Assembly (NCBI GenBank): GCA_015178975.1
Contig: WHVD01000013.1
Location: 868,001 to 932,000, forward strand
Origin: Hysterangium stoloniferum
Taxonomy: Eukaryota > Basidiomycota > Agaricomycetes > Hysterangiales > Hysterangiaceae
Reading direction: 5' to 3'
Length of the DNA stretch: 64,000 nt
Position numbers and translations under genes: made by a program. Numbering within the stretch: the stretch's first letter is position 1; each line of letters begins with the position of its first letter. The notes beneath the pieces were generated by a model. The model saw only the letters and a list, made by a program, of their open reading frames with translations, searched no databases and was not told where the DNA came from. Positions 1 through 64,000 of the stretch are shown piece after piece.

Positions 1-643
1 GTAAGGTAGATAGCTAGAACGAATAAGCAGAATCAACTGGTTAAGTGTGATTCTGGACAACTGCTCGAGTGCAAGTAGAGTAGTTAGAGAGTCAAATAAT
101 AGAGTAGTGTGGATGTAGTCCACAACGAGTTGAGATAAGGATTGAGTTTCGACTGATACAGTTCGAAACTCAGTTTGAATGAGTAGCTAAAGCCCGTCTG
201 TGACAGTCGAGACAATACACCAATCACAACTTACAGGACACTAACGGGTGTCTGGGTAAGTCGTGGTTGTGGTGTAAAAAGTGTCTGAGTTCTAAACTAC
301 GGGTGCTAGAATACATAAGTCTGCGTGTGTGCCCACAAGAGTCAATGTACCGCATACATAGGTCGTCGAACTAATTATAGATATAATAAAAGAGAGAAAA
401 TAGAAATAATAAAGGAGATATAGTAAGAGCTCATCCGACTATATTTCCTGAGTGTGAAGAGTCGATAGATTCTGACTGTTCTATATACAAAGAATAGCGT
501 TTATTCAACTACTATTAGTAGGTATTGACTGTACAGTACAATACCGTAGATTACTAGACTGGCAGTACTAGTAAGGAGACACGCTATGCGTCACAAGAGC
601 AACTGTACAGTTGCTCTTGATGGCTAGAATGAGAGAAGGAAAG

Positions 644-1855
644 TGTAAAGGGTATGCATATATGCATAATTGGACTAAGGAATAATAGTTGGATTATAGT
701 ACTTTATTATTTATCTTTTATTTTCTTTCTTTACATTCTTTCTATATTTCGAGCATACTTTTATTTTGTAGTTTGAAGCTTTGTGTATACGTATGGGCAC
801 TCTCGGCGCCAAAACGACAGACACTTTTTACCCAGCAGACACCACCTTGTAAACGACCCAGACGTCGAATAGCGAGAGGTGTCAAGGGTAACGTCTCAAC
901 TACCTATAAAGGTAGTATTCTCTCGCATACTAACGTACTGTTAAGTGCCGTGTCGGGAACTTATTCCGGAACTATCGGGAAGTCACCGGGAAGTCGGAAA
1001 CTCGTGGATAGGGTCAGGACGTCGGCTTCAGCTTATGTGCTGCACCTCTACGCAAACACTCAATGTCCTTAATTTCGGAAGTGAACTAACGACGGAAGAT
1101 ATGGATATTCAGAGTTCCGAAGAGTTCCGAATATCGAGCGTACAGAAAGACGGGAGGAGGAATAAGAAACTAAGTCGATATCAGATCTAAAGTAAAGTAC
1201 AAATTCGCGGAAACTAATATAAGTCTACTCGTTATTGTACTACAAACTGAGACCATAATAAGACGGAAACGGAAGTGTTCTTAAAACGGAAATACAATAA
1301 GACATATTAGGAAGACAATATTCCGAGACGGGAATACAACAACAAACGAGTGAATACTTGTCAACGGACAAATTACCAAATGCGGAACAAACGAAGAACG
1401 CGGATGATACGGTAACTATGATGTTCCGTAGTCGGATATCGGATATCGAAGGTGGGAGATCGGAAGTCGGATATTGAAACATCCGGGAACGGGTCGTAAC
1501 ATGTACTTTGGACTCGAACTGCGAAGGTCGAGTTCCACTCTAAGGTCTTTGTGCTAGTCGACATTATAGTCGACTCGCGCTATTATCTCTTTACTCTAGA
1601 TATTCAGTTTTGCGTTGATTATCTATTTTACATCTAGCTACGAGTTGTACCGTGAAGGTTAACTCTTTCATTCTTTCATTCTAGCCGTCAAGAGCAACTG
1701 TACAGTTGCTCTTGTGATGCATAGCGTGTCTTCTTACTAGTACTGCTTGTCTAGTAATCTACGGTATTGTACTGTACGGTCAATACCTGCTAATAGTAGT
1801 TGAATAAACACTATTCTTCGTATATCGAACGGTCAGAATCTATTGACTCTTCACA
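644..1855 (-). mobile_element. H1-family solo terminal repeat, reverse, carrying a gypsy-type solo LTR
   Basis: Begins TGTAAAGGGTATGC and ends GACTCTTCACA, with perfect GAAAG duplications at 639-643 and 1856-1860. Removing the nested LTR (939-1501) leaves about 645 bp, the normal H1 length. It is inserted in an H1 copy of opposite orientation. Confidence 0.88.
939..1501 (-). mobile_element. Gypsy-type solo LTR (group G4, 563 bp)
   Basis: Ends TGTTAAG...CGTAACA on the plus strand, flanked by CGTAC and TGTAC (one mismatch). Read on the minus strand it starts TGTTACGACC, like the 838-bp gypsy LTRs and the 60081-60824 repeat. It carries the shared motif AAGCTGAAGCC near its 3' end. No coding sequence; only the LTR remains. 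Confidence 0.8.
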
Positions 1856-2574
1856 GAAAGAGTTGACCTTCACGGTACAACTCGTAGCTAGACGTAAGAT
1901 AGATAATCAACGAGAAGCTGAATATCTAAAGTAAAGATATAGTAGTGTGAGTCGACTATAGTGTCGACGAGCGCAAAGACCTTAGAGGGGAACTTGACCT
2001 TCGCGGTTCGAGTTCAAAGTACTTTAGTATGCGAGAGAATACTATCTTTATAGGTAGTTGAGACCTTACCCTTGACACCTCTCGCTATTCGACATCTGGA
2101 TCGTTTACGAGGTGGTGTCTGCTGGGTGAAAAGTGTCTGTCGTTTGGCGCCGAGAGTGCCCATACGTATACACAAAGCTTCGAACTACAAAATAAGGGTA
2201 TGCTCGAAATATAGAAAGAATGTAAATGAAGAAAATAAAAGGTAAATAATAAAGTACTATAATCCAACTATTATTCCTTAGTCCAATTATGCATATATGC
2301 ATACCTGTTATGTATTTTTAAAGGTTTTTCCTATTTTTCGCAATTTCCCCAAAATGAATTCTTAACAAAGGCTTCTAAAATGTACTTATATCGCGATTAT
2401 AAAAGTTGTACAATATTCTCTTAATTTATATTGAATTTATGCAATTTATTTTGCATTTTTATCTTATAAATTAAGGGAGCTACGAAATTTCTACTTTTTA
2501 TTCTTTTTTAACTATATATCTTCAAACCGGCCACCTGGCACTTATTACACAATGCGCGGGAATATCCGTCACAA

Positions 2575-2700
2575 ACAAGTGACCATCGTCACAACAAGTG
2601 ACCGTCATCACAACGAGTGACAGTCACAAGGGCGTGTGACAGTCACAAGGGCGTGTGACAGTCACAAGGGCGCGCGACAGTCACAAGGCGCGACAGGTGT
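2575..2700. repeat. CpG-rich minisatellite inside the X repeat
   Basis: Imperfect tandem copies of an 18-bp unit of the type GTGACAGTCACAAGGGCG, shifting to shorter GCGCGACAGTCACAAGG forms. The unit is itself partly palindromic (GTGAC...GTCAC). The equivalent array in the other copy is at about 34520-34735. Confidence 0.8.
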
Positions 2701-2867
2701 CACACGCACACTAGCGCGGGAATATTATGTCATACATTATGTCATTTGGGAATATTAAGTCATATGTTATGTCATCTGGGAATATTATGTCATATATTAC
2801 ATCATCATATATGCTACAGTAGAGAATGGCGGAAATGTCTAAAACATTCCAAGTAAAATAGCTAAAA

Positions 2868-2987
2868 TGTTCGATGACAGTGTAAGGAAAACGGACTAGG
2901 TTTATGTACGATGACTAAGCTACTGTAAAGTACGAAATAGCCGAGCGTAAAATGCATCAATGGCTTGCAATACAACGTAATCTAACA
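2868..2987 (-). repeat. 3' LTR (120 bp) of the gag-only element
   Basis: Ends TGTTCGATG...TCTAACA as read on the plus strand. It differs from 4177-4296 at two positions, both CG in the other copy and TG here. Confidence 0.92.
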
Positions 2988-3324
2988 TGCCCACTTTGCA
3001 AGTCATTGAAGTGTGCAGTAAGACCATACACACGAAAAACGAGAAATAAACCAGTTTTAACACAAAATATTGCGCCCACTTGATGCAAAACCCATCCGAA
3101 AATTGACACGAAAAAACCCGCTGCGCCCACTAGACGCAGAATCCGCTCAAAATTTTTGAGAAACCCGCTGCGCCCACTAGACGCAATATTCGTCTGGTAC
3201 ATTTGGCGTCGAACTGAACCTCAGAGCATCCTCGCTCTTAGAACACGTTCCCCCAACCTCCCAGATTACAAACAAATGCTGGACCTTGGAGCTCTACCCG
3301 CAACTCCTAGTCCACGCGATAATT

Positions 3325-4119
3325 TCAAGTGCGTAAAATATAAACACTCCCTGCACTATCAGTGGGGATCTCCTGGTTTTCGGTAGGTAATCCACTTGAA
3401 GATGAAACAACCGGCCTCGGTGCGGGACAAAAACGCGCAATGTGACCTTCGCCGTTGCATCTATAGCAATTCTTCGGCTGTCGTATATTTGGTGAGTCAA
3501 CTTTCATTTTCATGGCAATTTGACTCTCATTTTCTTTCCGCCCTTTTAGATGGCTTTCTTCTTCTACCAGTGCCGCGGAAATTTCTTCGACTGTAAGTGA
3601 TCCCACACGCTGCATAAGAGCAGTTGCTACCACACCAAATTCTGGAGCCAAACAATAGATGAGGACATCTGGCACATCCTCATCACATAACTCGACTCCA
3701 ATCGCTCGAAGCTGCAAAGCCAGAGTCAAAATGCCATGGACATATTCCATCACTGGATTTTTGACATCGTGCTGGTACATATAGAGCTGGCGTTTCAATG
3801 AAATCCGATTGGCCCGATTATTTGCCTGATAGATTTTTGCAAGCGCTTGCCATGCCTCTGGTCCAGTGGTGCAATCCCGAATATACGATTGTTGGCTTGA
3901 CGCAATTGTCAATCCAATTGCCGTGTAACCATCCTCCGAATGCTTTGCCCAATCCAAATACTCCTTGCTATTCTCATCCTTAGGTGCCTTTGTTCCACCA
4001 TTAACAACACTCCATGATCCAGCACGCCGCAAAACCATTGACAGTGAAAACTTCCATTCGTGGTAGTTATCACCCGAGAGTTTTGGGATACTCGCAAGTA
4101 AGGCGTTGATATTAGACAT
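3325..4119 (-). CDS. gag: Copia-type Gag protein (264 aa) with zinc knuckle
   Basis: A continuous ORF of 264 codons beginning MSNINALLASIPKLSGDNYH. The pattern (short N-terminus, then L-x-G-x-N-Y-x-x-W, then a helical UBN2/DUF4219-like body) is typical of copia Gag. A CCHC knuckle of the form CYRCNGEGHIARFC lies near residues 216-229. The first in-frame ATG after the primer-binding site was chosen; a longer frame runs back into the LTR but is unlikely to be used. It looks whole. In the family, Gag packages element RNA in cytoplasmic particles. With no pol here, mobility would depend on enzymes from a related element. Confidence 0.85.
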   Translation of the reverse strand: MSNINALLASIPKLSGDNYHEWKFSLSMVLRRAGSWSVVNGGTKAPKDENSKEYLDWAKHSEDGYTAIGLTIASSQQSYIRDCTTGPEAWQALAKIYQANNRANRISLKRQLYMYQHDVKNPVMEYVHGILTLALQLRAIGVELCDEDVPDVLIYCLAPEFGVVATALMQRVGSLTVEEISAALVEEESHLKGRKENESQIAMKMKVDSPNIRQPKNCYRCNGEGHIARFCPAPRPVVSSSSGLPTENQEIPTDSAGSVYILRT

Positions 4120-4176
4120 AAGATGATGAGATAGTATTAGTGTGACTTTTAAAGCAACGGGGCGGGGCCCATAACC

Positions 4177-4296
4177 TGTTCGATGACAGCGTAAGGAAAA
4201 CGGACTAGGTTTATGTACGATGACTAAGCTACTGTAAAGTACGAAATAGCCGAGCGTAAAACGCATCAATGGCTTGCAATACAACGTAATCTAACA
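4177..4296 (-). repeat. 5' LTR (120 bp) of the gag-only element
   Basis: Partner of 2868-2987. On the minus strand it is followed directly by GGTTATGGGCCCC, the initiator-tRNA-Met-type primer site. At 120 bp it is unusually short for a copia LTR. Confidence 0.92.
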
Positions 4297-4439
4297 TAAA
4301 ATAGGATAGAAATAAAGTTCAATATGTCTCTAAATGTCTCACATCAGTGTATATAAGGAGCTCTGCTCCAGCCATGAAATATAACCAATTTTATCAACCC
4401 ATTTACACCACATCTGTGTGTCACTGCAGCAAGCAGGCT

Positions 4440-4735
4440 ACTCCACCCCAATCTGGGCAGTTGGATATCTAATTCCACCTCTATCAGAGCTGTTGGAAAC
4501 CCTTGCCACCTCTATCAGAGTTGTTGGCCCAATAAGATCCCTTGTCACCTCAATCTGAGTTGTTGACTGATCTTTGTTCCCCCTGTCACCTCAATCTGAG
4601 TTGTTGACTTACTTGTTCCCCCTTGCCACCTCTTAATTGAGTAGCTGGCTTTATTACTTTTTCTAACTTCTATTTAAGTTGTTGGAATCCGTTGCCACCT
4701 CGGTTAGAGCTGTTGGCTATCAACCAAGTAATAAA
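4440..4735. repeat. Degenerate tandem motif TGCCACCTC...GAGTTGTTGG
   Basis: About eight imperfect copies of a 30-50-bp unit of the form CCACCTC-N(5-8)-GAGTTGTTGG, downstream of the TATA-like box in the X repeat. The same array occurs at about 34970-35215 in the second copy, so it belongs to the element. Confidence 0.75.
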
Positions 4736-5547
4736 TAAATTGTTGTTTTATTGTTTGAAATTAGAATATAATTCTAATTTCTCCTGGTTTGGCTTATAGT
4801 TAAATACTGAGAATATTCTTGCAGAATCATTAAGACTACATTAAGATCCTGATAAGTTAGTATCACAGTAGACCTTGTAGGTTAGTGTAAATAAAACATA
4901 TATTAGCCAAATAGTGTTTTATTCTATATCTAATCTTTTGACCTGTTTATAAATATTTTTACTGTTTGATAAATAGTATAAAATATATATAAACTAGCTA
5001 GCATTGAAGTTAAATCTAGCTTTGAAATCAGTAAATTGTTATTCTTATTTTAGTAGTTGTTATCACAGAAAAAGAACAAGCTTGCACAAGCAGCTCTCAA
5101 AACCTTCTTTGCGAAGTAGGGTGCATATATTCAAGTAAACTCTTGACTTCAGGGGTTCTAAGTCTATTTAGGCTGCCACTGATTAATATCAAATACTTAA
5201 ATTATTTTACCTTGTAGTGAATTGAGTATTTGCACATTTTGATAGAGCATTGGACTCCTTTTTCCAGAAAATAATATTAAAATAAGGCTAATACATTACA
5301 ATACCCTTCACACTGAGTGTATTTCGCCATACCTCTCACACTCAGACACCTATTAGTGTCCTGTAAGTTGTGATTGGTGTATCATCTCGACCGTCACAGA
5401 CGGGCTTTAGCTACTCATTCAATCTGAGTTTTGAACTGTACCAGTCAAAACTCAATCCTTATCTCAACCCGCGTGGACTACATCCACGCTACTCTATTAT
5501 TCGACTCTCTAACTACTCTACTTGCACTCGAGCAGTCGTCCAGAATC

Positions 5548-6385
5548 TGTTAGGATACACACACAGGCCGGGTTTCCGGAGAAACCCGCGGGATATCCGG
5601 TAGGACTTGGCTTCAGCTTATAGGCTGCGCCCTCGCTAGATCGTGTTGTCCAATTTCAAACGGACGGACGGGGATCCCGGGGGGTCCGGGCGGGGTTTGT
5701 GGGTCGTAGGTCATACGTCGGGTCGTGGGTCGTAAGTCAGAGGTCGTGGGTCGTGAGTTGAGTTGGTTGAGAGAGATAGATGCGCCGGAGCCCGTGGGCT
5801 CCGACTAGTGCGAGCGATGTGAATCGAGTAAGGTTTTAGAGCGGAAAATATTATTAGATTACTGGGGAGAATCTAAGCTAATTTTCTGACTAGATTGTAT
5901 GTACAACATCTGCCAGTTTATATAGACCATGGAGTGAATGACATACCAAATCCAGTAATGGTGAAACAAAACTAACAAAACATGAAACGGGAATAGTAAA
6001 CACCAAATTGGTGTTAGGAATGGAACGGAACGGAGCGGAGTCCGAATCGTGACAAAGCATAACCCATAACGGGAAACGGAGCGGGAGCGGAGTCCTAAAT
6101 CGTGACAGGTCATTTGACTAAAACGGGAACGGGGCTCGATTAGAGTGGTAACGGGATTCTAAGCGGGGACCGGTGACTGATGCGTGGGACGAAGACGGAC
6201 ATAGACAGAGACGGAGTCCGGGGGAAGTCCGGTGACTGATATGTGTTGTAATGAGGTCGAACGTAACGAGTCTTGACATAACGGAGTCCGGGCGGGAAAT
6301 CCTATAAACAGATGATTGGTGCTTGTAGCGCGTGGGGGCGTACGGGTTAGTGCCCGGAGTCTGGCGGGATTGTCCGGTCGTAACA
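5548..6385 (-). repeat. 3' LTR of gypsy element A (838 bp)
   Basis: Minus-strand form starts TGTTACGACCGGAC and ends TATCCTAACA. It has a TATATAAA box and the motif TATAAGCTGAAGCCAAGTCC near the 3' end. The same length as the partner at 14857-15694. Confidence 0.92.
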
Positions 6386-6605
6386 GTATCCTCCCTTTAT
6401 GCCGAAGTCCCAAAGAGGCTCTAGACCTAAATAAGGTTCTTGTCAGCTACGTGCATGTGTCAAAAGTCATGTTGGTTACACGTATGTGTCAAAGAGTCAT
6501 GTGATCTGGAAGGTAAGGTTCAAACACGACGAGCCTATATAAAAAATTGAAAAAGAAATTTCTTCTTCTTCATTATCCCCATCTTCATCACTATGGGACC
6601 AAAAC

Positions 6606-7243
6606 TGTGAAGGGTATGCATATATCATGATTGGACTGTGGAATAATACATATATTATAGTATTATATTATTTAGTTCTTACTCTTTTTCCCTAACTCTC
6701 TAGATCTTCGAGCATACCCGTATTTCTTAGTTCGAAGTCTTGTGTATATCTATGGGCGCTCTCAGCGCTAAAGACAGACAACTTTTTACCCAGCAGACAC
6801 CACTTTGTAACGACTCAGACGTCGAATAGCGAGAGGTGTCAAGGGTAGTATCTCAGCTACCATAAGGGTAGCATTCTCTAGTCTACTAATAGCCTTTTGG
6901 ACTCGAACCGCTAAGGTCGAGTTCCGCTTTCAAGACTTTGCGCTCGTCGACACCGTAGTCGACTCACGCTACTAATACTCTATCCTAGACACTCAGTCTT
7001 TAGCTGAGTATCTTTCTTATTTCTAGCTACTAGTTGTACCATAAAAGGTCAACTCATTATCTTACTGTTCTAAGCCGCCACAAGCAACTATACAGTTGCT
7101 CTTGAGGTGTGCAGTGCGTTCTTATACTAGTACTAACAGTCTAGTAGTCTATAGTATTGTACTGACAGTCAATACTCTCTAATAGTAGTTGAATAAGCAC
7201 TATTCTTCGTATATAGAGCGGTCAGAATCCACCACTCTTCACA
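6606..7243 (-). mobile_element. H1 solo terminal repeat, reverse (638 bp), perfect AAAAC duplication
   Basis: Starts TGTGAAGGGTATGC and ends CCACTCTTCACA. AAAAC is at 6601-6605 and 7244-7248. Inserted just after the start codon of the antisense ORF. Confidence 0.93.
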
Positions 7244-7937
7244 AAAACCAACACCACGCAAGCCAATGCCTATAGCAGGGCCCTCCACGGGCACTCCGTA
7301 TCGGGCACCTTGGACGGCGGCCCAATTGTTGGCGCGGCGAGAAGAGCAGCGCCAGCTTCGTGAAGCAGCAGAGAGAGAGGCGAGGGAGGCTGAGGAGGCC
7401 CTGGACAGAGAGTACCAGGAAGCGTTGGCCGCGGAGGAAGAGGCCGCGAAGGAGAGGGAACGAGAGGCGGAGGAGGCTGCGCGAGTGGCCGCGGAGAACG
7501 CCTGGGTGGTTGCGGAGAAAGCCCGGTCGGCCGCGGAGAGGGCCGCCATTGTTGCGGGAAAAGTAAGTCCCAAATTCACTTGTCGACTTTTACTGACTTG
7601 TCATTTTCAGCGCAAAGTGACAGAGGTGGAGTCAGAGTCCGAGGGGGAGCCAGAGAGCCCCCAAAAGGTAGGCCTCATGTCCGTGGAATACCCGCGGAAA
7701 CTGACCATATCAACAGAAGGCAAGGAAGGTGGCGCCAGTCCGTCTTCCGACGTGGAACGAGCCGCGGTGTTCCGGTTGCAACGACCGGAACACGGAATGC
7801 AACCGAAAGGCCGGCCGGGGGCCGGGATGTTACCAATGCGCGCACCTCAAGGCGAGGTGCTCGCTTGTGCATGAGCAGGCCACGGGGTCCGGGACGCGAG
7901 ACATAAGCGGAACGGACGGGTTGTCCGGGTTGGATGA

Positions 7938-8575
7938 TGTGAAGAGTGGTGGATTCTGACCGCTCAATATACGAAGAATAGTGTTTATTCAACTACTATT
8001 AGAGAGTATTGACCGTCAGTACAATACTATAGATTACTAGACTGTTAGTACTAGTATAAGAACACACTGCACACCTCAAGAGCAACTGTATAGTTGCTCG
8101 TGACGGCTTAGAACAGTAAGATAATAAGTTGACCTTTTACGGTACAACCAGTAGCTAGAAATAAGTAAGATACTCAGCTAAAGACTGAGTATCTAGGATA
8201 GAGTAATAGTAGCGCGAGTTGACTACAGTGTCGACGAGCGCAAAGTCTTGAAAGCGGAACTCGACCTTAGCGGTTCGAGTCCAAAAGGCTATTAGTAGAC
8301 TAGAGAATGCTACCCTTATGGTAGCTGAGATACTACCCTTGACACCTCTCGCTATTCGACGTCTGAGTCGTTACGAGGTGGTGTCTGCAGGGTAAAAGTT
8401 GTCTGAGATTTAGCGCTGAGAGCGCCCATAGATATACACAAGACTTCGAACTAAGAAATACAGGTATGCTCGAAGATCTAGAGAGTTAGGGAAAAAGAGT
8501 AAGAGCTAAATAATAAAATACTATAATATATGTATTATTCCACAGTCCAATCATGATATATGCATACCCTTCACA
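7938..8575 (+). mobile_element. H1 solo terminal repeat, forward (638 bp)
   Basis: Starts TGTGAAGAGTGGTGGATTC and ends GCATACCCTTCACA. Flanks are GATGA and GACGA, a 5-bp duplication with one change. This is a convenient reference copy: about eleven successive short inverted repeats can be drawn along it, for example AGATACTCAG / CTGAGTATCT and CTCGACC / GGTTCGAG. Confidence 0.92.
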
Positions 8576-9068
8576 GACGAGGTCCTTGGACGGATTACCG
8601 AGGGCATCGAGGCCCAAAACGAGTTGCTCCGGAAGAGCAACAAGGTCCACATAGTGGTGGTGAAGGAGCTGTGTGGACTCTGCGAGGAATTTTGGAAGTT
8701 CCTGGCGGAGTATGGCGGCTATGTTTATGAGGAGCCGCAAATTGGGAGTTCTGAGGATGCCGGATCAGATGAGGACGGGGTTGACGCGGAGGTCGCGGAG
8801 CTTCCTGAGGAAGTAGCTGAGGTGGCGGGGAAAAAGCACAGCCCCATAGAAATAGATGAATAGAATAGAAAATAGAACTTAATACTAATTGAAACATAAA
8901 AGTAAAACGTGAAAAACATAAAAAATAAGAGTCAAAGCCAAAGTCCACGGAGAGTCCGCTTAAAGACTTGACAAGACATGTCAGAACCTGTAAAAGCAAA
9001 GAGAGACATAGGGCGACAGGGAATAATGTAAATGAGTCCAAACGTAACACGGGGTCCGCGGAGTGCGG

Positions 9069-11332
9069 TCAGAGAGAAGATAATGGTCCAGGTTTGAGCG
9101 GGTAAGCTGTATGAAAGTCAGTAACAATTTCCGTGGCATTACCGAGTTCCGTGGCCAAAATCCATGAGGTTTCTTCATCAGTGCCCTCGTAACCCGCCCA
9201 CTTGACCAAGTAAAGCAGTTTACAAGTGCGTCGACGCTTGTCTATTTTTGAATCTAAAATCTGTGAGATTTCAAACTCGGGTTCTCCGTCAATGACGACA
9301 GGAGGAGGCGGAGATTGCACGCGATCTGGGATAGTGTTAGCAGTACAAGGTTCAAGCATAGAAACATGAAATACTGGGTGTACCGCACGCATGCTATCCG
9401 GAAGCCGTAGGGTCCAAGAAACTGAACCTACTTGTGCGATAATTTCAAATGGACCTAAATATTTTTCAGCAAGCTTCTTTGATGGACGGGTAGTCTGGAA
9501 GAATTGAGCTTTGACATAAACACGGTCGCCAATCTTGAAGTTTGGTGGCGGGATCCAGTGTTTGTCCGCTGAATGTTGGTATTGCTCTTGGGCGGACAAT
9601 ATTGCAGTCCGGAGTTCCTCGTGGAGCTCATGGAGGTCCGTGGTGAACTCTTGAGTACGAACAGAGGCGAGATTTCGTTCTGGATGTACTGTAATGTTTG
9701 GATTATATCCTTTATTTGCAAAGAACGGGGAAACACCAGTAGTGGCCGAGGGTGCATTGTTGTAAGCAAACTCTGCAAGTGGTAACAAGGTTTTCCAATT
9801 GTCCTGTTGATAGTTGCAATATACGCGGAGGTATTGTTCCAATGTCTGGTTGACATGTTCGGTTTGTCCGTCACCTTCCGGGTGATGTCCGGATGTGAAA
9901 TGTAATGTCATGTCCAAGGATTTTCCCAGGGATCTAAAGAAGTGAGACACGAACTCTGATCCTCTATCGGAAGTCACGTGGGATGGAACTCCGTGCTTGG
10001 AAAATACGTGGATAATGAAAAGTTCCACTAACTGCACGGACGTAATTGTATCATAGGTAGGGATGAATATACCTTGTTTTGAGAATCTGTCAACAACGAC
10101 TAGAATAGCAGAAAAACCTTCGGAATCCAATAGGTGTTCAATGAAATCCATAGATATAGAATTCCACGGGTGTTCCGGTACTGGGAGTTGTTTCAAAAGG
10201 CCGTATGGCTTGTGTCGCTGAGATTTCGAGCGGGGACAAGTAGTGCAAGATTTACAATAGTGCTTAACGAATCCACGGAGTCCGGGCCAAGTATATTCTC
10301 TTCTTATTAATGATAGAGTTTTGTTGTACCCAAAATGTGGATGATCATGTTTGTATTGAAGGATCCTGAGGCGGAGGCCGTCGGAGTCCGGTACATAGAT
10401 CCTATCGTCAAGTCTAATGAAACCATGTTGATCAAGAGACCACCGAGGTTGCTCGGGGTCCACGGGATTGTCCAGATGAGCTTTAGTAACTGGGTCTAGT
10501 GGAATTGCCGATAGAATATCTTGATGTAACTTCTCGATATCCATAATGATAATTCCACAGACAATGGGATTGACGAGGAAAGTTGCGCGGACCAATGCGG
10601 TAAGTTATTGATTCGTGAAAATAGGTTTCAGGTTGTGCGGATTTACCGTTGCATAGTCATTGCTCCCCTCTTTAGGATAGATGTCCCATCGTCTAGTTAA
10701 AGCGTCGGGTTTGCCGCCGAGACGGCTGGGTCGAAAGCGGATAATCATGTTGAAAGCGGAGAGATATTCAGACCAGCAGGCCTGCCAGCGGGTCAAGAGT
10801 TTTGTGGTAGAAAAGTATTCCAGGTTTTTGTGATCTGTTACAACGTCAATAGGAGCTCCTGAACCTTCCAAATAGTGTCGCCACGCTTTGAAAGCTGAAA
10901 AGATTGCCAGAAGTTCTTTATCATGAACGTCGTAGTTGAGCTCTGCTCCGGTAAAATTCCGGGACAGAAAAGCCACGGGGTGGACTTCTCCGTCGGAGTC
11001 CTGGATAGAGAGAATGGCTCCAAGTGCATAGTCGGAGGCGTCCGTTTCAACAATGAGCGGGAAGTCCGGTTTCCAATGCGACAGAATAGGAGCTGTAGAA
11101 AAAGAATTTTTTAAAAGATTGAAAGCTTTTTGACACTTATCATTAAAGTTCCACGGAGTACCCTTACGCGTAAGATGGGTAAGGGGTACCATGATGTCGG
11201 AATATCCACGGATAAAACGTCTGTAAAAATTGGCAAAGCCGAGGAAGGATTGTATATCTTTAACTTTTTGGGGTTCGGGCCAATCTTTGATGACTTGCAC
11301 TTTAGTTTCGTCCATGCGGAGTCCATCGGGTC
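9069..11332 (-). mobile_element. pol: Gypsy A pol, 3' portion: end of RT, RNase H, integrase, chromodomain
   Basis: Minus-strand frames encode, in order, the RT thumb and RNase H (about 10605-11332; includes TDASDYALGA), then an integrase with an HHCC zinc domain, the DDE core (D in SMDFIEHL, D in TSDRGSEF, E in GDGQTEHVNQ) and a C-terminal chromodomain (CKLLYLVKWAGYEGTDEETS). Chromodomains mark the chromovirus branch of Ty3/gypsy and are thought to guide integration to chromatin. The portion is broken. It begins exactly at an H1 repeat (11333). Confidence 0.9.
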
Positions 11333-11972
11333 TGTAAAGGGTATGCATATATGCATACCTGGACTAAGGAATAATAACTGGATTATAGTACTATAATATT
11401 TACCTTTTATTTTCTTTCTTTATATTCTTTCTATATTTCGAGCATACCTTGATTTGTAGTTTGAAGCTTTGTGTATACGTATGGGCGCCCTCGGCGCCAA
11501 ACGATAGACAACTTTTACCCTGCAGACACCACCTCGTAACGACTCAGACGTCGAATAGCGAGAGGTGTCAAGGGTAGTATCTCAGCTACCATAAGGGTAG
11601 CATTCTCTAGTCTACTAATAGCCTTTTGGACTCGAACCGCTAAGGTCGAGTTCCGCTTTCAAGACTTTGCGCTCGTCGACACTGTAGTCGACTCGCGCTA
11701 CTATTACTCTATCCTAGATACTCAGTCTTTAGCTGAGTATCTTACTTATTTCTAGCTACTGGTTGTACCGTAAAAGGTCAACTCATTATCTTACTGTTCT
11801 AAGCCGTCACGAGCAACTATACAGTTGCTCTTGAGGCGTGCAGTGTGTTCTTATACTAGTACTAACAGTCTAGTAATCTATAGTATTGTACTAACGGTCA
11901 ATACTCTCTAATAGTAGTTGAATAAACACTATTCTTCGTATATTGAGCAGTCAGAATCCACCACTCTTCACA
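11333..11972 (-). mobile_element. H1 solo terminal repeat, reverse (640 bp), at the pol breakpoint
   Basis: Starts TGTAAAGGGTATGC and ends CCACTCTTCACA. Its left flank GGGTC (11328-11332) is the reverse complement of the left flank GACCC of the forward H1 copy at 13063. Its right flank is GGTGG. Together these indicate that the two H1 copies bound an inverted segment. Confidence 0.9.
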
Positions 11973-13062
11973 GGTGGTCCTAGGACATAACTGGCTTACC
12001 CGCTACAATCCGTTGATTGACTGGATAGCTAACAGTATAACATTCCGGACTCCCGCGGCGACCGAGGAAACTGCGCCTGTCTCAGCCTCCACGGCACCCA
12101 TGGCCTTCCTGGCACCTGCAGTCTCGAGGACTCCTGTGATCCCTACGGCACCTATAGCTTCCCCGGAACCCACGGCACCTCCGTCCATTTCTCTGATTAA
12201 TGCTGCAGCTTTTATTAGGGCTTCAAAAATGGATGGGTCCCAGGCGTTCACTATCAACTTAAAAATTGATGAAGCAACTGGACATTTTTCAACCCCGGTA
12301 TCTGAATCTGAGCAAGCCGCTGACCTAGAAGGTGTCCCGGAGAAATATCATGACTTCGTGGATGTTTTTAGCAAGCAAAAAGCTGACCGGCTTCCGGCTC
12401 ATAGAGAATACGACTTAAAAATCGATCTTGAAGATGGCGCCCAGCCACCCCTAGGACATATTTACCTGCTCTCGTCCATGGAACTATCCGCAATCCGTGA
12501 TTTCCTGGATGAACATTTGTCCATAGGTTTTATTCGACCCTCAAAGTCTCCTTTTGGAGCACCTGTTTTGTTTGTCAGAAAAAAGGATGGATCCCTTCGA
12601 CTATGTGTTGATTTTAGAGGACTCAATGCTGTCACCAAAAAGGACAAATATCCACTCCCACTTATATCTGACCTGCTCGATGCTCCGCGGAATGCCCGGA
12701 TTTACACCAAAATAGATCTCAAGCACGCCTATCATTTGGTCTGGATTGCCGCGGGCGACGAATGGAAAACCACTTTTAGAACCCGCTATGGGGCCTTCGA
12801 GTGGTTGGTCATCCCTTTTGGACTCACTAATGCCCCGTCTGTTTTTCAGCGTTTTATCAACGACATTTTCTCCGACATGCTCGATGTATGCGTCATTGTT
12901 TACTTGGACGACATTCTTATCTACTCCGAGAATCCCGCGGAACATGACAAACAAGTCCGTGAAGTTCTCCGGAGGCTCAGACAACATGGTTTATTCGCAA
13001 ATGGTAAAAAATGTACTTTTGACACGGACTCCGTGGAATACCTAGGTTTCATGATGGGACCC
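11973..13062 (+). mobile_element. pol: Gypsy pol, protease end to RT palm, in opposite orientation
   Basis: A plus-strand frame running from the end of the protease (LGHNWLTRYNPLIDW) through a proline-rich linker to the RT fingers and palm, with the catalytic YLDDILIYSE. It stops at the H1 repeat at 13063. It belongs with the minus-strand pol piece by family and by the matching target-site pentamers, but now lies on the other strand. A fossil fragment. Confidence 0.88.
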
Positions 13063-13702
13063 TGTGAAGAGTGGTGGATTCTGACTGCTCAATATACGAA
13101 GAATAGTGTTTATTCAACTACTATTAGAGAGTATTGACTGTCAGTACAATACTATAGATTACTAGACTGTTAGTACTAGTATAAGAACACACTGCATGCC
13201 TCAAGAGTAACTGTATAGTTGCTCGTGACAGCTTAGAACAGTAAGATAATGAGTTGACCTTTTACGGTACAACCAGTAGCTAGAAATAAGTAAGATACTC
13301 AGCTAAAGACTGAGTATCTAGGATAGAGTAATAGTAGCGCGAGTCGACTACAGTGTCGACGAGTGCAAAGTCTTGAAAGCGGAACTCGACCTTAGCGGTT
13401 CGAGTCCAAAAGGCTATTAGTAGACTAGAGAATGCTACCCTTATGGTAGCTGAGATACTACCCTTGACACCTCTCGCTATTCGATGTCTGAGTCGTTACG
13501 AGGTGGTGTCTGCAGGGTAAAAGTTGTCTATCGTTTGGCGCCGAGGGCGCCCATACGTATACACAAAGCTTCAAACTACAAATCAAGGTATGCTCGAAAT
13601 ATAGAAAGAATATAAAGAAAGAAAATAAAAGGTAAATATTATAGTACTATAATCCAGTTATTATTCCTTAGTCCAGGTATGTATATATGCATACCCTTTA
13701 CA
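13063..13702 (+). mobile_element. H1 solo terminal repeat, forward (640 bp)
   Basis: Starts TGTGAAGAGTGGTGG and ends ACCCTTTACA. Left flank GACCC, right flank GGCCT: no ordinary duplication of its own, as expected if it took part in recombination with the 11333-11972 copy. Confidence 0.9.
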
Positions 13703-14856
13703 GGCCTTAAGGGGAGGGTACTGTCAGGAACCGGAAAACCCGCCGGCCTCCGGGCCCCCGGACCCCATCCTACATGCTCCCGACCCTCTATATTGTATAG
13801 TAACAACCGGAGTTCCCACGGGAGCCCGCATGTCAACTTGTTTATGCCTGACTCTCTGTACGTACCCCACCTGTCTGCACCTAACCCTCCATGTCTCATA
13901 CACCAGTCCTCGGACTCCTCCGGACTCCGGACTCCACTCTATGTACACCCGACACTCTGTGTCTTATGTACCAGTCACCGGACTCTGACTGGACTCCTGG
14001 AACCCCTCTAACAGAGCATAGAACCCCACTCCTGTTATCTGTCTCTGCGTCTCACACACCAGTCATTGGAAAACCCACCGGACCTCCTGCACATCAAGCC
14101 TGTCTATACCCGACACTATCTTGTGCACCAAGTCACCGGACTCCGACCGGACTTCCGGAACCCCTCTAACTGAGCCCCGCTCCAGTTATGGTTAAATGAT
14201 CTGTCATGATTCGTTCTCCGCTTCCGTTCCGTTCCGTCCCTAATTCCCAGTTTAGTATTTACCTGTTTCGTTTTATGTTTAATAGTTCTGCCTCTCATTA
14301 ATACCGGATTTGGTATTATTACATTTCACAGTCTATATAAGTCTGCTATGTTCATGTACTTAGAATCCAGTTTCAATCTCGAACTAGTTTTCCCCCGAAC
14401 AAGTTTGATCCTTGAACAGTCTCTAGTCCTCTTGTCTGTCTGCACACTCGATTCCCGGAACTCCCACGGGAACTCCGGAATCTATATCTTTCTGTATACA
14501 TTCTGTCAGCTCGAAATATGGACACCTGAATGAGTGTACGAGGGCGCAGCCTATAAGCTGAAGCCAAGTCCATCTCAGTCGTATCACCAGACTTTCTGGT
14601 AATTATTCTGATATCACCGTTCCTTGTACTAATAATCCCCGGAACTTTCCCGGGACCTATTGCCCGGGGACTCCGTGGGACTATTTCCCGGAAGCAGACT
14701 TTCTGGTAATTATTCTGATATCACCGTTCCTTGTACTAATAATCCCCGGAACTTTCCCGGGACCTATTGCCCGGGGACTCCGTGGGACTATTTCCCGGAA
14801 GCAAGTGTGTTCGGAATAGTTACCGGAAACCTCCGCGGGACTAAGTCAGAAAATAC
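13703..14856 (+). mobile_element. Gypsy LTR fragment of group G2 with polypurine tract
   Basis: A purine tract AAGGGGAGGGTA (13709-13720) precedes TGTCAGGAACCGG at 13722, the layout of the 3' end of a plus-oriented gypsy element. The LTR has a TATATAAG box near 14334 and the shared motif AAGCTGAAGCCAAGTCC near 14560. Its right edge is unclear and it runs into the 5' LTR of element A. Related G2 copies lie at 47570-48415 (forward) and 61336-62284 (reverse). Confidence 0.7.
14588..14801. repeat. Perfect-looking 107-bp tandem duplication
   Basis: Two adjacent 107-bp units, each beginning CAGACTTTCTGG and ending CCCGGAAGCA. Other G2 copies have a single unit, so the duplication is local and recent. 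Confidence 0.88.
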
Positions 14857-15694
14857 TGTTAGGATACACACACAGGCCGGGTTTCCGGAGAAACCCGCGG
14901 GATATCCGGTAGGACTTGGCTTCAGCTTATAGGCTGCGCCCTCGCTAGATCGTGTTGTCCAATTTCAAACGGACGGACGGGGATCCCGGGGGGTCCGGGC
15001 GGGGTTCGTGAGTCGTAGGTCGTAAGTCGGGTCGTGGGTCATAAGTCGGAGGTCGTGGGTCGTGAGTCGAGTTGGTTGAGAGAGATAGATGCGCCGGAGC
15101 CCGTGGGCTCCGACTAGTGCGAGCGATGTGAATCGAGTAAGGTTTTAGAGCGGAAAATATTATTAGATTACTGGGGGGAATCTAAGCTAATTTTCTGACT
15201 GGATTGTATGTACAACATCTGCCAGTTTATATAGACTATGGAGTGAATGACATACCAAATCCAGTAATGGCGAAACGAAACTAACAAAACATGAAACGGG
15301 AATAGTAAACACCAAATTGGTGTTAGGAACGGAACGGAACGGAGCGGAGTCCGAATCGTGACAAAGCATAACCCATAACGGGAAACGGAGTGGGAGTGGA
15401 GTCCTAAATCGTGACAGGTCATTTGACTAAAACGGGAACAGGGCTCGATTAGAGTGGTAACGGGATTCTAAGCGGGGACCGGTGACTGATGCGTGGGACG
15501 AAGACGGACATAGACAGAGACGGAGTCCGGGGGAAGTCCGGTGACTGATATGTGTCGTAATGAGGTCGAACATAACGAGTCTTGACATAACGGAGTCCGG
15601 GCGGGAAATCCTATAAACAGACGATTGGTGCTTGTAGCACGTGGGGGCGTACGGGTTAGTGCCCGGAGTCCGGCGGGATTGTCCGGTCGTAACA
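14857..15694 (-). repeat. 5' LTR of gypsy element A (838 bp)
   Basis: Partner of 5548-6385 with the same length. The minus-strand promoter-like TATATAAA lies near 15230. Flanked on the right by the GAATC duplication. Confidence 0.92.
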
Positions 15695-16032
15695 GAATCG
15701 CACTTAACAGTCGATTCTACTTATTCGTTCTAGCTATCTACCTTACTTTAGATAGCTACTTCTCTCTACCGTATTGAACTAAGTAGTCAATACATGTTCA
15801 GTCTGTATTAGACTTAAACAGTCAATACATCGTGGTATCGTACCTAAACGGTCGATATTCTTCGTATATACATAGAACGGTTAGAACTTCTACCACTCTT
15901 CACAATAAGCTTGTGGAGGATAAACTATGAGTCAGATGACAAAAGACTGTACAAACAAGGAAAGTTGTGATAGGTGACGTTTCTGACACTTGCTAAATAA
16001 TACCCAAAATGGAGTATTTCTAAGCTCCAAGG

Positions 16033-16793
16033 ATAGCTGTTATTGCTGTTTGCATAATTCATGGCAGAGTCCAAAACCTTCATTTTTTGCCACCATTTTG
16101 AAGTAAGAAGTTGTAAAGGGCATATCTCCTCAAATACTGTGATTTAAATCAAGTGTATTATATGAAATTTGATCTAATGTATTTTCTCTTATTTCCTATG
16201 GTGCTGGATTGTCACAAAAAGTATGTGCTGCTGGTGCTGCCGGTATGATTGCCTCACATAAGTTAGTCAATTTTCCAAGAAATCTAGCAGTTTAAGTAAA
16301 TAGTGACCTTTTCATTCCCAATTATAACACTATATTGAGACTCTTTACGGTTGGAATAAGTAATCTGTGTGCTCAATGTCATGTAAAAATGGTTTTGCTT
16401 TAAATGTAGAGTGCCTATCCCAAAAAGAAATTGCTTTAGAGGCTAAAACACAAATATCTATAGCAAATCCCTCCATGAGAATCTTTATATATATAATGAA
16501 ATCACTCTGGTATATTCTCACAAAAAATTGACCATTAAATACCATATAAAAGGAGTCTTATAACACTTACTCATTAAGTTGTAATGCATTTTATCTGTTG
16601 AGATAGTGGAAATTTTGGCTCCATAGTTTTCAAGAAAGACAAAAATACATCAATTTTTATATACAACACTTGACCTGAATCACAATATTTGAGGAGATAT
16701 ACCCTTTACAACTTCTCACTTCAAAATGGCGGCAAAAAATGAAGGTTTTGGACTCCGCCATGAATTATGCAAACAGCAATAATAACGCTATTG
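16033..16793. mobile_element. Non-coding element with about 150-bp terminal inverted repeats
   Basis: The arm at about 16033-16190 (with TTGCTGTTTGCATAATTCAT) reappears inverted at about 16630-16793. Arms match closely over some 120 bp and then decay. The AT-rich centre has no convincing ORF. The size and layout fit a MITE or foldback element. The exact ends and target duplication could not be fixed. Confidence 0.72.
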
Positions 16794-17033
16794 AAACAAA
16801 GAAGTGGGACTTTGGTCATTGCTTTCCACATCGCGAACCGTGCACACTTAATATCTTGGTGGGAGGTTCTGAACGAGCAGTCACTGCATTTGATAAGAAT
16901 GCTTCTACATCTATCTTCTCAATTCGACGGGGCAACGAGGATCAACATCCTGGTGCTTCGCGTACTGGCACAGGAAGGCGTGGCCAATACATCAGTTAGC
17001 GCGGTGCTGAGACCTTTGGATGCAGAGCTGTAG
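16794..17033 (+). pseudogene. Unrecognised 3' gene fragment
   Basis: About 75 codons free of stops, ending ...AQEGVANTSVSAVLRPLDAEL. The frame starts inside the neighbouring inverted-repeat element, so any true 5' part was displaced or lost. The composition is protein-like (amphipathic, many Leu and Val), but I do not recognise the family. It could be the last exon of a disrupted host gene or chance. Confidence 0.25.
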
Positions 17034-17665
17034 GATAGATCAAGAGGATGAATTTCTAGAAGCCCTTTGATTTTTGGGAGCGGGTTGAATCGATGGTGGA
17101 AGTCGGGTAGGGCCGACTCCAGTTTGTTACTGAGACCTCGCTGCGCCCTTCAAAGAGACACAGTCCCTCAAGAAGCTCCGTCTTGTGATTTGTTGTCACC
17201 TGGACCTGGGGAGATGTATCTGTGAGAGTTGGCGCCTATGTGGAGGCATATATCACGTGCTACCTTGTATCCAGCGGTTGAGGCGCTCAGATCATTCATA
17301 TTTCCATTGGTTACAACCGAACACTCTCAGCCACGTGATAATATGCTAGAAATAAAGTATATTGCACAATATATGCTCCTATGGCGTTTTAACTGAGGTT
17401 CTTCACACAAATTACAATCAGTGTCGTCACTTCCAAGCGTTACCATGACTTTAGGCCGGATGTTACTTTACTAAGCGCTCGTGCACGTGTGACATTTACG
17501 ACATGATACGTAGGATACAGTATCTAAACCTTCCCCTCTTCTCTCACCATCAACCTCCTTTGACAAGGTTGCACACTTGTTTAAAATTTCCTGTCTTCAT
17601 TCTTTTATTCCTCCTCTTGCCTCTAGTGACCAGACAACAATTTCTTTATTCTTACACACTCAAGC
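17034..17665. other. Intergenic region upstream of the G-alpha gene
   Basis: No gene, RNA or repeat recognised. CT-rich stretches at about 17520-17640 precede the G-alpha start codon, as is common in fungal promoters. Two CACGTG hexamers occur (near 17255 and 17332). Confidence 0.4.
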
Positions 17666-19463
17666 ATGGGTGCTTGCCTATCATCACCAGATGGCGACCC
17701 AGAACAGATTAAACAGAACAAATTAGTGGAAAAGGATTTGAAAGAGGTCTGTCGTTTGTGGCCACACCCTAATCCGCCATATTGTTAATTCTTTTCTTTG
17801 TATTCTAAAGACTAGAGCCAAGTTAGAACAGCAGGTCAAGGTGCTTCTTTTGGGCTCTGGTGACTCGGGAAAGTCGACGATTCTCAAGGTATGTTTAATC
17901 CCCCTCCTTCCAAACAGGCCACCGTCATACATGTCTTAGCAAATGCGTCTCATCCACAAAGTCCCTTTTACATCCCAAGAAGTCGAATTCTATCGACAGC
18001 TTGTCTTCAACAATATCACATATGGACTAAAGGTTGTCTTAGAAGCACTCGAAGATGTCTTCGAAATCAAGTTAGAGGATGAGAACTGGGTATATTCCTC
18101 CTCAGTTTTGGTGTCCTAGTGTCTTATGTGTACCACACAGACTTACGCTGATATGGTGCAGGATGCACCAGACTTACGAGACGGGGAACCATTTCCTATG
18201 GAATATATGCAGCCACTTCAGGCGCTTTGGAATGATTCGAGTGTGAAGGCGGCGATTGCACGCGGAAACGAAGCCGCTCTCCCCGAGAAGTCAGTCGTGT
18301 GCCGCTAATTACACTGATCGATTCTGATTCCCCGCTCCCCAGCTTGACTTAGTACGCACGGCACAGGAATAGCGGTATACTCGCTGATGACTTCGTGTGC
18401 GAAGTTTCTTTTCAGATTTATCCCGGCTGTTCGACCCTGAATTTAAACCGACAAACCAGGTTGGCAAAATGTCTCGTGCATATGTAACTGATACAACTAA
18501 TACTTGATTTCCTCAAAAGGATATTATTCGATCACGGGCCCGAACAACTGGCATCACAGAGACAATATTCAAACTAAGAACTCATAACATGCATATGCTC
18601 GACGTCGGTGGTCAGAAGTCCGAGCGTCGCAAGTGGATCCACTGCTTCCAAGACGTGACAACTATTCTTTTCCTCGTATCATTAAGTGGATATGACCAGT
18701 GCTTGGTGGAGGATAAAGATGCCGTATGTGTTTAGTTCTTCAGCCAATGCCATAATGTCATTTATGAACCCGTAATTTAGAATCAAATGCAAGACGCAAT
18801 GACAATTTGGGACTCAATTTGCCATTCTCAATGGTTCAAAAACACTTCAATTGTACGCTCTTTTGTCTGACAATGGTAGTGATTCAAAAATAAATTTTAT
18901 TATCAGATATTGTTTTTAAACAAGGATGATCTCTTTTCAGACAAGATTTTCCATTCCAATATCAAGGATACGTTCCCCGTATGTGTCTCTTTTCATCATA
19001 TCTGAAGCGTCGTCATCTGTTGACAACATACAAATCTGCAAGGATTACGAAGGGCCTGCCGGTGATGCAGCTGCTGGCCGCGAGTACTTTAAAAAACGGT
19101 TTACACGACTAAGTACAAAAGCTAATCGCACTAACGAGCGTGAAATCTACACTCAGTAGGTCTTTCTCTCTTATTACACACCCTCTAATCGATTGGCAGT
19201 TTTACAAATGCTACCGATACGGCTTTGTTGAAGGTGGTTATGGCTGCAGTCGAAGGCAAGTGATTATTTCTCCTTGAATGTGTGCATAAGGAACCTGATA
19301 TTCTTTCCCCTTGTGATAGAGTAAGTCATTTACATTCATTTTATTCACCTGTCCTCACACATCATTCGACCCCTCCCCCTCGCCTATGACTTCCCGTCTT
19401 CCTTTCGTTCTTCCCTTCAGCATCACTCTTCGAAGCAATTTGCAGCATGCCGCATTGATCTGA
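17666..19463 (+). CDS. Heterotrimeric G-protein alpha subunit (about 362 aa, 12 exons plus a probable 1-nt microexon)
   Basis: A membrane-tethered GTPase that relays receptor signals, in fungi for mating or nutrient sensing. It starts MGACLSS: Gly2 and Cys4 are the usual myristoylation and palmitoylation sites. Visible motifs are the P-loop GSGDSGKST, switch I RARTTGIT with the catalytic Arg, [16 protein letters not shown] with the catalytic Gln, NKDD, TNATDT, and a C-terminal helix ending [11 protein letters not shown]. Exons by splice signals: 17666-17746, 17811-17888, 17940-18089, 18141-18293, 18353-18374, 18416-18459, 18520-18723, 18781-18852, 18907-18978, 19043-19155, 19200-19255, 19320 (1 nt), 19421-19463. 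The P-loop reads GSGDSGKS rather than the commoner GAGESGKS. Intron 19256-19319 is GC-AG. An alternative last intron (19260-19420) also stays in frame but adds one residue and loses the conserved Asp. The class within the G-alpha family is not assigned. Confidence 0.92.
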
Positions 19464-20000
19464 CTTTATCCTTTGTTGATTTTTATGGAACCTGATTCGC
19501 TTGCGGCCATTGCTTATCCGTTGTGTACACCTATCACATTCCATCGTCATCTCTGTTTGTAGCACGATCATTTCAAACAATGTAGGTACTCTGACCAGTT
19601 TACCCCAAGGTTACTATTGCTGATAGGACGCCACTTGTCAGATCCGCAAGATCATGTTATAATGGTCTGTGAACCGATAGTCAGACCCCCAACTGACTGT
19701 CCTAGTGAACATATTGGAACATATTGAGGCCATAATCCGTGTACCGAAATGCACAATGGTATACATTTTGACCAAATATGCGAGGACTTTTTTTTGCCGA
19801 TTTAACCTTAATTTTCGTTTTACCCTTTTTCTATCTAAATATTCAACCAACCATGTACGCTATGTATCAATGCTTCATTTTGGATTACTTAATATACAAG
19901 GGATGATTCTACACACACCCGGTTTTACATAAAGTTCATATTTAGTAGATGATTTTGTGAAGGAATTGTGCCGTAAAGTGAAACTAATACTTAAAGAGAA
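19464..20000. other. Intergenic region between convergent genes
   Basis: Lies between the stop of the G-alpha gene and the stop of Rtf2. AT-rich, with no ORF, repeat or RNA recognised; it probably holds both 3' UTRs. Confidence 0.5.
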
Positions 20001-21194
20001 TCATGCATACTAAATCGTATAGGCGTGTCAGGGAGAATGCGAGAGACGAACATAACAACTTACTCGTGTAAAGGTCCCCCTCGTCATAAATGTCTCTTTC
20101 TTTTCTATCCCATCCTTTGGCGTGTACAAACTCTTGACAGCATCACTTATAGAACTTTTGCGCCTCTGCTCTTCCACGGCAAGCGCATTAGAAACTACAC
20201 GAGATGTAGCCACGGCACTGTTTGTGAAAGGTGCTGCTGGCTGGAGAGTAGAGGTGCGAGGAGCTTTGAGGGAAGGTTCTAGTGCTGAACGTTTAATTGC
20301 TGGTTCTGAAGCGGGCATCTCGTCAATTTTACGCTTCTTAGATTTCTTGGGCTTGGAGGCTGCCTGTAAGGTACGAAATTTCTCCAGTCTCTCTCGCATT
20401 TGATCCTCTTCCTCTGAAGTTGGGTTGAGAAGAACAATATCGGTTGAGCGGGAAAATTTTGTTGAGCACTGGGGACAGATATCTTTCTGTTCGTGGAAAT
20501 CATCTTTGGTTGCATCATGGGCAGGTGGTGTCGAGCCTGATGAAGTCGAGACCGCACGTAAGCCTGCTTGTGAGAATACACACCCACAAGTAGAGAGGTA
20601 TACGAATGGGTGAGTTCCAATCATCTCTTTCAGCGTGAGAGGGCAGGCGAATTGTGGACGCTGCTCTGCATCGGTGGTATTGGATATAGGTGCAGGATTA
20701 TGAGTCAACCTTAAAGTCTTGACATCCTAAGAAGAGGTATTAGACGAAGACAAGACGGCAAGAAATGCGGGTACACGCCTTAAGGGATCGGATATGTCCA
20801 CATATCTTCTCTCCATCACCATATACAGATTTGTTGAGGAGATATTCTAGGATGGCATCTTTGTTGTAGAGTTTTCCAAGAGGACAGGAGACGATGGGTT
20901 GTTGAAGAGGCCGCTTAGGGCATTGTCAGGTATTCCTTCTTAATAACTGATATAATATCTCACCTTTGACAGAGCACAAAAAAACCAACGGGCGATCATC
21001 TGATTGTGTTTATCCGCTTGCTCGGCCTGAAGAAGATACCGATGAAGGTCAGTGGAAGGTAGAGAGAGGAAGGGGAAGGAGAACCTTTGGCTTGTTCCTA
21101 ACAAGATCACGACGGTCTGGTATGCTTCCTGAAGAAAATATAAATCATTAGGAATTATTTTTATATTAATTGACGTACCTCCATCATTGCCCAT
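20001..21194 (-). CDS. rtf2: Replication termination factor 2 (Rtf2) homologue, about 309 aa
   Basis: Rtf2 proteins act in the nucleus at stalled replication forks and, in fission yeast, in splicing-linked control of site-specific termination. The N-terminus MGNDGGSIPDRRDLVRNKPK is the family signature. It is followed by ARWFFCALSKRPL, CPLGKLYNKDAILEYLL, then a C2HC2 RING-like domain (FACPLTLKEM...VYLSTCGCVFS...ICPQCSTKF), a basic Lys-rich linker and the C-terminal SLYTPKDGIEKKETFMTRGTFTRY. Exons: 21179-21194, 21085-21128, 20964-21026, 20779-20913, 20064-20726, 20001-20009. Intron 20727-20778 begins with GC, not GT; using the nearby GT shifts the frame into a stop. The last exon encodes just two residues and the stop. 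It shares a 214-bp divergent promoter with the Mam3-like gene. Confidence 0.92.
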
Positions 21195-21408
21195 GGTCAC
21201 TAGAGATGGTGGTCAAGTAAGTACCTGTCAAGGATCTTGTGTGGCAATGAGCGTCTATTCATCATTAGTCATTCTACAAAGGTGGTTCACCGTCGACTGA
21301 CCTCTATCGGCTCTCTCTTGCTCGCTGGGGAATCATATTTAAATATAATAGGAAATATTCGACTATAGCCATAGTCTCCGATAATCTCTTTAACTCTTTA
21401 CCACGTAC
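21195..21408. promoter_or_regulatory. Short divergent promoter between Rtf2 and the Mam3-like gene
   Basis: Only 214 bp separate the two start codons. A palindromic ATATTTAAATAT at about 21335-21346, some 65 bp before the plus-strand ATG, is a candidate TATA element. No other site is claimed. Confidence 0.5.
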
Positions 21409-23537
21409 ATGTTCCCTCGATGGTCGAGTGTTCCTATATCCCTCCTCTTTCTCACTACAACTCTTGCCTCTCCAACCCCAAACAATTCCCATGAAGATGC
21501 CGAGATAGGATCCTCGACATTTTGGTGGAAGCTGGCAATCTCAGTCTGCCTCATATTGTCTGGCGGTGCTTTCGCGGGTCTTACGCTTGGTCTCATGGGC
21601 CTCGATGAGCTCCATCTTCGTGTCTTATCAATGTCCAGTGATTCCCCAAAAGAGAGAGCGAACGCACTGAAAGGTTCCCAGTCTGAGATGAGCATCTAAC
21701 TTGAACCCTGACTGTTTTTTCCTAGTCCTAAAGCTTATGAATAAGGGCCGACATTGGGTATTAGTGGTCCGTACAGTACCTGATTGACTGGCAAATAGAT
21801 TTATGTCGCATTATTCTATAGTGCCTTTTACTTTCCAATGTAGTAAGCATACTTGTCTGCATCCAAAGGTGCAATGTCTTCATATCCCAATAGGTCGTGA
21901 ACGAATCTCTCCCCATATTTTTGGACAGTGCTGTATGTGTTACGTGTTATATGAGTTGGCATTGATGTAATTTTGTAGATTGGCGGAGGTATAGCAGCAG
22001 TGGTGATTTCAACAACCGGCATCGTCATTTTTGGGTACGTTGACTTTTTGTGTGGATTATTTAATATTCACCATCACGCAGAGAGTACGTATTAAACAAG
22101 GTTACCCATACAGCAGCAGTGATGTAATTATTTCTCTCAGAGTGATCCCCCAAGCTGTCTGTGCTAGATACGGTTTGACCATCGGTGCCCGGTGTGCTCC
22201 TTTCGTTTTGTTTCTTATGTATATTCTCTGTACAGGCTTCACTATTATATTTGAACAGGACTCACTCTTTTCTCGTAGCACCAATCGCCTGGCCGATCGC
22301 AAAGCTCTTAGATCGGGTCTTGGGACATTCTGAAGGGCATACTTACAAAAAAGCAGAGCTCAAATCTTTCCTTCAGGTATGTGTTAATTTTCGAAAATTA
22401 CTCATGCATCGCAATGTGACCTAATTCGTAACCAGTTCCATCGACATGGCGAAGAACCGCTTCGTGATGATGAAATCAATATTTTAAATGGTGTTTTGGA
22501 ACTAAACACAAAGCGTGCTATTGATATTATGACAACCATGAAAGTGAATTAGTCCTGGCCAGAATTACCAAGATTCGAAATTGATACAGACTACTACTAC
22601 CCATATAGGATGTTGTAACTCTCAGTGCTGATACGATTATGGATCATGAGATGCTCGATCGAATGTAAGTTGAATATTATAGATATACTCTTTGAACGTA
22701 AGCTGATTTGTCTTCTCTATTGGCATTAGATTGCAAACAGGTTACTCTCGATTCCCTGTCCATGAGCCTGGAAAACCCTTGAGCTTCATCGGGTTGCTTT
22801 TAGTGAAGACAGTATGTACCCTTTACCCTCGCTTGTAATTTTGCTACTGCCGTCTGAAAGCGGCGAGTAGCTTCTTAGATATGATGTGTCTGAGAAGAAA
22901 GCTGTCGGCTCTTTTAGGCTTTCCATTTTGCCGGAAGCGTTGCCTAGTATCAACTGCTTCCAAGCTTTGGATTATTTGTAAGTTTAACGTAGTGTGGCTG
23001 AGTAGGAGTCGTCTGATTACTGCCGCCTGTGTGTTGCAGCCAGACAGGTCGCGCACATCTCCTATTGATTAGTGAAACTCCTGGTAGAGAAGGCGGAGCT
23101 CTTGGCATCGTGACACTAGAAGGTCTGCTCCTGCTCCATCTTCTATCACAAAATTATTTCGGCCGTTTTCTCAATTGATGGCCTCAATACAGATGTAATC
23201 GAGGAGATTATCTCGGAAGAAATTGTAGACGAAACAGACTTATATGAATCAAATCGTATAAAGCGGCGAGCCAAGCGTCAGAGCACATCAGTTATGATGC
23301 GAGGGTAGTCTTCTTTTCTCTTACCTGATGCTTTTCATTCAGTTGCTTACTCAACCGTTCAGTATCGTTGAACATCATCTCCGACGCGGAGAGGCAATAT
23401 CAAATTTAGGGGACCGTTCACCGTTGCTCTCTGCTGCACTTTTGGACGACAGATCCATTCGCAGCGAGGGGGCAAGTACAGTTAATGATGGTGCTACACC
23501 ATCATCTCTTTGGCAACACACTGACATCGCTGGTTAA
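21409..23537 (+). CDS. CNNM/Mam3-like membrane protein (DUF21 plus CBS pair), multi-exon
   Basis: The family handles divalent cations, chiefly magnesium or manganese, in internal membranes; yeast Mam3 is vacuolar. A signal sequence (MFPRWSSVPISLLFLTTTLA) is followed by the DUF21/CNNM transmembrane region: LSGGAFAGLTLGLMGLDELH, then LLLSNV-VVNESLPIFLDSA, IGGGIAAVVISTTGIVIFGE, VIPQAVCARYG. Two CBS modules follow (DVVTLSADTIMDHEMLDRI...GYSRFPVHEPG; LGIVTLEDVIEEIISEEIVD) and a polar tail. Early exons are tiny: 21726-21766, 21822-21842, 21894-21932, 21979-22035, a 3-nt exon AGA at 22083-22085, and then 22142 onward. The 3-nt exon supplies the Glu of the conserved FGE-IPQ motif. The stop is TAA at 23535. 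Convergent with ChaC. Confidence 0.9.
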
Positions 23538-23795
23538 CGTATAAAAGCCAAGAAAAAAGACAGATACAAAGTGTTCCGAGGTGTTGGATTCCCTCATTTT
23601 TTCTTTCTCGAACCGTGGTTCCTCTTGGATGATTGCGTCAAGGTTGTGTTGGCAATGTTCTGTTTCAATGACTTGTACCAGTTGTATATTCTAGTCTGAG
23701 ATAGCCGGATTTTCAAACTATGCTTCAATATATGGAAGATACCAGCAACGTGGAGAACCTTTAAAATAGGTGCTCTAGCATGCTGTCGATCCTAT

Positions 23796-25092
23796 CTAAG
23801 CACAATTCTCCGAGGCGTTGTCCAGCTCTTTCAGCCGAACCTGTAAAAAGTTTAAAAAATAGTGAACATTGTGCTAACGATTGACCCACCTCAAGTGCGT
23901 AAAGATGCGAATCATACGAATCAGGCGCAAGCTGTCGGACAGCTGTTGCAAGATCATACAAGTAATCCTGATGACCCGTGTGATATACTTCAGTTATACT
24001 TACAAAAAAAGTAATACCTTGTTCCGCCCTGAAGGACCAACACTTTTCCAGATGTGTTCTGCTAGGGCATTCAAAGGCTGGGAGCCAACTGTAACAAAGA
24101 GAGGACAATGCGAATAGCACGCATCTTTCAACAGAACATGATAAAACATATGTACCGAATGAGGGGTTGTCTTTTCGTCCGACGTAAACCTGATGAAGAA
24201 TCAATCTAACCATGAGGGGTGCTACGGCTATGGTGGACGATGCCTTACAATTGCCTAGGGGGAACGATGGTTTCGCGTCAATAAGATGGCTACAAAGAGA
24301 GGCGAACTTCCAGACTCGACCTGAGGGACTACTACCTTCTCTCTCCCGTCTATGATGCCGTAGACATCTGTCTTGTCAATCGTATATCCATCCTGGAACC
24401 GTCAAACATGGGTATATTAGATGGTACAAAATCAGGAAACCTTTTCACGGAAATCTGGGAACTGATATCAAAGAAAACCTAGGTACTTGAAAGCAATTAC
24501 GACAGACCTAAATATTCGCGAACGGCCTGTTCATGCTTTGGCTCAATGATATATACTATTCCTATGTCGACGTGGCCGTTCGAAGGAGGAAACTACCATT
24601 TGAATGTTCCAACATACCCCACACTATATCATCTTCCGGAAATGGATCCTTTTTCAAATCGCAGTCATGCTTGAATCCGTTATTTCTCACGTAACCTAAA
24701 CATATTGACATACAGAGTCTGAAAAATCCACCCAGTCTTTAGAATGGATCAAAGTCACCACACGACCAGGGTTCTAAAGTGCATGGAGAAAAGGGACTTC
24801 TCATAGACACAGCAAAAATAAAATGCACCTCTGGAGTTCCTCGGTGATCACTGGAACTTTGGGCGAATCGACGCACGAATCCTTTAAGAAAGCCTGGAAC
24901 TAGTTTCATAGTCATTTAATGAATGTTTGAAATACATGGAGATTAAAGACTTTGTGTGAGGACATGGGGAGGTGGCTTTGGATTCATGCATTAGCTTAAC
25001 ATTTTCAGCTGTTTGAGAAATCAAACCTTGAATATTAATGAGCCATATCCAAAGACGGCGTATGGAGGAGAGACAGGTATATCCGCTGGCAT
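23796..25092 (-). CDS. ChaC-type gamma-glutamylcyclotransferase
   Basis: ChaC enzymes cleave glutathione in the cytosol to 5-oxoproline and Cys-Gly. Exon peptides in order fit the family: PYAVFGYGSLIFK with the substrate-binding YGSL loop, PPPH, PGFLKGFVRRFAQSSSDHRG, TPE-NPGRVVTLIHSKDWVDFS, DPFPEDDIVWG, IVYIIEPKHEQAVREYL, DGYTIDKTDVYG, VYVGRKDNPSF, VGPSGRNK, DYLYDLATAVRQLAPDSYDS, VRLKELDNASENCA-stop. About ten introns are needed. The last (23841-23889) is clear, and its use places the stop at 23796. The junction between PPPH and PGFLKG, near 24905-24975, has no in-frame GT-AG solution that I can see, so that splice is unresolved. The gene lies 105 bp downstream of Utp13 on the same strand. 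Confidence 0.85.
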
Positions 25093-25196
25093 GAGCGATG
25101 TGGTTGGAAAAGGGATAAGAACTAAATGTACATGATTATATCGAAGTGGTCACACGTGGTGCGAAATGGATATGGCATGTTATTGGATACTGATTA

Positions 25197-28145
25197 TTAG
25201 CAATTAACCTCATCAATATCCATATAATCATTCGACGCTTCGTTATTTCCTGTATTTTCAAATACTTCGCCACCCATTTCCCCTAAAACAAAATCAACAA
25301 CCCAGCTATCTTGCACTAGCTTTTCGACGCGGACTAGATGACGTTCCGTATATGGGATTATACTGTCAACAAAATCTGTTAGGCTTGGGCTTAAGGAATC
25401 GCTTTTGGGCGGACGAGGTATTCCATCGCCGGGACTGTCAAAAGCCATTGCGATGTCGTTCGCAGTACGGAGTTTCAGTACAGCATGTAAGACAATTTGT
25501 GCGATGTTGCTCGTACGTGCAGTCGCATTCCAAGTGAGAAGGTGACCAAGCAGTTTGGCCAACGATGGTAAAGGCAATGTTCTTAAGACCTCATCCACAG
25601 CATGATGGCCCGTGATGCCGGTAGATTCTGATTGACCACTCTTCCAGGCAGCAACAGACGACTGAACCGAATGGAATAATGTCAATAATCGTCCAGGATG
25701 GTCCATTGTAAGAGCTAACAATATCGCATTTCGATAATCGTTGAGAGCCACATAATTGGTAAAGTCTTGCTCTCTGTTGTGATAACAAAGGTCAATTAAA
25801 GAGTTTCATACGAAAATTCCATTACATACCGGAGCGCCATCTGCTCGCGTTTCTTTTCATTTTCGAGTGAGAGTTCTTCAGTGGAATCTTGCCAAAATGT
25901 AACAATCGAATCGGCACTGGCTGAAACGACTGTCTTCTCATCGACGTCCACATCCAACCCCCATATCTATGAAACCAGTGAGACTTAATTCTCCATGAAA
26001 CCATGGTAATGCCATACCTTATCCTCATGGTTGTCCAATGTCATCACACATTCTTCGGTTCGTACATCCCACAATTTTACAAGCCCGTCGGATGCTGAAC
26101 TAAGGAGTCGCTGTCCAGCATTCAAAAATTCCACACGTAATACAGAGTTCGTATGCCCCTCAAACGTCTGAAAGGGTTGTTAGAGAGCGGAGATGGAAAC
26201 AACTAAGGCCAACCTTGAGACAGGAGAAGTCATCTAGGCACCACAACTTGATTGTTTTGTCTCCACTACCGCTGGCAAGTATGCGATCGGTTTTACTGAA
26301 TCGTACATTCCAAACTCCTCGGCGATGTCCCTTGCAGACACCTAATAGACGCATCTCACCATGGACAGCACCTGAGCTAGATACGAGATATTTGATCTCA
26401 AAGATTTTAGCTGTTTTATCCTGTGAACCAGATGCCAAGAGGAGGTCGTTATGTGAAACATCGAGAGAGTTGATATCCTTATCATGAGCAGAGTGTGTTG
26501 TCAAGCTATGTGGCTTGCGAGGGTCGTGTTGAGAAGATAAATCGAACACGTTTGGAACGCTCGAGATGTCCCACATTTTAATTGTTCGATCCTGGCTACC
26601 GGTGAAAAGGAATCGCAGTCTACCGTTATCTGTGGGCTTGCGTGACATCGCGACGGCACCAACACTTTCAGTATGGCCTTCACAAACGGCTACGCAACCC
26701 CAACGATTATTAGGAGATTTGGCACCGGAATGACCGTAAGCCCAAATACGAGCGGTATGATCTTTGCTGCCACTTGCAAACGTAGTTCCGCCATGTCCTC
26801 TGTCAAGTGAAAGGACAATACTTGCATGTCCAGAAAGAAGGCGAGCGTCATGCTTGTCTGTACTATAGATACGAATGAGCGACGAATTGGTCGACAATGC
26901 AAGGTGACTACTGGATTGTAAAGAGGCGGAATATTGCAAGAGTGTTGCGTCGGTAATCTCATCATTGAAACCCACAAGTTGGCGAACCAACGAATGGGTG
27001 AGTACCGAATGAAATAAAATGTTTTGATCTGCATGGAGTGTCACGACCATGTCGTCTGCTGGGAGGTAGCTGAAATAGAATCAATCAAAATCGACTGGAA
27101 AGCAGTCGGATAGCCATACATAGCATCGACAATCTCTTTCTGCTCCTCCGCATCGCTGTCAGCGGACTCTTCATATGAATGTGGAGGAGACATAGAAGCA
27201 ACAACTTTGCCTGCCCAAACATCCCATATCTTGATCACACCATGTTCACCTCCAGTGTAGATTTTTAAAGGAGAGGCATCTGGTTTTGAATCCTGAAAAA
27301 TGTCTGCAATGATGCCTAAAGTCTCCACGCGTTCAAGTGTCGGAATCGTTTTGACCGGCACGATGGAACCTCGTGTTGTACCTGAAGCTAGGAGATTCCA
27401 TACAAGGACGACAGAATCCCTTCCTCCACTTACAAGCCACTTGCCGTCTGAAGAGACGGCCAATCCTCTCGGAACAGAGACATGCCCTTCCAAAAGAAGA
27501 TCCGGTTTTGAAGCGTCGCTACGAGAGGAAGCCAAATTAAAAATACGTATGCGTGTATCAACGGAGGCTGTAAATAAAGTCAATGCAGCGGTTTGACTGA
27601 CTTCCTTAGGTGAGCGGCGATGGAAAGCGAGTGCGCTGACCACGCCGCCATGACCTTTGAACACATGTGTCACGTAGCCTCGATGAAGGTCCCACACCTT
27701 AACAATGCCATCAGCGGAGCCGGAGGCAATGTGTGCAGACCAGGAATCAATAATGGCGACGTGAACAGGTGCGTCGTGTGCTTTTGGAATATGGCGAGTC
27801 GGAGAAATAGGCCTTTCCAAAGGAGTGGAGGTTGTGGTCACATCATATATCCGGAGTGAATTGGATGATGTGAATATGATCAAATGTTTTGAGGTGGGAG
27901 ACATACAAAGGGAGGTAACTGGGGTTGAATCCTGTTCAGAATATCAGGCAGTCTATTCGGAAATATAAAGAATAAGAAAGAAAAAATACTCCTTCAAATC
28001 GACATATCTCAATGCCGCTTTCAATATCAGTCAAGACCACTTCGTCCTGGACACATGTTACAATCCTACGAGCATCATGGGATACCGCAAACGGACCTCC
28101 TGTATGGAGAGAGGCGATAACACGGCCCTTTCGAAAGCTGCGCAT
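25197..28145 (-). CDS. utp13: U3 snoRNP protein Utp13 (TBL3) homologue, WD40
   Basis: Utp13 is a UTP-B subunit of the small-subunit processome and acts in the nucleolus on pre-18S rRNA. The N-terminal MRSFRKGRVIASLHTGGPFA is followed by two runs of WD40 repeats. Clear blades include SGSADGIVKVWDLHRGYVTH, SGSKDHTARIWAYG, TGSQDRTIKMWDI, ASGSQDKTAKIFEI, ASGSGDKTIKLWCLDDF and SSASDGLVKLWDVRTEECV, as expected for the double propeller. The C-terminal Utp13-specific domain runs from ALNDYRNAILLALTMDHPGR to the end near 25197, with an acidic tail. At least five short introns are present (about 27910-27990, 27041-27060 region, 26165-26215, 25975-26020, 25775-25830). An upstream ATG at 28288 with its own exon could extend the N-terminus, but its splice phase does not fit well, so 28145 is preferred. 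Confidence 0.9.
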
Positions 28146-28288
28146 AACACTAAATTAATGACTACGTGAGGGAGCCTTGAAAAACTTACGCAGAGGCCAC
28201 CGTCGTTTTCGACGAGGAGGCTATCGGGGACATGAAGAAAAAAAATGCCGACTAAGCGTCCATGGGATCGTGGGAAACTTGCCGCCAT

Positions 28289-28857
28289 ACTGAAAACATT
28301 GGTTTGGACAAATTAGTTTGTCCATTTTCTCTGAAGGAGGCACGTGACATTAGCAAACAATGCTACGCATTATTTCTTTGTTCTCCCCACCCTATTTTCC
28401 TCTTTGTTCTCTCCTATTGTCCTTAGGCCATATATACTGCATTCCATAGTACATACCTCTCCATCTCGTCCCGTCTCAATTCCGCACTCGATCGTCTTCA
28501 AAGACTTCGAGTTTCCGCCCTTCCGCTTACCCTAGTTTACATTCGGTAGACTTCATGTATTTTCGCTTCCGCCGGCTTGAGCACGGCCCGATCTTTTCTG
28601 GTCACGCAAAAGAGCGGTGGCGACGCAATAGAACTCTATTCGCTTGCCCACAGTCACGAACAAACGACAGAGATAAGTTATATTAAGAAATTTTAACGAA
28701 GAGAATTAAGCGCGAAGACAAGTTGTCAACAGGGCGAGCTTAAATGAAGGGTGGCATATAGAAATAAACCCGCACCCAACTTTGGAGCACCGAGAAAAGG
28801 TTCATATCCTTCACTTCTTTCATGACAATGTAAACTAACCAGATATCTGCTAACAGC
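28289..28857. other. Intergenic region between divergent Utp13 and the phosphotransferase-like gene
   Basis: CT-rich stretches at about 28370-28540; no ORF or repeat recognised. It probably contains both promoters. Confidence 0.4.
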
Positions 28858-29721
28858 ATGGAGAATTTAACGAAGCGTTGCTTGACACGTACACTGACGA
28901 GGAAGTAGTCACCTGCTCTAATTACCACACGTACGGAATCAATTCGCATTCTTTCACATGACCTGGTGGCAAAGTTGATTCGATGGCCCACGAATTACCG
29001 TGACGAAATTGATGCAATGGAGAAGGCATGCTCCATGGGTGTTAACGTGCCCGCCGTCCGTCGCATAGTACCTGTTCGAAAAAAGGATCATCTCATTCTC
29101 ATGCAACGCATACACGGAGAAACTTTGGAGCAGTTATGGCCCCGCCTCAGTCTATGGACTACCATTCGCATCGCCTGGCAACTTAGGTTGTTTATATCCG
29201 CTCTGCGCACCGTCACTTCCCAGACAACTGGAGGTTTATGCTCTGGCAAGGTTCACTCTGAGTGGATCCAAGGGATCAATGGCCCACCGCACGCTTTGCC
29301 TTCTCTCTTCTGTGACTATCTCAATTGGTGGCTCATGAAGGCCTGACCGTCCAACTGCGATCCACTCCCACAACTTCTGCTCTCCCCCCCTCGTGAACAC
29401 GTTCTGATTCATCAAGACATAGCCCCACGAAATATGATTCTAGATTCAAGTGGCCATTTATGGCTTGTGGATTGGGGTTATTCAGGCTTCTATCCAATGT
29501 TCATGGAGTGCTTGGGGATGGAAGGACCTGAGTGGGCGATGCCATGGCTTGCTGCTCGAAGTCTCACAGCGTGGTGGGGTCGCATGCGCTGGTCTCTGTT
29601 TGGTTTGATTGCTTGCGGGTACTCTCGACTGTATTCCAAAGAACGAGCTGCGATTGTCATTGTGCGACAACGCTCGCTGAGTTACAGGCTGGAGAAGCCG
29701 GTGCACTCCATGTGCTATTGA
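28858..29721 (+). pseudogene. APH/choline-kinase-like phosphotransferase, one in-frame stop
   Basis: The family (PF01636-type small-molecule or protein-kinase-like fold) is expanded in fungi and mostly uncharacterised. Visible parts are ESIRILSHDLVAKLIRWPTN (ATP-binding lysine region), HLILMQRIHGETLEQLWPRL, the catalytic loop HQDIAPRNMILD and the metal-binding DWGYSGFYP. The order and spacing fit the family. A TGA at 29344-29346 separates the N-lobe from the catalytic loop, and no plausible intron removes it. The 5' end is uncertain: a possible first exon begins at ATG 28858 and must be spliced before the VAKLIRW block. It is either a recent pseudogene or a gene with a sequence error here. 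The protein kinase fold is confident, the substrate unknown. Confidence 0.7.
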
Positions 29722-30050
29722 CCCAAGCTACACATATCCAGCTGTCCTTCTCAACCAGATATATCATGTCAATGTTTCAATATTCCATTCAACTCATAAA
29801 ATCCATTAGCCTATACCCTCTACAACTTGGCACCTCTCTAATTTTCAGCTAAGGGTGTCAAAACACTCTTCCTAAAATTTTCTAGATTTTCCGGTTTCAT
29901 CATCTCATATTTGTTATAAATCCGAATAGTTGACTATCACATTGAATACATCACTTGTATACACAACTTGACTTTAACAAGTGGTTTAAGAAATCTTAAT
30001 GCCAGCTGTCCACAAACTATCAATCTGAATAAAGGTGTAAGCCTGGCACC

Positions 30051-30539
30051 TGTCACGAACGTACAAACTCAAATTTCGATAATATTCAATTTAATATTTC
30101 TTCGACATTTCCTCAACATTTCTTTGACTTTCCTTTGACTTTCCGACTCGACTTCCGACTCGACTATTCTTTGACAATATCTTCGACAATATTGAATATC
30201 TTCAACTTGTCTCAGTTTGACATCATTGATGATTTCACTTTGATATCATATTATCATCATAGGTAAATGATATATAGTATATAAGGGCAATGATAGGAAT
30301 GAAGAAAGTCAGTCAGAAAACCTGTATTATATTATATTATTACTGTATTACATAATTGTCAAACTTTTCTGAGTCCTTCTTTGACTTATTTATTCGTGAG
30401 CCTCTGTGTCCTATCTTTGCCTCACGCTTTATCAACAGGACGAATTAATACTTCGTCAAATGAGGCATCTTTATTCGATATTGTTGAATATTCTTCAATT
30501 GTTTATTCGACTTTATTGAGTAAAATTCAATTCGTGACA
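30051..30539 (+). mobile_element. Solo LTR, 489 bp, perfect GCACC duplication
   Basis: Starts TGTCACGAACG and ends AATTCGTGACA, with GCACC on both sides (30046-30050 and 30540-30544). A TATATAAGGGC-type box lies near 30278. A distinct family from the others in the window; an inverted, decayed relative is at 31116-31519. Confidence 0.88.
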
Positions 30540-31115
30540 GCACCCCAGTCTTACGCATTCTTTTTTTGTTCCACTCTTATTGTTCTGTCCCTTTTGTTCT
30601 TGGCACGTGATCACAGCATATATAGCATAGGTAGTTTGCCTTCTCTTTCCTTACTGTACACTGCCCGCCATGTAGACTGTTCACTAGTTCATCGAGCAAT
30701 ACACCGTGGTCCTATCAACCGTGTGACCCAGACCCAGTGAGCCTATTTGATGACAGGCTTCCAAAGGTGTGACTAATTCTGTGATCAAGTTTCAGTTTTC
30801 GAAAGTAGACCCAGGGACAATTTCATTATTATGATGGAGTGAAATACCAAGTGCTCACCATTTCCCAATGACCTGATTTGAAACTCTCCCTTGGACACTG
30901 GTCTATCTATGGAAGGAGTTCCCATAGGGGATGGCCAATACTTGACAAGAGCTGACTGAACTTCTTGGAGGTATCCCACATACAAGCCACTCGTATCTTT
31001 GATTGATCAAAGGTCCATAAATTTAAGTAGGGACTAGCCCAGTCATCTCCTCACTTTTATTTTTCTTTATATTTCTCTTTATCTTTGTCTTTGTCTTTGT
31101 CTTTGCCAGGCATTG

Positions 31116-31519
31116 TGTCACGAATCGATTATTCTTCAAAAAAGTTGAATAATATTCTATTAATCGAACTCGAAAGCCTCATTTGACGAAGTATATATTC
31201 GCCCTGTTGATGAAGTAAGAGGCTATTACCAGTTGCGAGAACTCATGGAAGTATTTGTGGAATAAGTTACGACAAGATAGATTACTAATATCACTAATAT
31301 ACAGATATTTCGACTGACTTCTCTTACTCCTTTCGTAGCCCTTTTATGCTTTTCGTCGTATCGTTATGACTATGTTATGAACTAATTATGAAATCATATA
31401 TGACGTCGAAATGAGACAAGTCGAAAGAGATTTCATGGTGTTGAATAATGTTCAGTTTTGTCAAGTTGAATTCGATAGGTTGAAGAGTTGTCGAAAGTTA
31501 CCTTTGAATGTTTGTGACA
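31116..31519 (-). mobile_element. Decayed solo LTR, relative of the 489-bp family
   Basis: Starts TGTCACGAATCG and ends GTTTGTGACA. The block around GCCTCATTTGACGAAGTA matches the inverted 30419-30545 region. No target duplication survives, so it is older than the 489-bp copy. Confidence 0.65.
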
Positions 31520-32711
31520 ATATGTGACATGTGACAGTTGTGACACATTGCTGATGAGTTTGGCGGCGGCAAAGTCTTCCACAAGGGTATACAACCAGAA
31601 ATGACATCCCTCTCTGACAGGTGCAAAAATGTAATGATCTCTCTTTTTCTGGATGAGGACATTAAGTGCACTAAGCCTGGACAACAAACTTCCTTTTTCA
31701 TCTAGCATCGGAAATTAAGTCAGCAGCAATGATGGACTTTGAATTTACATAATACCAAATATAGTATGATGCATCAACACCTATGCCATCAAACTCCAAG
31801 CAAGCAGCTCAAGTTTGTTGTCTGGGCTTAGTGTTCAGGGAGTCTACATAATGGGTACATTCCCAAATACCTGATGTGTAACTTAGTTCATGGTTCAACT
31901 TGTCAATATCATGATGCCACTGCATTTTTGTGAGATTAACCTCATGTCAGTAAATAAACTGTTTTGTAATGTTTCTTGGTGTTTTTGGCTATAGGTTTTT
32001 CTTCAATTTCAAAGTAATATTTACCATTGCTGTCATGCCTCCACTGAAAATACGAATGGGTTTCAGTCTCCATCACTTTGGTCTATTTTATTAAATTACT
32101 GTCACAATGATGCTTTATATCAATTTTTTTGGATAAAATAAGTGGCACTCCAAAACTGCTTGTTGATATGAAATTTCAATTGTCATTGCAGGTGACACAG
32201 AAAAGAAATTTATAACAATTTTATTGACTTCCCAACCTTTTTTTTTTTGAAGACTACATTTACATTTTCAGTGGTAAAAAGATGAGGAACTCTTGTATTA
32301 AGTGGTATGTACTTCATGCCCTATACACTGTCTCAACCATCCTTAACATGAATTAGAGCTTAGCTCCAGCAAATCTATTTTTAATAGGATGTTTAAGAGT
32401 GCCAAGTTGTTGGAGTGGCACTACTATCCAAGTGTGAGAGGTATTCTAAAATATAGCATTTCCCCCCCACCAGTCTCATCACCACCCAAGCTTAAGTTCA
32501 CTATCAGGCTCACTCAGCTTGGATTGACTTGGAATTAGTGCACCATTGAGAAAAATGAATCCAAGTAAGTTTTTGATGTCCTCTCTATACATGACTGCTA
32601 TTAAGTCAAAGTCATTGGTATTCCAAGCCTCCAAGGGGTTGTTGTTTACTCCCCATTCAGGCAAACTCAGTACTTCTAAGCTTTTTCTTCACAAATAGCT
32701 TTCTGAGCAGT
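31520..32711. other. Unrecognised stretch with short minus-strand coding-like pieces
   Basis: Short minus-strand frames occur at about 31440-31700 (includes REGCHFWLYTLVEDFAAAKL), 31740-31830 (ASYYIWYYVNSKS) and 32479-32664 (MPEWGVNNNPLEAW...). They could be exons of a decayed gene or an old element. The first piece loosely recalls fungal proteins with a C-x-FW-x-Y/H-T pattern, but this is not enough to name it. No repeat ends were found. Confidence 0.3.
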
Positions 32712-32770
32712 TGTGATGTATTAGCCTTATTTTAATACTATCTTTTGAAAAAGGAGTCCAATGCTCTATC

Positions 32771-33394
32771 TGTGAAGAGTGGTGGAAGTTCTAACCGTTC
32801 TATATACGAAGAATATTGACCGTTTAGGTACGACACCAAGATGTATTGACTGTCGAAGTCTAATACAGAGCGAATGCGTATTGACTCAGTTCAATACGGT
32901 AGAAGGAAGTAGCTATCTAGAATAAGGTAGAGAGCTAAAATGAATAGGTAGAATCGACTGTCTAGTGCGATTCTGAACGACTGCTCGAGAGTAAAGTAGA
33001 GTACTAGAGAGTCGAATAATAGAATAGCATGGATGTGGTCCACACGAGTAGCGATGAGGATTAAGTTTCGACTGGTACAGTTTGAAACTCTGATAGAGTA
33101 GATAGCTAAAGCCCGTCTGTGACGGTCGAGACGATACACCAATCACAACTTATAGGACACTAATGGGTGTCTGGGTAAGTCATGGTTGCGGTGTAAAAAG
33201 TGTCTGAGTTCTAAACTACGGGCACTAGAATACATAAGTCTGCATGTGTGCCCACAAGAGTCGATGTACCGCATACATAGGTCGTCAAACTAATTATAGA
33301 TATAATAAAAGAGAGAAAATAGAAATAATAAAGGAGATATAGTAAGAGCTCATCCGACTATATTTCCTGAGTGTATTTTGCCATACCTCTCACA
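32771..33394 (+). mobile_element. H2 solo terminal repeat (624 bp), perfect CTATC duplication
   Basis: Starts TGTGAAGAGTGGTGGAAG and ends CCATACCTCTCACA, with CTATC at 32766-32770 and 33395-33399. Hairpin-forming pairs include GTGGATG/CCAC and GAGTTTC-type arms. Non-coding. Confidence 0.92.
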
Positions 33395-33738
33395 CTATCA
33401 AAATGTGCAAATACTCAATTCACTGCAAGGTAAAATAATTTAAGTATTTGATATTAATCAGTGGCAGCCTGAATAGACTTAGAACCCCTGAAGTCAAGAG
33501 TTTACTTGAATATATGCACCCTACTTTGCAAAGAAGGTTTTGAGAGCTGCTTTTGCAAACTGTTCTTTTTCTGTGAAAACAAGTACTAAAATATGAATAA
33601 CAGTTCACTGATTCCGAAATTAGATTCGACTTCGATTCTAGCTAGTTTATATATATTTTATACTATTTATCAAACAGTAAAAATATTTATAAACAGGTCA
33701 AAAGATTAGATATAGAATAAAACACTATTTGGCTAATA

Positions 33739-33763
33739 CAGTCGATTAGATCATAATGCATAA
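33739..33763 (+). repeat. Left TIR of the pogo-like transposon (25 bp)
   Basis: Begins CAGTCGATTAGATCATAATG, preceded by TA. Matches the reverse complement of 46084-46108 at 24 of 25 positions. Confidence 0.9.
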
Positions 33764-34278
33764 CACTCGTCCCCACCTTCAGCCAATACATTATGAGATT
33801 TATGCAACACCAGAAGTGTCACACATGTGTGACAACATGTGACATATACAATTAAAATGGTTGTTTATGGTATTGTCTGGGGCCAGTCTTCAATGTAAAT
33901 AACATTTTATTAGAATATTATTTTTTGCAAAAAGACAATTTCAACAGTGATTTAGTTTCAAGAAGGTAATAGGTTGTCTACTATATTTTTCTCTAGATTG
34001 GAAACCATTGATAATATGTAAATGTATATTCCATTATCTATGTAGTATGGGCTCTTACCGTAGTTGTGAAGAGTGGTGGAAGTTCTGACCGTTCTATATA
34101 CGAAGAAATGAGTAGAAAGGAAGGATATTGACCTATTCGGTGCAATATAAGAGAAAGTGAGAGAAAGAGCACGAGATGACGAAGGAGTCAACGAGTGCAA
34201 TGGTTCGAGTGGAGGCCTCAACTATTACAGTTCGAGGCCAGAAGTGTTTAGTAGTTCAGATATTGCTACTTATGTAGT

Positions 34279-35793
34279 TGTTATGTATTTTATTAGTTTT
34301 CTACCTTTTAAGTCCCCCAAAAGCCGAAATAGCCAAAATGGCTTGTGAAATGTACTTATATTGCGATGATAAAATTTGTATAAATATCTTTTAAATTTCG
34401 TTGAATTTCTACAATTTATCTTACATTTTTATCTTAAATATTGAAGAAGTTATGAATTTATTCTTTTTTAACTAAATACTATCAAACCGGCCATCAGGCG
34501 CTAATTATACAACACGCGAGAAAATCATGTGACAGTCGTCACAAAAAGGCGCGACGGTCACAAAGCGCGATGGTCACAAGGCACAACGGTCACAAAGCGC
34601 GACAGTCACAAGGCGCGACGGTCACAAGGCGCGACGGTCACAAGGCGCGACGGTCACAAGGCGCGATGGTCACAAAGCGCGATGGTCACATAGTGTGACA
34701 GTCACACGGCGCGATGATCACAAAGGCGCGCGGATGACATACACGAAAGGCGCGGGAATAGATTACATCATCATGTATGCTATTGTAGAAAAAACCGGAA
34801 ATTCCTGGAGCATTCCAGAAGCTTCCCCAGGAATAGCTAAATTAGGATAGTAATGATGTAATATGTCTCAAAAATGTCTCACATTTTATTGTATATAAGG
34901 AGCTCTGCTCCAGCCGTGAAAATATAACTTTTTATCCACCCACATCTGTGTGTTACTGCAGCAAGCAGGCTATTCCACCCCTATCAGGGCTGTTGGACTT
35001 TTCATTCCACCTCTATTTGAGTTGTTGGAAACCTTTGCCACCTCGGTTAGAGTTGTTGGCCCAAGTAGTTCACCTTGTCACCTCAATCTGAGTTGTTGAC
35101 TTATTTGTTCCCCCTTGCCACCTCTTAATTGAGTAGCTGGCTTTATTACTTTTTCTGACTTCTATTTAAGTTGTTGGAATCTGTTGCCACCTCGGTTAGA
35201 GTTGTTGGCTATCAACCAAGTAATAAATAAATTGTTTGTTTTATTGTTTGAAATTAGAATATAATTCTAATTTCTCCTGGTTTGGCTTATAATTAAATAC
35301 TGAGAATATTCTTGCAGAATCATTAAGACTACATTAAGATCCTGATAAGTTAGTATCACAGTAGATCCAGTAGATTAATTTAAATAAAGCATATATTGCC
35401 AAATATTGTTTTATTCTATAGTTGATCTTTTGACCTGTTTATTAATATTTTTACTGTTTGATAAATAGTATAAAATATATATAAACTAGCTAGAATCGAA
35501 GTTGAATCTAGTTTTGGAATCAGTAAATTGTTATTCATATTTTAGTGGTTGTTTTCACAGAAAAAGAACAAGCTTACATAAGCAGCTCTCAAAAACCTTC
35601 TTTGCGAAGTAGGGTGCATATATTCAAGTAAACTCTTGACTTCAGGGGTTCTAAGTCTATTTAGACTGCCACTGATTAATATCAAATACTTAAATTATTT
35701 TACCTTGTTGTGAATTGAGTATTTGCACACTTTGATAGAGCATTGGACTCCTTTTTCCAGAAAATAATATTAAAATAAGTCTAATACATTACA
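34279..35793 (+). mobile_element. X-family terminal repeat, complete (1515 bp), GTAGT duplication
   Basis: Starts TGTTATGTATTTTATTAG and ends CTAATACATTACA, with GTAGT on both sides. It contains the CpG-rich minisatellite, TATATAAGGAGCTCTGC near 34895 and the CCACCTC/TTGTTGG repeats. Non-coding. The best reference copy of the family. Confidence 0.85.
34540..34735. repeat. Minisatellite GGTCACAAGGCGCGAC, about a dozen copies
   Basis: Tandem 16-bp units of the form GGTCACAAGGCGCGAC with frequent C-to-T variants, so units vary in CpG content. It corresponds to 2575-2700 but is longer here. Confidence 0.85.
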
Positions 35794-36330
35794 GTAGTAG
35801 CCGACACGTTACCCTGATCACCGCTCGTAGTAGACCTAGTTTGTGTCTTACGAGTGGTGGTTCTTGGGTTAAAGTGTGTCTGAGTTCTAATTGGTGCTGA
35901 GTGCACCCACAAGTATACACAATGCTTCGAACTAATGAAGTATGCAATATTTGAAGAATATGAAAGATAGAAAAATATGAATAAAATATGTAAAATATAA
36001 ATGAAATAAAAGGAGTGTTTTACCACAATGATACTGTGGTAAAAGCATACTCCTCACAGTAGTATGCCTGAAAAAGGTGTCAAGAGTAGTTTGTTTTGAG
36101 TTAATAGAGTCTTCATGGACCAAATGGGCATGAAATTTGCACAGCAGGTGATTCAACTCGAGATTGTCAGATGGATTTGCCCCATACTTGATTACCAATT
36201 GTTCCAGTTGTTTTACCAATTTGATTGTGTCATGTCAACTGAGATTGTCAGTTGGGTCTGAATCATCATTGTCAGATTCATCAATTTCCATGATTTCCCC
36301 CTTCTCCACTTGCTGTTCATGTACTACCTG

Positions 36331-38200
36331 TTACACAATATCCTTATCTCCACCAGGAAATGCATAGGGAGATTCATCTCCATTATTTTTTCCCTCTTCA
36401 ACAGGGTTGATTAATTCTTTGACAGTTGGTAATTGACCAAAGATATGGTTCTTTTGATGAAGAATTTTAATAAAGCTCCCAAGATTTTCTTCAGCTGTTA
36501 CAAGCTGGGAAGGACGGAATGCTGGGAGTTTAATGGTGAGCTTGGGCCTTCCACAGGCAGCAGACAATGCCTGAATGGCTTCCTGTGCCTTTGAAACATC
36601 ACCCTCAGCTTCCATTACAGCTTTAAGAGCTGGACGCCAGTCAGCATCCTTGTACTGATCACTAAGATGCTGAATCAGTGCCATTTCTGCTTGCAAATCT
36701 TTGCAAGATATCCCATGCACCAGGATCAGAAGCCACCTGTGGAGTAGTCTTCTCAGAGCTGTCTTTAGCAGATGTTGACAATAGCTGTCTGTTATATATA
36801 AATTCAAAAATAATAATTAGTAGCTGTATGAAGAGAGTAAAAAGAGTAAACCTTTGAATTTTAGTGTAGTTCCAACAATGCTGAATGGTCTCAGTGGCTA
36901 CTGCATCCCAGGCTGCATCAGCCATTTGCATTCCTTCAAGGAGGTCAATTTTATAGGTGTCTGGTTCATTTGCCTCATCAAGGTCAATTGCACGACAACA
37001 GAAAAGGCCATGGTAATGTGCTTTGAAACAGCGGATTATTCCTGCATCAAGTGGCTGCACAAAGGAGATGAGATTTGGCTTGAAATACTCAATGTGTATG
37101 TTTTTTGGCTGATATTCAATGTAATGACCTGAAAAATTATCAATGACAAGCAAGATGTGCCATCCTTCAGCTCACATCTTCAGGTCAAACTTCTTAATCC
37201 ATCTGTAGCATTAATTAAGTGCTAGCTTTCAATGTCCTGAGTAAATATGGAAGGAAGGAGGGCTTACTCTTGAAAATATTCCAGATGTCATCCATGCCTT
37301 TTTGTTGTTCCAATAATTAAAGCCATAATCTTGAGGTGATTTTTTTCCAAAGCAGCGGGGTTGCTTTGACCTTCCAATGTAAATTGGTGGTATTTTCTCA
37401 CTGTCATCTGCATTGCAAGCAAATCCCAGGGTAATTTGAAATTTGTCTTTTTTCTTTCCACTCATATGTCTGTCTGACAGGCCACGATCAGGAGGACACC
37501 TGGAAATGCATGTGATAATCTCTCATTCAACAAACAAGAATTACTCACTTTGGAAATAGACTTGTCTCATCAAAATTTCACCAGTCACAGGGCTTGAATG
37601 TTTCTATCAAGCTCTGAAGCCTTTTCTGTTTAGCCTTTACAGTACTGAGATCTACAGAGCCAGCCTCCCTATGTTGCTGGTATTCCTTAAGCTTATAGGT
37701 TGCACAAAAGGAAGGGATCCACCCATTCCCAGTGAGTTGTTGATCATCAGGCACATCAAATAAAGTCTCAAAATGCTTGCGCTTTTCAAGTAACATGGGT
37801 CCACTAACAGTCTCATTCTGATAGAACCAATACACGTTCAATGTCAGGTCGAGTGACAATGCATGCACACTTCGAAGATAATGCAGTTGGGTTAGATTGA
37901 CTGTGTTCTTCAAGTGTTGGACGTTTGCTGATAGCTCGAGAGAGTGCTGATTGGGAAAAATGTAAAGCACCATCAATCTTGGTCTTGAAATGGTTGACAA
38001 TGTCTCCTTGTGAAAGCAATGGATGTTCATCAACATACTTGAGAACAGTCAGCCAATCAGCAAGTGTCAGATTTGCATGCTGTGTGTGGATTGCTGGTTT
38101 TGCAGATGTCTTTGGCATATCTCTATTGTCAATTTGCTTCTGTTTGTTTTTGACATAGGTGCTGGCTTTTCTCAAGGCTTTCGTGTAGTCTTGGGCTCAG
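36331..38200 (-). pseudogene. Pogo/Tigger-type DDE transposase, fragmented
   Basis: The enzyme cuts and joins the transposon ends. Pieces in order: an N-terminal helix-turn-helix (LTLADWLTVLKYVDEHPLLS...QSALSRAIS), a CENP-B-like second DNA-binding part (KRKHFETLFDVPDDQQLTGN...WIPSFCATYKL), then the DDE_1 core: the first Asp region just upstream of SGKKKDKFQITLGFACNADD, the second Asp in VIDNFSGH, and QPLDAGIIRCFKAHY near the third. A C-terminal acidic tail ends about 36331. An intron near 36785-36855 is plausible. A stop interrupts the frame just before the VIDNFSGH block near 37170 and the frame changes near 37575, so it is probably inactive. At about 600 codons it fits fungal pogo-like enzymes. 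Confidence 0.8.
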
Positions 38201-38235
38201 TTTTAGGCATTTGGAATCAAAGACACAGTTGGAGA

Positions 38236-38368
38236 ATGATAAAGGGTGCACCTCCTGGAGGAAAGAGAGAGGGGATTCAATCAGAGTAGGACAAAGAGAA
38301 AAGGAAATGGGACATGCACTCACTGGTGGACAGAGAGAGGATGCCAATCAGAGGAGGATGGAGAGAGA
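38236..38368. repeat. GA-rich tandem repeat, part 1
   Basis: Imperfect units of roughly 50-110 bp built from CCTGGAGGAAAGAGAGAGG, TTCAATCAGAGTAGGA and GCCAATCAGAGGAGGA. It continues at 43438-43599 and 45535-45830, so the array was one block inside the pogo-like element before the copia element and the H1 nest split it. Confidence 0.75.
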
Positions 38369-38619
38369 TGTTAGAAATGGGAAAATACAATATCTATATG
38401 TGACACACTGTTATAAGACCCAGGTTTGCCATCAGTTATATAAGCTGTTATAAGAGCACAAGTTGGCATCATAAGTCCTTATATATATGTATATATAATC
38501 CATCATATAATACTAGACCATAGGTCCAGTAGCTCAGTGGTTAAGAGCACCTGCATATAAAGCCAGGAGGTCCTTGGTTCAATCCCAGGCTGGGTCAATT
38601 CTTTTCTATGCCTTTAACA
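38369..38619 (+). repeat. 251-bp terminal repeat T251 (left end of copia 1)
   Basis: Starts TGTTAGAAATGGG and ends TATGCCTTTAACA. The same 251-bp length as the solo copies at 49111, 50978, 52228 and 59322. Contains a tRNA-like Pol III domain at 38523-38597. Confidence 0.9.
38523..38597 (+). tRNA. tRNA-like Pol III domain inside the T251 repeat
   Basis: 75 nt fold as a cloverleaf: acceptor GGTCCAG/CTGGGTC, D-arm GCTC/GAGC, T-arm CTTGG/CCAGG. The A box TAGCTCAGTGG and B box GGTTCAATCC match consensus. The anticodon stem CCTGC/GC(C)AGG has a bulged C, and loop ATATAAA would give anticodon AUA. The bulge makes a functional tRNA doubtful. The same domain recurs at 49265-49339, 59476-59550 (+) and 51000-51074, 52250-52324 (-). 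Confidence 0.7.
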
Positions 38620-38861
38620 GGTTATGGGCCCCGCGCTCTAAGCGCTCTAGTACAGTATAACGTTTTGCAAACTCGCTTCTTTTGAGTAAGTTTCAGCCTA
38701 TACTTTTATATTCCCCTGCCAGGCCCAGCCTTATTGCTGTTGCTAGTAGGGAGGAACTTGTACGCCACTAAGGCTGAGTTTCCCTCGAGACTACCGTCTG
38801 GACCTCGAGTTAAATACCTTTTTTCTGAACTTCTTTGCGAGTTTGCTCTGTGTATACTACA

Positions 38862-41800
38862 ATGTCATCTTCCATCCCCCAATTCCCTAAACTCAACTCT
38901 CATAACTACAACACCTGGTCTGGTGAGATGCAGGCTTGGCTTCGTGCCCAGGGTGTCTGGCGCATTGTTGAGGCCACCTCCATTGCACCTGCACTATCCT
39001 CATCTCCCACAGAGGCCCAGCAAACTGCATTTGATGCTTGGGCTCTCAAGTTAGACAAAGCAGCAGGTTGGATGTACTTGAGTGTTGAGGATGATCAAAA
39101 GATTCATCTTAAAGGGATTGAGGGTGATCCGGTCAAGATGTGGACCAGTCTGTGTGATGTACACTTGCAGAAGCACCCTGGCATGCGTTTCAATGCGTAT
39201 GATGATCTCTTCTCCATCAGAAAGGAAGAGAATGAGAATTTGCAAACTCTGATGAATCGGGTGGATCTAGCCATCTGTGCCATCCAGGATCTGCGCCCAT
39301 TGAATTTTGATCTTGCCAAACTTGATGAGGAACTTGCATCAATGGCAATGATCAGGGCACTTCCTGAGCAGTTTGACAACTTTGCCTCTTCTCTCCTTCT
39401 GATGGACAAGCTGGACAAGGCTACTATCCAACAAGCTTTTGTCACAGAAGAGTCACAACGCCGTCATCGGGCTTCACAAGCTCCTGCAGTTGCATCTGCA
39501 CTTACTGTAAAGGGCAATGCATCCACTGCATTTCTCAAATGTACTTTCTGCTCTATGACCAACCATACTATGGACAAGTGTCATCGCTTCATCAAGATGC
39601 AGCAGGAAGCACAGGAGAGTGTCCGTACCAATCGTACCAAAGGAAAGAAGGCAAACGGGACTCAGGAGACAATGTCTCAGGACAATGTGGAATCTGCTGG
39701 AAATGCACGTCCTTCCTCCTCATCCGATTCCTCCACCCTGCAGAATGGTTCTGACTATGATTGGCTTGCTGATACAGGTGCTAGTAGTCATATGACTCCT
39801 CATAGTCATTGGCTGCGTAACTACACAGCATTATGTGTCCCAATCAAGTTAGCAGATCATACTGTTATCTACTCTGCAGGAGTTGGTTCTGTGGTATTCA
39901 ACCCAGTTATAAATGGAAGGAAATCGCGATCTGTGGAGCTTACAAGAGTTTTGCATGTACCACAACTGCGTAGTAACCTATTGTCTTGTCTCTATCTCAC
40001 AAGACACAAAGGACTACTCATACACATTGATCGAACAACCATGCATTTCAAACTCTCTGGCCAGACTTTGTTTACAGCCAGAGTTACTGCACAGAATGCA
40101 GGCATCCTAAATGGTGCCACTGCACCTATTATTGAGCAAGCTGGTGCTGCCTCCACTCTTCCCTTTGATATCAATCTCTGGCATCGCCGTCTTGGACATC
40201 ACAGCTATGCTGATGTCCAGAAGATGATCAGAGAAGGATTGGTGGTTGGCTTAAACCTTGACTCAAAGGAACAACCTGATCCTATCTGTGAACCTTGCCT
40301 TGCTGGCAAAATGACTGCCAATCCATTTCCTACCTCACCAAGTCAATCTCAGACACCACTTGAGCTTATTCATAGTGATCTACATGGACCACTTCCTGTG
40401 CAAACAACTGAGGGTTATCACTACTGGATAACCTTTATTGATGATTGCACCAAGTTGCGAGCTGTTCTGTTCTTGAAACGGAAGAGTGATGCATTTGAAG
40501 CATTCAGGAGATACAAAGCTTATGCTGAGAATCTTCTGGGTTGCAAGGTCAAAGCTCTGCAGGATGACAAAGGGGGGGAGTATATGTCAAATGCCTTTAT
40601 CAAGTTTACAGATGAATGTGGAATAGTACGCCGCCATACTACTCGCAATCGCCCTCAACAGAATGGAGTTGCAGAAAGAGCCAATCGCACTATGGCTGAT
40701 CATGTCACTGCCATGATGCATGAGGCGCGTATGCCTGCTTCTTTCTGGAACCATGCTGTGACATCCTATGTCTATGTATGGAATCGTCTGCCTACTGCAC
40801 CATTGCCTAAAACTACACCCTATGAGCAATGGTACAAGCAGAAACCAGATGTGAGCAACTTGCGAGTGTGGGGGTGTACTGCCTATGTTTACATTCAAAA
40901 GGACAAAAGGAAGTCACTTCAGTCACACATGGAGAAATGCCTCTTTCTAGGCTATCCTGTGGGATACAAAGGTTGGCAATTCTACAACCCTGTTACAAAG
41001 AAGTTTATCATCTCTGAACGGGCTGTATTTGATGAACGCCACTTTCCTGGTCTATCTACTACTGGACCAATGCCTAATATTAGGCTTTTCCCAAATATAC
41101 CAAACTCTGACATTCCTTTATTTGTGCCAGAAGTAGAGGGGGATAATGATATTTCTGTCCCTCCTACTCATATTCCTGCACCTCCTGCTTATATTCCTGC
41201 ACCTCCTGTTCAGATTCCTGCACCTCCTGCTCAGATTCCTGCACTTCCTGAACCCATTCAACTACCTCCTCCACCTGCACCAGAACCACAGCTTCGTCGC
41301 TCTCAGCGTGTTCCAAAGCAACCTGGTGAATGGTGGAAGGTACAACCAGCTCCAGCTCTAGCTGAAGATGATGATGAAGACATTGATTATGAGGAAGTAC
41401 AGTTTGTTGGAACAGCTTCAACTGCTGATCCACAAAACTACAAGCAGGCTATGAAAGGTGATGATGCAGATAAATGGCAAGAGGCTATAAATGCAGAATA
41501 CAATACACTGGTAGAAAACAAGACGTGGGAACTTGTTGACCTCCCAGTTGGTGCAAAGGCAATTGGTTCGGGTTGGGTGTTTAAAGTCAAACACAATGCA
41601 GATGGCACCATTGAGCGTTATAAAGCTCGTCTTGTTGCCAAAGGATACTCACAACGTCCTGGCATTGACTACAATGAAGTGTTTGCACCAACTTTTAGAC
41701 CTGCCACTCTGCGTTTGATTCTGGCCCTAGCTGCCATTGAAGACATGGACTTGCGCTCTGTTGACATTTCTGCTGCTTTCACCCATGGTGACCTTGATGA

Positions 41801-42986
41801 GACAATTTATATGAGACAACCTGAAGGTTTCCATCAAGGAGGTCCTAATAAGGTTCTCAGACTCTTGAAATCACTTTATGGTCTCAAGCAGGGATCTCGT
41901 CAATGGAACATCAAGTTACATGGTGCACTTACTGAAATGGAGTTCAAACGAATTGAATCTGATACCTCTGTTTACATTTATTCAAATGGAGAGGTGAAGA
42001 TCTTTGTACCCATTTACATTGATGATATTACATTTGCATCCAAGTCCACTCTTGCCATTGACAAAGCTGTCAAGCAATTGTCCCTGCATTTCAAATGCCG
42101 TGATCTTGGATCCACTGTTTATTTACTTGGTGTGGGAGTTAGCAGAGATCGCTCTAAGCGACTCCTTACTCTTGATCAGCGACAGTTTATTCTCAACATG
42201 CTTGAGCGTTATAAAATGTCTGATTGTCATCCAGTTCTCACACCTATGACACCTGGTACATCTCTTTCCAAAGAAATGGGTCCTGAGAATGCTGCAGAGG
42301 TGGATTTCATGCGTAGTGTTCCTTATCTCAGTGCTGTTGGGTCTTTACAATACCTGGCTACTATGACCCGTCCAGATATTGCTTATACTGTGTCCTACTT
42401 GGCACGTTTTAATGGCAATCCTGGACCAAAGCATTGGACAGCAGTGAAGCACTTGTTCAGATACCTAAAAGGTACACTGGAATACAAGTTGCATTACTCT
42501 GGTAAATGTGGCTCTGAATTATTCACCACATACACTGATGCTGCTCATGGTGATTGCATTGATTCTGGAAGATCCACTGGTGGTTATGTAACTATGATGG
42601 CTGGAGGTGCTATTGGCTGGAGTAGTAAACTACAAAGTATTGTCACACTTTCTACAACTGAAGCAGAATTTGTCTCTGCTGTAGAAGCTGGCAAGGAGAT
42701 TGCCTGGATGCGGCAAATCCTAGGTGAATTTGGCTACCAAGTTGATCAACCCTCCACTCTACACATTGACAACCAGTCTGCCATCAGTGTTGCTAAGAAC
42801 CCTGAGCATCATGGAAGGATGAAACATCTTGACCTGCGCTACTATTGGCTTAGGGATGCTGTAAATGCCAAGTGTATTGCTCCTTCCTATATTCCTACTG
42901 CAGAACAAATTGCAGATATTCTAACCAAGCCTCTATCTACTCCCAAGGTTCAATTTTGCCGCGATGGAATGGGTATAAGGATTTAG
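38862..42986 (+). CDS. gag-pol: Copia 1 Gag-Pol polyprotein (1374 aa)
   Basis: One frame with, in order: Gag (MSSSIPQFPKLNSHNYNTWS..., CCHC knuckle CTFCSMTNHTMDKC near residue 225), protease (DTGASSH), integrase (HHCC domain ending CEPCLAGK, then the DDE core), a proline-rich linker with PPTHIPAPPAYIPAPP repeats, reverse transcriptase (YIDDITFAS) and RNase H (TDAAHGD...GYV), ending with the usual copia C-terminus (ADILTKPLS). The domain order INT before RT defines Ty1/copia. Length and order are normal and no break was seen. The start is the ATG at 38862, in the ACAATGTC context. Confidence 0.93.
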   Translation: MSSSIPQFPKLNSHNYNTWSGEMQAWLRAQGVWRIVEATSIAPALSSSPTEAQQTAFDAWALKLDKAAGWMYLSVEDDQKIHLKGIEGDPVKMWTSLCDVHLQKHPGMRFNAYDDLFSIRKEENENLQTLMNRVDLAICAIQDLRPLNFDLAKLDEELASMAMIRALPEQFDNFASSLLLMDKLDKATIQQAFVTEESQRRHRASQAPAVASALTVKGNASTAFLKCTFCSMTNHTMDKCHRFIKMQQEAQESVRTNRTKGKKANGTQETMSQDNVESAGNARPSSSSDSSTLQNGSDYDWLADTGASSHMTPHSHWLRNYTALCVPIKLADHTVIYSAGVGSVVFNPVINGRKSRSVELTRVLHVPQLRSNLLSCLYLTRHKGLLIHIDRTTMHFKLSGQTLFTARVTAQNAGILNGATAPIIEQAGAASTLPFDINLWHRRLGHHSYADVQKMIREGLVVGLNLDSKEQPDPICEPCLAGKMTANPFPTSPSQSQTPLELIHSDLHGPLPVQTTEGYHYWITFIDDCTKLRAVLFLKRKSDAFEAFRRYKAYAENLLGCKVKALQDDKGGEYMSNAFIKFTDECGIVRRHTTRNRPQQNGVAERANRTMADHVTAMMHEARMPASFWNHAVTSYVYVWNRLPTAPLPKTTPYEQWYKQKPDVSNLRVWGCTAYVYIQKDKRKSLQSHMEKCLFLGYPVGYKGWQFYNPVTKKFIISERAVFDERHFPGLSTTGPMPNIRLFPNIPNSDIPLFVPEVEGDNDISVPPTHIPAPPAYIPAPPVQIPAPPAQIPALPEPIQLPPPPAPEPQLRRSQRVPKQPGEWWKVQPAPALAEDDDEDIDYEEVQFVGTASTADPQNYKQAMKGDDADKWQEAINAEYNTLVENKTWELVDLPVGAKAIGSGWVFKVKHNADGTIERYKARLVAKGYSQRPGIDYNEVFAPTFRPATLRLILALAAIEDMDLRSVDISAAFTHGDLDETIYMRQPEGFHQGGPNKVLRLLKSLYGLKQGSRQWNIKLHGALTEMEFKRIESDTSVYIYSNGEVKIFVPIYIDDITFASKSTLAIDKAVKQLSLHFKCRDLGSTVYLLGVGVSRDRSKRLLTLDQRQFILNMLERYKMSDCHPVLTPMTPGTSLSKEMGPENAAEVDFMRSVPYLSAVGSLQYLATMTRPDIAYTVSYLARFNGNPGPKHWTAVKHLFRYLKGTLEYKLHYSGKCGSELFTTYTDAAHGDCIDSGRSTGGYVTMMAGGAIGWSSKLQSIVTLSTTEAEFVSAVEAGKEIAWMRQILGEFGYQVDQPSTLHIDNQSAISVAKNPEHHGRMKHLDLRYYWLRDAVNAKCIAPSYIPTAEQIADILTKPLSTPKVQFCRDGMGIRI

Positions 42987-43087
42987 TTTCTTGTTTTCTT
43001 TCTTACTCTCTGTAGTTTAGCAAAGTCTCTCTCTCTCTCTCTCTCTCTGTTTCTTTTTCTTTGGAGACATGTGAGATCAGGGGGGTC

Positions 43088-43437
43088 TGTTAAAACTGCC
43101 TCCACTGTCTCCAAAACCTCTCCAGAACCTTCTAGAACCTTCTAGAAGCTTCCAGCATGTTCCAGGGTATTCCCAGTTCATTTCCCATGACAGCTGTCAA
43201 TCAGCTGTCACTTTGTATTCCAGCTGTCAATCAGCTGTCAGTTTCCATTCAAGCTGTCAATCAGCTGTCACTTATGACAGCTGTCAACCAGCTGTCAACC
43301 AGCTGTCACTTATGACAGCTGACAAGCCTACTGATGTATAACATATATAAGCTTGTAGTTAGTGACCTGAATAGTAACAACTTTCCTCAGACTTGTGTGT
43401 GTCATGTGTCACAGTAAGTCACAGGTCACATTTAACA
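43088..43437 (+). repeat. C2 terminal repeat (350 bp), right end of copia 1
   Basis: Follows the purine tract AGATCAGGGGGGTC. Starts TGTTAAAACTGCC and ends CACATTTAACA. Contains repeated CAGCTGTCAATCAGCTGTCA units. Solo relatives at 52082-52675 and 59573-59973, both reverse. Confidence 0.88.
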
Positions 43438-43599
43438 AGAGAAGGAATGGGTACACACACAACCTGGAGGAAACAGAGAGGAGGACAGAGAGAGAGAGAG
43501 AGAAATGGTACACACACTCACTGCAGGAAAGAGAGGATGCCAATCAGAGGAGACAAGGAGAGAAGGAAATCAATCATACACACACCTCCTGGAGGAAAG
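43438..43599. repeat. GA-rich tandem repeat, part 2
   Basis: Continuation of the 38236-38368 array after the copia element, interrupted next by the H1 nest. Confidence 0.7.
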
Positions 43600-43735
43600 T
43601 GTGAAGAGTCGATAGATTCTGACCACTTGATATACGAAGAATAGTATTTATCCAACTACTATTAGAAAGTATTGACTGTTCAGTACAATACAATAGGTTA
43701 CTAGACTGATAGTACTAGTAGAAAGACACACTACA

Positions 43736-45027
43736 TGTGAAGGGTATGCATATATGCATAATTGGACTAAGGAATAATAGTTGGATTATAGTATTTTATT
43801 ATTTACTTTTTATTTTCTTCATTTACATTTGTAAAGGGTATGCATATATGCATACCTGGACTAAGGAATAATAGCTGGATTATAGTACTTTATTATTTAC
43901 CTTTTATTTTCTTTCTTTATATTCTTTCTATATTTCGAGCACACCTTGATTTTGTAGTTCGAAGCTTTGTGTATACGTATGGGCGCTCTCGGCGCCAAAA
44001 GAGACAGACAACCTTTACCCAGCAGACACCACCTCGTAAACGACCCAGACGTCGAATAGCGAGAGGTGTCAAGGGTAACGTTTCAACTACCTTTAAAGGT
44101 AGTATTCTCTTGCATACTAACGTACTTTGGACTCGAACCGCGAAGGTCGAGTTCCAATCTAAGGTCTTTGCGCTAGTCGACATTATAGTCGACTCGCGCT
44201 ATTATTTCTTTACTCTAGATATTCAGCTTCGCATTGATTATCTATTTTACATCTAGCTACGAGTTGTACCGTGAAGGTCAACTCTTTCATTCTTTCATTC
44301 TAGCCGTCAAGAGCAACTGTACAGTTGCTCTTGTGACGCATAGTGTGTCTTCTTACTAGCACAGCTTGTCTAGTAATCTACGGTATTGTACTGTACGGTC
44401 AATATCTGCTAATAGTAGTTGAATAGACACTATTCTTCGTATATCGAACGGTCAGAATCTATCGACTCTTCACAACATTCTTTCTATATTTCGAGCATAC
44501 CCTTATTTTGTAGTTTGAAGCTTTGTGTATACGTATGGGCGCTCTCGGCACCAAACGATAGACACTTTTTACCCCACAGACACCACCTCGTAAACGACCC
44601 AGACGTCGAATAGCGAGAGGTGTCAAGGGTAATGTCTCAACTACCTATAAAGGTAGTGTTCTCTCGCATACTCACAGACTTTGGACTCGAACCGCGAAGG
44701 TCGAGTTCCACTCTAAGGTCTTTGCGCCAGTCGACATTATAGTCGACTCGCGCTATTATCCCTTTACTTTAGATATTCGGCCTCTCGTTGATTATCTATC
44801 TTACATCTAGCTACGAGTTGTACCGTGAAGGTCAACTCTTTCATTCTTCATTCTAGCCATCAAGAGCAACTATACAGTTGCTCTTGTGACGCATTGCGTG
44901 TCTCCTTACTAGTATGGCCAGTCTAGTAATCTACGGTATTGTACTGAACGGTCAATACCTGCTAGTAGTAGTTGAATAAATGCTATACTTCGTATATTGA
45001 ACGGTCAGAATCTATCGACTCTTCACA
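43736..45027 (-). mobile_element. H1 repeat, middle level, reverse; CTACA duplication
   Basis: Pieces 43736-43829 and 44475-45027. Starts TGTGAAGGGTATGC and ends GACTCTTCACA; CTACA at 43731-43735 and 45028-45032. Confidence 0.92.
43830..44474 (-). mobile_element. H1 repeat, inner level, reverse (645 bp); ACATT duplication
   Basis: Starts TGTAAAGGGTATGC and ends GACTCTTCACA; ACATT at 43825-43829 and 44475-44479. Three nested copies with three perfect duplications give a clear order of insertion. Confidence 0.93.
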
Positions 45028-45534
45028 CTACACGTCACAAGAGCAACTGTACAGTTGCTCGTGATGACTAGAACAAGAGAATAGAAGAGTTGACCTTTGC
45101 GGTACAACTCGTAGCTAGAAGTAAGAGAGATAATCAGCGAAAGACTAAATATCTAGGGTAGAGAGATAGCAGCACGAGTCGACTACAGTGTCGATAAGCG
45201 CAAAGACTTGAGAGTGGGACTTGACCTTCGTGGTTCGATTCCTACGACTATTAGTATGCGAGAAGACACTACCTTTATAGGTAACTGAGATGTTACCCTT
45301 GACACCTCTCACTATTCGACCTCTGGGTCATTACAAGGTGGTGTCTGCTGGGTAAAAAGTGTCTGTCTTGGCGCCGAGTGTGCCCATAGGTATACACAAT
45401 GCTTCAAACTAAGAAATAAAGGTATGCTCGAAAAGTAAAAGGAATTAGAGAAAGAAAATAATACTAGATAATAATGTACTATAATATGTCTAAATATTTA
45501 ATAGCCTGATCATGATATATGCATACCCTTCACA

Positions 45535-45830
45535 GAAAGAGAGAGGTGGTTCAATCAGAGTAGGATGAAGAGAGAAGGAAATAGGACACACACCTCCTGG
45601 TGGACAGAGAGAGAATGCCAATCAGCGGAGGGTGGAAAGAGAACAACCTGGAGGAAACAGAGAGGATGGAGAGAGAGAGAAAGAAAGGGTACATGCACTC
45701 ATTGCAGGAAAGAGAGAATGCCAATCAGAGGAGGATGAGGAGAGAGGGAAATCATACACACACCTCCTGGAGGAAAGAGAGAGGAGGTTCAATCAGTGTA
45801 GGATGAAGAGAGAAGGAAACAGGCCACCCT
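45535..45830. repeat. GA-rich tandem repeat, part 3
   Basis: At least two long imperfect units (CACCTCCTGG(A/T)GGA..., AATGCCAATCAG...GAGG). Short ORFs here are by-products of the repeat. Confidence 0.75.
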
Positions 45831-46083
45831 GACATGCCTGACGCCTCAGCCTTAGTGCAATACTGGCATTTGTATGAATAGTACAGCCTATTTAATTCAA
45901 ACCTAAGTAGCCAGTGAAAGCTGTGCCTCAATCACGGTAATTACAGTTCCAAAACCTTAATTTCTCTCCCTGTAGTAATGCATATTGCCGTCCTTGGCCT
46001 ATGCATTATGTATTCATTTTCCCTGCATACCAACATCGTTCCCTATACAACCCAATGCATTATTAGATTTATGCATTATGACC

Positions 46084-46108
46084 TTATGCATTATGACCTA
46101 ATCGACTG
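46084..46108 (-). repeat. Right TIR of the pogo-like transposon (25 bp)
   Basis: Ends CCTAATCGACTG, followed by TA. Subterminal TGCATTATG motifs recur just inside (46040-46100). Confidence 0.9.
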
Positions 46109-46300
46109 TATATGCTTTATTTACACTAACCTACAGGGTCTACTGTGATACTAACTTATCAGGATCTTAATGTAGTCTTAAGGATCTTGCAAGAATATTC
46201 TCAGTATTTATTTATGCCAAAAACTGGGTAGAAATTAGAATATGTGTATTCCTAATCTCAATATAACCTAAAATATTTATTACTTTAATTGATAACCAAC

Positions 46301-46704
46301 TGTGAGGAGTATGATTTTACCACAGTTTCATTATGGCAATACACTCCTTTTATTTTATTTATATTTTACACATTTTATTCATATTTTTCTATCCTTTATA
46401 TTCTTCGAATATTGCATCATTTTATTAGTTCAAAGCTTTGTGTATACTTGTGGGTGCACTTGGCACCAAATGAAACTCAGACACACTTTTACCCAAGCAC
46501 CACCACTTGTAAGACATAAACTAGGTCTACAGTGAGCGGTGATCAGGGTAACATGTCAGCTACCACATAGGTAGCATTATCTGAGCTATCTAACACTTCA
46601 GGCCTCGAACTATAGCAGTTGAGGCCTCCACTTGAATCATCCTTCTTCCCATTCTACTTATTTCTTCGTATATAGAATGGTCAGAACTTCTACCACTCTT
46701 CACA
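46301..46704 (-). mobile_element. H3 terminal repeat, reverse, slightly shortened
   Basis: Starts TGTGAGGAGTATG and ends TACCACTCTTCACA. It abuts the truncated X repeat on the left. Flanks CCAAC and GTGGT do not match, so recombination or deletion happened here. Confidence 0.82.
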
Positions 46705-46906
46705 GTGGTGATCTGGGCCAGACAGTACTTTCCCTACAAAGAAAATCTCTTTTATTTCAACTATCAAATTCTAAGTACAGAAAGCTATCTGGATTTCCTC
46801 ATATGCTGAGCATTGCAAACCTGGTTAAATAGAAGGTAACTTGAACTTCGAGCAGTCAAGTCCCTTAGAAAGGCAAATGCTCACACCTTTGTGAAGGATA
46901 CCCTGG
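46705..46906. other. Unrecognised fragment, also present inverted near 58990-59052
   Basis: The first 70 bp (GTGGTGATCTGGGCCAGAC...) match the reverse complement of the sequence just left of 59053. The plus frame reads FPYKENLFYFNYQIL, the other copy FPYEENITLRLLI. A piece of an unknown element or gene. Confidence 0.4.
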
Positions 46907-47527
46907 TGTGAGAAGTATGCTTTTACCACAGTTTCATTATGGTAAGACACTCCTTTTATTTTATTTATATTTTACACATTTTATTCATATTTTTCTATTC
47001 TTTATATTCTTTGAATATTGCACCATTTCATTAGTTCGAAGCTTTGTGTATACTTGTGGGTGCACTCGGCACCAAATGAAACTCAGACACTTTTGACCCC
47101 ATAACCACGACTTACCTAGACACCCGTTAGTGTCCTGTAAGTTGTGATTGGGGTATCGTCTCGACCGTCACGTATGGGCTTTAACTATCTACGCAGTCAG
47201 ATTTTCGAACTGTATCAGTCGAAACTCCATCTATACATATCTCAATCTGCATGGACTACATCCGTGCTACTCTATTATTTGACTCTCTTGTTACTCTTTT
47301 CTACACTCGATCAGTCATTCGGAATTGTACTTAACAGTTGATTCCCTTTATTCATTTTAGCTCTCTACTCTACTTTAGATAGCTATTTCACTCAACCATA
47401 TTGAACTAAGTAGTCAATACCCATTCGGTCTGTATTAGACTTAGACAGTCAATACATCTTCATGTCGTACCTAAATGATCAATATTCTTCATATATAGAA
47501 CAGTTAGAACTTCCACCACTCTTCACA
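46907..47527 (-). mobile_element. Mosaic H3/H2 terminal repeat (621 bp), perfect CCTGG duplication
   Basis: The left 190 bp are H3-type (TGTGAGAAGTATGC...ACTCAGACAC); the rest is H2-type (CCACGACTTACC...CTTCACA). CCTGG flanks both ends (46902-46906 and 47528-47532), so the mosaic inserted as one unit. Confidence 0.88.
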
Positions 47528-47719
47528 CCTGGTCTTCCTGCTGAGACAAGTTATGCTTGAGCATCATGGTGTCAGGGACTGGAAAACCCACCAGCCTCTG
47601 GGCCCCTGGACTCCGTCCTACATGCTCCTGACCCTCTATATTGTATAGTTACAACCGGAGTTCCCACCAGAGCCCACACATCAACTTGTTTATGCCTGAC
47701 TCTCTATACACACCCCACC

Positions 47720-48252
47720 TGTAAAGGGTCGAGTAGTTTACCACTCAATGTGCGATTGTTATCGACTAACAATAGTGCGAAGTACAATCGACTAGTAGTT
47801 TTAGGTAGTCAAGATGTAGATTACGATTGACCTTTAAGGTGCGATTGGTAGATAATTACAAGGGCGGATTGATCTTACAGTGCAATCCAACTGTGTAGCT
47901 AGCTGGGCTGATAGCCAAGTAGATAAGAGAAAGTATATATTGTGAGAGAGATAGAGTGAAGGTTTGTTTTAGACAAGACCCCGAACCAGTACTTGCGTGT
48001 GCAGGTAATGGTTGTGTCTAACATTCTCTCGTGTGACTACTACTATGACATGCACATACTTCTTGTGGGCTAGAGTGTCCACAAGTATACATGGACTCTC
48101 AAACTAGTAAAAAGAGAATACGGCCTGTATTTATGAGTGATAAAGAAGGAAATAAAAGTATAAAACATAAAAGAAATAAAGGAAATATAAAGTGGCTAAA
48201 GGGTAAGGCTTAGAGTCTTTAGTCACACTTCCTATGCGACCTATCCTTTACA
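47720..48252 (+). mobile_element. H4 solo terminal repeat (533 bp), perfect CCACC duplication
   Basis: Starts TGTAAAGGGTCGAG and ends CTATCCTTTACA; CCACC at 47715-47719 and 48253-48257. A distinct sequence from H1-H3 but with the same design: 8-bp inverted ends and serial short hairpins such as ATTGACC/GGTGCGAT. Confidence 0.9.
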
Positions 48253-48294
48253 CCACCTGTTTGCACCTAACCCTCTGTGTCTCATACACCAGTC

Positions 48295-48412
48295 CTCGGA
48301 CTCCACCAGACTCTGGACTCCAGCAGACTCCAGACTCCAGCAGACTCCAGACTCCAGCAGACTCCAGACTCCAGCAGACTCCAGACTCCAGCAGACTCTG
48401 GACTCCAGCTGT
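48295..48412. repeat. Tandem GACTCCAGCA / GACTCCA repeat
   Basis: About six copies of a 17-bp unit CTCCAGCAGACTCCAGA. The reverse-oriented G2 copy has a different local expansion (GGAGTCCGGTT, about 62156-62205). Confidence 0.85.
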
Positions 48413-48415
48413 GAG

Positions 48416-49046
48416 TGTGAAGAGTGGTAGAAGTTCTAACCGTTCTATATACAAAGAATATCGACCGTTGAAGTACAATACCACGATGTATTGACTGTCT
48501 AAGTCTAATACAGACTGAACGTGTATTGACTACTTAGTTCAATATGGTAGAGAGAAGTAGCTATCTAAAGTAAGGTAGATAGCTAGAACGAATAAGCAGA
48601 ATCGACTGGTTAAGTGCAATTCTGGACAACTGCTCAAGTGCAAGTAGAGTAGTTAGAGAGTCGAATAATAGAGTAGCGTGGATGTAGTCCACGCGAGTTG
48701 AGATAAGTATTGAGTTTTGACTGATACAGTTCAAAACTCAGTTTGAATGAGTAGCTAAAGCCCGTCTGTGACGGTCGAGACGATACACCAATCACAACTT
48801 ACAGGACACTATCGGGTGTCTGGGTAAGTCGTGGTTGCAGTGTAAAAAGTGTCTGAGTTCTAAACTACGGGCGCTAGAATACATAAGTCTGGCGTGTGTG
48901 CACCCACAAGAGTCGATGTACCGCATACATAGGTCGTCGAACTAATTATAGATGTAATAAAAGAGAGAAAATAGAAATAATAAAGGAAATATAGTAAGAG
49001 CTCATCTGACTATATTTCCTGAGTGTATTTCGCCATACCTCTCACA
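48416..49046 (+). mobile_element. H2 solo terminal repeat (631 bp)
   Basis: Starts TGTGAAGAGTGGTAGAAG and ends CCATACCTCTCACA. Flanks GTGAG and GTGCC do not match. The junction with the following ORF is repeated at 62914/62915. Confidence 0.9.
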
Positions 49047-49664
49047 GTGCCCCCCAGGTTGAAGAGCTATGTCAAAGAAGATGTCGAAGGACGCTTGGAA
49101 CTCCTCCCCATGTTAGAAATGGGAAAATACAATATCTATATGTGACAGACTGTTATAAGACCCAGGTTTGCCATCAGTTATATAAACTGTTATAAGAGCA
49201 CAAGTTGGCATCATAAGTCCATATATATATGTATATATAATCCATCATATAATACTAGACTATAGGTCCAGTAGCTCAGTGGTTAAGAGCACCTGCATAT
49301 AAAGCCAGGAGGTCCTTGGTTCAATCCCAGGCTGGGTCAATTCTTTTCTATGCCTTTAACACCCCATGCGTCCTGCGATGAACCCCCAAGGTGTAGGATA
49401 GCGTTGCCCCAGGTGAGATGCTTGGCACGAAAGGAAAGAGCGATGTCCTCCCGCCTCGAAGCGTCATTGGCGGATGTCAACCCATCTAGTTTTTGGATCG
49501 ATGAGACCCAATGACCGTAGGCCTTCTGGCGCGTTTGAATTATGGTGCGAACGCAATCAGTGGAAACGTCAGTTATACGGGCAATGAGAGGGGGTCGAGG
49601 GTGTAGTGATGGCGGGGTAGGAGTGATGAGCGGTGTGGAGCTCATGTCTCCCCCAGAGGGGATT
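49047..49664 (-). CDS. Unrecognised ORF, copy 1, cut at both ends
   Basis: Minus-strand frame with GHWVSSIQKLDGLTSANDAS, REDIALSFRAKHLTWGNAIL and HGEEFQASFDIFFDIALQPG, proline-rich near its start (TPLITPTPPSLHP). A T251 repeat interrupts it (49111-49361), gypsy C truncates it at 49665 and H2 at 49046. The second copy (62915-63386 with 63861-64000) extends further upstream. The preserved reading frame in both copies suggests a real protein, perhaps part of an element or a multicopy gene. Family not recognised. Confidence 0.45.
49111..49361 (+). mobile_element. T251 solo repeat with tRNA-like domain; perfect CCCCA duplication
   Basis: TGTTAGAAATGGG...CCTTTAACA, 251 bp; CCCCA at 49106-49110 and 49362-49366. 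tRNA-like domain at 49265-49339 (+), identical over A and B boxes to the other copies. Confidence 0.93.
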
Positions 49665-49996
49665 TGTAAGGGGACAAGTCATGCACACTTTATTTTCCCC
49701 AGATTAGTACCCTCCAGACTATGCCTTATTGTCTATTCCATTTTATTACCTCCCCATAACAGGACATCTTATTCTTTATAGGGTACATTGAACTGATGTA
49801 AGAGGGCGCTTAAAGCGTGGGAAAATACACTGCGTGCTGTATAGCTGACATGTCACATCTGGTAGAGTTTCCTTAGACTTTTCTCTTTGGATTTCCTCTA
49901 CTAGGTGAGTAGATAGTTATCTTGTATTTAGTCATTTATATATACCTTTGGATTTCCTCTACTAGTGTGATATCCACTCTTAGAGTTGCCCTTACA
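49665..49996 (+). repeat. 5' LTR of gypsy C (332 bp)
   Basis: TGTAAGG...CCTTACA inverted ends. It interrupts the unrecognised ORF just after GGATT, by comparison with the intact copy near 63270. Confidence 0.75.
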
Positions 49997-50108
49997 GTAG
50001 AAAAGTCTCACAATCTTCGAGAACTGGCCACGATTTTATTACAGGTATTAGACGGAATAAAATCACGACCCCTCCTCACACCCTTACTTCATTCAACTCA
50101 CTTTTGGG

Positions 50109-52081
50109 ATGTCTCTGCCTCCAGAGCTCGAGCAACGCTTACAGGGCATGGAACAGAACGCCCAAGACAACATCAAGGCTCTCACGGACCTTATCACCCA
50201 ACTTCAACTCACCGTCAGCAATCTCGCCAACTCTACATCCTCCTCTTCCTCAGCTGCACCTGCTACCCTCCCTCTACACCCAATTGCCCAGCCTACACCA
50301 TCTGTCGATTCGTCGGCTCGGTCGACACATCACCTGAAAGGTTCGAAACCAAGCGACTTTGACAGTAATAGAGACAGTGGCCGTAACTTCCTACACTCGT
50401 GCTACACCTACATGATGCTATGTCCCGAAGACTTCGCGGATGACAACACGCGTATTCTTTGGGTCTTGACCTTCATGAAAACCGGTCGAGCTGCAACTTG
50501 GGCAAGCGCAATTCGAAGCGGAATTCTACCCGCAGTTTGAACAGGAGGCCGCCGCCAGTCGACTCAATTCCACGGCGTATTTTCAGGGTACCAGGCATAT
50601 CGACCTTTACATCGACGAATTTCGAGAAATGGTGCGTAAGGCAGAGTACACCGGTGCCCCCGTGGCCATGGCGTTCAGAGCAGGTCTGAACCACAGCGTC
50701 GAGCGACAAGTCGCGACCATGACGGTCGGTCGACCAGGCAATGGTGACCTCGACGGCTGGTTTGAGACCGCGCGCATCGCAGCGCAAGCGCAGACGGCCA
50801 GCGACACTTTCCAGCAGTTGCTCCAGCGTCGAAACTTACCTTCGAGAACACCGGTCATTTCGTCGACGACCGGATCGCATTCGCACTCGATCCCCACACC
50901 CCCTCGCGTCAACTACGCACCGCTGCCCCCTGGACCTCCCTTCCAAACACCGTCGATGCAACGGGGATCCGCAGTCATGTTAAAGGCATAGAAAAGAACT
51001 GACCCAGCCTGGGATTGAACCAAGGACCTCCTGGCTTTATATGCAGGTGCTCTTAACCACTGAGCTACTGGACCTATAGTCTAGTATTATATGATGGATT
51101 ATATATACATATATATAAGGACTTATGATGCCAACTTGTGCTCTTATAACAGTTTATATAACTGATGGCAAACCTGGGTCTTATAACAGTCTGTCACATA
51201 TAGATATTGTATTTTCCCATTTCTAACAAGTCGGAATCGTGCCTATGCAAGTGGACCGGACTCGTCGGACCCAGCAACGCATCCCTCTCAATACCTGTCG
51301 TAGGTGTGGACAGGTGGGTCATTGGGCACGCGATTGTCCAGAGATTAGGGAAATCCTCCGTTTCCTAGCAGAAGACCCAGACGACCTGTTGGCCTTCACG
51401 CAAGATATATTGGCATTAGAGGATGCAGGCCATATTTCCAATATGGACAAGGAGTCACCCCCATTGGGACAGTCGGTGGAACAGGGTTTTCCCCCCAGCA
51501 ACGAGTGAAGGATGTGCCCTCGTTGCTTATTCATGACCAACTTCACAGTGTAATGATAGATAAGATAGAGCCCCAATACACTCCTCCTACTCATGCTGAA
51601 ACTGTGAAACCAATAGTCGTATCTAATCTCCCAAAACCCTACCTCCGTCTCCCGAAGTGGGAGCGGAGATTGCCACCCACTTACATCATATGTTCAACCC
51701 CCTCGATCAATTCCTTGTCCTTGCCGATTCAGATTCAGGCAACAGACACTGCTGAGATCCATGCCCTGAGTGCTCTTTTAGATTGTGGTGCTACAGGACT
51801 ATTCATTGACAGGGACTTTGTTAAAAGGAAGCGCCTCACCACTCGTTCCCTCACTCGTCCAATTCCAGTCCTCAATGTTGATGGCACTCACAATGAGGCA
51901 GGTGCTATCATGGAAGTAGTTGACCTCATCCTACATTATAAAGATCATTATGAGCGTGCTGTCTTTGCAGTCACTAGTTTGGGTCACCACAATATGCTTC
52001 TTGGATTCACCTGGCTGCGACAGCACAACCCAGAGGTAGATTGGTCAACAGGCAAGGTCACCATGAGTCGATGCCCATCTC
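50109..52081 (+). mobile_element. gag: Gypsy C gag and protease region, broken
   Basis: Gag begins MSLPPELEQRLQGMEQNAQ at 50109 with a coiled coil and Ser-rich linker. A capsid-like region follows (FLHSCYTYMMLCPEDFAD..., YIDEFREMVRKAEYTG...GLNHSVERQV). A CCHC knuckle CRRCGQVGHWARDC lies at about 51294-51335 and a protease with DCGATG...HNMLLGFTWL at 51780-52040. A T251 repeat (50978-51228) sits inside. Fossil. Confidence 0.85.
50978..51228 (-). mobile_element. T251 solo repeat, reverse, AGTCA/AGTCG flanks
   Basis: 251 bp, flanks AGTCA (50973-50977) and AGTCG (51229-51233). tRNA-like domain at 51000-51074 (-). Inserted in the gag of gypsy C. Confidence 0.92.
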
Positions 52082-52675
52082 TGTTAAATGTGACCTGTGA
52101 CTTACTGTGACACATGACACACTCAAGTCTGAGGAAAGTTGTTACTATTCAGGTCACTAACTACAAGCTTATATATGTTATACATCAGTAGGCTTGTCAG
52201 CTGTCAAAAGTGACAGCTGGTTGACAGTGTTAAAGGCATAGAAAAGAATTGACCCAGCCTGGGATTGAACCAAGGACCTCCTGGCTTTATATGCAGGTGC
52301 TCTTAACCACTGAGCTACTGGACCTATAGTCTAGTATTATATGATGGATTATATATACATATATATAAGGACTTATGTTGCCAACTTGTGCTCTTATAAC
52401 AGTTTATATAACTGATGGCAAACCTGGGTCTTATAACAGTCTGTCACATATAGATATTGTATTTTCCCATTTCTAACAGACAGCTGTCAGAAGTGACAGC
52501 TGATTGACAGCTTGAATGGAAACTGACAGCTGATTGACAGCTGGAATACAAAGTGACAGCTGATTGACAGCTGTCATGGGAAATGAACTGGAAATACTCT
52601 GGAACATGCTGGAAGCTTCTAGAAGGTTCTAGAAGGTTCCAGAAGGTCTTGGAGACAGTGGAGGCAGTTTTAACA
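52082..52675 (-). mobile_element. C2 solo terminal repeat, reverse, carrying a T251 repeat
   Basis: Starts TGTTAAATGTGACC and ends GCAGTTTTAACA; flanks ATCTC and ATCCC (one change). About 338 bp after removing the nested T251 and its duplication. Inserted in gypsy C. Confidence 0.88.
52228..52478 (-). mobile_element. T251 solo repeat, reverse; perfect GACAG duplication
   Basis: 251 bp; GACAG at 52223-52227 and 52479-52483. tRNA-like domain at 52250-52324 (-). Confidence 0.93.
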
Positions 52676-52762
52676 ATCCCAATGCCGGACTTGCCAACAA
52701 GAGTTAAAGGAAGAGCATCGAGCAGCTGCAAGACTTTGGGCCTGTCGTACCGGGCCATTACT

Positions 52763-53067
52763 TGTTGAAACAGTTGAATAACTCTTAACAAACACCCTGT
52801 GAGTGTAAGGAAAGTAAACACTAAGTGTATTCAACTGTGAAATAACTACATACCTGTGAGTGTGAGGAAAGTAAACACTAAGGAGACTTTCCCACACCCA
52901 CAGCGGAGTATGCTACAGGGTGCTTACCTAAGCACCTACACATCAGTTACCTTACTAGGTAACTCACTCAATACTGCACCTACAGTGCTGGGAAAAATAC
53001 TACAAATATCAGAAAAATATAGGGAACATCATAGACTATGTAAGAGCTGTAATATCATACTCTAACA
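52763..53067 (-). repeat. 3' LTR of copia 2 (305 bp)
   Basis: Minus-strand form TGTTAGAGTATG...TTTCAACA. Contains two copies of a CCTGTGAGTGTGAGGAAAG-type unit about 60 bp apart. No second copy in the window. Confidence 0.8.
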
Positions 53068-53088
53068 CTCCCACCTGACGAGACAGCT

Positions 53089-56000
53089 CTATGCTAGTCC
53101 CAGTAGTTTTCGTAAGTATTCTACCTTTGGCTTAGCCAATGGTTTTGTCAATAAATCAGCAGGCATCTCTGAAGTAGGGAGATGAGCAACTTTGATCTTC
53201 CCACTATCAACTTCCTGCCTTAACCAATATGTTCTCAAATCCAGATGCTTCATACGGCCATGATGTTCAGGATCTCTGGCAACTGCAATAGAAGATTGGT
53301 TGTTAAGATACAAAGTGGATGCAGTCTTTTGAGGATATCCCAATTCCTCAAATAAGTTTCGCAACCATAGCACTTCCTGACCAGCTGACACTGCTGCAAT
53401 ATACTCTGCTTCAGTAGTAGAGAGAGTTACAATAGTCTGGAGTTTGCTCTGCCAGCTAATGGCTCCAGTACCCATCTTAACCACATATGCATCAGTAGAT
53501 TTTCCAGTCGACTTATCACCTCCATGGTCAGCATCTGAATAAGACACAAACAATTCCCTGTCATTACTAGGGCCAAAGGTCAAGCCCAAGTCAAGGGTGC
53601 CTTTGAGATATCGAAAGAGATGTTGTACTGCTAGCCAATGAGCCTTTCCTGGATTGTGATTAAATCTGGCTAATACTCCAACAGTATAGGCAATGTCTGG
53701 ACGAGTGGCAACAGCCAAATACATAAGAGAACCAACAGCATGGATGTATGGAATGTCCTTCATGTATGCAATCTCTTCAGGAGACACTGGAGCCTGGTCT
53801 TTACTCAATTTTGAGTTAGGTATCATAGGTGTACCAATGGGATTGCAGTCAGCAAGACCATAACGCTGTAACATGTCCAAGATGTATTGACGCTGTGATA
53901 GAGTAATAGTACGCTTTGTCCTGTCTCTTTCAATGCCAACACCTAACAAGTAAGAAGTAGGACCAAGATCATGCAATTTGAAGTGGCTCTTTAGATCATC
54001 TTTGAGCTTTTTGATAGCCTCCTTGGATTTAGATGCAATAGTCATGTCATCTACAAATACTGGTATAATGACTTTGACATCACCCTTTTGGAAGACCCAA
54101 ATGCTATGATCGCATAGCACTTGTTTGAAACCCAAACTGAGCAGGACAGCATTCAACTTCTTGTGCCAGATACGAGGTGACTGGTGTAAACCATATAGTC
54201 CTTTCAGAAGAAGTAAGAACTCATCACGAGCACCTTGGTGAAAACCTTCAGGCTGCTGCAAGTATACTTCCTCTTCAAGTTCACCATTCAAGAATGCAGA
54301 GGAGATATCTACACTCTCAAGTTCCATGTCCTCCAGTGCAGCCAATGCTAGGACAGCACGCAAAGTGGCCCATTTGGCAGTAGGAGCAAAGGTATCAGTG
54401 AAGTCAAACCCTGGTCGTTGTGCATAGCCTTTTGCAACAAGACGAGCTTTGAACTTGTCAATTGACCCATCCTTCTTATGCTTGATCACAAACACCCAAC
54501 GGCAGCCAATAGCTTTACGACCCTCAGGTAGTTTAGCAAGGCGAAAAGTGCCATTTTCAAGCAGGGATTGCATTTCTGCATATGCAGCATCATACCACTT
54601 GTCAGCATCAGGACTTTGTAAGGCCTCTTTGAGAGTTCTCGGTGCATCATCATGAGCACTGGCTTTGTAGGCAAACTCAAAGGCTTCATCCACACCAATG
54701 TAAAGATCTCCCTCACTGGCAGCTAGGGCTTCTTCCTCAGACTCAACTGGAGGAGGAGAATGTAGTGGAGAATCCTCTGCCTCATCACTGGACTCAACTA
54801 CAGGAGTAGATTCTCTATAGTTGTGGATGTGAGCAGGGTCAACTTGCCAGAAACGCTTAGGAGGAACTCTGTTTCTGGGTGGATTGCGACGTGGTTGAGG
54901 AGGAGGACTCGGTGAACGTTCAGAATGTTCAGAATTAGAATCAGAGTTGGAACTAGGACCAGGAGGCAAAGCATTATTCTGACCATCTCCCACCGGATTT
55001 GGTTCCTGTGGAGCTCCCACCTGATTAGGCTGGGCTCCCACCTGAATAGACCTAGAGGGTCCAGGAATAAACAAATCAATAAATTGTGGAGTATCAGGAA
55101 GAATATCAGGAGCAGTAGGAGTAGAAGGTATGGCAGGTTTAGACAAGCCTGGTAAGACTCTCTCATCAAAGACAGCATTATTACTGATAATAGTCTTCTT
55201 AGTCAAGGGATTGTAAAACATCCAACCCTTATAATCTGGAGGATATCCAATAAAGACACATTTCTGTGTATGAGAGCCAAGTCCAATACGTTGATCCTTC
55301 TGTACATGCACATAAGCAGTACAGCCAAATACCCTAAGATGTGATACTTCTGGTTTCCTACTATGCCAGACAGTATAAGGCACAGAATGCTTAAGAGCAG
55401 TGGTAGGTGAGCAGTTGCGCACATGAGTAATGGCAATGACAGCATGTCCCCAGAATGAGGGAGGGAGGTGGGATTCAGCCATAATTGAAGTAGCCCCTTC
55501 TTCCAATGTTCTGTTGAAGCGTTCAGCAACCCCATTCTGATGTGGTTCATTCCGCACAGTATGCTGCCGGCTGATGCCAGCAATGGAAAGGAAGGTATCA
55601 AACTCCTTAGACATATATTCTCCACCCTTGTCATCTCTGAATATCTTGATCTTCTGACCAAGCAAGTTCTCCACTTTAGCCTTATATTGCTTAAATGCCT
55701 GAAAGGCATCACTCTTATTTTTGAGTAATGCAATCGAAGCATAGCGTGAGGCATCATCAATGAAAGTGATCCAGTAGCGAAACCCTTCCACAGTTTGTGT
55801 AGGCAAGGGACCATGAACATCACTGTGAATGAGTGCAAGTGGTTTAGTATAGCGTGTTGTTGCTATTTTATTAATCACTCTGTTCTGTTTTCCAGCCAAA
55901 CAAGGTTCACAAATAGGATCAGGAGACGTGTGAGAGTCAATCTTTATCCCACCAACCAAATCACCTTTGAGGAGCTTCTGGATATCGGCATGATTGAGAT

Positions 56001-56627
56001 GATCAAAGCGACGATGCCAAAGTGTGGAGTCCAAGGGACAGGTTGTAACAAGACCCGCATAATCCGTCATAGGTACTGTCATTCCATCCAAATAGGCCTG
56101 GTTATGTTCATTGACTGTGGCAGTGAAACGCAAGACCTTTCTCAAATAGAAAGACATGGTGGAATGAAAGATAGAGACACGGAAATTCTTTCTCTTTGTC
56201 AAATACAAGATGGAGAGGAGGTTACTTGTGAGATGGGGAACATGGAGAACCCTTTCAAACTCTATTATTACATTTCCATTCCCTTTAGGCTTAAACCGCA
56301 CTGCTCCTATCCTTGCAGACATAACTATTTGTCCATTTGCAACTTGGATAGGTGTTTGAAACGGGGTATAACTTGAAAACCAATGACGATGGGGAGTCAT
56401 GTGCGAAGAAGCACCTGTGTCAGCAGTCCAGTCAGAACTAGCATTGACAAGGAGAGCACAAGATGGATCGGTAGAGTCAGGGATAGAAACACTTGCATTT
56501 CCAGCACTCTCTGGTTTCTTCTCCTCTGATACCTTGTCAGATGCATTAGCTTTGTCAGCTTTAGCAGTCTTTCTTTCTTTATACTCCTTTTTCTTCTGCT
56601 CAACTTTGGCCTTTGCCTGTTTCTGTG
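53089..56627 (-). CDS. gag-pol: Copia 2 Gag-Pol polyprotein, partial (lacks most of Gag)
   Basis: An open frame covering the Lys-rich Gag tail (KQAKAKVEQKKKEYKERK), protease (DTGASSH), integrase (CEPCLAGK zinc domain, then DDE core), a Pro/Ser-rich linker, reverse transcriptase with an FVDD-type catalytic box, and RNase H, ending ADLLTKPLAKPK. The order INT-RT places it in Ty1/copia. It is clearly related to copia 1 but well diverged. The upstream frame runs into an H1 repeat and is not original. Confidence 0.9.
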
Positions 56628-57265
56628 TGTGAAGAGTGGTGGATTCTGACCACTCTATATACGAAGAATAGTGTTTATTCAACTACTATTAGAGAGTATT
56701 GACCGTCAGTACAATACTATAGACTACTAGACTGTTAGTACTAGTATAAGAACGCACTGCACGCCTCAAGAGCAACTGTATAGTTGCTCGTGACGGCTTA
56801 GAACAGTAAGATAACGAGTTGACCTTTTACGGTACAACTAGTAGCTAGAAATAAGAAAGATACTCAGCTAAAGACTGAGTGTCTAGGATAGAGTATTAGT
56901 AGTGTGAGTCGACTACGGTGTCGACGAGCGCAAAGTCTTGAAAGCGGAACTCGACCTTAGCGGTTCGAGTTCAAAAGGCTATTAGTAGACTAGAGAATGC
57001 TACCTTTATGGTAGCTGAGATACTACCCTTGACACCTCTCGTTATTCGACGTCTGAGTCGTTACGAAGTGGTGTCTGCTGGGTAAAAAGTTGTCTCTATT
57101 TAGCGCTGAGAGCGCCCATAGATATACACAAGACTTCGAACTAAGAAATACGGGTATGCTCGAAGATCTAGAGAGTTAGGGAAAAAGAGTAAGAACTAAA
57201 TAATATAATACTATAATATATGTATTATTCCACAGTCCAATCATGATATATGCATACCCTTCACA
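56628..57265 (+). mobile_element. H1 solo terminal repeat (638 bp) at the end of copia 2
   Basis: TGTGAAGAGTGGTGG...ACCCTTCACA. Flanks CTGTG and GTTCT differ: left is copia 2, right is H3 sequence, so a rearrangement joined them. Confidence 0.9.
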
Positions 57266-57713
57266 GTTCTATATATGAAGAAATGAGTAGAAAGGAAGGA
57301 TATTGACCTATTCGGTGCAATATAAGAGGAAGTGAGAGAAAGAGCACGAGATGACGAAGGAGTCAACGAGTGCGATGGTTCAAGTGGAGGCCTCGACTAT
57401 TACAGTTCGAGGCCAGAAGTATTCAGTAGTTCAGATAATGCTACCTATGTGGTAGCTGACACGTTACCCTGATCACCGCTTGTAGTAGACCTAGTTTGTG
57501 TCTTACGAGTGGTGGTTCTTGGGTTAAAGTGTGTCTGAGTTCTAATTGGTGCTGAGTACACCCACAAGTATACACAATGCTTCGAACTAATGAAATATGC
57601 AATATTCGAAGAATATGAAAGATAGAAAAATATGAATAGAATATGTAAAATATAAATGAAATAAAAGGAGTGTTTTACCACAATGATACTGTGGTAAAAG
57701 CATACTCCTCACA
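57266..57713 (+). mobile_element. H3 terminal repeat, 5'-truncated
   Basis: Starts within H3 (GTTCTATATATGAAGAAATG) and ends GCATACTCCTCACA; the first 26 bp or so are missing at the H1 junction. Confidence 0.85.
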
Positions 57714-57748
57714 CACGGAGCGCTTCGAGGAAGAGAGAGAACACTTCC

Positions 57749-58376
57749 TGTGAGAGGTACGGTGAAATATAGTCAGGAAATATAGTCTGGATGAGCTCAT
57801 ACTATATTTCCTTTATTATTTCTACTCTCTCTCTATTCTATTATACACTTATAATTAGTTTGACGACCTATGTATATCGTACATTGACTCTTGTGGGCAC
57901 ATACATGCCAGACTTATGTATTCTAGCGCCTTAAACTCAGACACTTTTTACCCCACAACCACGACTTACCCAGACACCCAGTTAGTGTTCCATAAGTTGT
58001 GATTGGGGTATTGTCTTGACCATCACAGACAGGCTTCAACTATCTACACAATCAGAGTTTTGAACTGTATCAGTTGAAACTCCACCTATATCTCAATCTG
58101 TATGGACCACATCTGTGCTACTCTATTATTCAACTCTTGTTACTCTTTTCTACACTTGAGCAGTCTTTCGGAATTGCACCTAACGGTTGATTCTCTATAT
58201 TTGTTTTAGCTCTCTACTCTACTCTAGATAGCTACTTCGCTCAAACATATTGAACTAAGTAGTCAATACTCATTCAGTGTGTATTAGACTTAGACAGTCA
58301 ATACAACTACATGTCATACCTAAACGGTCAATATTCTTCATATATAGAATGGTTAGAACTTCCACCACTCTTCACA
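57749..58376 (-). mobile_element. H2 solo terminal repeat, reverse (628 bp); perfect CTTCC duplication
   Basis: Starts TGTGAGAGGTACGG and ends CCACTCTTCACA; CTTCC at 57744-57748 and 58377-58381. Confidence 0.92.
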
Positions 58377-59052
58377 CTTCCTGCTTGAGAATCCTCCTTC
58401 CTCCTTCCATAACAGAAGTAACCTCACTCGACCATTCGGGAATCGAGTGGGTCAGATCCTTAAGGGTTCCAGGTCATGTGAATAAGTCCTGCACCGATAA
58501 GATGGCCTGATAATGGCCTAACCAGACTGCTACAGTCACCAGTAGAGAAAGGTAATCTGTATCATACTCCTCCACGAAGGGAGTAATCTGATCTGTGGAG
58601 ATTCAATTGGTGTAGTACATGTCCCATTTCAAATTGATAGGCTCAGCGTAAACCATATGACCCCCAAAGAACTGCTTGAGGATGACCTGCCTTGGTGGGA
58701 ATGAGAGAATGGGGCATGGGTAGGCTCAACATTAGCTCCAGGAGTGCTCAACTGCCTGGTCGATGGATGTTCCTCATGTGGATCTGGGGGAGTATCTATT
58801 GACGGTCCAGCTGCTGCTCCAGGGGAATTCCCAGGAGGAACTGGTCTTTGAAAAGTCAACAAAGACTTCCTCATGGTGACGTTACAGGGTGGTTCCAGAC
58901 TAGCAGGTCTTTGACAAGGTTTTGAACTACTTGGGGTCGTTGAAGATCTCAGTGTTTGGTTCTTGCCAGTGGTCATTTACATGCTTAGAAATTAATAGTC
59001 GTAGAGTAATGTTTTCTTCGTAGGGAAAGAGCGGTCTGGCCTGGATCACCAC
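58377..59052. other. Unrecognised sequence with a minus-strand Pro/Ser-rich frame
   Basis: A minus frame (about 58629-58976) reads Pro/Ser-rich sequence (PVPPGNSPGAAAGPSIDTPP). Immediately upstream another frame reads VVIQARPLFPYEENITLRLL, which has a relative at 46705-46906. It may be one remnant of an unknown element or a host gene. No ends found. Confidence 0.35.
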
Positions 59053-59321
59053 TGTGAAGAGTGGTGGAAGTTCTAACCATTCTATATACGAAGAATATTG
59101 ACCGTTTAGATATGACATGTAGATGTATTGACTGTCTAAGTCTAATACAGACCGAACAGGTATTGACTACTTAGTTCAATACGATTGAGTGAAGTAGCTA
59201 TCTAAAGTAAAGTAGAGAGCTAAAACGAATAAAGGGAATTGACTGTTAAGTGCGATTCCGAATGACTGCTCGAGTGTAGAAAAGAGTAACGAGAGAGTCA
59301 AATAGTAGAGTAGCACGGATG

Positions 59322-59973
59322 TGTTAGAAATGGGAAAATACAATATCTATATGTGACAGACTGTTATAAGACCCAGGCTTGCCATCAGTTATATAAACTG
59401 TTATAAGAGCACAAGTTGGCATCACAAGTCCTTATATATATGTATATATAATCCATCATATAATACTAGACTATAGGTCCAGTAGCTCAGTGGTTAAGAG
59501 CACCTGCATATAAAGCCAGGAGGTCCTTGGTTCAATCCCAGGCTGGGTCAATTCTTTTCTATGCCTTTAACATATTAAATGTGACCTGTGACTTACTGTG
59601 ACACGTGACACACACAAGTCTGAGGAAAGTTGTTACTATTCAGGTCACTAACTACAAGCTTATATATGTTATACATCAGTAGGCTTGTCAGCTGTCATAA
59701 GTGACAGCTGATTGACAGCTGGAATACAAAGTGACAGCTGATTGACAGCTGGAATACAAAGTGACAGCTGATTGACAGCTGGAATACAAAGTGACAGCTG
59801 ATTGACAGCTGGAATACAAAGTGACAGCTGATTGACAGCTGGAATACAAAGTGACAGCTGATTGACAGCTGTCATGGGAAATGAACTGGGAATACCCTGG
59901 AACATGCTGGAAGCTTCTAGAAGCTTCTAGAAGGTTCCAGAAGGTTTTGAAGACAGTGGAGGCAGTTTTAACA
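59322..59973. mobile_element. Composite of T251 (forward) joined to C2 (reverse), shared GGATG duplication
   Basis: T251 at 59322-59572 is followed with no gap by reverse C2 at 59573-59973. GGATG is present once on each outer side (59317-59321 and 59974-59978) and absent at the junction. The pair therefore integrated as one unit, or recombined precisely. tRNA-like domain at 59476-59550 (+). Confidence 0.85.
59700..59872. repeat. 30-bp tandem repeat in C2 (GTGACAGCTGATTGACAGCT + GGAATACAAA)
   Basis: Five to six near-identical 30-bp units. Other C2 copies have fewer and more varied units, so this is a variable-number repeat. A repetitive ORF across it is a by-product. Confidence 0.9.
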
Positions 59974-60080
59974 GGATGTGGTCCACGCAGATTGAGATAT
60001 AGGTGGAGTTTCGACTGGTACAATTCGAAACTCTGATTGCATGGATAGTTAAAGCCCATCTGTGATGGTTGAGACGATAC

Positions 60081-60824
60081 TGTTACGACCGTGTCGCAAC
60101 CCTATCGGTCCCCGAGGTTATCACCACCTATCAATGATTCAAGTTACTGTTCAAGTTTACCACATCGGAAACCATCAGCCTCCCGAAGCTGATGTATGCT
60201 TTCACGGTGATCAAACACCATTTACCCCCACATCAAAATATACTCGAACGATCTGGTTAAACTCTGATACATCCCTTTCATTATGATGATCCGCTCTATC
60301 CTATCTTTCACATATGTCTATATATATTTTTAACCCTCGAACTATTTCCTTTTACCATAATTCCGCTCTCGGTTATCATTGGCCTCCAAACTAATCATAA
60401 ACTTCCCGTTCCTAGTCAAGTTTATTTGTCAATACCGTGTTCCGCTCTTCTCCTAGTTAGTATTTCCTAGACGCCTGTTACTTGTATATGAACCCACTGT
60501 AGTTGTAGTTACTAGGCAATCAGAATATCAACTCAGAATACCCTCTTACACCTCCAGAAGTCTCTTACTAAGAATTCCGTCTTCCGCCTTCGTGTGCACT
60601 CACCCCCCTTCAGTCCCCGACCCCTTGGCCTGACACTCAACTCATCCCTCAATTCCGATCGGTAGTTTTCACCGAGAGGTATTTGTTGGGCCTAGTCTTC
60701 GCCTGCCCAAAATTTAAGGACACCTGACAGACAACTGCGAGGGCACAGCACATAAGCTGAAGCCAAGTCCTTCTGATCAGTCCCCATCGGTCTACCGACA
60801 TTAGTCAGTTTCTAGTTCTTAACA
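60081..60824 (+). mobile_element. Gypsy-type solo LTR (group G3, 744 bp); perfect GATAC duplication
   Basis: TGTTACGACCGTGTCG...GTTCTTAACA; GATAC at 60076-60080 and 60825-60829. Carries CACATAAGCTGAAGCCAAGTC near its 3' end, as in the other gypsy LTR groups. Confidence 0.92.
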
Positions 60825-61099
60825 GATACCCCAATCACACCTTACAGGACACTAACTGGGTGTCTGGGTAAGTCGTGGTTGCGGGGTAAAAAGTGTCTGA
60901 GTTTTAATTATGGGCGCTAGAATACATAAGTCTGGTGTGTATGTGCCCACAAGAGTCGATGTACTACATACTGTACATAGGTTATTGAACTAAATATAAG
61001 TGTATAATAAAATAGAGAGAAAGAAGAAATAATAATGGAAATATAGTATGGGCTCATCCAGACTATATTTCCTGAGCATATTTCACCATACCTCTCACA

Positions 61100-61335
61100 C
61101 TGTGACGGTCAAGTCGATACCCAGACACCCAGTTAGTGTCCTGTAAGTTGTGATCGGAGAATACATAAGTCTGGCATGTATGTGGCCACAAAAGTTGATG
61201 TAGTGCATACATAGGTCGTCGAACTAAATATAAGTGTATAATAAAATAGAGAGAAGGAAGAAATAATAATGGAAATATAGTATGGGCTCATCCAGACTAT
61301 ATTTCCTGAGCATATTTTGCCGTACCTCTCACACC
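61100..61335 (+). mobile_element. Partial, rearranged H2 copy
   Basis: Repeats the last part of the preceding H2 (GAATACATAAGTCTGGCATG...ACCTCTCACA) preceded by a scrambled piece containing CCCAGACACCCAGTTAGTG. Probably a tandem duplication of the H2 3' end. Confidence 0.7.
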
Positions 61336-62284
61336 ACTTCACATTGACAGGCTCTGAATAAAGTAGTTGGTCATGTGTTAAGTTGTGAACAAAGCTCCAC
61401 AGATAGTCCCACGGAGGTTTCCGGTAATTATTCCAAACACACACTTGCTTCCAGGAATTGTCCCATGGAGTCCCCGGGTAATAAGTCCAGGGGAATTTCC
61501 AGGGATTATTAGTACAAGGGAAGGTGGTATCAGAATAATTACCAGAAAGGTATGGTACAGGCTGAGATGGACTTGGCTTCAGCTTATAGGCTGCGCCCTC
61601 GTACACTCATTCGGGTGTCCATATTTCAAGCTGACAGAATGCATACAGGAAGATATAGATTCTGGAGTTCCTGTGGGAGTTCTGGGAATCGAGCGTGCAG
61701 ACAGACAAGAGGACTAGAGACTGTTCAAGGGTCAAACTTGTTCAGGGGAAAACTTGTTCAAGATTGAAACTGGATTCTAAGTACATGAATATAGCAGACT
61801 TGTATAGACTGTGAAATGTAATAATACCAAATCTGGTATTAATGAGAGGCAGAACTATTAAACATAAAATGAAACAAGTAAATACTAAACTGGGAATTAG
61901 GGATGGAATGGAATGGGAGTGGAGAATGAATCATGACAGGTCATTTAACCATAACTGGAGTGGGGCTCAGTTAGAGGGGTTCCAGAAGTCCGGTCAGAGT
62001 CCAGTGACTTGGTGCACAGGATAGTGTCAGGTATAGATAGGTTTGATGTGCAGGAGGTCCGGTGGAGTCCAATGAGTTTTCTGATGACTGGTGTGTGAGA
62101 CACAAAGACAGATCATAACAGAAGCGGGGTTCTATGCTCTGTTAGAGGGGTTCTGGGAGTCCGGTTGGAGTCCGGTTGGAGTCCGGTTGGAGTCCGGTTG
62201 GAGTCCGGTGACTGGTACATAAGACACAGTGTCAGGTGTATGTAGGGTGGAGTCCGGAGTCTGGTGGAGTCCAGAGTCTGCTGG
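61336..62284 (-). mobile_element. Gypsy G2 LTR plus adjoining internal sequence, reverse, truncated
   Basis: Matches 13722-14850 in reverse (AGATGGACTTGGCTTCAGC, GACTTGTATAGACTGTGAAA, GAGTCCGGTTGG repeats). Cut by H2 on both sides. Confidence 0.78.
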
Positions 62285-62914
62285 TGTGAAGAGTGGTAGA
62301 AGTTCTAACCGTTCTATATATGAAGAATATCAACCGTTTAGGTACGATACCACGATGTATTGACTGTCTAAGTCTAATACAGACTGAACACGTATTGACT
62401 ACTTAGTTCAATACGGTAGAGAGAAGTAGCTATCTAAAGTAAGGTAGATAGCTAGAACGAATAAGTAGAATTGACTGTTAAGTGCAATTCTGGATGACTG
62501 CTCGAGTGCAAGTAGAGTAGTTAGAGAGTCGAATAATAGAGTAGCGTGGATGTAGTCCACACGGGTTGAGATAAGGATTGAGTTTCGACTGATACAGTTC
62601 AAAACTCAGATTGAGTGAGTAGCTAAAGCCCATCTGTGATGGTCAAGATGATACACCAATCACAACTTACAGGACACTAACAGGTGTCTGGGTAAGTCAT
62701 GGTTGCGGTGTAAAAAGTGTCTGAGTTCTAAACTACAGGCACTAGAATACATAAGTCTGGCGTGTGTGCACCCACAAGAGTCGATGTACCACATACATAG
62801 GTCATCGAACTAATTATAGATATCATAAAAGAGAGAAAACAGAAATAATAAAGGAAATATAGTAAGAGCTTATCCGACTATATTTCCTGAGTGTATTTCG
62901 CCATACCTCTCACA
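62285..62914 (+). mobile_element. H2 solo terminal repeat (630 bp)
   Basis: TGTGAAGAGTGGTAG...CCATACCTCTCACA. Followed by GTGCCCTCCAGG, as for the 48416-49046 copy, while the left flank (GCTGG) differs. Confidence 0.9.
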
Positions 62915-64000
62915 GTGCCCTCCAGGTCGAAGAGCTATGTCAAAGAAGATGTCGAAGGACACTTGGAACTCCTCCCCATGCATCCTGTGATGAACCCCCA
63001 AGGTGTAGGATAGTGTTGTCCCAGGCGAGACACTTGGCACAAAAGGAAAGAGCGATGTCCTCCCGCTTTGAAGCGTCATTGGTGGATGTCAACCCATCTA
63101 GTTTTTGGATTGACGAGACCCAATGACCATAGGCCTTCTGGCGTGTTCGAATTATGGCGCAAACGCGATCAGCGGAAGCGTCAGTAATGTGGGCAATGAG
63201 AGGGGGTTGAGGGTGTAGTGATGGCGGGATAGGAGTGATAAGCGGTGTGGAGCTCATGTCTCCCCCAGGGGGGATTCCTCTCGAGGTGTCCGAATCCGGC
63301 AACAGTTGCTCCAACAAGTCAACGAGGTCCACTGCTGAGTGGGTTGGTGTGTGTTCAGGAAGAACACAAGAAGAGTTGACAAGTAATGTGAGGAGTATGC
63401 TTTTACCACAGTATCATTGTGGTAAAACACTCCTTTTATTTCATTTATATTTTACATATTTTATTCATATTTTTCTATCTTTCATATTCTTCAAATATTG
63501 CATACTTCATTAGTTCGAAGCATTGTGTATACTTGTGGGTTCACTCAGCACCAATTAGAACTCAGACACACTTTAACCCAAGAACCACCACTCGTAAGAC
63601 ACAAACTAGGTCTACTACGAGCGGTGATCAGGGTAACGTGTCAGCTACTACATAAGTAGCAATATCTGAACTACTAAACACTTCTGGCCTCGAACTGTAA
63701 TAGTCGAGGCCTCCACTCGAACCATCGCACTCGTTGACTCCTTCGTCATCTCGTGCTCTTTCTCTCATTTTCTCTTATATTGCACCGAATAGGTCAATAT
63801 CCTTCCTTTCTACTCATTTCTTCGTATATAGAACGGTCAGAACTTCCGCCACTCATCACAAGTAAGGACCGAAACATGGAGAGTTCCACCCGTTCGATAT
63901 CCTCCGCTAAACGCAGCTGTTCCTTAGGGTCATTGACACATAAATAAAACGCACTCATGCGGTCCGACAATGTGAGAGACCCGCTATACCCTATGCCCTT
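62915..64000 (-). CDS. Unrecognised ORF, copy 2, interrupted by an H3 repeat and running off the window
   Basis: Pieces 62915-63386 and 63861-64000 on the minus strand. Shares GHWVSSIQKLDGLTS and EDIALSF with copy 1. Further upstream it has LVDLLEQLLPDSDTS and, beyond the H3 repeat, GSLTLSDRMSAFYLCVND-PK and RLAEDIERVELSMF. It has no zinc, protease, RT or membrane motifs, so a function cannot be given. The open frame across copies makes a genuine protein likely. The 5' end lies beyond 64000. Confidence 0.45.
63387..63860 (-). mobile_element. H3 solo terminal repeat, reverse (474 bp); perfect AGTAA duplication
   Basis: Starts TGTGAGGAGTATGC and ends GCCACTCATCACA; AGTAA at 63382-63386 and 63861-63865. 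Reference copy for H3. Clear hairpins: TTTTACCACA/TGTGGTAAAA and GGCCTCGA/TCGAGGCC. Confidence 0.93.

Follow-up and report, generated by a model that had tools for sequence, protein, structure and literature searches.

A 251-bp repeat with a tRNA-like domain

The window, by which we mean the whole analysed stretch of 64,000 nucleotides of the Hysterangium stoloniferum genome (contig WHVD01000013.1), contains five copies of a 251-bp unit, which are 98.0–100% identical in a BLASTN search with 38369-38619 as the query (Table 1). All five start with TGTTAG and end with TTAACA. At positions 155-229 each holds a 75-nt tRNA-like domain, which is detected both by ARAGORN, under the label tRNA-Tyr(ata), and by the Rfam model RF00005 (48.6 bits for each of the five domains against a gathering score of 29). 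The domain is called tRNA-like because of the covariance model and ARAGORN rather than a free-energy fold: its cloverleaf is absent by minimum free energy folding alone (z -0.30). Three solo copies are flanked by 5-bp target duplications, two of them perfect (CCCCA and GACAG) and one matching at four of five positions (CGACT/TGACT). The solo copy at 52228 is located within a copia LTR, and an inverted copia LTR adjoins the one at 59322. The copy at 38369 is followed directly by a primer-binding site, GGTTATGGGCCCCG, and then by a long copia frame. The five copies with TG...CA ends, the domain with A and B boxes in every copy, the three duplications and the copy abutting the primer site of a copia element had all been described in the initial annotation and are confirmed here. 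A domain search of the copia frame, done in three pieces, has revealed Retrotran_gag_2, Pol_BBD, gag_pre-integrs, SH3_retrovirus and RVT_2, with rve below its curated cut-off.

Table 1. Helenus-type and copia features of the window.
Feature	Position	Strand	Remarks
Left target duplication, AGAGA	38364..38368		Purine-rich surroundings
Helenus-type LTR, 251 bp, left end of chimeric copia	38369..38619	+	BLASTN, ARAGORN, RF00005
tRNA-like domain of left LTR	38523-38597	+	A box 38530-38540, B box 38576-38586
T4 run in Helenus LTR			Starts at LTR position 234
copia primer-binding site	38620..38636	+	17 nt, 14 of them common to the Helenus interior
copia frame	38829..42986	+	1385 aa, uninterrupted stop to stop
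copia's own LTR, right end of chimera	43088..43437	+	350 bp, directly after purine tract
Right target duplication, AGAGA	43438..43442
Solo Helenus LTR	49111..49361	+	Duplication CCCCA/CCCCA; tRNA-like domain 49265-49339
Solo Helenus LTR	50978..51228	-	Duplication 4/5, CGACT/TGACT; tRNA-like domain 51000-51074
Solo Helenus LTR	52228..52478	-	Duplication CTGTC/CTGTC (GACAG on +); tRNA-like domain 52250-52324
Solo Helenus LTR	59322..59572	+	No duplication (GGATG/TATTA); tRNA-like domain 59476-59550

Two further features of the window were seen. Positions 43921-45027 comprise a direct repeat of about 554 bp, whose two copies are 90-92% alike and are followed by an apparent inverted copy; their minus strand carries GGTTCGAGTCC, which resembles the B-box consensus, and the region gave no Rfam match at the gathering score and no ARAGORN match. 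On the minus strand, 53089-56682 is a second long open frame of 1197 aa from stop to stop, copia-like by eye and unlike the frame at 38829.

The repeat as the LTR of a Helenus-type TRIM

Searching the genome (111 Mb in 554 contigs) gave at least 64 matches to the 251-bp unit (40 of 318 candidates scored), and among the matches listed numerous ones are paired, 66 or 67 bp apart. Such pairs form a two-LTR element of 251 + 66/67 + 251 bp (about 568 bp) with a non-coding interior, which starts with GGTTATGGGCCCCG and ends with a purine tract, CAGGGGAAG, before the 3′ LTR. Perfect 5-bp duplications surround eight of the 13 pairs compared, three of which belong to a single tandem duplication of 5.4 kb in C543 (two of these are among the five pairs without duplication), and 13 of 21 solo LTRs. 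The initial annotation had taken the unit for an LTR and had suggested a genome-wide search for paired copies; the two-LTR copies bear this out, and the contrary outcome that it envisaged, a unit never paired around an interior and behaving like a SINE, is not what the genome contains. A tRNA-derived SINE, with which a domain carrying A and B boxes would also agree, has a negligible chance of being the correct reading and is ruled out by the two-LTR copies, as two direct copies surround a primer site and a purine tract, the ends are fixed, 5-bp duplications and solo copies occur, and there is no A-rich tail.

The element thus has the properties by which a TRIM is recognized: direct LTRs around a short interior within a total of less than 1000 bp, a primer-binding site and a purine tract at the two ends of the interior, and a target duplication of constant length, 5 bp. 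TRIMs whose LTR includes a tRNA-like sequence have been named Helenus and described from fungi (rusts, Agaricus, Coprinopsis and Amylostereum), animals and one plant (Kojima, 2024, PMC10886601), so that the statement of the initial annotation that no fungal example had been described is wrong; its analogy to Cassandra is one that the same paper also draws. In the present element the tRNA-like sequence in the LTR has A and B boxes at LTR positions 162-172 and 208-218, and the features of fungal Helenus families, namely an anticodon-loop primer, a 5-bp duplication and a copia-type partner, are likewise found, the partner being indicated by the chimeras described below. The 251-bp repeat is therefore the LTR of a Helenus-type TRIM and not a SINE.

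Tandem arrangements were also observed. A head-to-tail array of alternating Helenus LTRs and interiors is seen in the sequence at C534:47908-49976, another at C534:335643-336663 was judged from the 318-bp spacing of its interiors, and C543:266163-282864 consists of about three tandem repeats of the 5.4-kb unit, a copia element with Helenus in its left LTR.

Primer sites and a second TRIM family

A pattern search for the anticodon arm of initiator tRNA found four places, one of which was retrieved and is a tRNA-Met(cat) gene according to ARAGORN. In the anticodon arm of this gene, a stretch of 14 contiguous nucleotides is complementary to the Helenus interior and one of 17 to the copia primer site. 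Across the LTR end and the primer site, Helenus and copia have 21 identical nucleotides.

The same primer site, here with 15 complementary nucleotides, occurs in a second TRIM family, L115 (C16:165770-166360), which has a 128-bp LTR and a 155-bp interior and recurs in tandem every 283 bp. Its LTR contains a tRNA-Ile(tat)-like domain at LTR positions 35-106, preceded by just 34 bp, and at the junction the family is identical to copia over 26 nucleotides, against 21 for Helenus.

A putative promoter in the Helenus LTR

Among 27 distinct LTR sequences from 57 ungapped copies, neither the A box nor the B box has a variable site. Over the whole tRNA-like domain 4 of 75 sites are variable, against 25 of 176 in the rest of the LTR (p = 0.052), which makes the evidence for sequence constraint on the domain borderline. 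The boxes were located with the general A- and B-box consensus. The consensus given for Helenus agrees with it (PMC10886601).

The boxes, the T4 run and the short leader of L115 fit a putative transcription by Pol III. Against the proposed read-through, the T4 run, four bases past the domain, could end Pol III transcripts within the 5′ LTR. It is rather unlikely, though it deserves to be taken seriously, that Pol II drives the LTR and that the tRNA-like domain is no promoter. TATATA, at LTR positions 112 and 122, precedes the domain by some 30 bp, as Pol II would suggest; however, a TATA at such a distance also fits the tRNA genes of some yeasts. In addition, L115 offers little room before its domain, and the boxes of Helenus are invariable.

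The window copia element is a chimera

An ordinary copia element has the same LTR at both ends. The element in the window has the 251-bp Helenus LTR on its left and, on its right, a 350-bp copia LTR that differs from it except at the ends. When the 5′ ends of copia elements were compared (30 examined of the 40 matches listed), 28 of 30 carried copia's own LTR, one of them (L060) with only its last 99 bp, and two carried the Helenus LTR. The 251-bp repeat can therefore be rejected as copia's own LTR, as which the initial annotation had presented it. The window copia is a chimera of a Helenus left LTR and a copia right LTR; the presence of the repeat on it is an LTR swap, and the repeat itself belongs to a separate mini-element.

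Taken alone, the AGAGA duplication around this chimera is weak evidence for a single integration because the site is purine-rich. If the flanks are joined with one AGAGA removed, they align without a gap with related repeats at 45668-45787 and with copies in C543:249548-252798; in the related repeat at 45535-45765 there is a 16-bp gap just to the right of the joined flanks.

Inverted, palindrome-like copia ends were noticed at L046/L060 (C35:966169-967578), C35:3316-4250, C109:13450-14006 and C514:362221-362779. In these an LTR lies directly against a partial inverted LTR or an inverted 5′ interior, which looks like the product of fold-back or self-integration.

Chimeric junctions throughout the genome

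Is the window copia an isolated case? Pattern counts over the whole genome found six junctions of a Helenus LTR with a copia interior (up to three mismatches) and 17 of the reciprocal kind, a copia LTR with a Helenus interior (class B; up to two mismatches). On the purine-tract side there were no reciprocal junctions of either kind in a whole-genome pattern count at up to three mismatches. Unmixed junctions number at least 48 for copia and 61 for the Helenus LTR with its own primer site (up to one mismatch). The copia-LTR pattern gave 65 places, 17 with a Helenus and 48 with a copia interior; 46 of the latter have two mismatches, the others being C88:156501 and C533:889765, and 48 is a lower bound because a copia interior alone costs two mismatches in that pattern. 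For the Helenus LTR, the best 100 of 142 places by mismatch were considered, and the 67 with at most one mismatch were used, six of them being the copia chimeras. The 17 class B and 61 Helenus-LTR junctions together make a denominator of 78, whose members are not all independent, since several lie in tandem arrays.

The 23 chimeric junctions represent 20 loci, of which 15 gave readable sequence on both outer sides. The 5-bp flanks match in 11 of these 15, against none of 210 mismatched pairings of left and right flanks. Eight of the 11 duplications are in unremarkable sequence (C109 AAAGA, C182 TTACA, C35:945k ACGCG, C108 CCTGG, C441+ CTGTC, C514:401k GATTT, C514:409k ATCCA and, in a composite, C259 ATCAC). 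The other three are weak, being in low-complexity sequence: AGAGA in the window, among purine-rich repeats; TTTAT at C59, where the LTR, with the end AATA, extends 2 bp further than predicted; and TTTTT at the composite C2, where the LTR stops 1 bp before the expected place. A duplication is absent at C14, C514:299k, C543:251k and C68, and some of these four chimeras may result from later recombination. The loci outside the 15 are C35:1081k, C256, C441-, C543:297k and C534:341k, the last of which counts among the 17 junctions but not the 15 loci, as the copia body that precedes it has the copia LTR in common with it. Position and last bases were used to assign the Helenus LTR in eight simple class B loci (C35:945k, C59, C68, C108, C441+, C514:401k, C514:409k and C543:297k) as well as on the right of C2.

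The chimeric loci seem to have been integrated as chimeras, because 11 of 15 pairs of flanks match and none of the mispaired ones do. Assembly errors, which would not restore matching 5-bp flanks, can be rejected for most of them.

Five chimeric copia LTRs that were compared in full range from 308 to 349 bp and are nearest to three different ordinary copia LTRs, one of which is common to C182 and C534 and another to C514:299k and C543:251k. The interiors at class B junctions fall into at least three variants. The chimeras are likely to have several origins, though not one for each locus.

Two composite elements, C259:29110-34009 and C2:477284-482106, each lie within one 5-bp duplication. The order is copia LTR, Helenus interior, Helenus LTR, copia interior and copia LTR in C259, and Helenus LTR, copia interior, copia LTR, Helenus interior and Helenus LTR in C2, with the bodies placed from junctions and spacing.

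L115 and the specificity of the exchange

If a common primer site were enough, any TRIM with this site should swap LTRs with copia. This prediction failed on L115. The whole-genome pattern count found no copia LTR before an L115 interior, and this zero, with 49 L115 junctions taken, differs from the 17 of 78 for Helenus (Fisher p = 0.0002, in a comparison where the junctions are not all independent and the mismatch limits of the searches are unequal). The 49 junctions are those with at most one mismatch to a pattern of the L115 LTR before a copia or Helenus interior. All have exactly one mismatch, as L115's own interior predicts, and the 14 of 49 that were read letter by letter are all its own; there is no exact match to that pattern genome-wide, while the remaining 35 of 49 could hide a chimera with one mismatch in the LTR. 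A shared primer site or homology is thus not sufficient, because L115 has no copia-LTR junction despite its 26 identical nucleotides. The simplest additional condition is copying in the same particle, and activity at a different time is an alternative one.

How the chimeras may arise

The explanation that we consider probable is that a Helenus-type TRIM with a tRNA-derived promoter is copied in trans by a copia element sharing its primer, and that chimeras are produced by intermolecular plus-strand transfer. Onto the observed anatomy, shared primer site, 5-bp duplications and reciprocal junctions it would build the following process. Helenus would be transcribed by Pol III from its tRNA-like promoter; the transcript would read through the T4 run of the 5′ LTR and terminate at the corresponding run in the 3′ LTR, which would make the R region approximately equivalent to the tRNA-like domain. 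copia would copy Helenus in trans, both being primed by the same initiator-tRNA half-molecule, and the two RNAs would be reverse-transcribed in one particle, a step constrained by the existence of the chimeras. Plus-strand strong-stop DNA, consisting of an LTR and the primer site copied from the tRNA, would sometimes pair with the minus strand of the other element, which would be possible because both elements carry the same 14 nucleotides templated by the same tRNA. Extension would yield a linear cDNA with the donor LTR on the left and the element's own LTR on the right, and integrase would insert this chimeric cDNA, creating the usual 5-bp duplication. One product of such a transfer would be the window copia, and Helenus with a copia left LTR would be the commoner reciprocal.

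Reverse transcription normally leaves both LTRs of one element identical. Two kinds of LTR within one duplication therefore imply a step late in cDNA synthesis. A foreign left LTR with an own right LTR fits the transfer, and is seen in both directions, while the opposite arrangement is not seen. These patterns point to Helenus and copia being copied together. The helper LTR is on 17 of 78 Helenus 5′ junctions, and the parasite LTR is on six copia 5′ junctions against at least 48 with copia's own; we lean slightly towards the view that reverse transcription in one particle with intermolecular plus-strand transfer is routine rather than rare.

Several other origins have to be weighed. The least improbable of them, still an unlikely one, is that host repair recombines finished linear Helenus and copia cDNAs before integration. 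Such a process would also yield duplications and would fit the composites C2 and C259. However, repair would have to act on 21 nucleotides of homology, the lack of chimeras in a TRIM with 26 would be left unexplained, and strand transfer at the primer site is already obligatory in reverse transcription.

A little less probable is that one or a few ancestral chimeras, composed of a copia LTR, a Helenus interior and a Helenus LTR, have spread by themselves. A primer-side variant, CCCCATTCAGC, common to the class B loci C59, C441- and C514:299k could be a trace of such spreading, as could the two pairs of chimeric copia LTRs with the same nearest neighbour. Against it are the number of class B interior variants, the differing lengths and three different nearest relatives of the copia LTRs, and the existence of the reciprocal class with a Helenus LTR before a copia interior; moreover, according to the established retroviral scheme, LTRs without a common R should not support first strand transfer.

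It is improbable too that Helenus and copia copies already integrated have undergone ectopic crossover within their 21 identical bases. The block needed for this exists, and the absence of duplications from four of the 15 loci is what a crossover would produce. A crossover would join the flanks of two different loci and separate the duplications, yet most flanks match, which already contradicts it for most of the 11 duplicated loci, the four duplication-free ones being excepted; nor does it account for L115, whose block shared with copia is longer. For gene conversion, homology beyond the limits of the element would be required. The explanation that we prefer remains a plus-strand transfer from the cDNA of one element to that of the other.

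Relation to known systems

LTR swapping between autonomous and non-autonomous elements has reportedly been found in soybean by Du and colleagues in 2010, judging from a title. Template switching, composite insertions and LTR exchange are mentioned in the accessible portions of several papers (PMC10886601, PMC5668417, PMC9744471, PMC11302176, PMC7215508, PMC1950507). In the literature searched, which was opened only in smaller part, we found no report of a TRIM and its helper with two unrelated LTRs in one duplication.

Known Helenus families resemble the present one in being short elements (TRIMp3) that have an LTR tRNA-like sequence with A and B boxes, 5-bp duplications and solo LTRs; the fungal families mostly use an anticodon-loop primer, with tRNA-iMet dominant, and copia is their presumed mobilizer (PMC10886601). 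The present family differs in that its partner is indicated by reciprocal LTR-swapped chimeras, and it is likened to Helenus by structure rather than by family sequence. A term search of the available text of PMC10886601 gave no mention of chimeras, hybrids, mosaics, template switch or strand transfer. Cassandra likewise has a small RNA gene with a Pol III promoter in a TRIM LTR and forms tandem arrays (PMC7215508), but the gene is for 5S rRNA rather than a tRNA, the hosts are plants and no autonomous partner is indicated in what PMC10886601 says of it.

The complex insertions of Triticeae (Sabot and Schulman, 2007, PMC1950507) are similar in that elements were fused during reverse transcription and one duplication surrounds the whole, and the composites C2 and C259 resemble them. 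They differ in having three LTRs with matching outer ones, whereas the simple chimeras described here have two LTRs from two families and the switch at the primer site. In HIV-1, second strand transfer is reported to be generally intramolecular, and intermolecular transfer gives discordant LTRs (PMC5651808). Discordant proviruses, whose LTRs differ in content, would share with the present chimeras the step at which they arise, a plus-strand transfer at the primer site from one co-packaged template to another; the difference is that there the partners are two genomes of one virus, while here a parasite and a helper with different LTRs are involved, at 17 of 78 junctions. A tRNA-bearing fungal TRIM is thus of an already known kind, while for LTR-swapped hybrids of Helenus and copia no description was found.

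Implications

A helper is usually assigned to a non-autonomous element on the strength of a common primer site and further brief sequence resemblances, and a wheat study considered the partner difficult to determine without experimental data (PMC9744471). LTR-swapped chimeras with duplications point to the partner from the genome sequence alone, and a search for them is applicable wherever a genome contains TRIMs, be they Helenus, Cassandra or others. If the proposed mechanism is true, strand transfer, generally intramolecular in HIV-1 (PMC5651808), would often be intermolecular here, insertions with two unrelated LTRs in one duplication would be a readable record of pairs of helper and parasite, and LTR identity would be unusable for dating such chimeric copies. 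If the Pol III reading is right, the chimeras also suggest that particles of a Pol II retrotransposon RNA are open to a transcript made by Pol III.
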